Part shown: piece by piece, positions 1 through 57,197 of the stretch | Position numbering within the stretch: position 1 is the first letter of the stretch | How the letters are laid out: each line of letters starts with the position of its first letter | Source: Lentisphaeria bacterium | Lineage (GTDB): Bacteria > Verrucomicrobiota > Lentisphaeria > Victivallales > Victivallaceae | Direction: 5' to 3' | NCBI GenBank assembly: GCA_017456285.1 | Contig: JAFTJQ010000047.1 | Span: forward strand, 1 to 57,197 | Length of the DNA stretch: 57,197 bases | Notes under the pieces: generated by a model | The model's database searches: none | What the model saw: only the letters and a program-made list of their open reading frames with translations | Told to the model about the DNA's origin: nothing | Program-made: the position numbers and the translations under genes

Positions 1-43
1 CGGAATGACACCTCAAATCTTTTGCCACGAGTTGCCACACAAC

Positions 44-91
44 GGGGGAGATTGCCACTTGTCGCTAAATCGCTCCAAGTTACTCTCCCCC
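44..91. repeat. Long inverted repeat near the left edge
   Basis: An 8-base arm GGGGGAGA (44-51) is exactly complementary to 84-91. Inside it a second 5-base pair (57-61 with 76-80) extends the hairpin. The stretch before it has three spaced TTGCCAC words. No T-run follows, so it is not a convincing terminator. It may be the outer part of the composite repeat at 110-395 or the tail of something beyond the edge. Confidence 0.45.
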
Positions 92-109
92 TTTGTATTC
101 CCCCTCTTC

Positions 110-395
110 CTTGCCGTTGGCAGGTCGTGACTGCGGTGGTCGCTGCGATGATTATGGGAAGCCTAAGATGCCTGGGAGACCTGGGAGCGAGCGTATCTAA
201 AATTTTCCGACCCGACCGTCAAAATGGGTTTATCTCTGCCGCCGTCGCAAAACTCCACCAACGTCATGCAGAGGAGCGAAAGCGACGAAGCATCCAGCAT
301 TTTATTAGTCGTGCTAATTTTTTTAGCACGACACCTACCGTAATTCATAATTCCCCTGTCCTCCATAGCTTTTGGCGACGGAGGATGCATTCTTA
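110..395. repeat. Composite dispersed intergenic repeat, left copy
   Basis: This non-coding block shares several modules, in inverted orientation, with 56888-57145. A 36-base module at 262-297 is identical to the reverse complement of 56997-57032. A hairpin follows at 308-332 (10-bp stem, T5 loop). A CCTCC/GGAGG hairpin at 360-384 is embedded in a near-identical segment. A weaker match lies at 113-152 against 57111-57140. Between modules the two copies diverge or differ in length. Short open frames here are carried by the repeat and look non-coding. It has the look of a mosaic, non-autonomous dispersed element. I see no transposase and no clear target-site duplication. Confidence 0.75.
308..332. 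repeat. Hairpin module of the left repeat copy
   Basis: GTCGTGCTAA at 308-317 pairs perfectly with 323-332 around a TTTTT loop. The equivalent place in the right-hand copy (56952-56970) also forms a stem, but its arm is GTCGCTC, so the sequence differs while the pairing is kept. Confidence 0.7.
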
Positions 396-472
396 ATTTT
401 TAATTTTTTGCCTTCATGTATCCAATTTTTGCAGAATCTCTCTTTTTTTTGTAAAAGAATTCTCTTTTTTAT

Positions 473-500
473 TTGAAAAATGGCACTTTTGGTGTATATT
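473..500 (+). promoter_or_regulatory. Putative promoter of the [FeFe]-hydrogenase cluster
   Basis: TTGAAA (473-478), a 16-base spacer and TATATT (495-500), preceded by TTGGTG. A start near 507 would leave a leader of about 45 bases before the first gene. The same pattern recurs at several other gene starts in the window. Confidence 0.6.
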
Positions 501-552
501 AAATGTGAATATATTAGATAAAAAAATATCGAAGTGCAAAAAGGGATAAAAT

Positions 553-810
553 ATGGGAAAAGTTCAGATTTGTATTTGTCTTGGAAGTTCTTGCTTCGCA
601 AGAGGTAATGAGAAAAATTTGCAGGTTATTGAGGATTTTATGGCTGAACATAACTTGCAGGACGGAATCGATTTGGATTTCGGCTGCTGCTTGTGTCAAG
701 GTGCTTGTGCCGGCGGCCCGAATGTGACGATTAACGGCAAAACCTATGGTAATGTCGATCCCGGTATGATGTTGGAACTGCTTCGCAAAAATTTCCCAGA
801 GATTAAATAA
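553..810 (+). CDS. Thioredoxin-like [2Fe-2S] ferredoxin (NuoE/HymA-type), first gene of hydrogenase cluster
   Basis: A protein of 85 residues in the thioredoxin-like ferredoxin fold. Cluster ligands are C9 and C14 (C-x4-C) and C48 and C52 (C-x3-C), followed by GGP, as in the NuoE/HydC family. It has no membrane segment and should act in the cytoplasm as a one-electron carrier or a small subunit. The ATG is preceded by AAGGG about eight bases upstream. It is 20 bases ahead of a PAS-containing hydrogenase-like protein, so it probably passes electrons to or from it. A second member of the family lies at 3783; the two are diverged paralogues. The redox partner cannot be told from the sequence. 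Confidence 0.85.
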   Translation: MGKVQICICLGSSCFARGNEKNLQVIEDFMAEHNLQDGIDLDFGCCLCQGACAGGPNVTINGKTYGNVDPGMMLELLRKNFPEIK

Positions 811-830
811 TTTAACCCAGTGGTGCTGAA

Positions 831-2546
831 ATGAATCATAATTTTCCCGTCTATACTGTGGCAACCTCATGTCAGGACTGTTATAAGTGTGTGCGTCACT
901 GCCCGTGCAAGGCGATTAAAGTCGAAAACGGCAGCGCAAGCATTATCCCCGAACTTTGTGTAAGTTGCGGTCGATGTGTGCGGGTTTGTCCCGTTCATGC
1001 TAAAAAAATTCGCCCTGACTTATCCAGAGGACGTTTCTTACTCAGTGATTCAAATAATTTGGTGATTGCCTCTTTGGCACCGTCATACGTCTCTTACTTC
1101 AAAAACACCAATGCGGCAACTATGATTACCGCTCTCAAGAAACTCGGATTTTACGGGGTTTCTGAAACCGCTCACGGTGCACAGATTGTCAGTAGTGAAT
1201 GTGCTAAATACATTGACCGCAAAGGCAACGGAGTTTACATTTCAAGTGCCTGCCCGAGTGCGGTGGAGTTTATAAATAAGTATTTGACTGAATATACTCG
1301 CTGTATCGTGCCGGTTAAATCTCCCTTGTTGGCTCATGCGAATTTGCTTCGTGAGAAGTATGGCGAAAATACCAGGGTGATCTTTTTCGGTCCCTGTGCC
1401 GCCAAGAAAAATGAAGCGGATTCACACAAAAATGAATTGGATTTGAGCTTGACTTTTGCGGATTTGGAGGATTGGTTCAAGCAGGAAAATATTAATTTAT
1501 CAACTCTTTTGGCCGCAGAGGGTGCTGAATTTCTGCTTGGTAACGCCGAGGAGGGAAGAGTTTACCCATTTGAGGGCGGTATGAATGATACAATTCGCAA
1601 AAATAATGACGATGTTCAATATTTGGCGGTGTCAGGCCTTGAGAATATCAGAAGAATTTTAGGCAGTGATACTTCCGCAGCGGAGTGCAAGGACAAAAAG
1701 ATTTTTATCGAATGTCTTGCCTGTGCAGGTGGTTGTATCAATGGACCGGTAATGCCCGAAGAGAGTGACAGCTTGGCAAATATTATTCGCACTTCACGGG
1801 ATTACGCTAATGAAAACAGCCGCCACCGTGATTATGAACTCGATATTCGTGAGGGCTATTTTGAACGCAAAATCAATGAAAATGAGATCACCGAGGCGGA
1901 TATTAAAAATATTCTGCTCTCAATCGGCAAAAAACATCACGAGGATGAACTTAATTGCGGCGGTTGCGGTTACTACACTTGCAGATCATTTGCTAAAGCC
2001 TTGCTTGAGGGTAAAGCCGAGAGTTCAATGTGCGTATCTTACTTGAAGCAATCCGCCCAGAAAAAGAGTAATGCTTTAATTCGTTACATCCCCGCAGGTG
2101 TGGTTATTGCCGATGCGAATATGAAAATTATTGAGTGCAACGAGAACTTCGCCGGACTTTTTGACGAAAGTACCAAACTGGCTTATGAGGTTACTCCGGG
2201 TTTGCCGGGGGTGGATTTGACCAATATTATCGAATTTACGGAACTTTTTGAGGCGGCACTCTCCAGCGGAAAAGATATTGTCAGAAATAACTATGTGTGC
2301 GGTGACAAAATTTTGAATATCAGCATTTTTACTATCGAAGTGCATCGCATCGTCGGTGCAATTTTGCAGGATGTTACCAAGAGCGAACTCCACCGGGAAC
2401 AGATTTCTGAAAAAGCGCGTGAAGTTATTCAGAAAAATGTGATTACCGTGCAGAAAATTGCTCACTACTTGGGTGAACACATGGCGGAAACTGAAGTGTT
2501 GCTGCGTGAAGTTGCTTCTGGTTACAGTAATGACGGCAAGGAATAA
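831..2546 (+). CDS. PAS-containing, sensory-type (group C-like) [FeFe]-hydrogenase
   Basis: This 571-residue soluble protein starts with two [4Fe-4S] ferredoxin motifs (C14-C24 and C43-C53). The H-cluster domain follows. Loop 1 is SACPS with C141, loop 2 is GPCAAKKNE with C189, and loop 3 is CLACAGGC with C298 and C302. All four H-cluster cysteines are kept, but the catalytic proton-shuttle cysteine of TSCCP enzymes is replaced by A140, the pattern of sensory HydS proteins. A further four-cysteine site (C376, C379, C384, C401) and a PAS-like domain (about 413-520) complete it. By family knowledge it should sense H2 or redox state more than turn it over. A PP2C-type phosphatase follows 14 bases later, the likely output. 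No kinase is next to it. Confidence 0.88.
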   Translation: MNHNFPVYTVATSCQDCYKCVRHCPCKAIKVENGSASIIPELCVSCGRCVRVCPVHAKKIRPDLSRGRFLLSDSNNLVIASLAPSYVSYFKNTNAATMITALKKLGFYGVSETAHGAQIVSSECAKYIDRKGNGVYISSACPSAVEFINKYLTEYTRCIVPVKSPLLAHANLLREKYGENTRVIFFGPCAAKKNEADSHKNELDLSLTFADLEDWFKQENINLSTLLAAEGAEFLLGNAEEGRVYPFEGGMNDTIRKNNDDVQYLAVSGLENIRRILGSDTSAAECKDKKIFIECLACAGGCINGPVMPEESDSLANIIRTSRDYANENSRHRDYELDIREGYFERKINENEITEADIKNILLSIGKKHHEDELNCGGCGYYTCRSFAKALLEGKAESSMCVSYLKQSAQKKSNALIRYIPAGVVIADANMKIIECNENFAGLFDESTKLAYEVTPGLPGVDLTNIIEFTELFEAALSSGKDIVRNNYVCGDKILNISIFTIEVHRIVGAILQDVTKSELHREQISEKAREVIQKNVITVQKIAHYLGEHMAETEVLLREVASGYSNDGKE

Positions 2547-2560
2547 AATAGAGTGTAGTT

Positions 2561-3745
2561 ATGAATGGTGATGAAACATTTATTGAGATAGAGTGTTCTC
2601 AATCAATCAAAACCGGAGAGAGCGTGTGCGGTGATGCTTTCAAAACCGTGCGTCTCGATGACGAAAATCGTCATATTGCAGTGCTTTCTGACGGTTTGGG
2701 CAGCGGTATCAAAGCTTGCTTGCTGGCAAGCATGACTACCACCATGGCTCTCGAATTTATTCGCAAAAATATGGATGTTTTGCCCTCGGCAGAGATTATT
2801 ATGGATACTTTGCCGGTGTGCGAATTGCGAAAAATCAGTTATGCTACTTTCTCTATTTTTGATATTCTTTCAGGTGGAAAAGTGCGCGTTATTGAAATGG
2901 ATAACCCAAAATTTATTCACTTGCGGAACGGTAAAGATGTTCAATGGGAAGCAAAAACTATGGTTTCAGAGAAGTGGCCTGACCGTAAACTCGGAGTAAC
3001 GGAGTTCAAGGCGATTGCAGGGGATAGAATTATTTGCTTCTCTGACGGAGTTTCGCAAGCAGGTCTCGGCTCCCCCGAAAATAAATTCGGTTGGCGTCGT
3101 GACGGAGCATTGAAGTTTATTCAGGATGTAATCGCTAAAGAACCGTCGGTTTCCGCCAGAGAATTGGCTCGCAAAATAACTGTCGAAGCCAGAAGCAAAA
3201 ATCCGGAATATAAATATTTGGATGATACCAGCTGTATGGTAATTTATTTCCGCAAACCCAGAAAGTTGCAATTACTTACAGGTCCGCCATTCAATGAGGA
3301 AAATGATAAAATTTTTGCTAAAAGGGTGCTTTCCTATGAGGGAAAAACTGTCCTTTGCGGAGGTACAACTGCCAATATCATTTCCCGTGAATTAAATCGG
3401 AAAATTACGACAAATTTGAAACTTATTCGTATTTCAGGTAATTTGCCGCCGCCGTCACAGATGGATGGAGTGGATCTGATTACGGAGGGAATTTTGACCT
3501 TGACTGAAGTTTGCAGGGCTTTGGAGGCAGGGAAATTGTATGACTTGCCGCTCGCTGCAAGCGAATTAACTAATATGCTGATGAATAGCGATGTGATTGA
3601 CTTAATTGTGGGAACAAAGGTCAATGAGGCACATCAAGACCCCAATTTGCCGGTGGATTTGGAGATTCGCCGAAATATTGTGAAGAAAATCAAATATATT
3701 CTGGAGCAGAAATATCGCAAATTGGTAACGATTAAATATTATTAG
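2561..3745 (+). CDS. PP2C/SpoIIE-type serine/threonine phosphatase linked to hydrogenase
   Basis: A 394-residue soluble protein. The N-terminal 230 residues match the SpoIIE/PP2C fold, with metal-binding acidic motifs GD near 24, LSDGLGSG near 42-49, a second SDG and a late DDTS. The C-terminal 160 residues have no match that I recognise and include a GGTT loop. It sits between the sensory-type hydrogenase and a second hydrogenase module, so removing phosphate from a protein in response to H2 or ferredoxin state is the natural guess. No matching Ser/Thr kinase is in the window. Similar phosphatase-hydrogenase neighbourhoods are known for group C [FeFe]-hydrogenases. Confidence 0.85.
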   Translation: MNGDETFIEIECSQSIKTGESVCGDAFKTVRLDDENRHIAVLSDGLGSGIKACLLASMTTTMALEFIRKNMDVLPSAEIIMDTLPVCELRKISYATFSIFDILSGGKVRVIEMDNPKFIHLRNGKDVQWEAKTMVSEKWPDRKLGVTEFKAIAGDRIICFSDGVSQAGLGSPENKFGWRRDGALKFIQDVIAKEPSVSARELARKITVEARSKNPEYKYLDDTSCMVIYFRKPRKLQLLTGPPFNEENDKIFAKRVLSYEGKTVLCGGTTANIISRELNRKITTNLKLIRISGNLPPPSQMDGVDLITEGILTLTEVCRALEAGKLYDLPLAASELTNMLMNSDVIDLIVGTKVNEAHQDPNLPVDLEIRRNIVKKIKYILEQKYRKLVTIKYY

Positions 3746-3782
3746 TTTTTATATATAGAAAATTTTTGAAAGGAAAACAAAA

Positions 3783-4037
3783 ATGGAAAAAATTAAAGTT
3801 GAAATTTGTGTAGGAACAACCTGTTTTGTGTTGGGTGCATCTGCTTTGCAGGATATTGAGATGTTTCTCCCCGAAGAATTAAAAGACAAAGTAGAAATTA
3901 CCGGAGCAAACTGTTTGGGATTGTGCAAAAATTCACACTTCGGCGATGCTCCTTTTGTGCGTATTAATGAGAGTATCATTGTTTCTCAGGCTACAATTGA
4001 CAGCGTGATTAATGAAATTAAAAAACTTGTAAAATAA
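3783..4037 (+). CDS. Thioredoxin-like [2Fe-2S] ferredoxin, second copy
   Basis: An 84-residue NuoE/HymA-type ferredoxin with C9-x4-C14 and C44-x3-C48 as ligands. It is preceded by a good AAAGGA ribosome site. It ends 14 bases before the large [FeFe]-hydrogenase, so it is best read as the small electron-transfer partner of that enzyme. It differs from the copy at 553 by having NCLGLCKN in place of a CCLCQGAC-type second motif and no GGP after it. Confidence 0.85.
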   Translation: MEKIKVEICVGTTCFVLGASALQDIEMFLPEELKDKVEITGANCLGLCKNSHFGDAPFVRINESIIVSQATIDSVINEIKKLVK

Positions 4038-4051
4038 TAGGAATTTTTATC

Positions 4052-5488
4052 GTGAATAATAATGCAGAGAGATTTCGCCGTGAATTATTAATCAGAGTCA
4101 TTCGCGGATATTTAGATGGAACACTTCGAAAAGATATTGACCGTATCCCAATCGAACTTCGCCCGAAAACTATGGAAGCTGCCAGCCGCTGCTGCGTTTA
4201 CAAAGATCGTGCCGTAACCAAATACCGCTTGATGGCAATGCTCGGTTGCGGAGTTGAAGAAGAAGTCGATGAAGCAAAATCTTTGGCTGAATATTTGGAT
4301 GATGCCGAGAAACGTACTGAGTTGTCTCCGAATATTTTGAGCGTGCTTGATATTGCTTGTCAGGCTTGCGTGGAGAGTCAATACATTGTAACCAATGCTT
4401 GCCGCGGCTGTTTCGCTCGTCCATGTACTTTTACCTGTCCCAGAGGGGCAATCACTGTCGTCGGCCGTCAGGCAAAAATTGATAAATCAAAGTGTATTGA
4501 CTGCGGTAAGTGTACCAAAGTTTGTCCGTACAGTGCGATTATCCGTGTGCCGATCCCCTGCGAGGAATCATGCCCCGTCGGTGCGATTAAAAAAGATGAG
4601 ACCGGCAAGGAGAAAATCGATTTTGAAAAGTGTATTTCTTGCGGTAAATGCTTAAAAGCATGCCCATTCAGTGCGGTTTTGGAGCGTTCGCAGATTATTG
4701 ATATATTAAAAGCCCTCAAAAGCGGTAAAGAGGTCGTGGCAATGGTTGCTCCCTCAATTATCGGTCAATTCCCGAACCGTTTGGAGCAGATTGCCGAGGC
4801 TTTGAGTTTGGTAGGCTTCTCTGAAATGGAGGAGGTCGCTTTCGGTGCTGAAAAAACCACCCGCAACGAAACTGCGGAATTTTTTGAAAAAATGGCGGCA
4901 GGTGATCCCTTGATGACAACCAGTTGCTGTCCTGCTTATGTCGAAGCGGTTAAACGCCATGTGCCGCAGTTGCTTAAATATGTATCTCATACCAAGAGTC
5001 CGATGGGATATTCAGCAGAGATGGTCAAAAAACGCAGTCCCGAAGCTGTTACAGTATTTATCGGACCATGTGTGGCAAAGCGTAAAGAGGCACAGAGTGA
5101 TGCAAATACTGACTATGTAATGACTTATGAGGAGTTGGGGGCATTGTTTGCCGCTTTGGAAATCAATTTGTCAGAACTTCACGGAATTACACTTTTGCGT
5201 GAAGCAGACGGTTACGCAAGAGGTTTCGCAACCAGCTGCGGTGTAACCAGTGCGATTTTGCAGGACAAGGCGATGGCGGATTCTACCGAAAAACCGAATG
5301 CAAAGTTCATCAATGGTTTGGACAAAAAGAGTATGAAACTTCTTCCCTTGTATGCAAATGGCAAACTTCCCGGAAACTTCCTCGAAGTTATGGCTTGTGA
5401 GGGCGGTTGCGTCGGTGGCCCCTGTTCACTGCGTGATGTGAATTTGGCTGCTTTGGCAGTAAAAAAACAAGTTGAAGAGACTAAATAA
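4052..5488 (+). CDS. [FeFe]-hydrogenase, group B-like, with ferredoxin domains
   Basis: A 478-residue soluble protein starting at GTG with AGGA nine bases upstream; no suitable ATG is nearby. Residues 1-105 are helical and unrecognised. Cysteine sites run from 117 to 129, 148 to 158 and 170 to 204 and should hold several [4Fe-4S] clusters. The H-cluster domain has L1 TSCCPAY (C292 proton shuttle, C293 ligand), L2 IGPCVAKRKE (C340) and L3 MACEGGCVGGP (C449, C453). All catalytic residues are present, so it should make or use H2, with ferredoxin as the likely partner. The loop signatures resemble group B more than the classic group A. The maturases HydE, HydF and HydG are not in this window. Confidence 0.9.
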   Translation: MNNNAERFRRELLIRVIRGYLDGTLRKDIDRIPIELRPKTMEAASRCCVYKDRAVTKYRLMAMLGCGVEEEVDEAKSLAEYLDDAEKRTELSPNILSVLDIACQACVESQYIVTNACRGCFARPCTFTCPRGAITVVGRQAKIDKSKCIDCGKCTKVCPYSAIIRVPIPCEESCPVGAIKKDETGKEKIDFEKCISCGKCLKACPFSAVLERSQIIDILKALKSGKEVVAMVAPSIIGQFPNRLEQIAEALSLVGFSEMEEVAFGAEKTTRNETAEFFEKMAAGDPLMTTSCCPAYVEAVKRHVPQLLKYVSHTKSPMGYSAEMVKKRSPEAVTVFIGPCVAKRKEAQSDANTDYVMTYEELGALFAALEINLSELHGITLLREADGYARGFATSCGVTSAILQDKAMADSTEKPNAKFINGLDKKSMKLLPLYANGKLPGNFLEVMACEGGCVGGPCSLRDVNLAALAVKKQVEETK

Positions 5489-5520
5489 AAATATTGTAAA
5501 TTATTGACATAGAGGTTTTT

Positions 5521-7998
5521 ATGGAAAAGTTTATTCGTGAAGTTTTGAGTCGGATGACTACCGAGGAAAAAATTCAACTCACTGTCGGGTCAGGCGAATT
5601 ATCAATCGGTAATTTGCCGAGTCAGGGAATCCGTGAAGTTTATGTCGCTGACGGGCCTCAAGGTATTCGTCGTGAAAGTGGCGAATTTAATGTCGCTCTC
5701 CCCTGCGGATTGAGTTTGGCGGCGTCTTTCGATCCTAAATTGGCTGAAGAATACGGTGCAGTTATCGGCGAAGAGGCTCGTGCCTGCTGTATTCGAGGCA
5801 GTTTGGGTCCGGGAATGAACTTAACCAGAACGCCTTTGAACGGAAGAACTTTTGAATACTACGGCGAAGACCCGATTGTGTCAGGGAAAATTGCGGCAGG
5901 CTATGTCAGAGGGTGTCAGAGCAAAGATGTCGGAGCGTGTCCTAAACACTTGGCATTAAATAATCAGGAGATTTGCCGTACTACCGGAAATTCTATTTGT
6001 GATGAAGCAACTATCAGAAGTTTGTACTTGGAAAATTTTGAAACCATGCTCCGCGAATCCGAACCATGGATGGTTATGAGTGCTTACAATAAAATCAATG
6101 GGGTGCAAGCTTCAGAGTGTGAATTAACTCAGAAAAAATTCCTGCGTGGTGAATTTAATTTTGACGGAGTTATTATGTCTGACTGGGGCGGTACCTGGAA
6201 TCGGGCGAAAGCTCTTAATGGGGGGCAGGACTTGGAGATGCCCGGCAGACCGAGAGAGAAAGTGCTTGAGGACTTGCTTGCTAAAGTTGAAAGCGGCGAA
6301 TTGTCAATGGAAGTTTTGGACAATGCGGTGCTTAATAACTTGCGTTTGCTTTACCGTATGAAGGCTTTTGAAAAAGATGAAGATACCGGCGGCTATGAAG
6401 TTAACAGCAAAAAAAATATTGATTTTGTCCGTCATTGTGCTGCCGAGGGTGCAGTTTTGCTCAAAAATGATGACAAATTTTTGCCAGTTGACTTTAAAAA
6501 ACTCAAAAAAATCGCAGTTATCGGACCTTCGGCAGACTATAAACACCAATTTGATAAACCGTTGGATCTTGGCGGAGGTTCAGGAGCAGTTCACCCCGCG
6601 TATGAAGTTACAGTCCTGGAGGCAATCAAAAAGCAATTCGGAGAAAATTGCGAAGTTAAGTACGCAAGCGGTGTGAAATTCAGTTTGGAAAAAGCAATCG
6701 ACCCCGAACTTTTGGGCGACGGATTTACTGCTGAATATTATAACTCCTATCAGGATCTTGAAGATGGCAAAGAACCGTTTTTAACTCGTAAAGAAAAAAC
6801 TATGCAGTTGAGATTCGGAGTGCTCAATGCCGGTGGTGTAATGACTTCGGATGAAATTGCCGATGCAAAGGCTGCTCGTTTCAAGGGATATATTACTCCG
6901 AAAAAGAGTGGCAAAGTCCATATTCAATTTGGTACAATTCAATTTTTCAGCAGATTTTTCGTTAATGGCAAAGAGTATACCGATCCGCAGAGATTTATTA
7001 ATGGCAAATATGGTTTTGAAACTCCGATTTGCGAAATGGATGCAGTTGCAGGTGAGCCGATTGAGATTGAATTGATTATTAAACGCCTCTCAAAGACATT
7101 GGCAAAGGTTAATTTGAGATACACTGAATGTGATAATGCCGCAATTGATAATGCAGTTGAAGTTGCTAAAAATGCTGATTTAGTTGTCTATGTCGGCGGT
7201 ACTCACCACATTTATGACCGTGAGGGTTTAGGTTGGGGGGATGCCAAAGATGTGGATATTCCTGATTTGGAATTGCCTGACAACCAAGTCGGATTGATCA
7301 AAGAAATTCTCAAGGTCAATAAGAAAATGGCGGTTGTTTTAATCAATGGTTCAGTGGTAAATATTGAAGACTTCGCCGATGAAGTGCCGGCAATTTTGGA
7401 AGTATTCTACCCCGGCATGGAGTGCGGAAATTCAGTAGTTGATATGCTTTCAGGAGCGAAAACTCCTAATGGCAGGCTGCCATTTACTTGGTGCCGCAAG
7501 TTGACCGATTATCCCTCTATTGCCAATGGAAATTATCCCGGTAACCGAACTGCGGAAGTGCCGTATGTCCATTATGACGAGGGAGTTTTCATCGGTTATC
7601 GCTATACTGAAAGAGAAAAAATTGATGTGCGTTTCCCATTCGGCTACGGCTTGAGCTATGCTGAATTTGAACATGAACTGCTTGAAATGTCCGACAATGG
7701 CGAAACATGCAAAGTCAGAGTTAAAAATATTTCAGACTGTGACGGTGCAAGTGTGGTTCAACTCTATGTCGGATGCAAGGATAATTTGCCGGTTCGCCCG
7801 GAAAAAGTTTTGCGTAACTTTGTCAAAGTTCACCTGAAAGCAGGAGAAGAAAAGATTATTGAACTTGCTTTGACGGAAAGAGATTTCTCTTACTTCAATG
7901 CGGATAGTTTCAAATTTGAATCGTGTAAAGGTGAATTTTTTATCGAATTGGGAACAAATATCAAGGACATTTTTGCTCGTAAAACTATTAATCGATAA
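5521..7998 (+). CDS. Glycoside hydrolase family 3 beta-glycosidase with inserted PA14 domain
   Basis: An 825-residue GH3 enzyme (beta-glucosidase type). The N-terminal barrel carries KHLALNNQE and the nucleophile D221 in MSDWGG. The second alpha/beta domain is interrupted at about 395-520 by a PA14-like segment (GFTAEYYN start), and a fibronectin III-like domain ends the protein. There is no signal peptide, so it should hydrolyse imported oligosaccharides in the cytoplasm. The ATG has AGAGG upstream. It begins 32 bases after the hydrogenase with no terminator between, so it may be read from the same transcript. Exact sugar specificity cannot be told. Confidence 0.88.
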   Translation: MEKFIREVLSRMTTEEKIQLTVGSGELSIGNLPSQGIREVYVADGPQGIRRESGEFNVALPCGLSLAASFDPKLAEEYGAVIGEEARACCIRGSLGPGMNLTRTPLNGRTFEYYGEDPIVSGKIAAGYVRGCQSKDVGACPKHLALNNQEICRTTGNSICDEATIRSLYLENFETMLRESEPWMVMSAYNKINGVQASECELTQKKFLRGEFNFDGVIMSDWGGTWNRAKALNGGQDLEMPGRPREKVLEDLLAKVESGELSMEVLDNAVLNNLRLLYRMKAFEKDEDTGGYEVNSKKNIDFVRHCAAEGAVLLKNDDKFLPVDFKKLKKIAVIGPSADYKHQFDKPLDLGGGSGAVHPAYEVTVLEAIKKQFGENCEVKYASGVKFSLEKAIDPELLGDGFTAEYYNSYQDLEDGKEPFLTRKEKTMQLRFGVLNAGGVMTSDEIADAKAARFKGYITPKKSGKVHIQFGTIQFFSRFFVNGKEYTDPQRFINGKYGFETPICEMDAVAGEPIEIELIIKRLSKTLAKVNLRYTECDNAAIDNAVEVAKNADLVVYVGGTHHIYDREGLGWGDAKDVDIPDLELPDNQVGLIKEILKVNKKMAVVLINGSVVNIEDFADEVPAILEVFYPGMECGNSVVDMLSGAKTPNGRLPFTWCRKLTDYPSIANGNYPGNRTAEVPYVHYDEGVFIGYRYTEREKIDVRFPFGYGLSYAEFEHELLEMSDNGETCKVRVKNISDCDGASVVQLYVGCKDNLPVRPEKVLRNFVKVHLKAGEEKIIELALTERDFSYFNADSFKFESCKGEFFIELGTNIKDIFARKTINR

Positions 7999-8051
7999 TT
8001 TGCTTAAAAAGTTTTTAACCTATTTTTTTGAACGGAAGGGACACATAAATA

Positions 8052-9398
8052 ATGAAGGTTTTTATCAAAACTTATGGTTGCCAGATGAATATTCGTGATT
8101 CAGAGGCAATCGCAGGTATGCTGAAAAATGCGAACTATGAGATAGTTGACCACGAGAGTAAGGCTGATATTCTACTTTTTAATACTTGCAGTGTGCGGGA
8201 GGCCGCCGAAAATAAGGCAATCGGCAAAGTCGGATTTATGCGGAAACTTAAAAAAGATAAGCCGCACCTGATTATCGGTATTTTAGGCTGTATGGCACAG
8301 TCAAAAGGTGATGAACTTTTTGAGCGTTTGCCGCATTTGGATTTTGTTTTAGGTACGGGGCAGCTGCATAAACTTCTTGATACGGTTAATTCGTTGGTCG
8401 AGGAGCGTAAACAGATGCTTTTAACCGCTGAATGTAATGATGTCCTAACTCAAATGGGGGTGCATTACAATGACGGCGATACAAGTAATTTCAGCAATTA
8501 TTCGAGTTTTATTGCCATTACCAGAGGGTGTAACCGCTTCTGCTCCTACTGCATTGTGCCTTATGTGCGGGGGAGAGAGATCAGCAGAACGATTGAGGAT
8601 GTCGTGGCAGAGGCTCGAGAATTAGTTGCTTCCGGAACTAAAGAGATTACGCTTCTGGGGCAGAATGTGGCGGCTTTCGGGCTTGGCGGAAATGTCAATC
8701 CCCCCGAAGAGGGGATTTCGCCTTTTGCAGATTTATTGGTGGAATTAAATAAAATTGAGGGGTTGGAGCGGATTCGCTTTACCTCGCCTTATGTAAGTTA
8801 CTTCAATGATAAACTCATTCAAACTATGGCGGACTGCAAGAAAATTTGTCACAATATTCATTTGCCCATGCAGTCAGGTTCAAATCGGATTTTGAAGTTG
8901 ATGAATAGACAATACACCAGAGAGATGTATCTCGAAAAAGTCGCAAAAATGCGTGCTTTAATGCCCGATATTACTTTCTCAACGGATATTATTGTCGGTT
9001 TCCCCGGAGAGACGGAAGAGGATTTCATGATGACCAAAACTTTGATGGAGGAAGTCGGGTACGACAATGCTTATATTTTTAAGTATTCGCCGAGAAAGGG
9101 AACTAAAGCCGCCGCAATGGATGACCAAATTTCGCAGGAAATTAAAGAAGAACGCAATCAGATTTTGCTTCAAGTTTTGCGGAAACAGGTGGAATCCGAT
9201 ATTAAAAAACTACTCGGAACTACGCAAGAATTGTTGGTTGAGGGCGTAACTAAAACCAATAAAGATAGATTTTTCGGCAAAACTGATACTTCGTGGGTGG
9301 TGAATTTCGTTCCGAATGCCGAGACTAAAGTCGGAGATATTGTCAAAGTTAAAATTACTCAAGCAAATGCAGTTACTGCGGTCGGAGAGTTGGTTTAA
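8052..9398 (+). CDS. miaB: tRNA-2-methylthio-N6-dimethylallyladenosine synthase MiaB
   Basis: A 448-residue radical-SAM methylthiotransferase that adds the 2-methylthio group to i6A37 of tRNA. The N-terminal UPF0004 domain has its three cluster cysteines (TYGCQMN, NTCSVRE, GCMAQ). The radical-SAM motif is C160-x3-C164-x2-C167. A TRAM domain closes the protein. The TYGCQMN start is typical of MiaB rather than MtaB or RimO. It is separated by a single base from the CvfB-like gene downstream. Confidence 0.95.
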   Translation: MKVFIKTYGCQMNIRDSEAIAGMLKNANYEIVDHESKADILLFNTCSVREAAENKAIGKVGFMRKLKKDKPHLIIGILGCMAQSKGDELFERLPHLDFVLGTGQLHKLLDTVNSLVEERKQMLLTAECNDVLTQMGVHYNDGDTSNFSNYSSFIAITRGCNRFCSYCIVPYVRGREISRTIEDVVAEARELVASGTKEITLLGQNVAAFGLGGNVNPPEEGISPFADLLVELNKIEGLERIRFTSPYVSYFNDKLIQTMADCKKICHNIHLPMQSGSNRILKLMNRQYTREMYLEKVAKMRALMPDITFSTDIIVGFPGETEEDFMMTKTLMEEVGYDNAYIFKYSPRKGTKAAAMDDQISQEIKEERNQILLQVLRKQVESDIKKLLGTTQELLVEGVTKTNKDRFFGKTDTSWVVNFVPNAETKVGDIVKVKITQANAVTAVGELV

Positions 9399-9399
9399 T

Positions 9400-10236
9400 A
9401 TGATAAAAATCGGCAGATTTAATGAACTTGAAGTCGTCAAAAAAGTTGACTTCGGTGTCTATTTGGCTGAACATAGCGAGGCGGCAACTAAAATTTTGCT
9501 TCCACGCAAGTATGTGGCAGATGATTTGGAAATCGGCGACAAAATAAAGGTTTTTATCTATTTGGACTCTGAAGATCGAATCGTCGCTACCACCGAGCAG
9601 CCTTTTGCTCAAGTTGGGGAAATAAAACTTCTTAAGTGCATTGACGCCAATAAAATCGGAGCTTTTTTTGACTGGGGGTTGGAGAAAGACCTCTTTGTCC
9701 CTTTTAAACACCAGAATTTTCGCATGTTCAAGGGCGAATCGTACGTTCTGAAAGTTCTGCACGATGAGCGGAGCAATCGAATTATCGGAAGCAACTGCTT
9801 TCACAAAATTCTGCCGTGCCGTGTTGAAGATTTAACCGAAAATCAAGAAGTAAAAATGATTGTATACGGTGAAACCGACATCGGTTACAAGGTGATAATT
9901 GACCGAAAAAATTTGGGAATGATTTTCAAAAATCAGATTTTTCAAAAAGTTAAATTGGGCGATGAACTTTCGGGATTTGTCAGCAAAATCAGACCCGATG
10001 GCAAAATTGATCTTGTTTTGCAGAAAAGCGGTTTCAAAAATAAACTCTCCGAAAAAGATAAAGTATTGGAAATTTTGAAGAGTGCAGGCGGTTTCATGCC
10101 GATTACGGCCAAAACCACTCCCGCTGAAATTGCCGATATTTTCGGCATGAGCAAACGTACTTACAAGCAGATGATCGGAATGCTTTACAAAGAACGTCAG
10201 GTGGAAATTACTGATGACGGTGTGAGAGTTCTATAA
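9400..10236 (+). CDS. CvfB/YitL-like S1 RNA-binding protein
   Basis: A 278-residue protein matching the CvfB family in length and layout: S1-like beta-barrel repeats (about 1-60, 65-130 and 145-215) and a C-terminal winged helix that binds RNA. The ATG at 9400 was chosen because it follows the miaB stop by one base, has GGAGAG upstream inside miaB and gives the usual family N-terminus. Coupling to miaB suggests a role in translation or RNA stability. Its last six bases overlap the end of the convergent D-aminoacylase-like gene. Confidence 0.85.
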   Translation: MIKIGRFNELEVVKKVDFGVYLAEHSEAATKILLPRKYVADDLEIGDKIKVFIYLDSEDRIVATTEQPFAQVGEIKLLKCIDANKIGAFFDWGLEKDLFVPFKHQNFRMFKGESYVLKVLHDERSNRIIGSNCFHKILPCRVEDLTENQEVKMIVYGETDIGYKVIIDRKNLGMIFKNQIFQKVKLGDELSGFVSKIRPDGKIDLVLQKSGFKNKLSEKDKVLEILKSAGGFMPITAKTTPAEIADIFGMSKRTYKQMIGMLYKERQVEITDDGVRVL

Positions 10237-11748
10237 GTCATGCAACGGGGTTATGCCGCTGCTCGGAGTATGCGGATTGGCAAAAGTTGCATGAGTGGCA
10301 ATTCGCTCAAAATCGATCAAATTGAATTTTCCATAATAGCCTTTTCGAATTTTTCCTGAAAGCGGCAGAGAAAATCTTTTGTGTGCAAAGTAACTTAACT
10401 TTTTGATAATCAAAGAGTTGTCGATGCCGAGTTGACGGAGAATTTTAATTGCTTCCGAGGTGGTGCCGAAGTTCCTGATGTGGCTTGACCCCAAACTGTA
10501 ATCATACGGTCTGGCTGTCTCGTCGCTTCCGATCATGCAGAGGGGGTGAGAGATGATTGTACGCATATTTTTTTCGCTCATAGTTTCAAAAGCCGCAAGG
10601 CAATTAACGGAATCATTTTTGATTAAATCTAAAATCAAATCCGCAACACTTTGATTGCTTAATTGGGCAATTTGTGTTATTTTCATGCCGATAAATTTTT
10701 GATAACGTTCAAGTGCGGTTGCTACTAAAATTATTTTTTCAAAATAATCCGCTGATTTCTGCTGCAAACAATAACGAAATTCGGCACATTCGCTTACTGA
10801 ATTTTGCAGAATTTCCATGATTTTTGAGTCGGGAGTATTCAGGAATTTATCTGGACCTGCTACGCTTAATTGGGTCAGAGATTGGCAGAATGGGTAGCGG
10901 TCAAATGTCACGGAAACTCCGTGAGTTCGTGGTGCATTTTCAATTATTTCAAGCAGGCGGTCAATTTTGTGATAGTTCGCAACTCCGCTCGTTTTTAAGT
11001 GGCTTATATGGAGTTTGGAGAGTTTGGCTTTTCGAGCAAATTCCAGCATTTGAGTCAAACTTTCAAGCAGGTAATCGCCCTCGCTTTTTAGGTGGACGGC
11101 AACAATTTTGTCGTATGTTGCGACGGTTCGGAGCAAGGCGATAATTTCTGAATCCTCTGCAAATCGTCCCGGAGTGTAAAGTAACCCCAAAGATAGTCCG
11201 AGCGATCCCTCTTCAAGTGATTGTGCCAAAAGTTTCTGCATAAGTTTTAACTCCTGCACGGTAATTTGCCGCTGCTCGTAAGAGGCAACGCAACTATGAA
11301 GTGTATTATGACCCGTTAATGAATAAATTTGAGTGCCGGTGGGATTGGTTAAAGTTTGGCGGTAATATTCAGCGTAACTTGTCCAGTTGAGTTTGGTCGG
11401 GTATTTTTGATAAATTTTTTGCAGATTGGCAAAATTTCGCTCCGAAATTGGGAAGGCAGATAGCCCGCAATTTCCGACAATTTCAATTCCGAAACCGCTT
11501 GATTTTTTGCTTGCAAGTTCAAACGGAGATAAAATTGACAGGTCGGAGTGGCTGTGCGAATCGATAAATGCCGGAGTAAGAAATTGATTTTGCCCGTCAA
11601 TTATTTGATAAAAATTATCATAGGATATACTTTCAGTATCTTTGACTATATCCTCAATCCGTCTCTCTGCGACAATCACCGCACCCGGTGTGCCGAAATA
11701 ATTTATGCCGTCCAGTAATTTTACATTTTTTATCAATGTCTTTTTCAT
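10231..11748 (-). CDS. N-acyl-D-amino-acid deacylase (D-aminoacylase) family amidohydrolase
   Basis: A 505-residue metal-dependent amidohydrolase. Visible motifs are DSHSHSD for metal binding, EIVGNCG with the conserved metal-site cysteine, HLK and SHLKTSG for the lysine/histidine ligands, GSDE near the end, and a C-terminal SSGITPLHD. The start at 11748 was chosen because GAGGAAG lies at the right distance; longer frames upstream lack one. No signal peptide is visible. It would release D-amino acids from N-acyl forms or cleave related cyclic amides. Its upstream side faces the capsid cassette, but I see no functional link between them. Confidence 0.85.
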   Translation of the reverse strand: MKKTLIKNVKLLDGINYFGTPGAVIVAERRIEDIVKDTESISYDNFYQIIDGQNQFLTPAFIDSHSHSDLSILSPFELASKKSSGFGIEIVGNCGLSAFPISERNFANLQKIYQKYPTKLNWTSYAEYYRQTLTNPTGTQIYSLTGHNTLHSCVASYEQRQITVQELKLMQKLLAQSLEEGSLGLSLGLLYTPGRFAEDSEIIALLRTVATYDKIVAVHLKSEGDYLLESLTQMLEFARKAKLSKLHISHLKTSGVANYHKIDRLLEIIENAPRTHGVSVTFDRYPFCQSLTQLSVAGPDKFLNTPDSKIMEILQNSVSECAEFRYCLQQKSADYFEKIILVATALERYQKFIGMKITQIAQLSNQSVADLILDLIKNDSVNCLAAFETMSEKNMRTIISHPLCMIGSDETARPYDYSLGSSHIRNFGTTSEAIKILRQLGIDNSLIIKKLSYFAHKRFSLPLSGKIRKGYYGKFNLIDFERIATHATFANPHTPSSGITPLHDL

Positions 11749-11853
11749 TAAAATAGCTTCCTCTCTAATAATATAACACATTTTTTGAAAAATTCCCCTC
11801 AAAAGTTGACATTTTTGCCAAAATTAAATCACAATTAGCAGAAAGGAGGTAAA

Positions 11854-12309
11854 ATGAAATTGTCTGATTTGATTCAAAAGGCAGTCGATGAGAATGAAAA
11901 ACTCTCCGCCGATGAGAAAAAAATTCTTTTGGAACTCGATTTGGATAAACTTAATGACGACGTAAAGTCATTGAGAGAGTCTTTGGAGATTGCCAATGGC
12001 GAAAAAGAGTCTGCCTTGAAACAACTTGCTGACCATATCTATACTGATAATGTCAGCAAAATCGCCGCAGATTATAAATTCTCCGATAAAAAATATCTGG
12101 AGTATTTATGTCGGCAAAATAATATTGATTGTACCGATGCAGGAAGTTTCACCCCGTTTATGGAGGAATTAAAGAAAAATTCTCCGAAACTTTTCAGTGT
12201 GAATCTCAAAGCAGGCTGCAATCCGCTTGAAAGCAGCAAAAATATTAACTCCATCGGAAATGAACGGGATATTGCTGCTATGCTCAAAATGGCACCAGAA
12301 TTAAAATAA
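11854..12309 (+). CDS. Scaffold-like small protein ahead of phage-type capsid gene
   Basis: A 151-residue acidic/lysine-rich protein. Residues 1-65 are predicted coiled coil, and the C-terminal part is short and hydrophilic. No protease motif is visible. I recognise no family by sequence. The place directly before the capsid gene, the size and the coiled coil fit a phage scaffolding protein, which is an inference. The AAAGGAGGT ribosome site is a near-perfect match to the anti-Shine-Dalgarno sequence, the best in the window, so strong translation is expected. TTGACA is present at 11806-11811, but no good -10 follows. Confidence 0.55.
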   Translation: MKLSDLIQKAVDENEKLSADEKKILLELDLDKLNDDVKSLRESLEIANGEKESALKQLADHIYTDNVSKIAADYKFSDKKYLEYLCRQNNIDCTDAGSFTPFMEELKKNSPKLFSVNLKAGCNPLESSKNINSIGNERDIAAMLKMAPELK

Positions 12310-12333
12310 AAATAGTGAAAGGATAAAAAAATT

Positions 12334-13485
12334 ATGTTGTTTTCTTACAGTTTTCAAAACAAAAAACGTGATCTCGCTGAAGTTCTTTCAACTGTAATTA
12401 AGAATGAACCGAGATTTATTTCTAACTTCAAAATGGTCGAAAATGCTACTCAGCAGAAACATGAGTGGCTCGAAGATCAAATTACCGGACGCTCTGTTAC
12501 TGCTTCAAGCATTACCGAAGCAGGCGTTATGACCGTCAGTGCAGGAGATATTGAAAAAATTAAAGTCGGTTCTCTTTTAACTCGTGTCGGAGATTCTGCA
12601 CTTTTGCGAGTTGATGCAGTAAATAACGGAGTTTTGAATATTTCAATTGTTTCCGCAAATGGTTCTGCAACGACTTTAAGCACTCTCGGAGATAATGTTC
12701 CGGCAGTTTTTAACATTGTTTCAACTCCGGTCGCAGAGGGGTCAATTATCGGGGACGAGACCGGCTTAAGTGGTAAAACAAATTACAACTGCACCCAGAT
12801 TTTCCGCAAAGATATTATTTTAAGCGGTTCTGCTCTCGCGGTAAATGTCTTCGGTAACGTCGATAATTTGCTTAACCGTCAAACCGGGTTCGCTCTTGAG
12901 GAATTGGCTCGTGATTTGAATAGAGTAGCACTTTTCGGCCGTCGTGTGGAAGCAAGTGCTGTTAATAAGGGTGAAGCAGGCGGACTCTATTACTTCGGCT
13001 GCGGCGAGGGTGCAATGGAGATTGATGCCAATGGAACTACTGTAGACAGTTTCTCTCTTAATGATGCAGCACAGGCAATTTTGAGCGAAGGCGGTGAACC
13101 GATGCAGATTCTTTGCAGTGTCGGTCAGGCCCGTGTGCTTTCTAATGAATATCGCAACAATTTGCAGATTTTGCGTGCAGATGAGTGCCGTGGTGCTTAC
13201 GTCGCCCAGATTGTTAATGAAATTAACGGCAGAGCGATGACCATTATGGCAGATCCCGATATGGTTGATACCGATGTTTGGGTTATTGATACTGCCGGTT
13301 TCGGCTTGAGTGCCTTGAGCGGACGTGCGATTAATGATCGCGATGCAACTCCGAACGGATTTGACGGTATTAAGCGTATGGCATTGGGCGAATTGACCTT
13401 TGAATTCAAAAATGCTAAACAGCGTTTGTGCCGTATCAAAAACTTGATGCCGAGTACCGCTGCAATTGCCGCTATGAAAAACTAA
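12334..13485 (+). CDS. Phage major capsid protein, SU10/DUF5309 type
   Basis: A 383-residue protein that matches the layout of DUF5309 (SU10-like, HK97-fold) capsid proteins. The N-terminal arm is followed by an inserted beta-rich domain at about 60-135 (VGSLLTRVGD and DAVNNG pattern) and EGSIIGDETG. The signature NYNCTQIFRKDI opens the main domain. The ADP.MVDTDVWVIDTAG-like segment and the final GELTFEFKNA are where such proteins end. No proteolytic prohead signal is visible. The frame is intact, with an AAAGGA ribosome site. It lies 24 bases after the scaffold-like gene and is followed by a hairpin. No terminase, portal or tail gene is near. Confidence 0.8.
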   Translation: MLFSYSFQNKKRDLAEVLSTVIKNEPRFISNFKMVENATQQKHEWLEDQITGRSVTASSITEAGVMTVSAGDIEKIKVGSLLTRVGDSALLRVDAVNNGVLNISIVSANGSATTLSTLGDNVPAVFNIVSTPVAEGSIIGDETGLSGKTNYNCTQIFRKDIILSGSALAVNVFGNVDNLLNRQTGFALEELARDLNRVALFGRRVEASAVNKGEAGGLYYFGCGEGAMEIDANGTTVDSFSLNDAAQAILSEGGEPMQILCSVGQARVLSNEYRNNLQILRADECRGAYVAQIVNEINGRAMTIMADPDMVDTDVWVIDTAGFGLSALSGRAINDRDATPNGFDGIKRMALGELTFEFKNAKQRLCRIKNLMPSTAAIAAMKN

Positions 13486-13497
13486 TTAAACTATTTC

Positions 13498-13540
13498 AAA
13501 TCAGCCATGGCATAAAAAAATGTGTTCATGGCTGATTTTC
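13498..13540 (+). terminator. Strong hairpin after the capsid gene
   Basis: A perfect 12-bp stem (13498-13509 with 13527-13538) with a 17-base A-rich loop, followed by only TTTT then C. It begins 12 bases after the capsid stop. It may act as a partial terminator that lowers expression of the next gene relative to the capsid, or protect the capsid mRNA 3' end. Confidence 0.6.
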
Positions 13541-13572
13541 TATCTGAAATTTTACCAAAAAAGGAGTGCATT

Positions 13573-13980
13573 ATGGAAGAAACTATTATGAATTTATTAG
13601 AGGAAGCCGAGGGGTATTTCGCAAATGATTTGCGAGAGTCTTATTGGAAAAACTTAACCGACAATGAGAAAAATGGTGCAATCAAAATTGCTTTGCTGGA
13701 CGTAAAAAGCATTTTGAATATTTGCAATCGGGAATGTGACTTGGAGGATAAACTGGTGAGAGCTGCCGTTTTTGAACAGGCAATTCATTTGGTGATTCAA
13801 CGGATTTTGCTTGAGCAGGAGAAGGAATTAACCCGCTGTGATATTGACGGAGTTGGCAGCGAGAGTTATGCAATTAATGACAGCAAAAAAGAGTATTACC
13901 TAAAGGAACGTGTCTCTAATCGAACTGTCAGTTTATTGGCAATGCCCGATGTCAGAAAAATGATTAAAATTATCCGTTAA
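13573..13980 (+). CDS. Head-tail connector-like protein (DnaT_2/gp6-like)
   Basis: A 135-residue mostly helical protein. The start at 13573 has AAGGAG seven bases upstream; longer versions would begin inside the hairpin. The N-terminal half (EEAEGYFANDL, then SYWKNLTDNEKNGAIKIAL) follows the pattern of small phage connector/DnaT_2-like proteins usually found just after capsid genes. The function is inferred from this pattern and from position. No portal or tail gene follows; the next gene is mcsA. It could instead have a new job in a domesticated capsid system. Confidence 0.5.
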   Translation: MEETIMNLLEEAEGYFANDLRESYWKNLTDNEKNGAIKIALLDVKSILNICNRECDLEDKLVRAAVFEQAIHLVIQRILLEQEKELTRCDIDGVGSESYAINDSKKEYYLKERVSNRTVSLLAMPDVRKMIKIIR

Positions 13981-14034
13981 AAGCCAAAAATAGCAGCATA
14001 AGTTCATTTTAGAATGATAATTTTCAGTATTTTT

Positions 14035-14065
14035 CATTTTTGCGTTTGCATTTTCCGCAAAAATG
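14035..14065. promoter_or_regulatory. Perfect palindrome over the mcsA promoter, candidate operator
   Basis: CATTTTTGCG (14035-14044) and its exact reverse complement (14056-14065) are separated by 11 bases. The arms bracket the -35 element of the promoter at 14046-14073, so a bound dimeric repressor would block it. It does not resemble the CtsR or CIRCE boxes known from Firmicutes. Confidence 0.5.
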
Positions 14066-14073
14066 GTTAAAAT
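14046..14073 (+). promoter_or_regulatory. Putative mcsA promoter
   Basis: TTGCAT (14046-14051), 16 bases, TAAAAT (14068-14073), with ATGGT just before the -10. An overlapping TATAAT (14073-14078) has a worse spacing of 21. Transcription would start about 20 bases before the gene. Confidence 0.5.
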
Positions 14074-14099
14074 ATAATAGAGAACAAAGGAGTGAACTT

Positions 14100-14675
14100 A
14101 TGCTTTGTGATATTTGCAAAAAAAATAATGCAGTAATAAGAATTCAGAAAATTAATAATGGCAAAAATGTGGTTGTTAATTTGTGTGCCGATTGTGCCGA
14201 AAAACACAAGGCTCATGAACATTTTGAATTCGGTGATATTGAGATTGGCGATATTTTGGATAATATTAAAAAAATTACTAAAAATTTGAATTTGCAGAAT
14301 GTCTTTGTCACTGCCGAGGAGGTGGAGGAAATTTCAAAATTTCCCGATGACGGCAAAAAATTGGTTAAATGCCCTAAATGCGGTTTCACTTTGGTTGATG
14401 TTGATAAAAATTCGGGCAAACTCGGTTGCAGTGAGTGTTACAAGGTTTTTGAAAAAGAGGTCATGGAGGCTATCGAGAATATTCATCGCTGCAAAATTCA
14501 TGTCGGTAAACATCCGATAGCACTTCGTGTGGATTCGCCTGCTTTGCTTAAGGAGAAAATCGCAAAACTGGAGCAGGATTTGCAGCAAGCCGTCCGAAGT
14601 GAGAAGTATGAACAAGCCGCAATTTTGCGTGATGAACTTAATTTATTGAAAAAAAGTCGGATCGAAAATGAATAA
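14100..14675 (+). CDS. mcsA: McsA, activator of protein arginine kinase
   Basis: A 191-residue protein with four CxxC zinc motifs (C3/C6, C29/C32, C91/C94, C110/C113) and a C-terminal UVR motif (about 155-190, KIAKLEQDL..AAILRDEL). This is the full McsA layout. McsA binds and activates the arginine kinase McsB, which marks proteins for ClpCP degradation. The ATG at 14100 has AAAGGAG seven bases before it. It overlaps mcsB by eight bases, showing translational coupling. No ctsR or clpC is next to it. Confidence 0.92.
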   Translation: MLCDICKKNNAVIRIQKINNGKNVVVNLCADCAEKHKAHEHFEFGDIEIGDILDNIKKITKNLNLQNVFVTAEEVEEISKFPDDGKKLVKCPKCGFTLVDVDKNSGKLGCSECYKVFEKEVMEAIENIHRCKIHVGKHPIALRVDSPALLKEKIAKLEQDLQQAVRSEKYEQAAILRDELNLLKKSRIENE

Positions 14676-15744
14676 TTCTATTGAAAAATTATTGAAAAAT
14701 CCATTGAGTTTCCTTAATGCGGCAGATAATAGCAATGACATTGTGGCAATAAGCAGTAGAATCCGTTTGGCAAGAAATTTGCAGGAATTTGCCTTCCCCG
14801 TAGCGGCGAAACTTGAAGAGTTACAGGAAGTTCGCAATCAAGTCGATGACCTTTTTGCCGGTGGCAAAATCAGTAAGAGCGGTTTTTATCGATTTTTTAT
14901 GGATGAGTTGCCGGAACTCGATAGAAAAATCCTTTTTGAGCGGCGGTTAATCAGTAATGACCTGTTGGAGAATGTCGCAAATAGAGCGGTTTATATCTCG
15001 GCAAATGAAAAAATTTCTTTGATGGTTAATGAGGAAGATCACTTGAGGATTCAATCATTCTGCAATGGCTTTAACCTCAAAAAAGCATACAAGGCAGCAG
15101 AGAATTTAGATAATAAAATCAGTGAGCATTTGCAGTACGCCTTTGACCCGAGATTGGGATATTTAAGCAGTTGTCCGTCAAATGTCGGTACCGCGGTGCG
15201 GGCTTCGGTGATGCTGCATTTAGTCGGATTGCAGATAAGCGGCGAACTTGATTCTGCGGTTCGGGCTTTGAATAAACTTAATTTCGCAGTCCGCGGCGTT
15301 TTCGGAGAGGGGTCAAGTAATGTTGGATCGCTTTTCCAGATTTCAAATCAGTTCACCCTCGGTTGTGCCGAGGAGGAAATTCTGGAAAAAATTCAAAATA
15401 CTATCGAGCAAATTATCAGTTATGAACTCAATGCGAGAGAACAGCTTTTCAGAACTAAACAGTATGAGATACTTGATTATATCGGCAGATCATACGGGAT
15501 GTTGAAGCATGCTTACTTGTTGGAGAATAAGGAATTGTACAATGCGATTTCAGGAGTCAAACTGGGTGTGGATATGGGGGTATTCTCAAATTTGAATATC
15601 AAGCGTGTCCATGAAATTTTTATCTCCATGGGAGATGCCCATTTGCAGAAATATCACGGGGCACCATTCAAAAATATCGAAGAAAAAAATTCCTATCGTG
15701 CCGCTTTGGTCAGAGATAAAATACGGAAAGGACAACTCGAATGA
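14668..15744 (+). CDS. mcsB: McsB protein arginine kinase
   Basis: A 358-residue phosphagen-kinase-fold enzyme that phosphorylates arginine in proteins. Motifs seen are SSRIRLARN near the N-terminus, CPSNVGTAVRASVMLHL with the catalytic-region C169, and VRGVFGEGSSNVGSLFQISN for substrate and nucleotide binding. Length and spacing match Gram-positive McsB. The gene overlaps mcsA by eight bases and the histidine kinase gene by four (ATGA), so the three genes should be made together. Protein arginine phosphorylation in a cell with two membranes is less common than in Firmicutes. Confidence 0.93.
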   Translation: MNNSIEKLLKNPLSFLNAADNSNDIVAISSRIRLARNLQEFAFPVAAKLEELQEVRNQVDDLFAGGKISKSGFYRFFMDELPELDRKILFERRLISNDLLENVANRAVYISANEKISLMVNEEDHLRIQSFCNGFNLKKAYKAAENLDNKISEHLQYAFDPRLGYLSSCPSNVGTAVRASVMLHLVGLQISGELDSAVRALNKLNFAVRGVFGEGSSNVGSLFQISNQFTLGCAEEEILEKIQNTIEQIISYELNAREQLFRTKQYEILDYIGRSYGMLKHAYLLENKELYNAISGVKLGVDMGVFSNLNIKRVHEIFISMGDAHLQKYHGAPFKNIEEKNSYRAALVRDKIRKGQLE

Positions 15745-17654
15745 TGGAGATGATGTCGGCAACTCTTTTGGCTTGGCTGGAGATAACTTTTATTTTTGCG
15801 GTATTGTCCTTGCTTCATAATCAGAGAAAAAATATCGGAACTACTCCTTTGTACATTTCAATGGGGGTGGTTTTTTTATTTGCTCAACTGCTTTTGGCGG
15901 CGGACTTGCGGGTTTCGATTATCGGAAATATTGAATTTCAATTGGGCCCGACGGTGATTTTTTTGCCTTATTTGGCAATGATACTTCTTATCTATTTAAG
16001 TGACGGTACGCTTGCGACTCAAAGGTTGATTATCGGGTCGTTTGTGGTTTTCGGTGTGTTTTTCTACATTGCGGAGATTACCCGACTGCAATGCAATTGG
16101 CAGGGCTACTCAATCGGAGCAGGGCAACTGGCTGGCGAACTTGATTTTTTGCTGCAGCAAAGCATCTATTCCATGGGGGGGATGAGTATAGCACACTTTG
16201 CGGATTTATTCATTATTCCCATTTCGTATAATTGCCTGAAAAATCTGAAATGCCGACGATTTATTGCAATTTGCGGTTCATTGATAATTACGCAGGTAAT
16301 AGATGTCAGTATTTTTGCCATAGTCTATTACTTCAAAAATCAGCAAATTTGGAATTTTCTGGCAGGGGCATTTTTTATCCGCAGTTGTTTTTCGATTTGG
16401 CTGGGAATAATTATCAGTGCTTATTTGGGGAATAAAGCAAGTGACAGCAAGGGAACTTTTGATATTCTTTTCGCTTTCTTGGGCGGGTACGGCAAGTCAA
16501 AAGAATTGCAAACCTATCTGGCACAGTCCGAGGATAGATACCGAACAATTTGGGACAATGCCAGGGAGTTGATGTTTCTTTTGAGTGCTAAAGGCAACTT
16601 GATTGACTGCAATGCGGCGGCAATGAAGATGTTGGAAAGAATTTTGCCTGATTACAAGCGTGATGACAATCTATTTTACCGTTTGCAGCCGATTGCGGAC
16701 GGAGATGACAGTTTTTTGGATGATGACGGCGAGAATAATGAGTTTATAAGTAGTTTCAAAGCAAAAATTATAAGCAGTGATCAGGTGGAATATATTGATT
16801 TATCCTGCACCATGTCCCATGTTGTTTTGCAGAATGAGCAGGTGCTGCTCTTGATCGCCCGTGATATTACCAAAGAATTGCAGCTCCAGCAGGAAAAAGA
16901 GAAGTTGTCTGCGGAACTTGCTCACTCCCAACGGCTTGAAGCACTCGGAAAACTTGCCGGCGGAATTGCTCACGACTTTAATAATCACATTCATGCGTTG
17001 CTTGGGCATGTTGATTTACTATTGTTTCGCAAGGATATTCAGGAGAATGAAAAGGCTCGCAAGCATTTGGAGAAAATCGGCACTATCGCAGAGCAGTCAG
17101 GTAAATTGACCTCACAATTGCTTGGATTTGCCAGAAAAGGTAAATTCGTTGAAGAGGAGTTGGACTTAAATGAATTGCTTAATGCGACCTTGTCTATGGT
17201 GAATTTCCCTGCTACTCAAGATATTAAACTTGCGAAGGAGATCGGCTCGCAGAAGTTCATAGTCAGCGGTGACTGGGTGCAATTAAGTCAAGTGATTATC
17301 AATTTGGTGATTAATGCCGGTGATGCCGTCAAAAATTCTGCGGTGAAAAATATCATGGTTATGGCAAAAGAGGCAATCTGCTTTGAAACTGAACTTGACC
17401 AATTTCTGCATGGGAAACAAATTGACCTCAATAATTTTTATTGCGTTAAAATCAGCGATACCGGAAGCGGAATTTCTGAAGAGAATAAACAGAAAATTTT
17501 TGAGCCGTTTTTTACCACTAAACCGATCGGCGAGGGGACAGGAATGGGATTATCCATGGCATACGGTACAATTTCCAACCACCATGGATATATCCATGTC
17601 GAGAGTCAACTTGAGCAGGGGACTTCATTTTATATTCTCCTGCCCCGGGTATAA
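15741..17654 (+). CDS. Membrane sensor histidine kinase with multi-TM sensor, PAS, HisKA and HATPase domains
   Basis: A 637-residue protein. Residues 1-235 hold about seven membrane segments. The pattern ([31 protein letters not shown]) recalls the VUT/YhhQ fold, which is tentative. A PAS domain covers about 255-385. HisKA has GIAHDFNN with H411, and the ATPase domain shows the N box (LVINAGD), [15 protein letters not shown] and GTGMGLSM. The layout is NtrB-like. No response regulator is next to it. Its ATG overlaps the mcsB stop, so it may report a signal linked to protein arginine phosphorylation or share only its transcription. Confidence 0.85.
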
Positions 17655-17664
17655 ATTTAGAATC

Positions 17665-18792
17665 TTAAATCATTGAAATTATTTCATCAAGGATTTTTTC
17701 TGCCACATTTAGTTTAGCTTTTTTAGCAGTATTATCCGCCATTTTTTGCAATTCTTTCGGATTTGCGAGTAATCTATCGATTATCGGAATGATTTTTTCG
17801 ATTTCGCAATTTTGGTTATCCATGATAATTGCCGAGTTGTTTGATGCTAAATATTGAGCATTGTCGAATTGGTGATTCTCCGCCGCATAGGGGTATGGTA
17901 CCAAAATTGATGGCTTGCCGAAAAAGGCAATTTCTGCCACGGTACTGCCGCCTGAACGGCTGAAAATTAAGTCGCATGATTGATAAAAAAGTTCCATTTT
18001 TTCACTGCTTTCAAGCAATAAAAGCGGAAAATCGGTATTTTGATATAGATTGCTGGTATAGTCAAATTTGTCTTTCCCGCTCAAGTGGATAACCTGAAAT
18101 TTATAAACCTTGTCTAACTCCTTCAACGCCTGCGGTAAATTTATATTAAATACTTGTGCCCCCTGACTGCCGCCGAAAATCAACAATGTCGGCAAATCAG
18201 TTTGTAAATTGCAATTGAAATTCTGATTGAGTTTTTCAATCGCTTCTGCTTTGCTCATTTTTTCAATATCGGTAATTTCTGGTCGCAATGGCATGCCGAT
18301 ACACTCATTCGGGCAGTGAATTTGATTTTTATTTACCATGTCAAATGCACTCCAGAGTTTTTTTGCGAAGAAGCTTAAAAATCTATTCGCTTTGCCGACT
18401 CTGGCATTGCCGTCATGCAGAAAAATCGGCAACTTAAGCAATTTAGCCGCAAAAATCGGGGGAAGTGAGGCAAATGAACCCATGCCCAGAACCGCATTGA
18501 TTTGATTTTCACGCAAAATTTTCCTTGCGGAGTTGAATCCGCCGTAAAGACCTTTGCCGAATTTGAAAATATCTTTCGGATTCGGGCGTTTCATCTCCGG
18601 GAGAGCAATTGCCTTAACATTAACACTTTCAGCAATTTTCTGTTGTTGGATTGCATTTAATCCGGAAAGCAGTAAAATTGCTTCACCTCCGAGTTGATTC
18701 AATTTTCTTGCTACACTCAAGCCGGGATAGAAGTGTCCGCCGGTTCCGCCGCAACTTATTGCTATACGCATTTTCTTAAAATCTTTATCCAT
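17665..18792 (-). CDS. murG: UDP-GlcNAc:undecaprenyl-PP-MurNAc-pentapeptide transferase MurG
   Basis: A 375-residue GT28 enzyme that makes lipid II at the inner face of the membrane. Visible motifs are GGTGGHFYPG near the N-terminus, GMGSFASLPP, GGSQGAQVFN and SRSGGSTVAE...PYPYAAENHQ at the UDP-GlcNAc site. An alternative ATG at 18771 gives the more usual start (MRIAIS); neither has a strong ribosome site. It stands alone, away from other division and cell-wall genes, facing rpsD head to head and converging on the histidine kinase with only ten bases between. Confidence 0.93.
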   Translation of the reverse strand: MDKDFKKMRIAISCGGTGGHFYPGLSVARKLNQLGGEAILLLSGLNAIQQQKIAESVNVKAIALPEMKRPNPKDIFKFGKGLYGGFNSARKILRENQINAVLGMGSFASLPPIFAAKLLKLPIFLHDGNARVGKANRFLSFFAKKLWSAFDMVNKNQIHCPNECIGMPLRPEITDIEKMSKAEAIEKLNQNFNCNLQTDLPTLLIFGGSQGAQVFNINLPQALKELDKVYKFQVIHLSGKDKFDYTSNLYQNTDFPLLLLESSEKMELFYQSCDLIFSRSGGSTVAEIAFFGKPSILVPYPYAAENHQFDNAQYLASNNSAIIMDNQNCEIEKIIPIIDRLLANPKELQKMADNTAKKAKLNVAEKILDEIISMI

Positions 18793-18837
18793 AAAAACTT
18801 ACGCTTCTTTCTTTATTGTACGATTAATTATAGACAT

Positions 18838-18866
18838 AAGATACCATGAAATATTACTTTTTTCAA
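18838..18866 (-). promoter_or_regulatory. Putative murG promoter
   Basis: On the minus strand TTGAAA (18866-18861), a 17-base spacer and TATCTT (18843-18838), preceded by CATGG. Confidence 0.5.
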
Positions 18867-18884
18867 GATTTTTTTAATTTATTC

Positions 18885-18912
18885 TTGATTTTTTTTTATT
18901 ATGGTGTATATT
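18885..18912 (+). promoter_or_regulatory. Putative rpsD promoter
   Basis: TTGATT (18885-18890), 16 bases, TATATT (18907-18912), with ATGGTG ahead of the -10. A start near 18919 puts the structured leader at the beginning of the mRNA. Confidence 0.6.
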
Positions 18913-18925
18913 AATGAAACGTTAA

Positions 18926-19038
18926 CTGCATAATCGGCCCCATGAGGGGGTGCGGAAAAAAGTTGAAAATGGGTGGGGGGTAAAAAAATCACCGCCCGAA
19001 GCATCCTCGCTTGTTGAGGCTTGACACCGATTATGCGC
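18926..19038 (+). promoter_or_regulatory. Structured mRNA leader of rpsD, candidate S4 autoregulatory RNA
   Basis: GCATAATCGG (18928-18937) pairs perfectly with 19027-19036 and closes a 110-base domain. Inside are CCCC-ATGA-GGGG (18938-18949), a G-rich/C-rich stem (18971-18976 with 18992-18997) and a CCTC/GAGG hairpin (19005-19019). The closing stem ends 24 bases before the AAAGGGA ribosome site of rpsD. S4 represses its own mRNA in both E. coli and Bacillus through a leader RNA, so the same role is likely here. The fold does not match a leader or non-coding RNA I can name. Confidence 0.55.
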
Positions 19039-19071
19039 AACAATAACTAATAATTAATGAAAGGGATAGTT

Positions 19072-19674
19072 ATGGCAACTGCAAGTCAAGCAAAACACAA
19101 ATTCTGTCGTCGCATCGGCATGTGTCTTTGGAACGATCCGAAGTGCCCGAGCGTCAAACGTCCGTATGCGGCAGGTCCGCATGGTAAAGGTCGTCGTGTA
19201 AAACTCTCTAACTACGGCGAACACTTGATCGAAAAACAAAAACTTCGTCTGCACTACGCTATCAGCGAGAAACAGCTCCAGATTGCTTACAAAAAAGCTA
19301 AAATGGGTGCAGGTCAGACTCACGAAAAACTTTTCCGCAACCTCGAACAGCGTTTGGATGCAGTGGTATATCGTTCAGGTTTGGCAAAAACTATTTTTGC
19401 AGCTAAACAGATTATTAACCACGGACACATCATGGTTGACGGCAAGAAAGTTGACCGTGCTTCATACGTTGTAAAACCGAGTCAGGTTGTATCAATGAAT
19501 GCTGAGAAATCTCCGGCATTGGCAGAAGTTGCAAAAGCAAATAATGCTGTTGCACCTGCTTATTTGGAAGTTGATATGGATAACTTGAAAGTCACTTTGA
19601 TTCGCCAGCCTGAAGTTACAGAACTTCCGTTGGATGTCAAATTGATGAGCGTTGTTGAGTACTACGCAGGTTAA
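19072..19674 (+). CDS. rpsD: 30S ribosomal protein S4
   Basis: A 200-residue S4 that binds 16S rRNA early in small-subunit assembly. The N-terminal part has KRPYAAGPHGKGRRVKLSNY, then the S4 RNA-binding domain (RLDAVVYRSG...AAKQIINHGHI.VDGKKVD). Only three cysteines (C12, C18, C25) remain near the place where zinc-type S4 has four. The ATG at 19072 has AAAGGGA seven bases upstream; another ATG 15 bases earlier has none. It is a single-gene unit with its own promoter, leader and terminator. Codon choice is biased, as in gap and pgk, fitting high expression. Confidence 0.96.
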   Translation: MATASQAKHKFCRRIGMCLWNDPKCPSVKRPYAAGPHGKGRRVKLSNYGEHLIEKQKLRLHYAISEKQLQIAYKKAKMGAGQTHEKLFRNLEQRLDAVVYRSGLAKTIFAAKQIINHGHIMVDGKKVDRASYVVKPSQVVSMNAEKSPALAEVAKANNAVAPAYLEVDMDNLKVTLIRQPEVTELPLDVKLMSVVEYYAG

Positions 19675-19702
19675 TTCAGAATCTTATTTCGATTTACCGA
19701 GT

Positions 19703-19740
19703 GGCTGCTGCGAAAGAAATTTTGCGGCAGCTATTTTTTT
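19703..19740 (+). terminator. Rho-independent terminator after rpsD
   Basis: GCTGCTGC (19704-19711) pairs with GCGGCAGC (19724-19731) with one wobble, followed by TATTTTTTT. Confidence 0.85.
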
Positions 19741-19786
19741 GTAGTTTTTCTGCTAATTTGCAACTCACAATTGCTTACTTGTAAAT

Positions 19787-21319
19787 TCAGCAGTGGTCGG
19801 TTTCAGAGAGAGGAGCGACCTTGAGTTCAAAAGAGGTTTTATCTACGACCTTTACTGTCGTATCGGCACTGATAAAGCCCATGACACTGATTGCTTCATA
19901 AAGTTCATTCGCGATTTTTATTTTGCCATTCGGCCGCAACGGCGTAACGGTGATGCCGACTGCCCCAATCAGTTCAGACGCATTCTCTTTTTTACTCGCA
20001 TCTTCTTGCGCGGTATCCCCTGAAACTGCACTCAAACTTAAATGGCGGAAAAGTGAAGTTTTTGGCAGCACATAGATTGCCAGCAGAATCATTGCTGTAA
20101 TACTGCCCAATAATGCTAATGCTACTGTCTGGATTGCTGTATTTATCCGCTCAAATCCGAATGCCGTGATAAATGAGGCAACAATACACCCGATCCCTAA
20201 AATTCCGACTAATCCGAACCCCGGAATAACAAAAATTTCCAACAGCAACAGAATTAATCCGACAAAAAATATCACCAATGGTCCCCATTCCGACGCCCCG
20301 GAATAGATGTGCCCCACAAAGAAAAGCACTAAACAGAGCAACCCCAAAGTCCCTGCAATCCCGAATCCCGGCGTTTTTATTTCAATAAAAATTCCGATTA
20401 CCCCCAACGCAATCAAAATTCCCGAAATTGCTCCGTGGGTCAGAAACCCGATAATTTGTTCAAACGGAGTAGGTTCAATTACTTCGACTTCGGCATTTGC
20501 TAAATTGAGTTGTGTCAGCAGATCCTCCCGGTCTTTGGCGATATAATCAACCACATTCAATTTTTTTGCTTCGGCGGCACTCAATGTTAAAGGAGATTTC
20601 CCTGCATGATCGATTCCGTGAACTTCTTTACTTAACTTGACATACGGGTCGCTTGTTGCTCTAATCACTTCGACCGGGCGATTATTTTTCTCGGCAAGCA
20701 CCTGCAAAATTTTGTAATAAACGGTTAAAAATTTCTGGTCAGCCAAGCGTTTAAGTTCTTTTTTATCGCCTTTATTGTTATTGAGTTTTTCACTGATTGC
20801 ATCCTCAATTAATTTTTCTAAATTATCAATATTTTTATTTTCAGCGGTATTTTTTTCAACTTTTTGGGGTTGAGTTTTATCGGTTTTATCGGTTTTATCG
20901 GTTTGTTCCTCAACAATCGGAGTAGCTCCGTCGAAGCCGATACTTAATGGCATGGCATCTCCGATAACTCCCATGGGATTAATAGCGATTTTATCCGCTC
21001 CGAGTGCAATAATCATCCCTGCTGAAATTCCTTGAGGATTCAGATAGACTACTGTCGGGATTTCGCTTTTGGCGAAAATTGAAATATAACGAAGTGCGAC
21101 ATCGATTCTGCCGCCGGGGGTATCAAGTTCGCAAATGACGGCTTTGACCTGATTCTGCTCGGCTTTTTTCAGAGTTTTTTTGAGAAAAAGCAGATCATTT
21201 TCGCTTATTTCTTTAAACTCCGAGAACTGCGGTATCCAATAGACGGTATCTTTCGCAAAAATCATTATTGCGGAGAATATTAGTAGTGTTGTTAAAGCAA
21301 ATTTACTCAAAAATTTCAT
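19787..21319 (-). CDS. NfeD-type membrane-bound ClpP-class serine protease
   Basis: A 510-residue long-form NfeD protein. A signal peptide (1-22) is followed by a ClpP/SppA-like domain: CELDTPGGRID, then GISAGM with the candidate nucleophile S99, and AINPMGVIGDA. About four or five membrane segments occur between 300 and 430, and the C-terminal OB-fold NfeD domain is at about 440-505. Residues near 145-160 contain the low-complexity run TDKTDKTDKT, encoded by a 9-base tandem repeat. Long NfeD proteins usually work with a stomatin/prohibitin, which is not next to it. AAGGACG precedes the ATG. Confidence 0.9.
   Translation of the reverse strand: MKFLSKFALTTLLIFSAIMIFAKDTVYWIPQFSEFKEISENDLLFLKKTLKKAEQNQVKAVICELDTPGGRIDVALRYISIFAKSEIPTVVYLNPQGISAGMIIALGADKIAINPMGVIGDAMPLSIGFDGATPIVEEQTDKTDKTDKTQPQKVEKNTAENKNIDNLEKLIEDAISEKLNNNKGDKKELKRLADQKFLTVYYKILQVLAEKNNRPVEVIRATSDPYVKLSKEVHGIDHAGKSPLTLSAAEAKKLNVVDYIAKDREDLLTQLNLANAEVEVIEPTPFEQIIGFLTHGAISGILIALGVIGIFIEIKTPGFGIAGTLGLLCLVLFFVGHIYSGASEWGPLVIFFVGLILLLLEIFVIPGFGLVGILGIGCIVASFITAFGFERINTAIQTVALALLGSITAMILLAIYVLPKTSLFRHLSLSAVSGDTAQEDASKKENASELIGAVGITVTPLRPNGKIKIANELYEAISVMGFISADTTVKVVDKTSFELKVAPLSETDHC
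20875..20901. repeat. Three tandem copies of a 9-base unit inside the NfeD gene
   Basis: TTTTATCGG is repeated three times exactly (20875, 20884, 20893). On the minus strand it encodes repeated T-D-K in a linker between the protease domain start and the next helix. It is in frame, so changes in copy number would only alter linker length. Confidence 0.85.
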
Positions 21320-21445
21320 TTTTACATCGTCCTTCTATTTTTTTAAAAATTTCAAAAATAACAGTTTATTATATCAAAAGATATACTGATTATTGAAAAA
21401 AGCAATCAAAGATTGAAAAAAAATTAATATTTTTCAATAAAAAAA

Positions 21446-21473
21446 TTGTAAAATGCCGTATTCGTGGTATTTT
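21446..21473 (+). promoter_or_regulatory. Putative promoter of nitroreductase/debranching-enzyme genes
   Basis: TTGTAA (21446-21451), 16 bases, TATTTT (21468-21473), preceded by CGTGG. The transcript probably covers the nitroreductase, the debranching enzyme and the methyltransferase genes, which are separated by 12 and 20 bases. Confidence 0.5.
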
Positions 21474-21511
21474 TATAGTGAATGAAATTAATAAATACGG
21501 AGTTAGGAAAA

Positions 21512-22315
21512 ATGAGTATAATTATCGATCAATCAAAATGTATTAAGTGCGGAAAATGTGTCGCCGATTGCGTAGCAGGGGCTTTGTCAATGGGAAGTAA
21601 CGGAGTTGAAGCAGGTAAATACTGCATTAATTGTCAACACTGCTTGTCAATATGTCCTGCCGGAGCAATTTCGCTTGATAAACTATCTTCCGAAAATTGT
21701 CGGGAAGTACCGCAACTATCGGAAGCAAATTATCAGTCGCTTTGCGATGTAATGCGGAAACGTTATTCAATTCGTAAATACAAAAAAGAATCCGTTAATT
21801 GGCAGACGATTACTGAAATTCTCCATCAATTACGTTTTATCCCGACGGGGTGCAACTTCCATGATTTGCAAATCAGAGTTATCGGCGGCGAGAAATTAGA
21901 TGAACTCCGTGCCGCTGCGGCAAAGAAGATTATTGATATGCTCAATAAGGGCGAAATCAGCAAGCCATTCAGTGGAATTTTAGGCTCGATGAAAGCAGGT
22001 TTGGAAGCAGGAGAGGATATGCTTTTTCGTAATGCTCCGCATTTGATTGTGGTGGCAGTGAATAAAAAAGCACCTTGTCCCGAAGACGGCATAATTGCTT
22101 TGACCAACTTTGAACTCCTTGCTAATGCCAAAGGTCTCGGTACTTGCTGGTGCGGTGTCGGTTATTGGATATTCAAATTTATTGCTCCCGAACTTGCTGA
22201 AGTATTGGAGCTTGACGAAAATCACACTGTGGTACACACCATGCTTTTTGGTATTCCCGATGTCGAATACGCTCGCAGCAAAGACCCCGAAGATTTTGAT
22301 TTCACCATTATTTAA
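21512..22315 (+). CDS. Nitroreductase with N-terminal 2[4Fe-4S] ferredoxin domain
   Basis: A 267-residue fusion. Residues 1-50 hold two [4Fe-4S] motifs (C10, C13, C16, C20 and C38, C41, C44, C48). Residues 70-265 are an FMN-binding nitroreductase domain, with RYSIRKYKK at the phosphate site and GTCWCGVGYW near the flavin. The ATG at 21512 follows TAGGAAAA and gives the family N-terminus directly. Such enzymes pass electrons from ferredoxin to FMN in anaerobes; the substrate is unknown. It is probably co-transcribed with the debranching enzyme. Confidence 0.9.
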   Translation: MSIIIDQSKCIKCGKCVADCVAGALSMGSNGVEAGKYCINCQHCLSICPAGAISLDKLSSENCREVPQLSEANYQSLCDVMRKRYSIRKYKKESVNWQTITEILHQLRFIPTGCNFHDLQIRVIGGEKLDELRAAAAKKIIDMLNKGEISKPFSGILGSMKAGLEAGEDMLFRNAPHLIVVAVNKKAPCPEDGIIALTNFELLANAKGLGTCWCGVGYWIFKFIAPELAEVLELDENHTVVHTMLFGIPDVEYARSKDPEDFDFTII

Positions 22316-22327
22316 GGACGGGCGACG

Positions 22328-25300
22328 ATGAAACTCAAGCAATTTCAAAATCCTGATATAAGAATTTTTCACCGTGGCGACACAGTAACTTATTCTTTGG
22401 AACTTAATCGAGAACTTTCGGGCAAAGCATTTATCAGAACTACCCTCGGAAATGGAAAAATTCGCCGTCGTGAGCAAATTGATAAAATCGAAAATAATTC
22501 ACCCATTTCAGGTATGGCATGGCATGATTACGCAATGGAAAAAGTCGCTCCGAAAAGTTATCAAATTACCTTTTCATTGCTTGAATGCGGTTGTTTTGAA
22601 TCAAAATGTTTCTTTATTCCTGAAGATGATAAACTCCCGATTTACTGGGCGGAGGGAGAGAACTTTTTTTTGAAAGTTGAGAGTGCGTACAATAAGGCAG
22701 GTAATTCCATGTACACCGCTTTTGTGCGTCAATTTGTTCCCGTCAAATCTCCGTCAAATTTTCCGTCAAATTTGATTTCTGACCTCGATGATGCAGGGTA
22801 CACCGTTATCCCGAAGTCAGGAACTTTCCGTCAATTAAAAAAACAAGTTGATTATATCATTGATGAAATGAAGTGCAATATCATTCAGCTGCTGCCGATT
22901 CATCCGACTCCGACGGTCTATGGCAGAATGGGACGTTTCGGAAGTCCTTTTGCTTCGACGGATTACTTTGCAGTTGACCCTGCTTTAGCGGATTTTGATA
23001 CCAAAGCATCGCCGATGGAGCAATTTTCTGAACTGCTGGATCACATTCACAGCCGAGGCTGTCGAATTTTCCTTGATTTACCGGTAAATCATACCGGGTG
23101 GGCATCTAAATTGCAGGCGGAACATGCGGATTGTTTTGTTCGGTCAAGTGACGGTACTTATGTATCTCCGGGAGCGTGGGGAATTGTTTGGGAGGACTTG
23201 TGCAAACTTGATTACAGCAAAAAAGAGATGTATTTTTTTATGGCAAAGGTTTTTCTTTTCTGGTGTCGCCACGGAGTTGACGGTTTCCGATGTGATGCGG
23301 GTTATATGGTACCTGCGGAAGCATGGGAATACATTGTTGCCAAAGTGCGAGAGGAGTATCCTGATACCGTATTTATGCTTGAGGGCTTAGGCGGCCCGGT
23401 TGCGGTGCAGAGGGATTTGCTGCGTCGGGCGGATTTGGACTGGGCATATTCTGAACTTTTTCAAAACTACGAGAAGTATGATATTGAAAATTACGGCAGA
23501 ATTATGAATCAAACGGCATGGAATGACGGAACTTTGATAAACTTTGCTGAAACACATGACAACGATCGCTTGGCTAAAAAGGGCAAAATTTATTCTCTGA
23601 TGAGATGTGCGGTAAATTCATTGCTCTCTCATGCGGGGGCATTCGGTTTTGCCAACGGGGTGGAATTTCTGGCACAGGAAAAAATTGACGTTCACGGCAA
23701 TTCTGATTTGAATTGGGGCAATCCGCAAAATATTGTCAAGGAACTCGGTCGCTTAAATTCAATTCTGCACATTCACAAGTGCTTCCTCCCGAATTCGGCA
23801 ATCAATTTTATTCATCAGGAGAACTCTTCGGCGTTGATGTTTGAGCGAATCAGCCCCGACGGAAGTGAAAAACTGTTGGTGCTTATTAACTTAAACTGTG
23901 AATACTCATCAAATTTCACTTGCCATAGAGCGATTTTTGGAGATTTTAAGCGAGTTATTGACCTTTTCAAAAATCGTCCATTGCATTTTGTCGAGGCAGG
24001 TGACTGCTTGAAAATCGAATTGCATGCAGGGGAGTTTGCAGTGTTGTCGGATAGAAAAGAGTATCTGAACGAGATTGAACTCTATCAAAATAGTCGATAC
24101 TTTGCAGTGCCGGCGGTAAAAAGTCAACAGGCGAGAGAGATGTTGCTGAAAACTTACTCATGCTTTACTGAAAGTGCAGTTTTGCCGAAAGATTTTAACA
24201 TCGCTGAAGCCGAAAAAAGGTTTTTGCATGACCCTGAAAACTTTTTCGCCGAAGTGCTTAATAATGACATGCTGGGTGTAATTCACTATTCTGCTGACAC
24301 TGATTGCTTCCGTGAGGTTATTTGCGGTTTGGAAAAAGTGATTTTTCTCAAGTCTGAAAACAGTTTTTTCGTTGAGTTGCTGGACAATAAAAAATTACTT
24401 GACCGCTGTGAGGCAATACAACTTGATAACGGTCAATTTTTTGCCGTTTTGAAACTTGATAAGTATCAAGGTACGGAATCGAGATTGCTGGATATAAAAA
24501 TTTCAATATTCAAGCGAGGTGTAAATTCCGTCAAAAAATTACAGGGTAAAATTTTGCAAATGTCGGAAAAATCGGCAAAGTTGGCAAATAAATTTAATTT
24601 TGAGCGTGAAGAACTTACTACTTCAATTATTTCGTTGCTCAATAATGATTACAGCACCTTGAGCCAAATGCGTGGACGCTGGGGCGAATTAATCAGTAAA
24701 TATGACGCAATTCTCGGTGCGAATTTGAGTAATCAAGTCCCCGTGGATAAAATAAATATGCTGCTTCGCTGTCGGGCATGGGTGGTGGTAAATGATTTCT
24801 CGCAGGAATTGAATTTGCATGTTCAAAAGTCATTCAGATCTTCTCTTGACAATGTCAGCGAATGGTTCTTTGATGTTCCCGTCGGGCAGGGAGCAATGGT
24901 GAGAATTATTATCAGAGTTTCGCTTGCAAGCAACGGTAATGCGGTGAAAATTGAATTTTTCCGCCACTTCGACAACGACACATCGCACCTGCCGCCCGAA
25001 ATCCCGGTCAAAATTATTGTCCGTCCCGATGTCGATGACCGTGTAGGCCATACCGTAACTAAAGCCTATAACGGAGCAGAAACTATTTTCCCTGCTTCCG
25101 TCAAGTTATTAAAAAATGAGGGATTTCTTTTCGGGGCGGCGGCGGATCACCGATTGGAAATGACGGTCAGCAAGGGCTTTTTCGTCCATCAGCCGGAGTG
25201 GAAATATATGGTAAATCTGCCGTTTGAGGAGTATTATGGATTGGAGTCTAAAACTGATATTTTCAGTCCGGGATACTTTGAATTTAAGCTTAAGGGTAAT

Positions 25301-26581
25301 GAAAATTCGACCCTTTATGCAATTGTGAAATCCGCTGATTTTCCGAAAGAAATAAAGGAACTTGCTTTCCCGAAAATTACTATGGACAGAAGCAATGACT
25401 TTGACGGAAACTTACGCAAAGCAATTCGTCAATTTATTGTAAAAAGAGATAATTACCACACAATTATTGCTGGTTATCCGTGGTTTTTGGATTGGGGGAG
25501 AGATAGTTTGATTGCCTTGAGAGGAGTCATTGATTATGGATTTTTAGATGAAGCGAAAAACATTTTGCTTCAGTTTGCCAAGTTTGAGAAAGAGGGTACA
25601 ATTCCGAATATGATTCGAGGTAATGATGATTCAAATCGTGATACCTGCGATGCACCGTTGTGGCTTTTTACTGCTTTGGATGATTATATCCGAGCGGTAG
25701 GAAGTGATGCGATAATCAATGAATTGCCTGACGGAAAACGCAGTTTGAAGGAGATTCTTTTTTCAATCGCAGATAATTACATAAAGGGTACTCCGAATAA
25801 AATCAAGTGCGACATTGAAACTTTTTTGGTAGCAAGTCCTGCCCATTTTACTTGGATGGATACTGCTCACCCTGCGGCAACCCCCAGACAGGGGTATGCG
25901 GTGGAGATTCAAGCATTGTGGTACAAAGCCTTGAAATTTTTGGGGCAATATGATGAGAAATATAATAAAATCGCCGAAGTTGTCAAAACTTCATTTGAGA
26001 AATATTTTTTCAATCGCAAAGCTGATTGCTTCTCTGATTGCCTGCATATTGATCAAATCGGTACACCCGTAAGCGAAGCTGTTGCCGATGACCACATCCG
26101 CCCGAATCAACTGCTTGCAGTAACTTTGGGGTTGGTAACTGATCGTAAAATGGCACTGAATATTTTAAGAAATACTGAACAATTACTCGTAAGCGGCGGT
26201 ATTCGAAGTCTGGCAGATAAAGCAGTTGAATACAAACTCCCCGTCCATTGGCACGGCAGATTGCTGAATAACCCCGATAATCCCTATTACGGACGCTACA
26301 ATGGCCCCGAAGATACCGATAGAAAAGTCGCTTACCACAATGGTACTGCTTGGGGCTGGATGTTCCCGTCCTACATGGAGGCAATGTACCTAATCGGCGG
26401 TGAAGATTGCAAAAAACGTGCTTTGCTTTGGCTGCTGTCCGGCAAAAAACGCCTGAATACCGGTGTGCCGGGGCAGTTGCCGGAGGTTTTGGAGGGGAAT
26501 TATCCCCATAAAAACGGCGGTTGTTTGGCTCAAGCGTGGAGTATCACGGAATTTGCCAGAGTCTATAAACTTTTGAAATAA
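22328..26581 (+). CDS. Bifunctional glycogen debranching enzyme (GH13 plus GH133-like)
   Basis: A 1,417-residue cytoplasmic protein. The N-terminal half is an alpha-amylase-type barrel with DLPVNHTGW, nucleophile D323 in GFRCDAGY, acid/base E352 in FMLEGLGG and D411 in ETHDND. After a non-catalytic middle section, residues from about 1025 to 1417 form the amylo-alpha-1,6-glucosidase domain (FLDWGRDS at 1053-1060, NDDSNRDTCDAPLW, FPSYMEAM). Both catalytic parts look intact. It should transfer short glucan chains and then cleave the remaining alpha-1,6 glucose, as the eukaryotic enzyme does with a similar two-part layout. No other glycogen gene is in the window. Confidence 0.9.
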   Translation: MKLKQFQNPDIRIFHRGDTVTYSLELNRELSGKAFIRTTLGNGKIRRREQIDKIENNSPISGMAWHDYAMEKVAPKSYQITFSLLECGCFESKCFFIPEDDKLPIYWAEGENFFLKVESAYNKAGNSMYTAFVRQFVPVKSPSNFPSNLISDLDDAGYTVIPKSGTFRQLKKQVDYIIDEMKCNIIQLLPIHPTPTVYGRMGRFGSPFASTDYFAVDPALADFDTKASPMEQFSELLDHIHSRGCRIFLDLPVNHTGWASKLQAEHADCFVRSSDGTYVSPGAWGIVWEDLCKLDYSKKEMYFFMAKVFLFWCRHGVDGFRCDAGYMVPAEAWEYIVAKVREEYPDTVFMLEGLGGPVAVQRDLLRRADLDWAYSELFQNYEKYDIENYGRIMNQTAWNDGTLINFAETHDNDRLAKKGKIYSLMRCAVNSLLSHAGAFGFANGVEFLAQEKIDVHGNSDLNWGNPQNIVKELGRLNSILHIHKCFLPNSAINFIHQENSSALMFERISPDGSEKLLVLINLNCEYSSNFTCHRAIFGDFKRVIDLFKNRPLHFVEAGDCLKIELHAGEFAVLSDRKEYLNEIELYQNSRYFAVPAVKSQQAREMLLKTYSCFTESAVLPKDFNIAEAEKRFLHDPENFFAEVLNNDMLGVIHYSADTDCFREVICGLEKVIFLKSENSFFVELLDNKKLLDRCEAIQLDNGQFFAVLKLDKYQGTESRLLDIKISIFKRGVNSVKKLQGKILQMSEKSAKLANKFNFEREELTTSIISLLNNDYSTLSQMRGRWGELISKYDAILGANLSNQVPVDKINMLLRCRAWVVVNDFSQELNLHVQKSFRSSLDNVSEWFFDVPVGQGAMVRIIIRVSLASNGNAVKIEFFRHFDNDTSHLPPEIPVKIIVRPDVDDRVGHTVTKAYNGAETIFPASVKLLKNEGFLFGAAADHRLEMTVSKGFFVHQPEWKYMVNLPFEEYYGLESKTDIFSPGYFEFKLKGNENSTLYAIVKSADFPKEIKELAFPKITMDRSNDFDGNLRKAIRQFIVKRDNYHTIIAGYPWFLDWGRDSLIALRGVIDYGFLDEAKNILLQFAKFEKEGTIPNMIRGNDDSNRDTCDAPLWLFTALDDYIRAVGSDAIINELPDGKRSLKEILFSIADNYIKGTPNKIKCDIETFLVASPAHFTWMDTAHPAATPRQGYAVEIQALWYKALKFLGQYDEKYNKIAEVVKTSFEKYFFNRKADCFSDCLHIDQIGTPVSEAVADDHIRPNQLLAVTLGLVTDRKMALNILRNTEQLLVSGGIRSLADKAVEYKLPVHWHGRLLNNPDNPYYGRYNGPEDTDRKVAYHNGTAWGWMFPSYMEAMYLIGGEDCKKRALLWLLSGKKRLNTGVPGQLPEVLEGNYPHKNGGCLAQAWSITEFARVYKLLK

Positions 26582-26601
26582 TATTATGAGTTGAATTAGT
26601 T

Positions 26602-27744
26602 ATGAAAGAGATTTTCAGGAATAAAATTTTCAGATTTATTTTAAGTTCCCCTGCCTCGAAGCAGGGAGAATTTCGCAAAATTGACGGCAAATTATTGCTG
26701 AAAAACGGCGAAGAGGTCTTTTTTCTGGAACAGTTTTCTCCCAAAAATCAAGCATTTCACCGTCATTTGAAAGTTGAAGAACTTGAGAAGTTTATCACTG
26801 ATAATTTCGGCGGCAATTTTCGGCAATTAGAACTTTATGATGCCGAGTTTCAGCATAGTTTCAGGGCGGCAAAGAAAAGGACTTTGTACAATAAGCACCG
26901 CCATAATGAAAATTTTGCCGTCAAATCCGCTCAAAATCGGGAGAAAAACTACATTCTCAAAGAGGGAATGGCGATAGAACCTCTGATCGAACTTGGAATT
27001 TTCAGCAGGGATTTGAAAATTATTAAAGCTAAAAGCGATAAATACCGACAGATTAACCGCTTTATTGAATTTATTGCCGATGCGACAGCAAGTTATCAAG
27101 TCGGCGACCGAATAAGGGTGATTGATTTTGGATGCGGCAAGTCTTATTTGACCTTTATTGTCTATTATTATTTGACTTTTATCAAGAAACTTGATGCGGA
27201 AATTCTCGGACTTGACCTCAAGGCTGATGTTATCAATAAGTGCAACTTGCTCGCTCAAAAATTCAACTATAAAAAGTTAAAATTTCAGCTTGGTGACATC
27301 GGTAAATTTACCGATGGCGATGGCGTCGATATGGTCATTACTCTGCATGCGTGCGATGTGGCTACTGATTATGCACTCTTTAATGCCGTCAAATGGCAGA
27401 GTCGAATAATTTTATCTGTGCCATGCTGTCAGCACGAGTTAAACAGTCAATTTGATTGCACGGAATTTCCGATGCTGCAGCGATACGGAATTATCAAGGA
27501 GCGTTTGTCGGCAATTTTAACCGATAATATCCGTGCGGAACTTCTTCGTAGTGAAGGTTATAAAACAGATTTGCTTGAGTTTGTCGATTTGTCGCATACG
27601 CCAAAAAATATCTTGATTCGTGCGATTAAGAGCAATGCACTTGACGATAAAAAACGGCAGGAAATTTTGACTGAAGTTGCAAAATTGCAGGAAAAATTTA
27701 ATTTTAAGCAAAAACTCTATTCGCTATTAAATCCTGCACTTTGA
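26602..27744 (+). CDS. SAM-dependent methyltransferase (Methyltransf_32-like)
   Basis: A 380-residue protein. The N-terminal 150 residues lack a family that I recognise. Then comes a class I methyltransferase domain with IDFGCGKSYLTF for SAM binding (about 174-185), GLDLKADVI at the acidic residue, and HACDVATDYAL and SVPCCQHEL typical of the Methyltransf_32/METTL25 group. The substrate is unknown; RNA or protein is possible. It starts 20 bases after the debranching enzyme and has a poor ribosome site. Confidence 0.8.
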   Translation: MKEIFRNKIFRFILSSPASKQGEFRKIDGKLLLKNGEEVFFLEQFSPKNQAFHRHLKVEELEKFITDNFGGNFRQLELYDAEFQHSFRAAKKRTLYNKHRHNENFAVKSAQNREKNYILKEGMAIEPLIELGIFSRDLKIIKAKSDKYRQINRFIEFIADATASYQVGDRIRVIDFGCGKSYLTFIVYYYLTFIKKLDAEILGLDLKADVINKCNLLAQKFNYKKLKFQLGDIGKFTDGDGVDMVITLHACDVATDYALFNAVKWQSRIILSVPCCQHELNSQFDCTEFPMLQRYGIIKERLSAILTDNIRAELLRSEGYKTDLLEFVDLSHTPKNILIRAIKSNALDDKKRQEILTEVAKLQEKFNFKQKLYSLLNPAL

Positions 27745-27755
27745 ATAATGCAGGT

Positions 27756-27842
27756 ATGGAGAGACTTGAATTTGAAAGTGAAAACGAGTTTGATGCCGCT
27801 AAAAATTATCAATTTTTGAACGATTTAACGACCGTAAAATAA
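27756..27842 (+). CDS. Possible 28-residue small ORF
   Basis: An ATG at 27756 opens a 28-codon frame ending in TAA, giving an acidic peptide beginning MERLEFESENEF. It lies 11 bases after the methyltransferase stop, where translational reinitiation is possible. There is no usable ribosome site (only CAGG four bases away). It may be chance or the worn end of a lost gene. Confidence 0.2.
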   Translation: MERLEFESENEFDAAKNYQFLNDLTTVK

Positions 27843-27881
27843 AAATTAGATATTTTTTTATCGAAATTTGATTTTTCGCTT

Positions 27882-27909
27882 TTGACTTTTTCAAAAATGG
27901 TGATATATT
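27882..27909 (+). promoter_or_regulatory. Putative gap promoter
   Basis: TTGACT (27882-27887), 16 bases, TATATT (27904-27909), preceded by ATGGTGA. A small hairpin with GTGCC/GGCAC arms lies in the leader at about 27935-27949. Confidence 0.6.
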
Positions 27910-27928
27910 ATATAGTACGTTAATTTGA

Positions 27929-28972
<1,044 letters not shown>

Positions 28973-28989
28973 TTTCAGCTTAAGTTTTT

Positions 28990-29017
28990 ACGGTGCGGAA
29001 AATAGTTTCCGCATCGT
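28990..29017 (+). terminator. Hairpin after gap, without U-run
   Basis: A 12-bp stem with one wobble (28990-29001 with 29006-29017) and an ATAG loop starts 17 bases after the gap stop. The lack of a T-run argues against simple termination; it could protect the gap mRNA 3' end after processing. Confidence 0.5.
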
Positions 29018-29039
29018 ATGATTTACGAAATTAAATTCC

Positions 29040-29080
29040 AAATCCCGAGTCATTGCAAGATGATGCGGGATTTTTTTATT
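29040..29080 (+). terminator. Rho-independent terminator between gap and pgk
   Basis: AAATCCCG (29040-29047) pairs exactly with 29066-29073, with a further TCAT/ATGA pairing inside, followed by a T-rich run TTTTTTTATTTTT. It is only 36 bases before the pgk start and so may act as an attenuator. No clear pgk promoter lies between it and pgk. Confidence 0.7.
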
Positions 29081-29115
29081 TTTCAGAAAACCTAAAAAAA
29101 ATATCGGAGAAAAAA

Positions 29116-30336
29116 ATGAATATCGATAAAAAAACTATCAAAGATATCGACTTGAAAGGTAAAAAAGTCGTTATGCGTGTTGACTTCAACGTTCCGTTGA
29201 AAGATGGTGTGATTACTGACGATACCAGAATTACCGCTGCTTTGCCGAGTATCAAATATATCCTCGAGCAGGGTGCTTCTTTGGTTCTTCTCTCTCACCT
29301 CGGTCGCCCCAAAGGCGAAGTAAAAGCTGAATTCAGCTTGAAAGTTGTTGCTGAATACTTGGCAAAATTGCTCGGCAAAGATGTTAAATTTGCTAATGAC
29401 TGCATCGGTGATGATGTTGTCGCTATGGCACAGAGCCTCAATGCCGGCGATGTCATGGTTTGCGAAAACACCCGCTTCCACAAAGGCGAAGACATCAAAG
29501 CTAAAACTCCGGAAGACAAAGAACTTCTCCACTCTATGGCAAAAGAACTTGCTAAACTCGGCAATGTCTATGTAAATGATGCTTTCGGTACTGCTCACAG
29601 AGCTCACGCTTCAACCGCAGTTATCGTTGACTACATCGGCAAAGAAAACAGCGTCGCAGGTTTCCTTATGGACAAAGAACTCCAGTACCTCGGCAAAGCG
29701 GTTGAAAATCCGCAGCATCCTTTCGTCGCTATCATCGGCGGTGCTAAAGTTTCAGGTAAACTTGAAGTTCTTTCATCATTGATGGAAAAAGTTGATACCA
29801 TCCTCATCGGTGGTGGTATGGCTTATACTTTCCGCAAGGCACAGGGTTACAAAATCGGTAACTCTCTTTGCGAAGATGAACTTCTCGAAACTGCTAAAGA
29901 AATTTTGGCAAAGGCTGAAGCCAAGGGTGTTAAATTCTTGCTCCCCGTTGATAACAAAATTGCTGATGCTTTCGATAACGATGCAAATACCAAAATCGCT
30001 AAAGGCGATATCGAGGATGGTTACATGGGCTTGGATATCGGTCCGGAAACAATCGCTCTCTACAGTGCTGAAATTGCAAAGGCAAAAACTATCGTTTGGA
30101 ACGGACCTATGGGCTGCTTCGAAATGCCGAACTTTGCTGAAGGTACAATGAAAATCTGTCAGGCTGTTGCTGACAGCGATTCAGTAAGTATCATCGGCGG
30201 CGGTGACTCAGTTTCTGCGGTTAAAAAATCAGGTTTGGCTGATAAAATGAGCCACATTTCAACCGGTGGCGGTGCTTCTCTCGAATTCCTCGAAGGAAAA
30301 GCACTTCCGGGCGTTGTTGCTTTGGCTGACAAATAA
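29116..30336 (+). CDS. pgk: Phosphoglycerate kinase
   Basis: A 406-residue enzyme that makes ATP from 1,3-bisphosphoglycerate. Visible motifs are RVDFNVPL near the N-terminus, LLSHLGRPKGE, NDAFGTAHRAHAS, IIGGAKVSGKLEVL and the C-terminal GGGDSVSAVKKSG and STGGGASLEFLEGK. The ATG at 29116 follows CGGAG and gives the family start; an upstream in-frame start would translate the terminator. It follows gap, as in many bacteria, but is cut off from it by a terminator hairpin. Confidence 0.97.
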   Translation: MNIDKKTIKDIDLKGKKVVMRVDFNVPLKDGVITDDTRITAALPSIKYILEQGASLVLLSHLGRPKGEVKAEFSLKVVAEYLAKLLGKDVKFANDCIGDDVVAMAQSLNAGDVMVCENTRFHKGEDIKAKTPEDKELLHSMAKELAKLGNVYVNDAFGTAHRAHASTAVIVDYIGKENSVAGFLMDKELQYLGKAVENPQHPFVAIIGGAKVSGKLEVLSSLMEKVDTILIGGGMAYTFRKAQGYKIGNSLCEDELLETAKEILAKAEAKGVKFLLPVDNKIADAFDNDANTKIAKGDIEDGYMGLDIGPETIALYSAEIAKAKTIVWNGPMGCFEMPNFAEGTMKICQAVADSDSVSIIGGGDSVSAVKKSGLADKMSHISTGGGASLEFLEGKALPGVVALADK

Positions 30337-30360
30337 TTAATAGTTTATTTGAAAACTGTC

Positions 30361-30393
30361 AAGGACTTGCGATAAATTCGCAAGTCCTTTTTT
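30361..30393 (+). terminator. Rho-independent terminator after pgk
   Basis: A perfect 12-bp stem (30361-30372 with 30378-30389), a TAAAT loop and a run of six T. Confidence 0.92.
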
Positions 30394-30408
30394 GTAATCT
30401 ATTTAAAT

Positions 30409-30487
30409 ACAAAAAAATAGTGACAAGAAAGGGAGGGGGAGGTGTGTGGTTTTGGGAACCACTTTTCTTGCCACTATTTAAGTTCCT
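30409..30487 (-). ncRNA. Candidate small RNA with C-rich, anti-Shine-Dalgarno-like segment
   Basis: Transcription leftward from the promoter at 30521-30494 should begin near 30487. The RNA would fold with a long stem (30479-30464 with 30430-30415, 16 bp with one mismatch) followed directly by seven U, an ideal terminator. Inside are a 6-bp hairpin (30462-30446) and an unpaired ACACCUCCCCCUCCC (30445-30431). That tract is complementary to G-rich ribosome sites. C-rich loops of this sort are known in small RNAs that block translation starts. It has no open frame. Length is about 78 nucleotides. It does not match a named family I know. Confidence 0.6.
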
Positions 30488-30493
30488 GTTTAT

Positions 30494-30521
30494 AGTATAT
30501 ACTCAAAAATGGAAATGTCAA
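30494..30521 (-). promoter_or_regulatory. Strong putative promoter of the candidate small RNA
   Basis: On the minus strand TTGACA (30521-30516), a 16-base spacer and TATACT (30499-30494). This is the closest match to the sigma-70 consensus in the window, yet no protein gene lies downstream before the convergent pgk end. Confidence 0.7.
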
Positions 30522-30599
30522 TAGCAAAAATAAAAAAAATGGTTTTTTTTACTGTTTTTTTTCAATTTTTTTCAAAAAATCATTGATTTGTGAGTTTTT

Positions 30600-31688
30600 T
30601 TACAGATAAGCAGTTTTTTTATAGTTCTCTGCCATTTCTGCAACTGTGGCAACAGAAGAGTATTCAATTTTGTTTTTTTTGAGCATTTCTGCAAGTGATT
30701 CGGCAATAGTTTCGGAACTGTTATTGAAAAAGTCCGTAACTGCGTAATTAGGATAATCGGTTAATGCTTCAATGATACAGCTAATATTATTAACCAGAAT
30801 CGGCACACCGTGACTCATTGCCTCAAGCAGTACCAATGGGTATCCCTCGGAGCGGCTGGGCATAACAAAGCAGTCAAAAAGTCCAATCATTGAATTAGCT
30901 TCGGGATAGAATCCTGCAAATATTACCTCGATTTTATCGGTATGGCATTTCTTGTGAATTGATTTTAATTTATCCGTTTCAACCCCGTCGCCGATAAGGA
31001 GATACGCCCATTTTTCGCCATCGGGGACGATTGATTCAAATTGCGGCAGAAGTTCCAAAAAGCGGTCAAATCCCTTTTGATAATCAAGTCTGCCGACACT
31101 GCCGATAACTTTATGGTAATTATCTAAATTAAATTTTCGGCGGAAAAAATCAATTTTCTCCGCAGTTAATTTCGAGGGTAAGTTAATGCCGTTTTTGATA
31201 ATTTTGAAAGAATCTATCGGCACATTAAGTTTTTTGGATTGAAATTCCGCAGTAGAGAGTGCAACCGAGGTGTGGACATCGCAGAGTTTGAAGGTAATTG
31301 CGTCAAGTTTGAATCGCCAAAATGCACTTTTGCGGTACTCCATGATATGAATGGTATTTACCAAACGGCAAGTTTTTTTATCTCGTTTAAGCAATCGCGA
31401 GAGGATATTGCCGTGAAAAAGGTGGCTGTGTATTATTTCAGGATTAATTTTGCGAATAATTTTGCCCAGCTGAAAGTAATTAAAAATATTCCATTTGCTG
31501 ATATTTGCCGAATATATCGGAATATTCAAAGCCGCAAACTCCCGATAAATCGGATTTTGTTCATTAATTGCTTTAAGCGACACCAAAGAAACATCATCAC
31601 CATGTGCCGAAAAGTATTGGCACAAATTCAGTACGACTCTTTCAGCACCGCCATTAGCAATTTCAGTTAAAATGTAGCAAATTTTCAT
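30600..31688 (-). CDS. Family 4 glycosyltransferase
   Basis: A 362-residue GT-B enzyme. It begins MKICYILTEIANGGAERV, typical of GT4, and has VGSVGRLDYQKGFDRFLEL for nucleotide-sugar binding and the EX7E-type SRSEGYPLVLLEAMSHG. It would build cell-surface polysaccharide or glycolipid at the inner membrane. The start at 31688 removes an implausible extension. It begins eight bases after the last gene of the Ehr-type complex operon, so it appears co-transcribed with it, which is odd for its role. No strong ribosome site or terminator was seen. Confidence 0.88.
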   Translation of the reverse strand: MKICYILTEIANGGAERVVLNLCQYFSAHGDDVSLVSLKAINEQNPIYREFAALNIPIYSANISKWNIFNYFQLGKIIRKINPEIIHSHLFHGNILSRLLKRDKKTCRLVNTIHIMEYRKSAFWRFKLDAITFKLCDVHTSVALSTAEFQSKKLNVPIDSFKIIKNGINLPSKLTAEKIDFFRRKFNLDNYHKVIGSVGRLDYQKGFDRFLELLPQFESIVPDGEKWAYLLIGDGVETDKLKSIHKKCHTDKIEVIFAGFYPEANSMIGLFDCFVMPSRSEGYPLVLLEAMSHGVPILVNNISCIIEALTDYPNYAVTDFFNNSSETIAESLAEMLKKNKIEYSSVATVAEMAENYKKTAYL

Positions 31689-31696
31689 AGATTTAA

Positions 31697-32458
31697 TTAT
31701 TTTGATTTTTTTCCGAGCATATTCAAAATTCCGACTGCCACGGTCAATGGGTGGGCAGGACAACCGGGAATATAGAGTGCAATATCTTTATCACGCAAAA
31801 AATCACGGTTAATTGCCGAACTTTCGGCAAAAATTCCACCTGAAATTGCACAACTGCCCATTAAAATAATAATTTTCGGATCAGGAATTGCTTTTAGGGT
31901 ATTTTCCAGAGCAAAAGCCATGTTTTCGCTCATCGGTCCGGTAACAATTACTCCGTCAGCATGTCGCGGAGATGCGACAATATCAATACCGTAACGCCCG
32001 ATATCGAAATTCACATTGCCGGTGGCATTGAGTTCGAGTTCGCAACCATTGCATCCGCCTGCGGAGACATTGCGAAGTTTTAATGAACGCCCGAAGATGC
32101 GGACAATGTCATTTTTTACCTCGATTGCTTTGGCTTTGAATTCCTCCTCGGTCATACCGCTTGGAATTACCAATGCTTCACGAGAAGTAGCCGCCGTGTG
32201 GTGGAAGTTACTGAAACTTAAGGCTTTTTGCGGACAATTAAGGACGCACTCATTGCAGAATTGGCATTTACCCAAGTCAATAGAGTAATCGCTATTGATT
32301 GCTCCTGTCGGGCATAATTTAATGCAGTTATTGCACTTGCTGCATGCTTGATTGTCATGGTGGACGAAGCCACGGAATTTCTCATGCACTTTAGCGGTAA
32401 AAATATCGTCGATATACTGTTTTTTTTGTTTCCAAAATAGTTTTAATGAATACTTCAT
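31697..32458 (-). CDS. Ehr-type complex small subunit: ferredoxin-NuoB (HyfH-HyfI-like) fusion
   Basis: A 253-residue protein. Residues 35-80 carry two [4Fe-4S] motifs (C39, C42, C45, C49 and C65, C68, C71, C75), like HyfH/NuoI. The rest is a NuoB/HyfI small subunit with all four ligands for the proximal cluster (C136 and C139 in GGCNGCE, C203 in GSCAISGG, C233 in PGCPAHP). It should carry electrons from a ferredoxin toward the large subunit. The ATG overlaps the large-subunit stop by four bases and has GGAGTGACC before it. Fusing both subunits into one chain removes the separate HyfH gene. Confidence 0.9.
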   Translation of the reverse strand: MKYSLKLFWKQKKQYIDDIFTAKVHEKFRGFVHHDNQACSKCNNCIKLCPTGAINSDYSIDLGKCQFCNECVLNCPQKALSFSNFHHTAATSREALVIPSGMTEEEFKAKAIEVKNDIVRIFGRSLKLRNVSAGGCNGCELELNATGNVNFDIGRYGIDIVASPRHADGVIVTGPMSENMAFALENTLKAIPDPKIIILMGSCAISGGIFAESSAINRDFLRDKDIALYIPGCPAHPLTVAVGILNMLGKKSK

Positions 32459-33960
32459 AGGTCACTCCCGCAATATGATAAGTCAAAACTCTTGTTGCAA
32501 ATCGGGAAATCGCTTATCTGATTTCCCCGTACGGACAAAGCCAATGCCAGCCAATTTACAAATGACGGATCTCTGGGGATGTAGCTTGCGGCTTTCTCTC
32601 CCTGATTGTCGGTGATTAATAGGTGGCTGTTTTCGCCCCTCGGCCCTTCGCCGAAACTGAAAATGAGGGTGTCGGCAGGAATTTGAATTTGTGATAAATC
32701 AAATTCGGCTTTGATTGCTCCTGACGGCAGATTTTTCAAAATATCCAATACCATGTCAAGCGAATACTTGATCTCTACGAAACGTTGACGGGCTCGGGAA
32801 AGCACATCGCCGTTTTTGGGGTAATGCTCAAAAAGTTCATCGCAATATTTGTTGTAAAAAACATTATTTGCCAATCTGCGGCAATCAATATTTAATCCTG
32901 CCGCTTTTGCAGTTACTCCGGTAAATCCGGTTTTTCTGGCAGTTTCATTGGTAATTACGCCGGTATTTTCCAAACGGGTGAGGACACTCGGCGAATTGAG
33001 CATATTTTCTTCGAGGGTAATGGCACGATTTTTTACCATGGTCAAAGTTGCAATTAATTCATCACGCAACTTCTCGTCAATATCGAAATTTACTCCGCCG
33101 ATTCCGATTAAAGCGTGACCGAAACGATTTCCGCAGATACTCTGCAAACTATTAATCACATAAGTTCTGGTCGCTCCCGCAAATGCCGCACCGGTCAGAT
33201 AGGCAACGTCATTGGCAATACCGCTTAAAGTTGAGAAATGCAATGCCGCACGCTCCAATTCGATACCGATTACTCGGATTGCCGCCGCTCTTTCGGGGAT
33301 TCGGATTTGTGCGAGAGATTCGACACTTGAAGCATAGAGGGTACTATTAATGACAGTTGAATCACCTGCGATGCTCTCAATTAAAGTTTTGAGCTGCCAA
33401 ATGGATTTATTTTTCAGCAATTCAGTAATTCCGCGGTGCTGATAGCCCAGTTGTATTTCCAGATGGTCGATTTTTTCGCCGCGGCACATAAAGCGGAAGT
33501 GTCCCGGCTCAATTACACCAGCATGCACCGGACCGACGCCGACTTCATGGATACCCTCACCATTGATTTTGAAAAATGGATAATCCTGTAACTCTATATC
33601 GATTGCCCGATTATGGGCGAAGCGAATCGGCTTCAAAAATGGGTGATTGACAAATTTAACATTGTAGTTTTCATAGAGTTCACGCTCAAAATTGACCCAA
33701 CTTGCAAGTTTACTGCTGATTGCATTGTACTTCAAACTCAAATCAAGTACGCTTGAACTTAAAAAGTAAAAAAGGTTGTTGCTTACAACGTAAAAAACTC
33801 TGATTTTTTTTACCTTGTTGTCTTCGTCTGTTTCGTATGGGATTGCGGCACAATTGACGCAACGAAACTTATTTTTTGCACAGATTTCAGCAAGTTCATC
33901 GTATTCCAGAATTTCCAGTTTTTTGATGTCAACTTTCTGATTATTTACAAGTTCTATCAT
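32455..33960 (-). CDS. Ehr-type complex large subunit (HyfG/HycE-like) lacking NiFe ligands
   Basis: A 501-residue protein with a NuoC-like N-terminal domain (about 1-110) and a NuoD/hydrogenase large-subunit domain. Where [NiFe] enzymes have CxxC in loop 1 it has AGDS (198-201), and at the C-terminus DPSFVNW (464-470) replaces DPCxxC. All four metal cysteines are thus absent, and there is no C-terminal maturation tail after CNKSFDLSYCGSDL. It cannot hold a NiFe centre. This fits the energy-converting-hydrogenase-related (Ehr) group. The ATG at 33960 was chosen because GGAG lies nine bases upstream; an in-frame TTG 15 bases earlier has none. Confidence 0.9.
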   Translation of the reverse strand: MIELVNNQKVDIKKLEILEYDELAEICAKNKFRCVNCAAIPYETDEDNKVKKIRVFYVVSNNLFYFLSSSVLDLSLKYNAISSKLASWVNFERELYENYNVKFVNHPFLKPIRFAHNRAIDIELQDYPFFKINGEGIHEVGVGPVHAGVIEPGHFRFMCRGEKIDHLEIQLGYQHRGITELLKNKSIWQLKTLIESIAGDSTVINSTLYASSVESLAQIRIPERAAAIRVIGIELERAALHFSTLSGIANDVAYLTGAAFAGATRTYVINSLQSICGNRFGHALIGIGGVNFDIDEKLRDELIATLTMVKNRAITLEENMLNSPSVLTRLENTGVITNETARKTGFTGVTAKAAGLNIDCRRLANNVFYNKYCDELFEHYPKNGDVLSRARQRFVEIKYSLDMVLDILKNLPSGAIKAEFDLSQIQIPADTLIFSFGEGPRGENSHLLITDNQGEKAASYIPRDPSFVNWLALALSVRGNQISDFPICNKSFDLSYCGSDL

Positions 33961-33964
33961 TTTA

Positions 33965-35368
33965 TCAATCTCCAATCAGAATTACTACAGCTATAATTGT
34001 TAATACAAAGGCGAGAATCAAAAGGAAAATACTTGGGAAATAGGCGAAGAAACCAAGTTTCCGCTCCTTGTAGTCCTCCGGTATTTCAGCTTCTCCACGA
34101 AGCATATAGAGCATCTTGCTCGTCATGCCGAACATGATGATAGTCAGCAATGCGGCAAAAAGCAAGGTTAAACCCAAACTGTAACTAAAGAGCTCAAGCA
34201 GCATAAAAAATTCACTGACAAACAGTACAAACGGGACTCCGCCCATGATTGCCAGCAGACCGAAAAGCCAAATATATCCGCTTACGGGGTGGGACTTCAT
34301 CAACCCTCGAACTTTTGCCAATTCTTTGGTGCCGTATAAACTCAAAATATTACCTGCATTGAGGAACAAGGCACACTTGATAAGCGAGTGTCCGACTAAG
34401 TGAGTATTCATAATGAATTTATCTAATGTCAACGCAATTGCGATAATTCCCATGTTTTCAATTGAGGAGTAGGCAAGCATGCGTTTGAAGTTATCCGCTT
34501 TGAGGATGAATACCGCTGCAATTAAAAGTGATAAAAATCCCATAATTTGCAATAAATTTGAGGAGAAATTGCACAGTTTTTCGATACCTGAATTTTGCAG
34601 AACCCCATAGAAAGAGATGATTGCCGCTAATGCACTGTTAAGCAAAGTTGCCGACAGCAACGCAGAAACGGGGGCAGGGGCTTCGCTGTGGGCATCGGGT
34701 AGCCAGTTATGTACAGGGGCAAGTCCTACTTTGGTGCCGAAGCCGATAATCAAAAACGGAATGGCGATTTTTGCCGCCAGAAGTTTGCTTTCGTCAATTT
34801 GCATTTTGCTGAAATCAAGCACGCCGTTAGTCGCAATTGAGAGAAAAACGATTCCTGCAAAGGCGAGAGAGATACCGATTGAACAGATGAAAACATACTT
34901 CCAACTTGCCTCAAGTGCGTGTTTGGAATTGTGGTGAGAAATCAATAACGCACTCAAAAGGGTCGAGAGTTCAATAAATACCCACATCATACCGATATTA
35001 TCAGAACAAATCGCCATGTCCATCGCTCCGACAAAGCCGATTATTGAGGCGTGATAGAAATTTTGTTTTGCCTCGTAATGGCGTTCTTCAACTCTTTGCA
35101 TGAAGTTCAAATTGTAGATTGCCACCATCAATACAACGACGGCTTCGACCATTAAAATAACCATTTTGTCGTAATTTACTGCTGAATTTATCGGGATTAT
35201 CCAGCCATTCAGGAAGATCGGAGACTTGCTCAAAATCAGAAAAAGGTCAAGCACCAGGAAAAAATGCAATACTGAAAATATCAGAAAAACCGCCGCACCG
35301 TAGAAACTTCTGCGAGTTACAAATGCCAGCAGAGCGAAAAATATCACACCGAATAAGTAGCAATCCAT
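33965..35368 (-). CDS. Ehr-type complex antiporter-like subunit HyfF (NuoN-like)
   Basis: A 467-residue protein with about 12-14 membrane helices. It has the ion-channel residues of the Mrp/NuoN family: MWVFIELSTLLSALL (helix 5 glutamate), FGTKVGLAPVHNWLPDAHSEAP (helix 7 lysine and histidine) and SSIENMGIIAI. It should move protons or sodium across the inner membrane. The ribosome site GAGGT lies in the end of the preceding gene, one base away. It ends four bases before the large-subunit ATG. Confidence 0.9.
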   Translation of the reverse strand: MDCYLFGVIFFALLAFVTRRSFYGAAVFLIFSVLHFFLVLDLFLILSKSPIFLNGWIIPINSAVNYDKMVILMVEAVVVLMVAIYNLNFMQRVEERHYEAKQNFYHASIIGFVGAMDMAICSDNIGMMWVFIELSTLLSALLISHHNSKHALEASWKYVFICSIGISLAFAGIVFLSIATNGVLDFSKMQIDESKLLAAKIAIPFLIIGFGTKVGLAPVHNWLPDAHSEAPAPVSALLSATLLNSALAAIISFYGVLQNSGIEKLCNFSSNLLQIMGFLSLLIAAVFILKADNFKRMLAYSSIENMGIIAIALTLDKFIMNTHLVGHSLIKCALFLNAGNILSLYGTKELAKVRGLMKSHPVSGYIWLFGLLAIMGGVPFVLFVSEFFMLLELFSYSLGLTLLFAALLTIIMFGMTSKMLYMLRGEAEIPEDYKERKLGFFAYFPSIFLLILAFVLTIIAVVILIGD

Positions 35369-35369
35369 A

Positions 35370-36011
35370 TTAATACCTCAAATCTTTCAATTGTTCAATG
35401 CTGTTATCCTTAAACTCAATTCGGATAAGTTTTACCAGAATCCCTGACAAAAGTACCCAGATAAAGGCGTCAAGTGCGACCCCCAAACTTACCATTAAAG
35501 GTAATTCGTGGGCAATTCCCAAAGTCAGGAGGAAAATTCCATTCTCCATAATACAGAAGCCCATAACGTGAGTGATCAACTTTTTGCGGCTGAGAATGAT
35601 GAACATACCGCAGAGAATCAGAGTTATGCCCACCCCGAAAATCAGCATTTTAATCTCTTTAATTGCTATTTGCAGATGATAAGCACCGATCATGCCGATG
35701 ATGATACACCCAATTACGATTAAAAGTGAGAATAAATTCGGCAGATACGGTTCTGCTTCACGTTTCACATGGTGCTGGATGATGACCTTTTTCAGGTAAT
35801 ACGGAACGAAAATCGCTTTGAGCAGCAATGTTTCGATAATCGCTACAATCATGGTAAAAGTTGAACCGTGTTCAACAATCATTAAACTCAAACAGCAGAG
35901 CAATAACCCCTGAAATGATAACATTTTGAGATAGACCTCAAGTCGAGAACTTATCGCTATGCGAAGCAGCGTAAGCAATAGAAGCAGAGAGAGCAAAATT
36001 TCTATTTTCAT
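35370..36011 (-). CDS. Ehr-type complex membrane subunit HyfE
   Basis: A 213-residue, six-helix membrane protein. It matches HyfE in place, length and the NuoK-like stretch (IMENGIFLLTLGIAHELP, with the helix glutamate). HyfE is found only in Hyf-type hydrogenases and related complexes. AAGGTG precedes the ATG. It is one base from hyfF and 28 from hyfC. Confidence 0.85.
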   Translation of the reverse strand: MKIEILLSLLLLLTLLRIAISSRLEVYLKMLSFQGLLLCCLSLMIVEHGSTFTMIVAIIETLLLKAIFVPYYLKKVIIQHHVKREAEPYLPNLFSLLIVIGCIIIGMIGAYHLQIAIKEIKMLIFGVGITLILCGMFIILSRKKLITHVMGFCIMENGIFLLTLGIAHELPLMVSLGVALDAFIWVLLSGILVKLIRIEFKDNSIEQLKDLRY

Positions 36012-36039
36012 TTTATCACCTTATTTTTTTCATCTTATA

Positions 36040-36966
36040 TTAAATTCTTACAAAAATCACACTGATAAGCAGTATCACCGCCAAGCCTGCTGCAAAAAGA
36101 ATGTACTGCTGGACATGCACCATACGCAATCTGGCTTGTACGGATTCGATAATTCCGATGATCACGCTGATTAAAAAAAGTAACAGCAGAAAAAGTCCGC
36201 CGTATATGAAGCAGGATAAATGGGCAAATTCAGAGAGGATAATTGAGCCGATAATTGAACTGAATAGATAAATTTTTAACATCCCTGAATAGATGAAGTA
36301 AGCAAGCGATACCCCCGAATTATCGAGAATCATTACTTCGTGAATCATCGTTAATTCCAAGTGGGTGGTCGGGTCATCAATCGGTACTCGACAGCCCTCA
36401 AGCAGCATGATGACGAAGAGTATGACGCATGCTAAAACCCCGACTGATAAATTGTCAATACTCGGCACTCTGAATGCCCCGAAAATTCCGGCAAAATCAC
36501 AACTGCTCCCGAAAAATGCCAGTGAAACCAGACACATCATCAGAGTCAATTCTCCGGTAATTGAGAATACCAGTTCGCGACTGCTGCCCATTCCCTCAAA
36601 ACTGCTTGCCATTTGCAAAGCATTTACCGCACTGAAAAATCTTGATAGCCCGAATAAATAGACGAAAATCAAAAAATCCATGCTGAAGTTATTAAGCACC
36701 GCTTCACCGGTAATTTGCGGGACAAAAAGTCCTGCCGCAATCAGTGAGCCTAATGCGAAAGCACTTGTGTAATTCATTCTGACAAAAGAACTTATAATTT
36801 CGCCCTTTAAGAAAAGTCGGCGAATATCATAGATTACCTGAAGCACTGACGGCCCCTTGCGTCGAGCAAAAAAAGCTTTTACCTTTTTAATTACTCCGAC
36901 CATCAGCAGCGGAGCAAAAATCATCAGCAGAATATTGAAAAAGATATTGCAAAGTGTATTAATCAT
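36040..36966 (-). CDS. Ehr-type complex membrane subunit HyfC (NuoH/HycD-like)
   Basis: A 308-residue protein with about eight membrane helices, the NuoH-like heel that joins the soluble and membrane arms. It has ARRKGPSVLQVIYDIRRL near the N-terminus and EGCRVPIDDPTTHLELTMIHEVM, which is a HycD/NuoH signature with acidic residues near the quinone/proton path. The ATG follows an AGGAAGGA box. It lies second in the operon, 24 bases after hyfB. Confidence 0.92.
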   Translation of the reverse strand: MINTLCNIFFNILLMIFAPLLMVGVIKKVKAFFARRKGPSVLQVIYDIRRLFLKGEIISSFVRMNYTSAFALGSLIAAGLFVPQITGEAVLNNFSMDFLIFVYLFGLSRFFSAVNALQMASSFEGMGSSRELVFSITGELTLMMCLVSLAFFGSSCDFAGIFGAFRVPSIDNLSVGVLACVILFVIMLLEGCRVPIDDPTTHLELTMIHEVMILDNSGVSLAYFIYSGMLKIYLFSSIIGSIILSEFAHLSCFIYGGLFLLLLFLISVIIGIIESVQARLRMVHVQQYILFAAGLAVILLISVIFVRI

Positions 36967-36990
36967 TTCTACAAGTTCCTTCCTCTCTAA

Positions 36991-38901
36991 TTAACTCAAA
37001 ATTGCATAAATAAGCACGATTACGAAAAATAAAACACTTATCCACAAATACCGCTGCATAACTCCGGATTGAAGCACTTGAAGCAACTCAAGTTTATGGA
37101 GCAAATAGCCGCAAACTTTCGCTAAAATTCCGTCACGGATAACCTCTTTGGTTGCATAATCATGGTCAAATGACTGCGGATAAAGTTCTTTTATATCGAT
37201 ACCTTTTTCCTTGCGGATAAAAATTTTATCCAAAAGCCAGAGCAGTGATAAACTCAATGAGTCGCCGTTGTATTCGAGTTTCGGATTGAATTTCTCGTAA
37301 CCGCAACCCCAAGTGCTTTCGGTATTGACTACACTGCGTTTTCTTAAAAGCATTTTCCGCAAGCAAAGAACAATCAAAATTACTCCCATTGTGCTGATAC
37401 TTAAAATTGATAAGTCGGTGGCAGTTTTAAGTATTTCAGCTCCTTTTTTGATTGGAATTGTATCGAAAATCAGGCAATAAAGTATCGGGAAAATACCGAA
37501 AATTACACATAAAAATGAGATTAAATTACACGCAAAAACGGTGTGGAAATTCTCGGCGTTTTCGTCAATTTCAGTAAATTCGCTCCTGCTCGCACCGAGA
37601 AAGGTCATTGCATAGAATTTGACAAATACAAACAGACTTAATGCCCCGACCATGCCGAGCAGAACAAAAATAATCATGCCGATAATTTGCTGTGAAAGTG
37701 TACTTTCTTTGTTGATAAATAGTTGCAATGCAGCATAATAGATAAAAAATTTCCCGACAAATCCATTAATTGTCGGCACTGCGGAAAGTCCTAAAGAACC
37801 AATCAGCATATTACGCATGGTTGATTTAAGCAAGTGGGCAATTCCGCCGAGTTTATTCAAATTAGTTTCGCCGACGGCGTTTTTGACCGTATCGGTGGTA
37901 TAGAAAAGCAATGCTTTGAGAAGTGAGTGATTGGCAAGGTGGATGAAGCAGCCGCATACCGCACAAATCCTGATTGTTTCGTTGGAGCTTAATAGGTAAA
38001 TTCCGATTGCCGTTGCGATAATTCCCATATTTTCCATACTGCTTGAGGCAAGAACTTTTTTCATTTTTCTCTGGCTCAAAGCCCAGATAACTCCGTAAAC
38101 TGCACTTATCAAGCCGACAATGATCAGGATATAGCCGGCAATTACACTGTGATTAGGAAATGTCAGGCAGCTTTTCCAGAGTCCGTAAACTCCCATATTG
38201 ATCATTACTCCTGCGGTCAAAGCGGCACTTGCACCGGGGAGTGCATCGTATCCGTCAGCCATATAGAAGTGCCCCGGGAAAAATCCGAGTTTAATGCCGA
38301 ATCCTGCAATGAGAGCAACGAGGGCGAATAAACTATTATAGGGAGCGGCGAAAATTCCCAGCATCAAAAAAATTGCTGAAATATGCATTGCAATGAAATA
38401 AATTAAGGATTTTTCACGCAATCTTACTTCATTGCCGTTAAAAATCATTAGCAAAAATGAGGCAAGCGACATGATTTCCCAGATCAGCATGAAAAATAAT
38501 CCGCAACTTAAACTTTTCACAATCGGCAGGGTCGGAATTAAAAGCAGTGTGGAGACAAATAATCCCAAAATTGCATAATATGCCCGATATTGTTGCTCCA
38601 ATGCCCTTTTTACTTTTGCCAATCCCATGTTGTAAATGGCAAAAAATATAATTCCTAAACTGTTGAGCCCCAAAAAGAAGCGATTATCGATATTAAATTC
38701 AAATGATAAGTTCTGTACAGTCAATGGATTTAAAGAAGTTGAATTGATGCTTAAATAAAGTCCTGCAAAGCCGCTGATAATGGTGAGAGTGCCGAAAACT
38801 TTTGCCCGCATTTTTTGAGGAAGAGCGGCTGAAATTGTGCCTGCTGTGACGGGCAGAAAAATTGCGACGATGAATAAAATTAATAGTATTTCTAAATTCA
38901 T
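36991..38901 (-). CDS. Ehr-type complex antiporter-like subunit HyfB (NuoL-like)
   Basis: A 636-residue protein, first in the operon, with about 16 membrane helices including a C-terminal extra helix. It shows MLIWEIMSLASFLLM (helix 5 glutamate), FGIKLGFFPGHFYMADGYDALPG (lysine and histidine path) and SSMENMGIIATAIG. The extended C-terminus holds a soluble segment (STWGCGYEKFNPKLEYNGDSLS) typical of HyfB/HycC. Together with HyfF it supplies two antiporter-like channels. GAGG precedes the ATG at 11 bases. Confidence 0.92.
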   Translation of the reverse strand: MNLEILLILFIVAIFLPVTAGTISAALPQKMRAKVFGTLTIISGFAGLYLSINSTSLNPLTVQNLSFEFNIDNRFFLGLNSLGIIFFAIYNMGLAKVKRALEQQYRAYYAILGLFVSTLLLIPTLPIVKSLSCGLFFMLIWEIMSLASFLLMIFNGNEVRLREKSLIYFIAMHISAIFLMLGIFAAPYNSLFALVALIAGFGIKLGFFPGHFYMADGYDALPGASAALTAGVMINMGVYGLWKSCLTFPNHSVIAGYILIIVGLISAVYGVIWALSQRKMKKVLASSSMENMGIIATAIGIYLLSSNETIRICAVCGCFIHLANHSLLKALLFYTTDTVKNAVGETNLNKLGGIAHLLKSTMRNMLIGSLGLSAVPTINGFVGKFFIYYAALQLFINKESTLSQQIIGMIIFVLLGMVGALSLFVFVKFYAMTFLGASRSEFTEIDENAENFHTVFACNLISFLCVIFGIFPILYCLIFDTIPIKKGAEILKTATDLSILSISTMGVILIVLCLRKMLLRKRSVVNTESTWGCGYEKFNPKLEYNGDSLSLSLLWLLDKIFIRKEKGIDIKELYPQSFDHDYATKEVIRDGILAKVCGYLLHKLELLQVLQSGVMQRYLWISVLFFVIVLIYAILS

Positions 38902-38944
38902 AGTAAAAAACCTCGTTGATTGATTTTTAAAAAATTACCCTATT

Positions 38945-38972
38945 AATTTACCACATTTTTTAAATTTTTCAA
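38945..38972 (-). promoter_or_regulatory. Putative promoter of the Ehr-type operon
   Basis: On the minus strand TTGAAA (38972-38967), 16 bases, TAAATT (38950-38945), preceded by TGTGG. It would drive the seven genes down to 30600. Confidence 0.55.
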
Positions 38973-38990
38973 AAAAAAATCAAAAAATAA

Positions 38991-39019
38991 TTGCGAAATC
39001 ATCATTTTTGTGTTATATT
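38991..39019 (+). promoter_or_regulatory. Putative ftsQ promoter
   Basis: TTGCGA (38991-38996), 17 bases, TATATT (39014-39019). It is back-to-back with the Ehr operon promoter. Confidence 0.5.
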
Positions 39020-39071
39020 GTCATAATTAAGTTTTTTTATATCCTATCCCTAAACTTATTGAAAAATTGAA

Positions 39072-39878
39072 ATGAAAAGCAAAAAAGAGAAAAAAAGCGA
39101 AAATAAATCTAAAACTGCTGTCGATTTCAAAACAAAATTGGCAGTATTCCTGACCCTTGCAATTATTGTAATAGGTGGGATTGTTTTCGGCTCAGTTTTC
39201 CTTTATCACCAAATTTTCACCGAAAATCCCAGATTTAATTTGTCAAAACTCATCGTTGAGAGCAATGGTTACTGGAATAATAAAAATAATGAATTACTGC
39301 GTTTAACTGATTTGAAATTGCATAAAGACAATATCTGGAAGTTGTCGCTGAGTTCGTTGCGGAAGAAAGTTTTACTCCTCCCCGGAGTCGAAAATTGTGA
39401 TGTTATCAGAGTTATCCCTGATACGATCCAATTCATTATTACTGAACGGATTCCGAGAGCGCAATTAGCTGAATTTCGTGCCGTTATGGTTGATAGCGAC
39501 ACCTATGCTATCCCGACTGCCGTAGCGATGAAAACTAATGGGAAATTGCCGTTTATCATGGGTTTAGATCCCAAGTTGGAAATTAAAGTAAATCAAAAAA
39601 TTCCTGAATTGGAATTTGCTATGTTCCTGATAATGAAAACAATTCGTGATTTTTCAGAGTTTGAAATTATCGCAATCAATGTGGAGAATCCTGATTATTA
39701 CACTCTTTACTTGCGTTACAACGGCGGCAAGCGAAAAATGGTAATAATGCCGGTAAATTATCAGGATGTCGATATTAAATTCATTGCTTTGCGAACCGCT
39801 ATGAGTCAAGCGGAAATAAAAAACGTCGAATATCGGGTTTTTGATTTGAGCTTCAAAGATCGAGTCGTTTGTAAGTAA
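39072..39878 (+). CDS. ftsQ: FtsQ/DivIB-like cell-division protein
   Basis: A 268-residue protein with a charged cytoplasmic start (lysine-rich, 1-22), one membrane helix (about 24-50) and a periplasmic POTRA-like domain (about 55-130; NNELLRL, LPGVENCDVIRVIPDTIQFIITER). This is the FtsQ layout, though identity between family members is always low. It would link the divisome to the cell wall. It is outside any dcw cluster: no ftsA, ftsZ or mur gene adjoins it, and murG is also alone at 17665. No good ribosome site was seen. Confidence 0.75.
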   Translation: MKSKKEKKSENKSKTAVDFKTKLAVFLTLAIIVIGGIVFGSVFLYHQIFTENPRFNLSKLIVESNGYWNNKNNELLRLTDLKLHKDNIWKLSLSSLRKKVLLLPGVENCDVIRVIPDTIQFIITERIPRAQLAEFRAVMVDSDTYAIPTAVAMKTNGKLPFIMGLDPKLEIKVNQKIPELEFAMFLIMKTIRDFSEFEIIAINVENPDYYTLYLRYNGGKRKMVIMPVNYQDVDIKFIALRTAMSQAEIKNVEYRVFDLSFKDRVVCK

Positions 39879-39898
39879 TTCAGAGTAAATAAGATAAC

Positions 39899-41617
39899 TT
39901 ATTTGAAATACGCCAGAATTGAACGGCGGGTGATCAGATTTTTAGCATTCGGTATTTCAGTTGAAGCAGTTTTTTCCGTACAATAGAATTTTGATGTTTT
40001 GCTTACCGGCAGATACTCTATCCACGGCACTTGAACATTATGAATACGCCCGTCATTTCCCCATACTTTGACATTGGCAATGCGGTTTACGCCGCGGTAT
40101 CCGTAAGCAGTAACTTGAATTTCCGAAGACCCGTCGTCTAAATGGGTACAGGTGGTTTTCAAAATATTTTTCGTAATGCAGTCAGGGTGTTTGAAATAGT
40201 TGTCGCCGTAGAAATTAGCAATTGCTTCATGCTCCCAAAAGCAACTTTTGAAGTGGGTTTGGCGATTGTAAATTGAGGCGGTAGTTCTCGTTTGCTGATA
40301 CAACGGAATACTTAAAAGCGGTGCGAGAGCGAAATAACTTGAACGGAAAAAATCCTCATTAAATCTTTGAAAAAAATCGCTCGCTTCATCAACATTATAG
40401 AATTTGAACTGTTGTGGGTCGGTATTGAAATTGGTGTTATTCAAATGGTCAGAGAAAATCGCATTGATTTTACCGAGTTTGTGAAAAGAAAAATCATCCC
40501 CGAATCCGATTTCTTTGTCATTAAGCAATCGCACCATCTGCTGTTGGGCAAGCGGAGTAAAAAGCAATCGGAATGCCACAGCATCATTGCGATCAGTTGC
40601 ATGGAAAAGTATTTCAAAATCATGGTTACTCATGAGGGTATAGGGTAAATCATCATCCAAATTGCGAGATAATTTTTTTAGTTTTTTGAGTTCACTTTTC
40701 TTTTTCAGAGAGTTGAAAAAGCCATCTTCCAAACCTGAAAGTTCAGAGGGATTTCTGGAAAATCGCAAATTAGGTGCGGCATCATTGCCGTAGAGCAGCA
40801 ATTTGACATCGCGGTAAAATGGTTTAGGTGCGTTATAAGTGGCTACCAAAGTTTGGGTGTGGTGAACTGTACGCATTTTGCCGTCAGAACCACGAACTCG
40901 GCTCGTCCAATGAATTACTTTTGTCCCCTTATAAGTTTCAGTTCCCCACTCCATTGTGCGGAGATTGCCGAAAACAAAAGGATTATCATTGATAACTCCG
41001 CTGTGTGAAGCGATGACTGATTTATCGTTATTGAAACTGTCATCCCAGTCAAAAGAGTGATACAAGTCCAAAAGTCTGCATTCTGTAAAGTAGGGGTCAA
41101 ACTCCAATCTCGGTACGGTTTGACGGATTAAATTTGCGGTAATATGCCAATCAAAAAGTTTATTTAACGGCTCCATTTGTCGCCATGCTTCTTCGACTTG
41201 ATGACTGATAATGACGGTCAGTTCGGCAATTTTCTGTTTCAAAAAATTTTGTTTCGGCACGATAACGGCAAAAATTATTATCAGGGATGAAGCGACACTG
41301 ATTAAACCGCCGAGAATGCACTTGAGTTTGAGATCTTCTGCAAGTTCACCGAAAGCTCCTGCCAATAAGGCAATTATGCCAGCAATAGTGATTATTATCA
41401 GTATGGTCAAAAAACACGATGCCGAGGAATTTTTGTTTTGATACTCACTTAATTCGGCACGATTGTCGGTAATTTTTTCATTTAATGCTCTATTCGCCTC
41501 TAAATCGACTTCGGATTGAGTCAGAAGTTCTTGAAATTTCGCACGAGTATTCTCGGCAAATTTGTCTTTGAACTCATCCCGATAGCGACTCAGCGGCTCA
41601 TAAATGTCTTCAATCAA
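39899..41617 (-). CDS. Unrecognised membrane protein coupled to LemA
   Basis: A 572-residue protein of unknown family. Residues 1-60 are charged and helical. Two membrane helices lie at about 66-88 and 96-118, and a large soluble domain fills the rest, with DPYFTECRLLDLYHSFDWD and a late beta-rich section. It starts at TTG, overlapping the lemA stop as TTGA, with GAGG seven bases upstream; no ATG gives a full-length protein. LemA genes are often paired with a large membrane protein such as DUF3137 members, and this may be a distant one. The soluble side may be a binding platform. A small hairpin overlaps its stop codon. Confidence 0.75.
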   Translation of the reverse strand: MIEDIYEPLSRYRDEFKDKFAENTRAKFQELLTQSEVDLEANRALNEKITDNRAELSEYQNKNSSASCFLTILIIITIAGIIALLAGAFGELAEDLKLKCILGGLISVASSLIIIFAVIVPKQNFLKQKIAELTVIISHQVEEAWRQMEPLNKLFDWHITANLIRQTVPRLEFDPYFTECRLLDLYHSFDWDDSFNNDKSVIASHSGVINDNPFVFGNLRTMEWGTETYKGTKVIHWTSRVRGSDGKMRTVHHTQTLVATYNAPKPFYRDVKLLLYGNDAAPNLRFSRNPSELSGLEDGFFNSLKKKSELKKLKKLSRNLDDDLPYTLMSNHDFEILFHATDRNDAVAFRLLFTPLAQQQMVRLLNDKEIGFGDDFSFHKLGKINAIFSDHLNNTNFNTDPQQFKFYNVDEASDFFQRFNEDFFRSSYFALAPLLSIPLYQQTRTTASIYNRQTHFKSCFWEHEAIANFYGDNYFKHPDCITKNILKTTCTHLDDGSSEIQVTAYGYRGVNRIANVKVWGNDGRIHNVQVPWIEYLPVSKTSKFYCTEKTASTEIPNAKNLITRRSILAYFK

Positions 41618-42276
41618 AAGAATACCTCACGGGCTTTTGCTTTGATTTCTGCTGATGCGGTAAAAGGTATTCTGGTGGTGTATCCGGCTCGTGATGCAAC
41701 AATCATTTTAGTCGGCCAATCAAAAATATCGCTATTCCATTGATTGACGGTATCATTGTACAAAGCACGGGCAGCGGTAATTTCTTTCTGGAGATAGCTG
41801 TTTTGCTGAATCGCATCGGCGATTGCGGCGTGAGATTTCAATTCGGGGTAAGCCTCAACTTGCGGAAATAATCTGCCGAATGCAGTATCCAAATCACGAG
41901 CGACGGCAATTCGGTCGGCATCGGGATTTACACCGCTTCGGAAAGCGGCGACGCTTTTCATTACATCCTTGTCCATATCGACAGCTTTTTCAAGCAATTT
42001 TGCAAGATTCTGCAAAATAACGACTCTCTGTTCGAGAAAATTATCAATCTGTGAGGCATCGGCTTGAATTTTTTGCTGGAGTTTTCGGAAATAATTTGCG
42101 GCATTAATTTTCATAAAAAGGAAGATTACGCCCGGGATAATTCCGCAACACCAAAGTAAAATTTCAAACAAAACTGAACCGAACCCGGTTTTGGCAGGAA
42201 GTTGTTTCTCAATTACATTAATGTCTCTGCCGGCACTGTTGGTGTAATCAGTAAGTTCATCAAGTTCATTAGCCAT
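41614..42276 (-). CDS. LemA family protein
   Basis: A 220-residue protein. One membrane helix (about 32-55) is followed by the long LemA helical bundle with QIDNFLEQRVVILQNLAKLL and AYPELKSHAAI, the family hallmarks. Its exact role is unknown; LemA proteins sit in the inner membrane and are tied to envelope stress. The start has AAAGGAGC upstream. It comes first in a two-gene unit with the TTG-started membrane protein. Confidence 0.88.
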   Translation of the reverse strand: MANELDELTDYTNSAGRDINVIEKQLPAKTGFGSVLFEILLWCCGIIPGVIFLFMKINAANYFRKLQQKIQADASQIDNFLEQRVVILQNLAKLLEKAVDMDKDVMKSVAAFRSGVNPDADRIAVARDLDTAFGRLFPQVEAYPELKSHAAIADAIQQNSYLQKEITAARALYNDTVNQWNSDIFDWPTKMIVASRAGYTTRIPFTASAEIKAKAREVFF

Positions 42277-42458
42277 AGTTTATGCTCCTTTGTTAGTTGT
42301 TGATTTTATTGTTAAGCAGTCATTGTATAAGTTATAATAATTTTTTGTTTTTGCAAATAAAAATCAATATTTTTTTCAAAACTTTTTTTGATAAATTCTC
42401 TATACATGGGGAAAAAGCAAAAATGTCTAAAAAAATGCAAAATTAATTGATTTTTAAT

Positions 42459-42486
42459 TTGCTTTTTTCACTTTGAAATTTATATT
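42459..42486 (+). promoter_or_regulatory. Putative promoter of LysM lipoprotein operon
   Basis: TTGCTT (42459-42464), 16 bases, TATATT (42481-42486), about 65 bases before the first gene. The remaining AT-rich spacer from 42277 to 42458 holds no further feature I can name. Confidence 0.5.
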
Positions 42487-42559
42487 TATTATAATTATTT
42501 TTTATTGTGCAAACAAAAAACTATTAATTAATATATAAAACGCTCAGGAGCAATGACTT

Positions 42560-43729
42560 ATGAAAATTGAAGCACGAATCGGTATTTTGGGAATGGCAGC
42601 AGTTTCTGCTGCGGTAATTTTAAGCGGCTGCAATGGCCCGACAATTATGGAAAATCGCGAAGGAGTTCCTTCCGCGGTAAGAGAACTCGGATTTCAGAAA
42701 GATACTGCAATCCCCGGCGGCACTATGCAGGAGAGCGTATATGCTCCGACTGCGTTTGAAAATAATAGTGCCGATAGTTTTGCAGACAATTCCGTTGCTG
42801 AAAATACTCCGGCAAGCGTGGATAATAATAATGCTGCTAAAAACGATTCTGCCGAAGTTGAATTCCCCCGCATGGAGGATATGTCTAAAAAAACCGTCGG
42901 TCCGAAAGTTGAAAGCAAAACCACCAAAGTTACTGCTTCAGGCGAGTATTATGTAGTAGCAAAGGGCGATTCGATCGGTTCTATTGCTAAAAAATTCAAG
43001 GTCAAAAAATCTGCTTTGATTGCAGTAAATAACATCACTAATCCCAATTTGATTCGTACCGGTCAGAAGTTGAAATTGCCCAAAGGCGCTCAAGTTTCTG
43101 CTCGCGGCAACAACAATAATAATACCCAAAATGCAACCGTCGTTTCAAGTGATTTGGTAGTTAATGGCTTGTACATTGTCAAGCCTAATGACTCAATCAG
43201 CAGAATCGCTAAAAAGTTGAAAATTACTCGCGCTTCTTTGATGCAGGCAAATAATTTGAATGAAAACAGTATTTTGCACCCCGGTCAGAAATTGGTAGTG
43301 CCGAATGCTAAAGGTGCGGAAGTGAATGTTGTTGACACTAATACAACTACTCCGGCAACTCCGGCTGAGCAAGGCGGAAGCGGTGCTGATATTGAGGAGT
43401 TGATCAAGGAACTTAATGATGAAACCGTTAAGAATTCCGAAACTGCAACCACTGTCGCAAATGAGGGTGAAGCAGTAGTTCAGGAGGCAAAAGAAGCTGC
43501 TGAGGATGCGGTCGAAACTGTTCCGACCCAAGTTGAAACAACCGTAACTGATGCTGCTGAAGCAGAGGATTCTTCTGCTGTCATTACCACAACTGAAGAT
43601 ATCACTGTTGCAGAGTTATGCAAAAAACACAATTTGAATTTGGCAGAGACCAAATTGATGAATTCTTATGCTACCGATGATACAGTTATCCCTGCCGGAA
43701 AGACAGTTATTGTAGTACGCAACAAATAA
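42560..43729 (+). CDS. LysM-domain lipoprotein
   Basis: A 389-residue exported lipoprotein. The signal peptide ends in LSGC with lipidated C24. After a low-complexity N/A/E linker come two full LysM domains (about 130-175 and 200-248), a second A/E/T-rich linker and a third, weaker LysM at the C-terminus (ITVAELCKKHNLN...). LysM binds the glycan of peptidoglycan, so the protein ties the outer or inner membrane to the wall. AGGAG precedes the ATG by nine bases. It is first in a unit with a TPR-like protein and a double PilT ATPase. Confidence 0.9.
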   Translation: MKIEARIGILGMAAVSAAVILSGCNGPTIMENREGVPSAVRELGFQKDTAIPGGTMQESVYAPTAFENNSADSFADNSVAENTPASVDNNNAAKNDSAEVEFPRMEDMSKKTVGPKVESKTTKVTASGEYYVVAKGDSIGSIAKKFKVKKSALIAVNNITNPNLIRTGQKLKLPKGAQVSARGNNNNNTQNATVVSSDLVVNGLYIVKPNDSISRIAKKLKITRASLMQANNLNENSILHPGQKLVVPNAKGAEVNVVDTNTTTPATPAEQGGSGADIEELIKELNDETVKNSETATTVANEGEAVVQEAKEAAEDAVETVPTQVETTVTDAAEAEDSSAVITTTEDITVAELCKKHNLNLAETKLMNSYATDDTVIPAGKTVIVVRNK

Positions 43730-43751
43730 GATTTTTTGAATTTGTTACACA

Positions 43752-44360
43752 ATGAAATACCTGCTCGATAAAATTGCATTTGTTTTAGGCAATTTATTGA
43801 TGGCAGGTATTTTTGTTTTCGGCGTTTACAAAATGGTAACTGTCAAAAGTCTTGCTGATGCAGTAGTGGCAGGAACTGCGATAGCAGTTTGCGGAGTTTT
43901 GAGCGGAATTCTTTTTTATTTATTGTATATCCGCCACTGGGTTGAGGGATTCTGGGATATAATTTTCTCGCCCCGGAGAAAATATAAATCGCTTTTGCCG
44001 AATTTATCACCGATTATGGGTTATATTCAAGCCGAAAAATATGAGCAAGCACGTGAGGATTTGGAGTTTATCTGTACGAATTATCCGAATTTTTTGAATG
44101 CATATTTTATGCTTTTTGAGCTGTATTGTGATTACTATCAGGATTATGACCAAGCCTATTTGCTCGGCAAAAAGTATTTTAGTTCTAATAAACGGGAAGT
44201 ATCAGATAATTTGATAAAGTTTGTTTTTCGCTATGCGGATTTGCTGCAAAGTTGCGAACTTGCAGATGAGTGTTATGATTTTTTGCAGCAGGAATACAAA
44301 AAATCAGTTTATTCGCAACATGAAAAAAAGATGATAAGTTTACGATTAGAGAATATGTAA
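43752..44360 (+). CDS. Membrane protein with two helices and a TPR-like domain
   Basis: A 202-residue protein. Two membrane helices (about 8-30 and 38-60) precede a helical repeat region (about 85-195; GYIQAEKYEQAREDLEFI, DQAYLLGKKYF) that resembles TPR units. No enzyme motif is visible. It lies 22 bases after the LysM gene and 23 before the PilT gene, so it may help to place the machine run by that ATPase. The family is not recognised. Confidence 0.7.
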   Translation: MKYLLDKIAFVLGNLLMAGIFVFGVYKMVTVKSLADAVVAGTAIAVCGVLSGILFYLLYIRHWVEGFWDIIFSPRRKYKSLLPNLSPIMGYIQAEKYEQAREDLEFICTNYPNFLNAYFMLFELYCDYYQDYDQAYLLGKKYFSSNKREVSDNLIKFVFRYADLLQSCELADECYDFLQQEYKKSVYSQHEKKMISLRLENM

Positions 44361-44383
44361 AAAATCGAGAGAGGAGTTTTTTT

Positions 44384-46576
44384 ATGCTTTTTAATCTCTT
44401 AAAAATGTTGAATGATCAGGATATTACTGATATATTTTTCACCGTCGGCAAAATTCCTTACGCCCGAATTAACGGTGCTATTGCAGAGTGCAATAATGTC
44501 GGAACTATTTCACAGGAAGATTTTGAGAAATTTAGGAATAGTTACCTGACCGCTGAAATGCAGGAAGTATATCAGCAAAAAAACTCCTTCGATGTCGGAT
44601 TTGAGTTTGACGGACGAAGATTTCGTGCAAATTTCTATAAAACTTTGTCAGGCAGTGCCGCAGTTATCCGACCGCTTAAGGACGGCAATTCGCTATCATT
44701 TGAAAACTTGAATCTGCCGCCGCAGATTCAGAAACTTGCCCAATCGGAGCATGGAATTATTCTCCTTTGCGGTACTACGGGGTCAGGTAAATCCAGCACT
44801 TTGGGGGCGATGATTAATTACATAAATCAAAACTATAATCGGCACATTTTGACTTTGGAAGATCCGATTGAATTTGTTTATAAGGATAATTTGAGTATCA
44901 TCTCCCAGCGTGAAATTATTGACGAGCAGACCACTTTTTCGGAAGCCATGCGAGCCGCTATGCGTGAAAATCCCGATTGTATAGTCATTGGTGAAATGCG
45001 TGATACCGAAACAATGCAGGCCGCAATTAATGCCGCATTGACGGGGCATTTGGTAATTAGTACCGTCCACACCTCCAACACAATTCAAGCAGTTGAGCGT
45101 ATTGTGAATTTATTTCCTGCCGATAAGCGTGATCAGATTGCTCAAGATTTGGGAATGGCAATTTCCGGAATCGTCGCCCAGAAATTAATTCCGTCATTGA
45201 ATTCCAAAAGGATGCAGATTGCTTGTGAAATTCTGCTCGGTACGCCATTGGTGAAAAAATTAATTGCCAATCAGAAATATGCCGATTTGGACTTTGCAAT
45301 CAAAGAAGGTTGGCACTTGGGGATGGTGAATTTCAGTAGAAGCATTTTTAATTTGTATAAAGATAATAAAATTTCGCTTGAGCGGGCTTTGGCAAGTGCT
45401 ACTAATCCAGAGGAACTGAATCTTTTGCTTAAGGGCATGGAGTCAGGTGTGGATGCCTTTAGGAGCAGTTATTCCGCCCATACGGAAGATGGTTCAGACT
45501 CAATTGATATGGCAAGACTGCTGCGTAATGCAATTCGCTATAAGTCAAGTGACTTGATTTTGAGTGCAGGTGCCAGACCGAGTGTGCGATTGCATGGAGC
45601 AATACGTTCAATGGAGTTGCCGATACTTACAGGTGAAGACACGCAAAAACTGCTTTTCGGCATCATTAATCAGCATCAAAGGGTGATTTTGGAGGAGAAA
45701 CGAGAACTTGATTTCGCTTTGGCAGTGCAGTTGAAAGTAAGTGATAAAGAGGAAGTTTACCGCTTTAGAATCAATGCATTCTATCAGCGTGGTCATATCG
45801 GAATTGTCGCTCGTGTAATTGAGAGCCATATCCCTGAACCTGAAACACTTAAATTACCGCATGTGCTGCTCTCTCTCATCGAGAAAAAGCAGGGGCTTAT
45901 ACTGGTGACAGGCCCTACGGGATCAGGCAAAACAACCACTCTGGCAAGTTTGATTAATGTGATTAATGAACGCCGTGAAGCTCATATTATTACTATTGAA
46001 GACCCGATCGAGTTCGTCCATGAGAATATCAATTCAATTGTGGAACAGCGTGAACTTAATACCGATACTTTAACTTTCGTTCAAGCCCTTAAATATGCTC
46101 TCCGTCAAGACCCTGATGTAATTATGGTCGGTGAAATGCGTGATACCGAAACGATTGCTTCTGCTTTGACGGCGGCGGAGACGGGGCATTTGGTTTTTGC
46201 AACAATTCATACTAACAGTGCCCCGCAGACGATTGACCGAATTGTGGATAGTTTTCCGAGTGATCAGCAAAATCAAATCCGTTTACAGCTTGCGGCAGTT
46301 CTTTTGGGGGTTGTCTCTCAACGGCTTATTCCTAAAAAAGATGGCAGCGGCCGTGTGGCGGCATTTGAGGTTATGGTCGGCACTTCGGCGGTACAAGCTT
46401 TGGTGCGTGAAGGCAAAACTCACCAGTTGCAGTCTGCAATGGAGACAGGGTACAAAGATGGCATGCAGACTCTGGACAAGGCTTTGGAGGAACTCTATTC
46501 CGCAGGTTTAATTGATTACAAGGAAACGGAACTATTTAAGTTGAGTTCAACGAGTGTCGATTTTGTCGAGCAGTAA
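44384..46576 (+). CDS. Tandem PilT-type ATPase (two complete PilT domains fused)
   Basis: A 730-residue soluble protein made of two PilT/PilU units. Unit 1 (about 1-350) has Walker A GTTGSGKSS from residue 130, Walker B CIVIGEMRD and TGHLVISTVHTSN. Unit 2 (about 380-725) has GPTGSGKTT from residue 510, VIMVGEMRD and TGHLVFATIHTNS. Both keep the AIRNEPD/ALRQDPD-type core, so both may bind ATP. PilT is normally a single-unit hexamer that retracts type IV pili. Here the fusion could form a three-chain ring. GAGAGGAG precedes the ATG. No other pilus gene is in the window. Confidence 0.9.
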   Translation: MLFNLLKMLNDQDITDIFFTVGKIPYARINGAIAECNNVGTISQEDFEKFRNSYLTAEMQEVYQQKNSFDVGFEFDGRRFRANFYKTLSGSAAVIRPLKDGNSLSFENLNLPPQIQKLAQSEHGIILLCGTTGSGKSSTLGAMINYINQNYNRHILTLEDPIEFVYKDNLSIISQREIIDEQTTFSEAMRAAMRENPDCIVIGEMRDTETMQAAINAALTGHLVISTVHTSNTIQAVERIVNLFPADKRDQIAQDLGMAISGIVAQKLIPSLNSKRMQIACEILLGTPLVKKLIANQKYADLDFAIKEGWHLGMVNFSRSIFNLYKDNKISLERALASATNPEELNLLLKGMESGVDAFRSSYSAHTEDGSDSIDMARLLRNAIRYKSSDLILSAGARPSVRLHGAIRSMELPILTGEDTQKLLFGIINQHQRVILEEKRELDFALAVQLKVSDKEEVYRFRINAFYQRGHIGIVARVIESHIPEPETLKLPHVLLSLIEKKQGLILVTGPTGSGKTTTLASLINVINERREAHIITIEDPIEFVHENINSIVEQRELNTDTLTFVQALKYALRQDPDVIMVGEMRDTETIASALTAAETGHLVFATIHTNSAPQTIDRIVDSFPSDQQNQIRLQLAAVLLGVVSQRLIPKKDGSGRVAAFEVMVGTSAVQALVREGKTHQLQSAMETGYKDGMQTLDKALEELYSAGLIDYKETELFKLSSTSVDFVEQ

Positions 46577-46587
46577 GCAATAAGTTT

Positions 46588-46618
46588 CTGCCGACAAACT
46601 TTGCTTGTAAATCGGCAG
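46588..46618. other. Weak hairpin after the PilT gene
   Basis: CTGCCGA (46588-46594) pairs with 46612-46618. No T-run follows, so termination is uncertain. Confidence 0.3.
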
Positions 46619-46659
46619 GACTTAAAAGGCAATATAGCGTGGCGGTGCGAATAGAGTTT

Positions 46660-47439
46660 TTACAAAGTGTCGCAAAAAGTAACAAATTCACCGACTTTTT
46701 TCATTTCGATTATGAAGTTCTCAAGTCTGTCGGCTAAATCGTTACCTGCGTGTCGGGTGATGTAAGCAGGAATGCCGTATTTTTGACTTTTTGATTCCTC
46801 ATTGTATTCCCACGGGTGCGAGTACATATTGAAGTAATTTGTCTGCTTCAAAGTGAATTTGGCAAGCATTAGGTAGAATTTAAACGGTAAATTTTTGAAA
46901 GATAACCAGAAAAGCGGAAATCTGATTCCCGGCACTGCTGAAATCGGGTATTGTTTAAGTCCGCAATCTTCGTCAAAAGGAAGCAGCGGAGAGCGGAAGT
47001 TATTGTAGCGTCCGGGGAGAAAAACCGGATTTAAACTTGATTCATAGCAGTAATGAGCCTCTTTGATGTCAGATTTTTTCACGGGAGCAAGCCTTGCCAT
47101 GCGGAACCCGACAATTTTTTTGCCGCTTAAATTCTCAAGAATGCGACGAGATTTTTTCAAATCTTCGACTTCAAAAGAGCTGTGACTTACGCCATGCGAA
47201 GCAACTTCATGACCATTTTCGACCATGATTTTGATTAAATCGGGGTATTTCTCTGCGAAGTTTGAAGTTACGAAAAAGGTTGCTTTGATATTTTGGCGAT
47301 TGACAACTTCCAAAATTTTTTCCGTACCTTTTCGGGAAATTTCAAATTTGGAGGTTTCAGTAACTTGACAACCGAATTCTTCGGGGAGGTCAAATTCTTC
47401 AATATCAAAGGAGAGCAGAATAATTTTTTTATCTTTCAT
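46660..47439 (-). CDS. NodB-type polysaccharide deacetylase
   Basis: A 259-residue enzyme that would remove N-acetyl groups from a polysaccharide. Motif 1 is LSFDIEEF with the base and metal aspartate, motif 2 is ASHGVSHSSFE with the metal histidines, and the later FRMARLAPV and YFNMYSHPWEY fit the family. There is no signal peptide, so it may act inside the cell on lipid-linked sugars. It overlaps the GT2 gene upstream by 11 bases, so the two probably work on the same glycan. Confidence 0.87.
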   Translation of the reverse strand: MKDKKIILLSFDIEEFDLPEEFGCQVTETSKFEISRKGTEKILEVVNRQNIKATFFVTSNFAEKYPDLIKIMVENGHEVASHGVSHSSFEVEDLKKSRRILENLSGKKIVGFRMARLAPVKKSDIKEAHYCYESSLNPVFLPGRYNNFRSPLLPFDEDCGLKQYPISAVPGIRFPLFWLSFKNLPFKFYLMLAKFTLKQTNYFNMYSHPWEYNEESKSQKYGIPAYITRHAGNDLADRLENFIIEMKKVGEFVTFCDTL

Positions 47440-48181
47440 CTTGATAGGGCTTTCTTTTTTTGAAGCGGTACTTGGCGAGAACGATTAAAAATTGTTTCAG
47501 TTCACGCAACATAACTTGAGTGCTCATTTTTGAGAAGTGCAATCCCTCCCGAAGTTTGATCGGAATCGGCACGATATTCATCATATTTTTGTAGGCAAGG
47601 AGGATAAATTCGGTGTCGAAAACAAAAGAGTTGACTTCGGTTTTTAGGAAAATTTTTCTGCCTTCGGCATTGAAACCCTTTAACCCTGCTTGAGTATCAA
47701 TGAATTTACCGGGAAGCCCCAGCAAAATTCTATTCATTAAGTGAACACTTGCAGAAAGCATTTTGCGAATCAACGGCAATGCTTCGCCGTATTCACTGCC
47801 GCGAACACCCATAACTACGTCTGCTCCGTTTTCAAGGGCTTCAAAGGCATCAATAATTCCGCGGTCGCCGAAAGGGAAGTCGCCGTCAGTGTAAACGCTG
47901 TAGTCTCCCTGCATTTGAGCCATAGCGAAACGAATGCAGTAGCCTTTGCCCTGATTTTTTTCATAGGACAGGAATTGGAAATTACCTGCGGCACTTCTGA
48001 TTTTCTGTAATGCTTCTTCGGGGTAAAAGTCCAAACTTGAACCGTCATTAACGATGACAAAATTGAGTTTGACCATTTTGGGTTCAAAATAACTTTTCAA
48101 ATCTTCAATTGCTTCAAGAATGTGTTCCACCCATTCGCCGTGCGGCTTGTACAATGGCAGAACGATGTCCAGTTGTTTCAT
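47429..48181 (-). CDS. Family 2 glycosyltransferase
   Basis: A 250-residue GT-A enzyme of the dolichyl-phosphate mannose synthase type. It starts with DIVLPLYKPHGEW and has VIVNDGSS, the metal-binding YTDGDFPF and the acceptor-region DTQAGLKGF. No membrane helix is clear. It should add sugar to a polyprenyl phosphate or a lipid-linked chain. AGAGG lies ahead of the ATG. It follows pcnB by 17 bases and overlaps the deacetylase. Confidence 0.87.
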   Translation of the reverse strand: MKQLDIVLPLYKPHGEWVEHILEAIEDLKSYFEPKMVKLNFVIVNDGSSLDFYPEEALQKIRSAAGNFQFLSYEKNQGKGYCIRFAMAQMQGDYSVYTDGDFPFGDRGIIDAFEALENGADVVMGVRGSEYGEALPLIRKMLSASVHLMNRILLGLPGKFIDTQAGLKGFNAEGRKIFLKTEVNSFVFDTEFILLAYKNMMNIVPIPIKLREGLHFSKMSTQVMLRELKQFLIVLAKYRFKKRKPYQDER

Positions 48182-48198
48182 AAAAAAACCTCTATTTT

Positions 48199-49329
48199 TT
48201 ATTGCGGAGCGTTGTTGTTTCGGTCACAGCAAATAATGATATTAAGCAGCTCATTGGCGTGTTTGTTGCCCCTTTCCCGGTAACTCGGATTTTTCTGCGA
48301 GAGGTGACTGTTAAGAATTTTCTCCGCAGAAAAAAGCAGTCGCTTAACCATTGTTTGCGGCTTGAATGCCGTATTTGTCAGTTCCGAAGTAATATAGTGA
48401 ATTTTCACATTTTTATGGCATTTGCGTGCCGTTTCGTATTCAGTTTGGGCAAAGGGCAAAAGCAATGTCGCCATGGCTAAAGAGATGCTGTTGCGATAGA
48501 TATTATTGCTGACGCGGATGTTTCGCTCGCATAATAAATCCAATGCTCTCTCCATTTCCGGAGTATCCCAATTTTCCGCAAAAAACGGCAGAAAATAGGG
48601 AAGCAGCCCAAAATCATGGAACGCCTCCAAAATTTTATCGCCGTAGCAGGATGCCAGAATTTTTTCTAACTCCAAGGTCATGCGTGAAGTTGAGACATGC
48701 GGTAACTTATCCAAAGAGGCAAACAGTGCATTTTCGGTATGTGAGTCCATTGAAAAATCAAACTGCCCGACCAACTTTAATGCCCGAAGCATACGCACCG
48801 GGTCTTCTTCAAATCGGAGATAACCGTCGCCGATAACTCGGACAACCTTGTTTTGAATATCTTTAAGTCCCATTCCCGTATGGTCAATAATTTTATCGGA
48901 AACAGGATCATAGAAAATGGCATTGACAGTAAAATCACGTCGGAAAGCATCTTCCTTTGAGGTGCCGAAGTTATTGTCGTCAAAGATCATTTTTTCCGGT
49001 TTATCTGCTAAATTTTTGACCTTATTTCTGACTTTATCCTGTTTTGCGGAAATCGGATTTGCCCGAAAAGTGCTTATTTCGATAATCTCCTGCCCCATTC
49101 GGTAATGCACCAAGCGGAATCTTTTGCCGATAATCATGGTATTGCGGCGACCGAGGCATTTGCATATTTCCTCGGGAGATGCCGAAGTGGCAATATCGTA
49201 ATCTTTCGGAGTTACATTGAGCAGCAAATCTCTTACCGCACCGCCGACAATGTAAGTTTCGTACCCATTGCCCTGCAAGGTTTTGATTAATTTGATAATT
49301 CGGTTGTCAATTTCTCTGAAAAGTTCCAC
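48199..49329 (-). CDS. Poly(A) polymerase / CCA-type nucleotidyltransferase (PcnB-like)
   Basis: A 376-residue class II nucleotidyltransferase. It has IVGGAVRDLLL, the catalytic DYDIATSA, FGTSKEDAFRRDFTVNAIFYDP, DHTGMGLKDIQ and RFEEDPVRMLRALKL. The FGTSKEDAFRRDFT and EEDPVRMLRA segments favour PcnB over CCA-adding enzymes, but the two are hard to separate by eye. The start is GTG three bases after the nadB stop, with no in-frame ATG before conserved sequence. It would add 3' tails to RNA. Confidence 0.85.
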   Translation of the reverse strand: MELFREIDNRIIKLIKTLQGNGYETYIVGGAVRDLLLNVTPKDYDIATSASPEEICKCLGRRNTMIIGKRFRLVHYRMGQEIIEISTFRANPISAKQDKVRNKVKNLADKPEKMIFDDNNFGTSKEDAFRRDFTVNAIFYDPVSDKIIDHTGMGLKDIQNKVVRVIGDGYLRFEEDPVRMLRALKLVGQFDFSMDSHTENALFASLDKLPHVSTSRMTLELEKILASCYGDKILEAFHDFGLLPYFLPFFAENWDTPEMERALDLLCERNIRVSNNIYRNSISLAMATLLLPFAQTEYETARKCHKNVKIHYITSELTNTAFKPQTMVKRLLFSAEKILNSHLSQKNPSYRERGNKHANELLNIIICCDRNNNAPQ

Positions 49330-49332
49330 TTT

Positions 49333-50982
49333 TTATAACTTTCTTTTTATCAATGTATCAGTATTATCCATATCGCTGTCCAAGCATGGGTAATCGGCAT
49401 TGTAATGAAGTCCTCTGCTCTCGTGACGCATGAGTGCTGAATCAATAATCAATTCCGCAACCGTGGCGATATTTCTGAGTTCAATCAAGTCGCTGGTAAT
49501 GATAAAATCCCAATAGTATTTGTCAATCTCTTTGCGAATAAGTTTAATTCTCGCTTTAGCTCGCTCCAATCGCTTGGTAGTGCGGTAAATTCCGACGTAA
49601 TCCCACATGAATCGGCGTATTTCATCCCAATTGTGAGAGAGAATCACAATTTCATCTGAATTAGTTGCATTCCCTGAAATCCACGGCGGAATCTCTTTTG
49701 AGTCGAGTTGAGTTGCGGCAAGTTCGGCAAAATTTTCTGCTATATGCTCGCTTGAGAGTTTCGCAACCACCAACGCTTCCAATAGTGAGTTGCTTGCCAG
49801 ACGGTTAGCCCCGTGCAAGCCCGTACAAGCACATTCGCCTGCCGCATAGAGTCCGATAATTCCGGTAGTTCCGTCCACATCGGTTTTAATCCCTCCGCAT
49901 ACATAATGGGCGGCAGGCACGACCGGAATCGGGTCTTTTGCCATATTAACCCCCATTGCCAAGCATTTCTCAAAAATTTTCGGAAATCGGAGTTTCAGGT
50001 GTTCTTCATCTTTGGAAGTTATGTCCAAATAGACGCAATCACGTCCGGTTCGTTTCATTTCATTATCAATGGCTCGTGCTACGACATCACGGGGAGCGAG
50101 GCTTTTCATCGGGTGGTATTTATCCATAAATTCGACAAGTTCGTTTTTCTCGTTGAGGCACTTAAGAACTGCACCCTCGCCGCGGACGGCTTCGCTGATT
50201 AAGAAAGAACGTTCTTTTTCATTGAAAAGAATGGTCGGGTGGAATTGGATAAATTCCATATTGGCGATTGTCGCACCTGCCCGGTATCCCATGGCAATAC
50301 CTGCACCGCAAGCAATATCGGGATTGCTGGTATAGAGGTAAACTTTGCCTGCACCGCCGCAAGCGACATGAGTGGTGGTGGCGATAATGGTTTTTACTTT
50401 GCCGGAAACAGTATCAAGTACATAAGCTCCCAAGCAACGGTTTTCTCCGGGGATATTCAATCGTTTGGTAACAATTAAATCAATTGCGAAGTGGTATTCA
50501 AAAAATTCAATATTCTTAAATTCACGGCATTTAGCGATCAAAGCACGTTCAATTTCTGCACCGGTAATGTCTCCAGCATGCAGGATTCGGCGTTTTGAGT
50601 GTCCGCCCTCACGCCCCAAGTCATAATCTGATTGCTTATCTTCAAAACCTAAATCACCGCGAGTGGTAAATTTAGTGCCGAGCTCGATTAATTCACGAAT
50701 TACCTCCGGGCCGGTTTCGACAATTCTCTGTACCGCTTTTTCATCACAAAGTCCTGCTCCCGCGTACAAGGTGTCTTGAACATGTTCAGCAAAAGTATCG
50801 TTATTATCAATCACGCAGGCGACTCCGCCTTGCGCACATTTGGTGTTGCAGTCATCAATGTTTCGTTTGGTAATTACGGCAATACTGCGTCCGCTTTTTG
50901 CCAAGTGCAATGCGGATGACAGTCCTGCAAGTCCGCTTCCTAATACCAAATGGTCAAACTTAATAATTTCTGCATTTTTCAT
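49333..50982 (-). CDS. nadB: L-aspartate oxidase NadB
   Basis: A 549-residue FAD enzyme for the first step of NAD synthesis. It has LVLGSGLAGLSSALHLA for FAD binding, CNTKCAQGGVACV, EAVRGEGAVLKC, APRDVVARAID and the C-terminal helical domain. In anaerobes fumarate serves as electron acceptor. GAGAGGA precedes the ATG at 50982. NadA and NadC are not in the window. It is followed at three bases by pcnB. Confidence 0.93.
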   Translation of the reverse strand: MKNAEIIKFDHLVLGSGLAGLSSALHLAKSGRSIAVITKRNIDDCNTKCAQGGVACVIDNNDTFAEHVQDTLYAGAGLCDEKAVQRIVETGPEVIRELIELGTKFTTRGDLGFEDKQSDYDLGREGGHSKRRILHAGDITGAEIERALIAKCREFKNIEFFEYHFAIDLIVTKRLNIPGENRCLGAYVLDTVSGKVKTIIATTTHVACGGAGKVYLYTSNPDIACGAGIAMGYRAGATIANMEFIQFHPTILFNEKERSFLISEAVRGEGAVLKCLNEKNELVEFMDKYHPMKSLAPRDVVARAIDNEMKRTGRDCVYLDITSKDEEHLKLRFPKIFEKCLAMGVNMAKDPIPVVPAAHYVCGGIKTDVDGTTGIIGLYAAGECACTGLHGANRLASNSLLEALVVAKLSSEHIAENFAELAATQLDSKEIPPWISGNATNSDEIVILSHNWDEIRRFMWDYVGIYRTTKRLERAKARIKLIRKEIDKYYWDFIITSDLIELRNIATVAELIIDSALMRHESRGLHYNADYPCLDSDMDNTDTLIKRKL

Positions 50983-51011
50983 TTTTACAATCCTCTCAAT
51001 TTGCAAAAAAC

Positions 51012-51040
51012 TTGCAAAAAACAGCATTTTTTTTTATATT
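51012..51040 (+). promoter_or_regulatory. Putative lnt promoter
   Basis: TTGCAA (51012-51017), 17 bases, TATATT (51035-51040), about 77 bases before the gene. Confidence 0.45.
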
Positions 51041-51116
51041 GCTGTTGCTTTTTAATTCAAATTGTGATAAATTACACTGCTTTTGCAATAATTTCAAATT
51101 TTTTAAGGTGAATTTT

Positions 51117-52844
51117 ATGAGTTTTTTTAGTAAAAACAGTGATTTAACGGCAGAAAATCGACTTCCGGGCAATGAAAGCGGAAAAATTTCATTGCGGATA
51201 AAACTTTTGCGATTACTGATTGCCATTGGGTCGGGAGTCCTTTTGGCAATGGCTTTCCCTCCACTGAATTTAAGTGCTTTAGCATTTGTGGCATTTGTGC
51301 CGAATATGATTTTAGCAATGAGTTACATTCGCAAAAGAGAACTTTTTTTGCTTGGGTATTTGCAGGGAGTTTTCTGGGGGTTATTCTCTTTTTGGTGGTT
51401 GCGGGAAATTAATTATGCAATTCCATTCATGCTATCGGCGATATTGGGTTTGTGGTTCGGAGTTTTTATGCTGTTTGTCAGGCTTGCTCATCGCGGTATT
51501 TGGTTGTCAATGGATGCTGAACTTGCTCCCTATGAGGAGCGGAAAAAATATATTCCGTCATGGTATCGGGAACTGTTTTTTGCCATAGTTACAGCGAGTT
51601 TTTTTCCCTGTTTGGAGTATATTAGAATTCAGATGTTTCCGTGGAATTTTATTGGGGTATCGCAATACAAGGCACTGCCGTTAATTCAAATTGCTGAATA
51701 CACGGGGATTTACGGGATAACTTATTTGATAATGTTAGTTAATGCGGTATTTGCTTCGACAATCATACAAGTTCGAAGCAGTATAAATAACGGCAAAAGG
51801 TGCAATTTGTATGCGGCGATGATTGTATTGGTGATTTTGGGAAATGTTATCCTTTTTGGGACATTGAGAATGAGAATGAAAAACATCGTTAATCAACTTG
51901 ATTGTCAGACGGTGAATTTCGGAGTAGTGCAGGGGGATATTTCTCAAAGACGGCACGCTGATCAGAGAATGGCGGAGGAGGCTTTAGTTACTTATGCGGA
52001 GTTATCAAAAAAGCTGCTTAATGAACACCCCGAAGTCGACATCGTAATTTGGCCCGAAACGGCAGTTCCTTATCCCTATTTCGGTGCACATGATATCAGT
52101 AAAAAATATCGTTATCAATTGAGTGAATTAATTACCCGCTATCGCAAAAAGTTCTTAATCGGAAGTTTGGACTTTTATTTTAATCGGGCGACTAAAGAGT
52201 ATGAACTTACCAATGCGGCATTACTTTTTGACATCTACGGACGTAATGTCAGCAAGTATGAGAAAATTCATCGAGTACCATTCGGCGAATTTATTCCTTT
52301 TCGCAAGTTCCTGCCCGATTGGGTGATCAAAACTATTGATATGGGGCGTGATTTGCGAGCAGGTACAGTATATGATCCGATGCAATTAAGAGATTATGTT
52401 CGAGCAGGCATGGCGGTTTGTTATGAGAGTATTTTTGCCTCCTTGTGCCGTCGGGAGCGGCAGCTCGGAGCGAATATTTTTGTAGCAATCAGTAATGATG
52501 CGTGGTACCCGACAAGTTCTGAGCCTGAACAGCATATTGCGAATGCGGTTTTTCGAATGGTCGAGAACGGTATTTCGGCGTTGCGAATCGGCAATAACGG
52601 CGGTACGGTTTTAATCAATTACAATGGCGAGATTGTGAAATCGCTTTTGCCCTCTCCGATTGATCGTGGGCAAGCGTATGGGGTTATCAGTGCGGAAGTG
52701 CCGAAAAAAACGGCAGAGATGACTTTTTATACCAAATTCGGCGATGTGTTTTTGGGAATTTTATTTATCATATCGCTTATCGGGATCGGTTTTTGTAGTC
52801 ATAAAGAGTTAAAATTCAAAAAAATACGCTCATTCGGAGATTAA
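51117..52844 (+). CDS. lnt: Apolipoprotein N-acyltransferase Lnt
   Basis: A 575-residue inner-membrane enzyme that adds the third acyl chain to lipoproteins. About six or seven N-terminal helices precede a nitrilase-fold domain with the catalytic triad E314 (WPETAVPYPY), K383 (YEKIHRVPFGEFIPF) and C435 (VCYESIF). A last helix lies at 580 or so counted from a longer start, about 545-565 here. The ATG at 51117 follows AAGGTG; an upstream TTG frame would read through the leader. Its presence shows that the cell has an outer membrane and triacylated lipoproteins. Confidence 0.93.
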   Translation: MSFFSKNSDLTAENRLPGNESGKISLRIKLLRLLIAIGSGVLLAMAFPPLNLSALAFVAFVPNMILAMSYIRKRELFLLGYLQGVFWGLFSFWWLREINYAIPFMLSAILGLWFGVFMLFVRLAHRGIWLSMDAELAPYEERKKYIPSWYRELFFAIVTASFFPCLEYIRIQMFPWNFIGVSQYKALPLIQIAEYTGIYGITYLIMLVNAVFASTIIQVRSSINNGKRCNLYAAMIVLVILGNVILFGTLRMRMKNIVNQLDCQTVNFGVVQGDISQRRHADQRMAEEALVTYAELSKKLLNEHPEVDIVIWPETAVPYPYFGAHDISKKYRYQLSELITRYRKKFLIGSLDFYFNRATKEYELTNAALLFDIYGRNVSKYEKIHRVPFGEFIPFRKFLPDWVIKTIDMGRDLRAGTVYDPMQLRDYVRAGMAVCYESIFASLCRRERQLGANIFVAISNDAWYPTSSEPEQHIANAVFRMVENGISALRIGNNGGTVLINYNGEIVKSLLPSPIDRGQAYGVISAEVPKKTAEMTFYTKFGDVFLGILFIISLIGIGFCSHKELKFKKIRSFGD

Positions 52845-52848
52845 AAGT

Positions 52849-52876
52849 TTGAAAAAAATCAAAAAAGAGTTATATT
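52849..52876 (+). promoter_or_regulatory. Putative argD promoter
   Basis: TTGAAA (52849-52854), 16 bases, TATATT (52871-52876). It would drive argD, argF, mntP and possibly the DUF1015 gene. No arginine box was recognised. Confidence 0.6.
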
Positions 52877-52920
52877 ATTCTTTTACTATTTTTTATTATT
52901 AATATATAGAGGTGATAATT

Positions 52921-54120
52921 ATGGGAATTTTGAGAGACACTACAGTTGATAAATTCAAGAAATATATTTTGCAAACCTACGCTCCGGCAATGCTTATTAC
53001 CAGAGGCAAAGGATCTGAAGTTTGGGACGATGAGGATCGCCGCTATTTGGACTTTGCAACGGGTATCAGCGTTTGCAACCTCGGACATTGCCACGAAAAG
53101 GTAACTAAAGCAATCTGCGAGCAGGCGGCGAAGTTGGTGCATGTATCAAATCTTTATTACAACGAAGTAACTCCGCTTTTGGCAGAGAAATTAGTTTCAA
53201 ACGCCTTTGACGGTGCGGTATTTTTTGCAAACTCCGGTGCAGAAGCCAATGAGGGTATGATTAAACTTGCCCGTAAATTCGGTTCAGCGACAGGACGTTA
53301 TGAAATTATCAGCATGGTTGATTCATTTCACGGCAGAACTTTAGCAACTTTGGCGGCGACAGGCAGAGCGAAATACCGTCAGGGATTCGCCCCCGATGTG
53401 CAGGGATTTAAGCAGGTGCCTTTCAATGATTTTGAGGCACTGAAAGCGGCAGTAAGTGACAAAACTTGTGCTATTATGCTTGAGCCGTTGCAGGGTGAGG
53501 GCGGAATTATCCCCGCAGATAAAGAGTATTTGCAGCAAGTTCGTACGCTTTGCGACGAGAAAAACTTACTTTTGCTTTTCGATGAAGTTCAGTGCGGAAT
53601 GGGCAGAACCGGTAACTTGTTTGCCTTCAAAACTTTCGGGGTTGAACCTGATGTAGTTTCAATGGCAAAAGCGATTGCCAATGGTATGCCGATGGGAGCA
53701 TTTTTGGTTAGAAGAAAATATGCAGATGTTTTGAAAGTCGGTGAACATGCAAGCACTTTCGGCGGAACTCCGCTTGTTTCAAGAGCGGCTTTGGCGGTTT
53801 TGGAGACGATTGAGGAAGAGAATTTGCTTGCAAATTGCCGTGAGATGGGCGAGTATTTGCAGACACGCCTCGCTGAAATCGTTAAACCTTATCCTTTTGT
53901 GCAGTGCGTCAGAGGTTTGGGATTGATGATCGGAATTGTTCTTGACCATAACGGAAATAATTTACGTCAAACCATTTTGGAGAATGGACTTATTGTTTTA
54001 ACCGCGGGCGAAACAGTTGTAAGACTTTTACCGGCATTGAATATTACTAAAGAAATTGCCGATGAGGCTTTGGCAATTATTGAGAAATCACTTGAGCAAT
54101 ACAGCAAAAGTTTGGCTTAA
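52921..54120 (+). CDS. argD: Acetylornithine aminotransferase ArgD
   Basis: A 399-residue PLP enzyme that makes N-acetylornithine in arginine synthesis. It has FANSGAEANE, SFHGRTLATLAATG, LLFDEVQCGMGRTG and the PLP-binding K250 in SMAKAIANGMPMGAF. The ATG at 52921 follows AGAGGTG. The following gene is argF, which supports ArgD rather than another class III aminotransferase. Confidence 0.94.
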   Translation: MGILRDTTVDKFKKYILQTYAPAMLITRGKGSEVWDDEDRRYLDFATGISVCNLGHCHEKVTKAICEQAAKLVHVSNLYYNEVTPLLAEKLVSNAFDGAVFFANSGAEANEGMIKLARKFGSATGRYEIISMVDSFHGRTLATLAATGRAKYRQGFAPDVQGFKQVPFNDFEALKAAVSDKTCAIMLEPLQGEGGIIPADKEYLQQVRTLCDEKNLLLLFDEVQCGMGRTGNLFAFKTFGVEPDVVSMAKAIANGMPMGAFLVRRKYADVLKVGEHASTFGGTPLVSRAALAVLETIEEENLLANCREMGEYLQTRLAEIVKPYPFVQCVRGLGLMIGIVLDHNGNNLRQTILENGLIVLTAGETVVRLLPALNITKEIADEALAIIEKSLEQYSKSLA

Positions 54121-54151
54121 GAAGTATTAACAGCAGGAGAATGTGATTATT

Positions 54152-55048
54152 ATGAAAAAAGATTTATTGACTTTGCAGGATATTACTTATGATGATTTGC
54201 TTGAAATTTTCAGACGTACCAAGGAGTTGAAAGAAAATCGCGGCAATTCAGATTATAAACCATTAGCAGGAAAAAGTATCGGTATGATTTTCGCTAAATC
54301 ATCTACTCGTACCAGAGTATCTTTTGAGGTCGGAGTTTATGAACTCGGCGGTAATCCGATGTACCTCGATGAGAGCAGAATGCAAATCGGTCGCGGTGAA
54401 ACTGTCGCTGATACTGCAAATGTACTTAGCCGTTATCTGCACGGAATTGTGATCCGCACCTATTCGCACGAGGGAGTTGAGGAACTTGCACGGGTTGCGA
54501 CAATCCCCGTAATCAATGCCTTAACTGACGAGTATCATCCCTGCCAGATTTTGGCGGATTTGTACACAATTTTGGAGTATTCAGGCAAAATTGAGGGAAT
54601 AAAGTTGGTTTTCTACGGTGATGCTCAAAGCAATATTGCAAATTCATTGATTTTGGCGGCGAAACTCACCGGTTTGAATTTGGTTTTTGCTGCTCCGGAA
54701 GAGTTTAAGCCCAGAGCCGACCTCATCGGAGATGCGAAAAATATTACTTGGGAGAGCGATCCTGTCAAGGCTTCCGAGGGTGCTGATTATATGTACAGTG
54801 ATGTTTTCGTCAGCATGGGTTTTGAGGATGGCAGAGAGTTCCGTTTAGAGAAACTTATGCCCTATCAAATGACTATGGATATGATTCGTGTGGCAAAGGA
54901 TAATGTGAAAGTTCTCCATTGCCTGCCTGCTCACCGTGGCGAAGAAATTGCTGCGGATGTGATGGATTCAGAGTATTCAATTGTTTTTGATCAGGCGGAA
55001 AATCGTTTGCATGTACAGAAAGCAGTTTTAAGTTTGCTGGTTAAGTAA
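54152..55048 (+). CDS. argF: Ornithine carbamoyltransferase ArgF
   Basis: A 298-residue enzyme that joins carbamoyl phosphate to ornithine. It has STRTRVSFEVG for carbamoyl phosphate, the HPCQILAD motif, and HCLPAHRGEEI near the C-terminus for ornithine. The ATG at 54152 follows AGGAGA at 11 bases. It ends two bases before mntP. Confidence 0.96.
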   Translation: MKKDLLTLQDITYDDLLEIFRRTKELKENRGNSDYKPLAGKSIGMIFAKSSTRTRVSFEVGVYELGGNPMYLDESRMQIGRGETVADTANVLSRYLHGIVIRTYSHEGVEELARVATIPVINALTDEYHPCQILADLYTILEYSGKIEGIKLVFYGDAQSNIANSLILAAKLTGLNLVFAAPEEFKPRADLIGDAKNITWESDPVKASEGADYMYSDVFVSMGFEDGREFRLEKLMPYQMTMDMIRVAKDNVKVLHCLPAHRGEEIAADVMDSEYSIVFDQAENRLHVQKAVLSLLVK

Positions 55049-55050
55049 AA

Positions 55051-55617
55051 ATGCCTTGGATTGAACTGATAGTTTTAGGTTTAAGTGTCTCGGTGGATGC
55101 TTTTGCCGTATCAGTTTCAGGGGCATTGACGGATAGAGAGCATCCGCATGTACACGCTGTGATTGCAGGTGGGATGTTCGGGGTATTCCAGTTTATAATG
55201 CCGTTATTGGGCGGGATAATCGGTTCTGTTGCGGTTAATTATATTGCAAAATATGATAATTATGTTGCTTTTTTGCTTTTGCTTTTTGTCGGCGGCAAAA
55301 TGATTTATGAGGCAATTTTTGACAAAGAAGAAAAGGAGTTAAAAAGTCCTTTTGATTTTCCGACGATTATTGTGCTGGCAATTGCGACAAGTTTAGATGC
55401 GTTAGCAGTCGGGTTATCATTGAAATTAGCGGGCAACGGAATTTTAATTCCTGCAATTTTTATGGGTGGAATTACCGGAATGATTAGTTTTTGCGGAGTG
55501 ATGTTTGGTGCATTTCTCGGTAAATTGATGCGTGCGGAGCGAATTTTGACCGTTATCGGCGGAGCGGCGATTATTTTAATCGGGCTTAAAATTTTGTTGA
55601 GTTCGATTTTGAAATAG
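55051..55617 (+). CDS. mntP: Manganese efflux pump MntP
   Basis: A 188-residue protein with six membrane helices. It has the two family motifs in helices 1 and 4: SVDAFAVSVSGAL and TSLDALAVGLSLKL. It would export Mn2+ across the inner membrane. The gap to argF is two bases, so there is no room for the yybP-ykoY manganese riboswitch often found ahead of mntP; regulation must lie upstream or elsewhere. Confidence 0.92.
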   Translation: MPWIELIVLGLSVSVDAFAVSVSGALTDREHPHVHAVIAGGMFGVFQFIMPLLGGIIGSVAVNYIAKYDNYVAFLLLLFVGGKMIYEAIFDKEEKELKSPFDFPTIIVLAIATSLDALAVGLSLKLAGNGILIPAIFMGGITGMISFCGVMFGAFLGKLMRAERILTVIGGAAIILIGLKILLSSILK

Positions 55618-55657
55618 AAATTTTACACTAAAAACAGATAAAATACAGGAAAAAGTT

Positions 55658-56887
55658 ATGGCTAAATTTTTACCATTCAACGGCTTGTTGCCGACAGTAG
55701 AAAGAGCCGCTCAAGTTGCGGCTGTTCCGTATGACGTAGTTAACAGCGAAGAAGCGGCAGTGCTTGCAGAGGGTAATCCCTATTCATTTTTGCACGTTTC
55801 CCGTCCCGAAATTGATTTGGAGAAAGGCATTGATCTGCACAGCGAGGAAGTTTATGCACGGGCAGGAAAGGCTTTCCGTAAACTTTGTGCCGAAGCACCT
55901 TTGCTCATGGATGCAGAAAAACACCTCTATATCTATCAGTTGCAGATGGGTAATCATGTCCAAACCGGTGTAATCGGTGCCGCAAGTGCAGTTGATTACC
56001 AAACCGGCGTAATCAAAAAACACGAGAAAACCCGTCAGGACAAAGAGGATGATCGTACCCGTCACGTTATGGAGTTGCGTTCACATACAGGGCCCGCATT
56101 TTTTACCTACAAAGATAAAGCAGAAATTGATGCTTTAGTTGCCGAAGAATGTAAAAAAGCTCCGCTTTTTAACTTCACCGCAGTTGACGGTATCCGTCAC
56201 ACTCTTTGGAGATTGGATGTCGAAACAAGTAATAAACTCTCTGCTTATTTCGATGAAGTTCCGGTATTTTATATTGCTGACGGCCATCACAGAAGTGCCG
56301 CCGCTGCCCGTACTGCCGCAGAGTGTGCGCCGAAAAATCCGAATCATAACGGTACTGAAGATTATAATTTCTTCCTCGCAGTTGCTTTCCCCGGTTCACA
56401 GTTGGCAATTATGCCCTATAACCGTGCGGTAAAGAATTTGAATGGGCACAGCAAAGAAGAGGTCATTAAACTCATTGAAGAAAAATTCACCGTTACCCCG
56501 ACAGCAAATGGCACAGTTGAAAATCAGGGTGAGTTCAAAATGTACCTTGATAACAAGTGGTATCTCGTTCAGCCGAAGTTTGATATTACTAAACTCGGTG
56601 TAATCGAGAGCTTGGATGTAAGCGTACTTCAGGATAATATTTTAGCACCGATTTTGGGAATTGCCGACCCCAGAACCAATCAGGATATTGATTTTATCGG
56701 CGGAATCCGCGGAACAGCGGAGTTGGAGAAGTTGGTAAATCAAGGAAGCCACAAGATTGCATTCAGCATGTACGCAACTACGGTTGACCAGCTTATGGCG
56801 ATTGCTGATGCCAATGAAATTATGCCGCCCAAATCAACCTGGTTTGAGCCGAAACTCCGTGACGGAATTGTTTCTCATAATTTTTAA
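55658..56887 (+). CDS. DUF1015 family protein
   Basis: A 409-residue cytoplasmic protein of the DUF1015 family. It starts with FLPFNGLLPTVERAAQVAAVPYDVVN, typical of the family, and carries YIADGHHRSAAAARTAAE near 205-222 with a likely catalytic or binding DGHHR. Its biochemical role is unclear; members often adjoin serine-synthesis genes, which is not so here. CAGGAAA precedes the ATG. It is the last gene before the right-hand repeat. Confidence 0.88.
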   Translation: MAKFLPFNGLLPTVERAAQVAAVPYDVVNSEEAAVLAEGNPYSFLHVSRPEIDLEKGIDLHSEEVYARAGKAFRKLCAEAPLLMDAEKHLYIYQLQMGNHVQTGVIGAASAVDYQTGVIKKHEKTRQDKEDDRTRHVMELRSHTGPAFFTYKDKAEIDALVAEECKKAPLFNFTAVDGIRHTLWRLDVETSNKLSAYFDEVPVFYIADGHHRSAAAARTAAECAPKNPNHNGTEDYNFFLAVAFPGSQLAIMPYNRAVKNLNGHSKEEVIKLIEEKFTVTPTANGTVENQGEFKMYLDNKWYLVQPKFDITKLGVIESLDVSVLQDNILAPILGIADPRTNQDIDFIGGIRGTAELEKLVNQGSHKIAFSMYATTVDQLMAIADANEIMPPKSTWFEPKLRDGIVSHNF

Positions 56888-57145
56888 ATTATGAATTATC
56901 CTCCTTCGCCAAAGGCTATGGAGGACAGGAGAATTATGAATTACGGCAGGTGTCGCTCTTTTTGAGCGACTACATTCGAGCCTAATGGCTCGTAGACTGG
57001 ATGCTTCGTCGCTTTCGCTCCTCTGCATGACGATTATATATTGTGCCACGGAGATAAAGACATCCCAAACTCGTCATTCAGAGCGAAGCGAAGAATCCAG
57101 AATTACAGCAGCGACCAACGAACTCGCGACCTGCCGACGGAAACT
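56888..57145. repeat. Composite dispersed intergenic repeat, right copy (inverted)
   Basis: The block begins one base after the DUF1015 stop and is related, in the opposite orientation, to 110-395. Shared parts are a CCTCC/GGAGG hairpin (56900-56924), a following segment containing GAATTATGAATTACGG, a variable hairpin (56952-56970) and the identical 36-base module (56997-57032). A second hairpin (CGAGCC/GGCTCG, 56977-56992) is present only here. A further motif around 57073-57098 (CATTCAGAGCGAAGCGAAG) belongs to a type of short dispersed repeat seen in many genomes. The region past 57145 shows nothing I recognise. Confidence 0.75.
56952..56970. repeat. Hairpin module of the right repeat copy
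   Basis: GTCGCTC (56952-56958) pairs with 56964-56970 around TTTTT. It takes the same place as the 308-332 hairpin, with the same GTCG start and T5-type loop but a different lower stem. A second 6-bp hairpin follows at 56977-56992. Confidence 0.7.
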
Positions 57146-57197
57146 CCATGCGTCCATGCATTCATGCTTACATAACGGCTGTTTATTTCTTAAAAAA

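Follow-up and report, generated by a model that had tools for sequence, protein, structure and literature searches.

To our knowledge, gene transfer agents (GTAs) are known from few lineages. The viriform GTAs (Rhodogtaviriformidae, with RcGTA; Bartogtaviriformidae; and Brachygtaviriformidae, with BhGTA) consist of structural and packaging genes of tailed-phage type that are fixed in the chromosome at several loci, are inherited vertically and have diversified together with their hosts. RcGTA is encoded at five loci, and in BhGTA the putative terL gene is found outside the main cluster (PMC9662315). The published layout nearest to the one described here is that of FpGTA from Faecalibacterium, which is fixed across the genus and has a head and packaging operon and a distant, separate operon for tail and lysis; its head genes form one 10.5 kb operon, and both particles and packaged DNA have been demonstrated (PMC12946183). 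The phage head genes that we describe in the Victivallaceae share with the viriform GTAs their tailed-phage ancestry, chromosomal fixation at several loci, vertical inheritance and co-diversification with the host. They differ in belonging to another host phylum, in having an SU10-type capsid and in being known from genes alone; further, their capsid, portal and large terminase (TerL) genes are unlinked in most genera and the cassettes are marked by a common upstream element. Where FpGTA keeps its head genes together, most genera here have them divided over separate loci. With a probability of roughly 70%, we take the three genes studied here to be the capsid part of a dispersed GTA, a siphophage-like particle for packaging DNA that has been domesticated and is apparently new for the phylum Lentisphaerota. 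The literature that we searched, subscription papers and preprints aside, contained no report of a GTA in this phylum.

The capsid cassette of the window

The window, the whole stretch of 57,197 nucleotides that was analysed, carries on its plus strand three intact open reading frames (11854-12309, 12334-13485 and a frame spanning 13522-13980) that a first-pass annotation had already recognized as a trio. On one side they are flanked by a gene on the minus strand ending at 10231, annotated as a D-aminoacylase and better read as an amidohydrolase, and on the other by mcsA-mcsB, as annotated. Rfam and tRNA scans of the trio region returned nothing. The features of the locus are:

11805..11811, plus strand: GTTGACA, promoter-like element, 49 nt before the scaffold start
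11840..11849, plus strand: Shine-Dalgarno region of the first gene, AGAAAGGAGG, read from the sequence
11854..12309, plus strand: scaffold-like protein, 151 aa (weak PF06810 match; homologue of the scaffold gene of the L066 phage)
12334..13485, plus strand: SU10-type HK97-fold major capsid protein, 383 aa (Pfam, PHROG and fold search)
13573..13980, plus strand: product of the gene that follows the capsid gene, 135 aa, a head-tail connector judging by its place (homology and position)

The first ATG is preceded by AAAGGAGG. Taken alone, the scaffold-like protein matches PF06810 at 4.5e-4, under Pfam's cut-off, and the scaffold label of the first pass would be a weak one; it is upheld through homology to a gene that lies ahead of the capsid gene in complete phages and that itself hits the head scaffolding family phrog_194 at 4e-14. 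The annotation of the second gene as an HK97-fold capsid protein of SU10/DUF5309 type was borne out. Its product matches PF17236 (SU10_MCP) at 7e-45 and 154 bits (curated cut-off 24.1) as well as phrog_1328, and its AlphaFold2 model (mean pLDDT 75, medium confidence) retrieves VP1, SU10 and HK97-fold capsids in a fold search. The score above the cut-off and the HK97 fold place it in the SU10-type capsid family (PF17236). Encapsulins also appear in the fold search; the closest relatives by sequence and fold together are the capsids of SU10 and VP1 phages. Judged by identity, the window capsid has no close relative among named phage records, where the best match reaches 29% (Brevibacillus MRSA107) and Bacillus and Vibrio phages are matched as well. 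Distant capsid relatives, at 36-41% identity, are found in Planctomycetes MAGs (L055, L057, L061).

The frame of the third gene stood as annotated, but its start is most likely the ATG at 13573, which has AAAAAAGGAGTGC just upstream, and not the GTG at 13522. The encoded protein gave zero matches in Pfam or PHROG, and its modelled fold had no significant match in the PDB; it is homologous to the gene following the capsid gene in complete phages. As there is no family or fold match, we keep the earlier designation as a connector by position and homology.

Head genes scattered over the chromosome

The first-pass annotation had noted the lack of a terminase or portal gene, which is true of the window but not of the genome. 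The genome from which the window comes (G000; 2.42 Mb, 92 contigs, 98% complete) has one capsid gene and, on two other contigs, the following genes:

G000:C3:1406-2776: portal, single intact copy (phage-portal query; PHROGs portal 2.5e-35)
G000:C50:27201-28412: TerL, single intact copy (phage-TerL query; PHROGs terminase large subunit 2e-62)

The portal gene has a SIS-domain gene and a hexapeptide-transferase-like gene as neighbours and is followed by a 91-aa gene related to a head-closure-like gene found after the portal elsewhere. The TerL gene sits between genes for a pyridoxal-dependent decarboxylase and a GH127 protein, and the terminase keeps its Walker A motif (GGSRSGKT), Walker B region and acidic nuclease motifs, as in prophage enzymes. 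The head genes of this genome thus occupy three separate loci on three contigs, among housekeeping genes. The presence of portal and terminase at the genome level changes how the head is to be interpreted: a shell that shares its genome with a portal and a motif-intact terminase is most probably the head of a particle that packages DNA. The protein nanocompartment that the first pass had offered as an example of a domesticated capsid finds no support here, because the genome has kept a portal as well as a terminase whose ATPase and nuclease motifs are intact.

In strain zth2 (G012, CP071032), whose genome is a single contig, the capsid cassette lies at 1.774 Mb, the portal, behind housekeeping genes, at 1.786 Mb and a TerS-TerL pair at 1.604 Mb. 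The capsid, portal and TerL genes of G020 (5 contigs) are located at 0.57, 1.86 and 2.24 Mb of the same contig. Because the loci are apart in these two genomes also, the scatter is not an assembly artefact, and loci lying up to ~1.7 Mb apart in coordinates (G020) would not be packageable as one piece. All three genes are unlinked in most genera. Genus g16 is an exception: it has a compact cassette, TerS-portal-scaffold-capsid-neck-(c19)-TerL, flanked by housekeeping genes and with no adjoining tail genes. In several g16 genomes a divergent gene adjoins the head cassette, and the one tested encodes a helix-turn-helix (HTH) domain and a peptidase S24 domain, which suggests a possible damage-responsive switch. 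This CI/LexA-like gene (L095:13053-13958; domains tested in L095) stands at the TerS-portal end of the cassette, and matching divergent genes occur at L079, L097, L102 and L104, all of the same genus.

Queries for capsid, portal and TerL found the three genes together in 29 of 37 family genomes and none of them in the remaining 8, with copy numbers that are mostly single. The chance of such co-presence is ~1 in 39 million if genomes are taken as independent, a figure that phylogenetic clustering makes too strong. The eight non-carriers span five genera, and those included in a tree of the host gene MiaB sit at several points with weak support. When 388 genomes sampled from the phylum were searched, the capsid gene was present in 47 members of the Victivallaceae (11 listed members were without it); the only other carriers came from two related families, with two genomes each. 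Capsid frames are intact in nearly all genomes. One g16 genome carries the capsid gene as two abutting frames (G029:C25:32883-33883), through a frameshift or a sequencing error. In genus g4 (G005, G022 and G033) the capsid and portal genes are intact and TerL is found as 4-6 partial pieces per genome, on many contigs and some with stops; these TerL genes are duplicated, interrupted or mis-assembled.

Inheritance, selection and the upstream element

The distances of capsid, portal and TerL each correlate with those of MiaB, the one marker gene on which the host comparison rests (Mantel r of 0.72, 0.79 and 0.70, respectively; 0 of 2000 permutations as high), and correlate with each other too. 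In the capsid tree almost every genus comes out as one clade, with one g8 copy (G050) unresolved. Prophage copies branch among the scattered ones, and repeated domestication or exchange with prophages is therefore possible. The neighbours of the cassettes are conserved within genera, and a few are conserved across them: g1, g9 and g13 all have the amidohydrolase gene next to the trio, and portal neighbours reading as fabH and plsX recur in g11 and g19. The dN/dS comparison proposed with the first-pass annotation came out on the side of purifying selection (medians of 0.16-0.19). Within genera the median was 0.19 for capsid, 0.16 for portal and 0.17 for TerL, against 0.10 for MiaB, all rough values with many high dS, and they indicate that the three head genes are under purifying selection. 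Such selection alone is also expected in active phages.

Upstream of the cassettes we found a common element. In the window's own genome, AGTTGACA or GGTTGACA precedes the scaffold gene, the portal (L128) and TerL (L156). In the genomes with scattered head genes, 47 of 70 cassette starts have the exact heptamer GTTGACA upstream, at a distance of 34-114 nt (median 60). Of the other 23, many show the site with a single mismatch, or are TerL genes that follow a cassette gene with the site. By comparison, the heptamer was found in front of 10 of 872 other ORFs and, among 147 conserved host genes whose upstream sequence is free, in front of 2 (Fisher 1e-27, a value that is only indicative because orthologous cassettes are not independent and the choice of start differed between the sets). 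Under the control's own start rule, it was found at 25 of 81 cassette ORFs, internal genes included. It also precedes tail tube genes in G027, G035, G012 and G003 and distal-tail cassettes in G029 and G017, and two prophage-like loci carry it upstream as well. The window holds five copies against 6.4 expected by chance, a count that is uninformative alone; only the copy at 11805 stands before a gene start. The hexamer TTGACA is also the common -35 box, and the element resembles such a box followed by a weak -10. Together, the scatter of the cassettes and their common element suggest joint control.

Domestication of the head genes, which the first pass had proposed for the capsid, is well supported by vertical inheritance, purifying selection, neighbours conserved within genera, the common upstream element and all-or-none presence with the other head genes. 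Of the attributes by which GTAs are classified (PMC9662315), the three that can be read from sequence are found here too; the others concern the particle, which in a GTA packages mainly random host DNA, cannot take up its own genome in full and delivers its DNA to other cells. The structural proteins are homologous to those of tailed phages; the genes are fully endogenised, often at several loci (G000, G012 and G020); and inheritance is mostly vertical, with host co-diversification (Mantel tests, capsid tree and neighbours, set against one host marker).

Tail genes and the nature of the proposed particle

Three complete, contiguous prophages of the Victivallaceae (L066, L105 and L147) carry homologous capsid, scaffold, portal and terminase genes together with genes for tail tube, tape measure and distal tail. 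The window genes share their families with these prophages and with SU10/DUF5309-type phages, but there the genes form contiguous, complete modules with tails whereas the window copy is isolated. The first-pass annotation had reasoned that finding the trio inside complete prophages would speak against domestication; such relatives do exist, yet the isolated copies of most genomes stand apart from them and are co-inherited with the host. In L066, an inserted glycosyltransferase gene (11406-12638) separates the capsid gene from the head gene that comes next.

The genomes with scattered heads also contain tail genes. Tube genes occur singly between housekeeping genes in g2, g7, g10, g11, g14 and g16, some of them fused to a tail-terminator-like domain, and a distal tail cassette adjoins yidC, gapA or rhaB (names read from the sequences) in three g16 genomes. 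Two tubes of ~300 aa (L043:3274-4026 and L241:9178-10071) look like fusions with this domain, which is encoded by a separate gene in phages. The distribution is patchy, with no tail genes detected in several carriers. In the window's own genome, profile searches and a query with a tube fragment from a genome of the same genus did not turn up genes for a tail tube, a tape measure or a distal tail, although tail proteins evolve quickly and may escape such searches. A lysis gene was not identified either.

In a dispersed GTA, the cassettes would be switched on together, scaffold and capsid protein would build a procapsid on the portal, and the terminase would fill it with host DNA. The particle would then be completed by connector and head-closure proteins, and by tail proteins in genomes that retain them, before being released to deliver its DNA to kin. 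We infer this delivery, since tail genes were not found in the own genome and the particle is known here only through its genes; the missing tail genes are the main weakness of the GTA reading. Its main rival is a DNA-packaging head without a conventional tail, which would, for example, store, export or destroy DNA on cell lysis with no GTA-like delivery. Every carrier has capsid, portal and TerL while tail genes are patchy, and FpGTA particles showed no identifiable tail (PMC12946183). We nevertheless consider a tail-less head unlikely, given the scattered tube and distal-tail cassettes of other genera, several with GTTGACA, the retention of connector-position and head-closure-like genes, and the fact that fast-diverging tail proteins can be missed. 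It is conceivable, if rather improbable, that a phage head and its packaging motor have been split into single-copy, co-regulated, all-or-none cassettes, maybe without a conventional tail, to give a family-wide DNA-packaging particle unlike any described GTA.

The compact head-and-packaging module of g16, which adjoins a divergent HTH/S24 repressor gene and has no tail genes next to it, recalls a cf-PICI-like, capsid-forming satellite, one that builds a head for itself and takes its tails from a helper phage. This origin is very unlikely for the family, because ORF lists of the adjoining DNA show no integrase or replication gene beside the cassettes, genes on different chromosomal segments in most genera cannot move as one island, and inheritance is vertical. 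We did not class the genes as a capsid-forming phage-inducible chromosomal island: they are unlinked in most genera and no integrase was seen beside the cassettes. A DNA-free protein nanocompartment could account for a capsid cassette that stands alone within the window, and the HK97 fold is one that encapsulins have too; we regard it as highly improbable in view of portal and terminase genes that accompany the capsid gene without exception in 37 genomes and keep their catalytic motifs, and of a cassette in which no cargo gene was seen. Encapsulins resemble the capsid protein in their HK97-like fold, but the genome with the trio retains scaffold, portal and terminase genes. Assignment to the encapsulins was rejected, with portal and TerL encoded alongside the capsid in this genome and in all carriers among the 37. 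Equally slight is the probability that the genes are fragments of decaying prophages, a reading in favour of which stand the family's complete prophages and their homologous genes (L066, L105 and L147). Frames that are intact in nearly all genomes, dN/dS well below 1, positions conserved within genera, all-or-none co-occurrence and the common upstream element all argue against decay.

If the dispersed GTA is real, a vertically inherited DNA-packaging particle in most of a gut and marine family would be an added route of gene flow, and a phage head could be split gene by gene over a chromosome under joint selection. Split head genes escape cluster-based searches for prophages and GTAs, and co-occurrence combined with a common upstream element can find further such systems. 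Filamentous, hexagonal and icosahedral particles are reported to be released by strain zth2 when polysaccharide is present, and sequenced extrachromosomal phage genomes were assigned to these preparations (PMC11361711). The zth2 phage records from that study gave no capsid match, and some of the particles might be of chromosomal origin, from the scattered head genes. As a cultured carrier with a complete genome, zth2 makes the system directly testable; its cassette loci are those labelled L041, L129 and L159.
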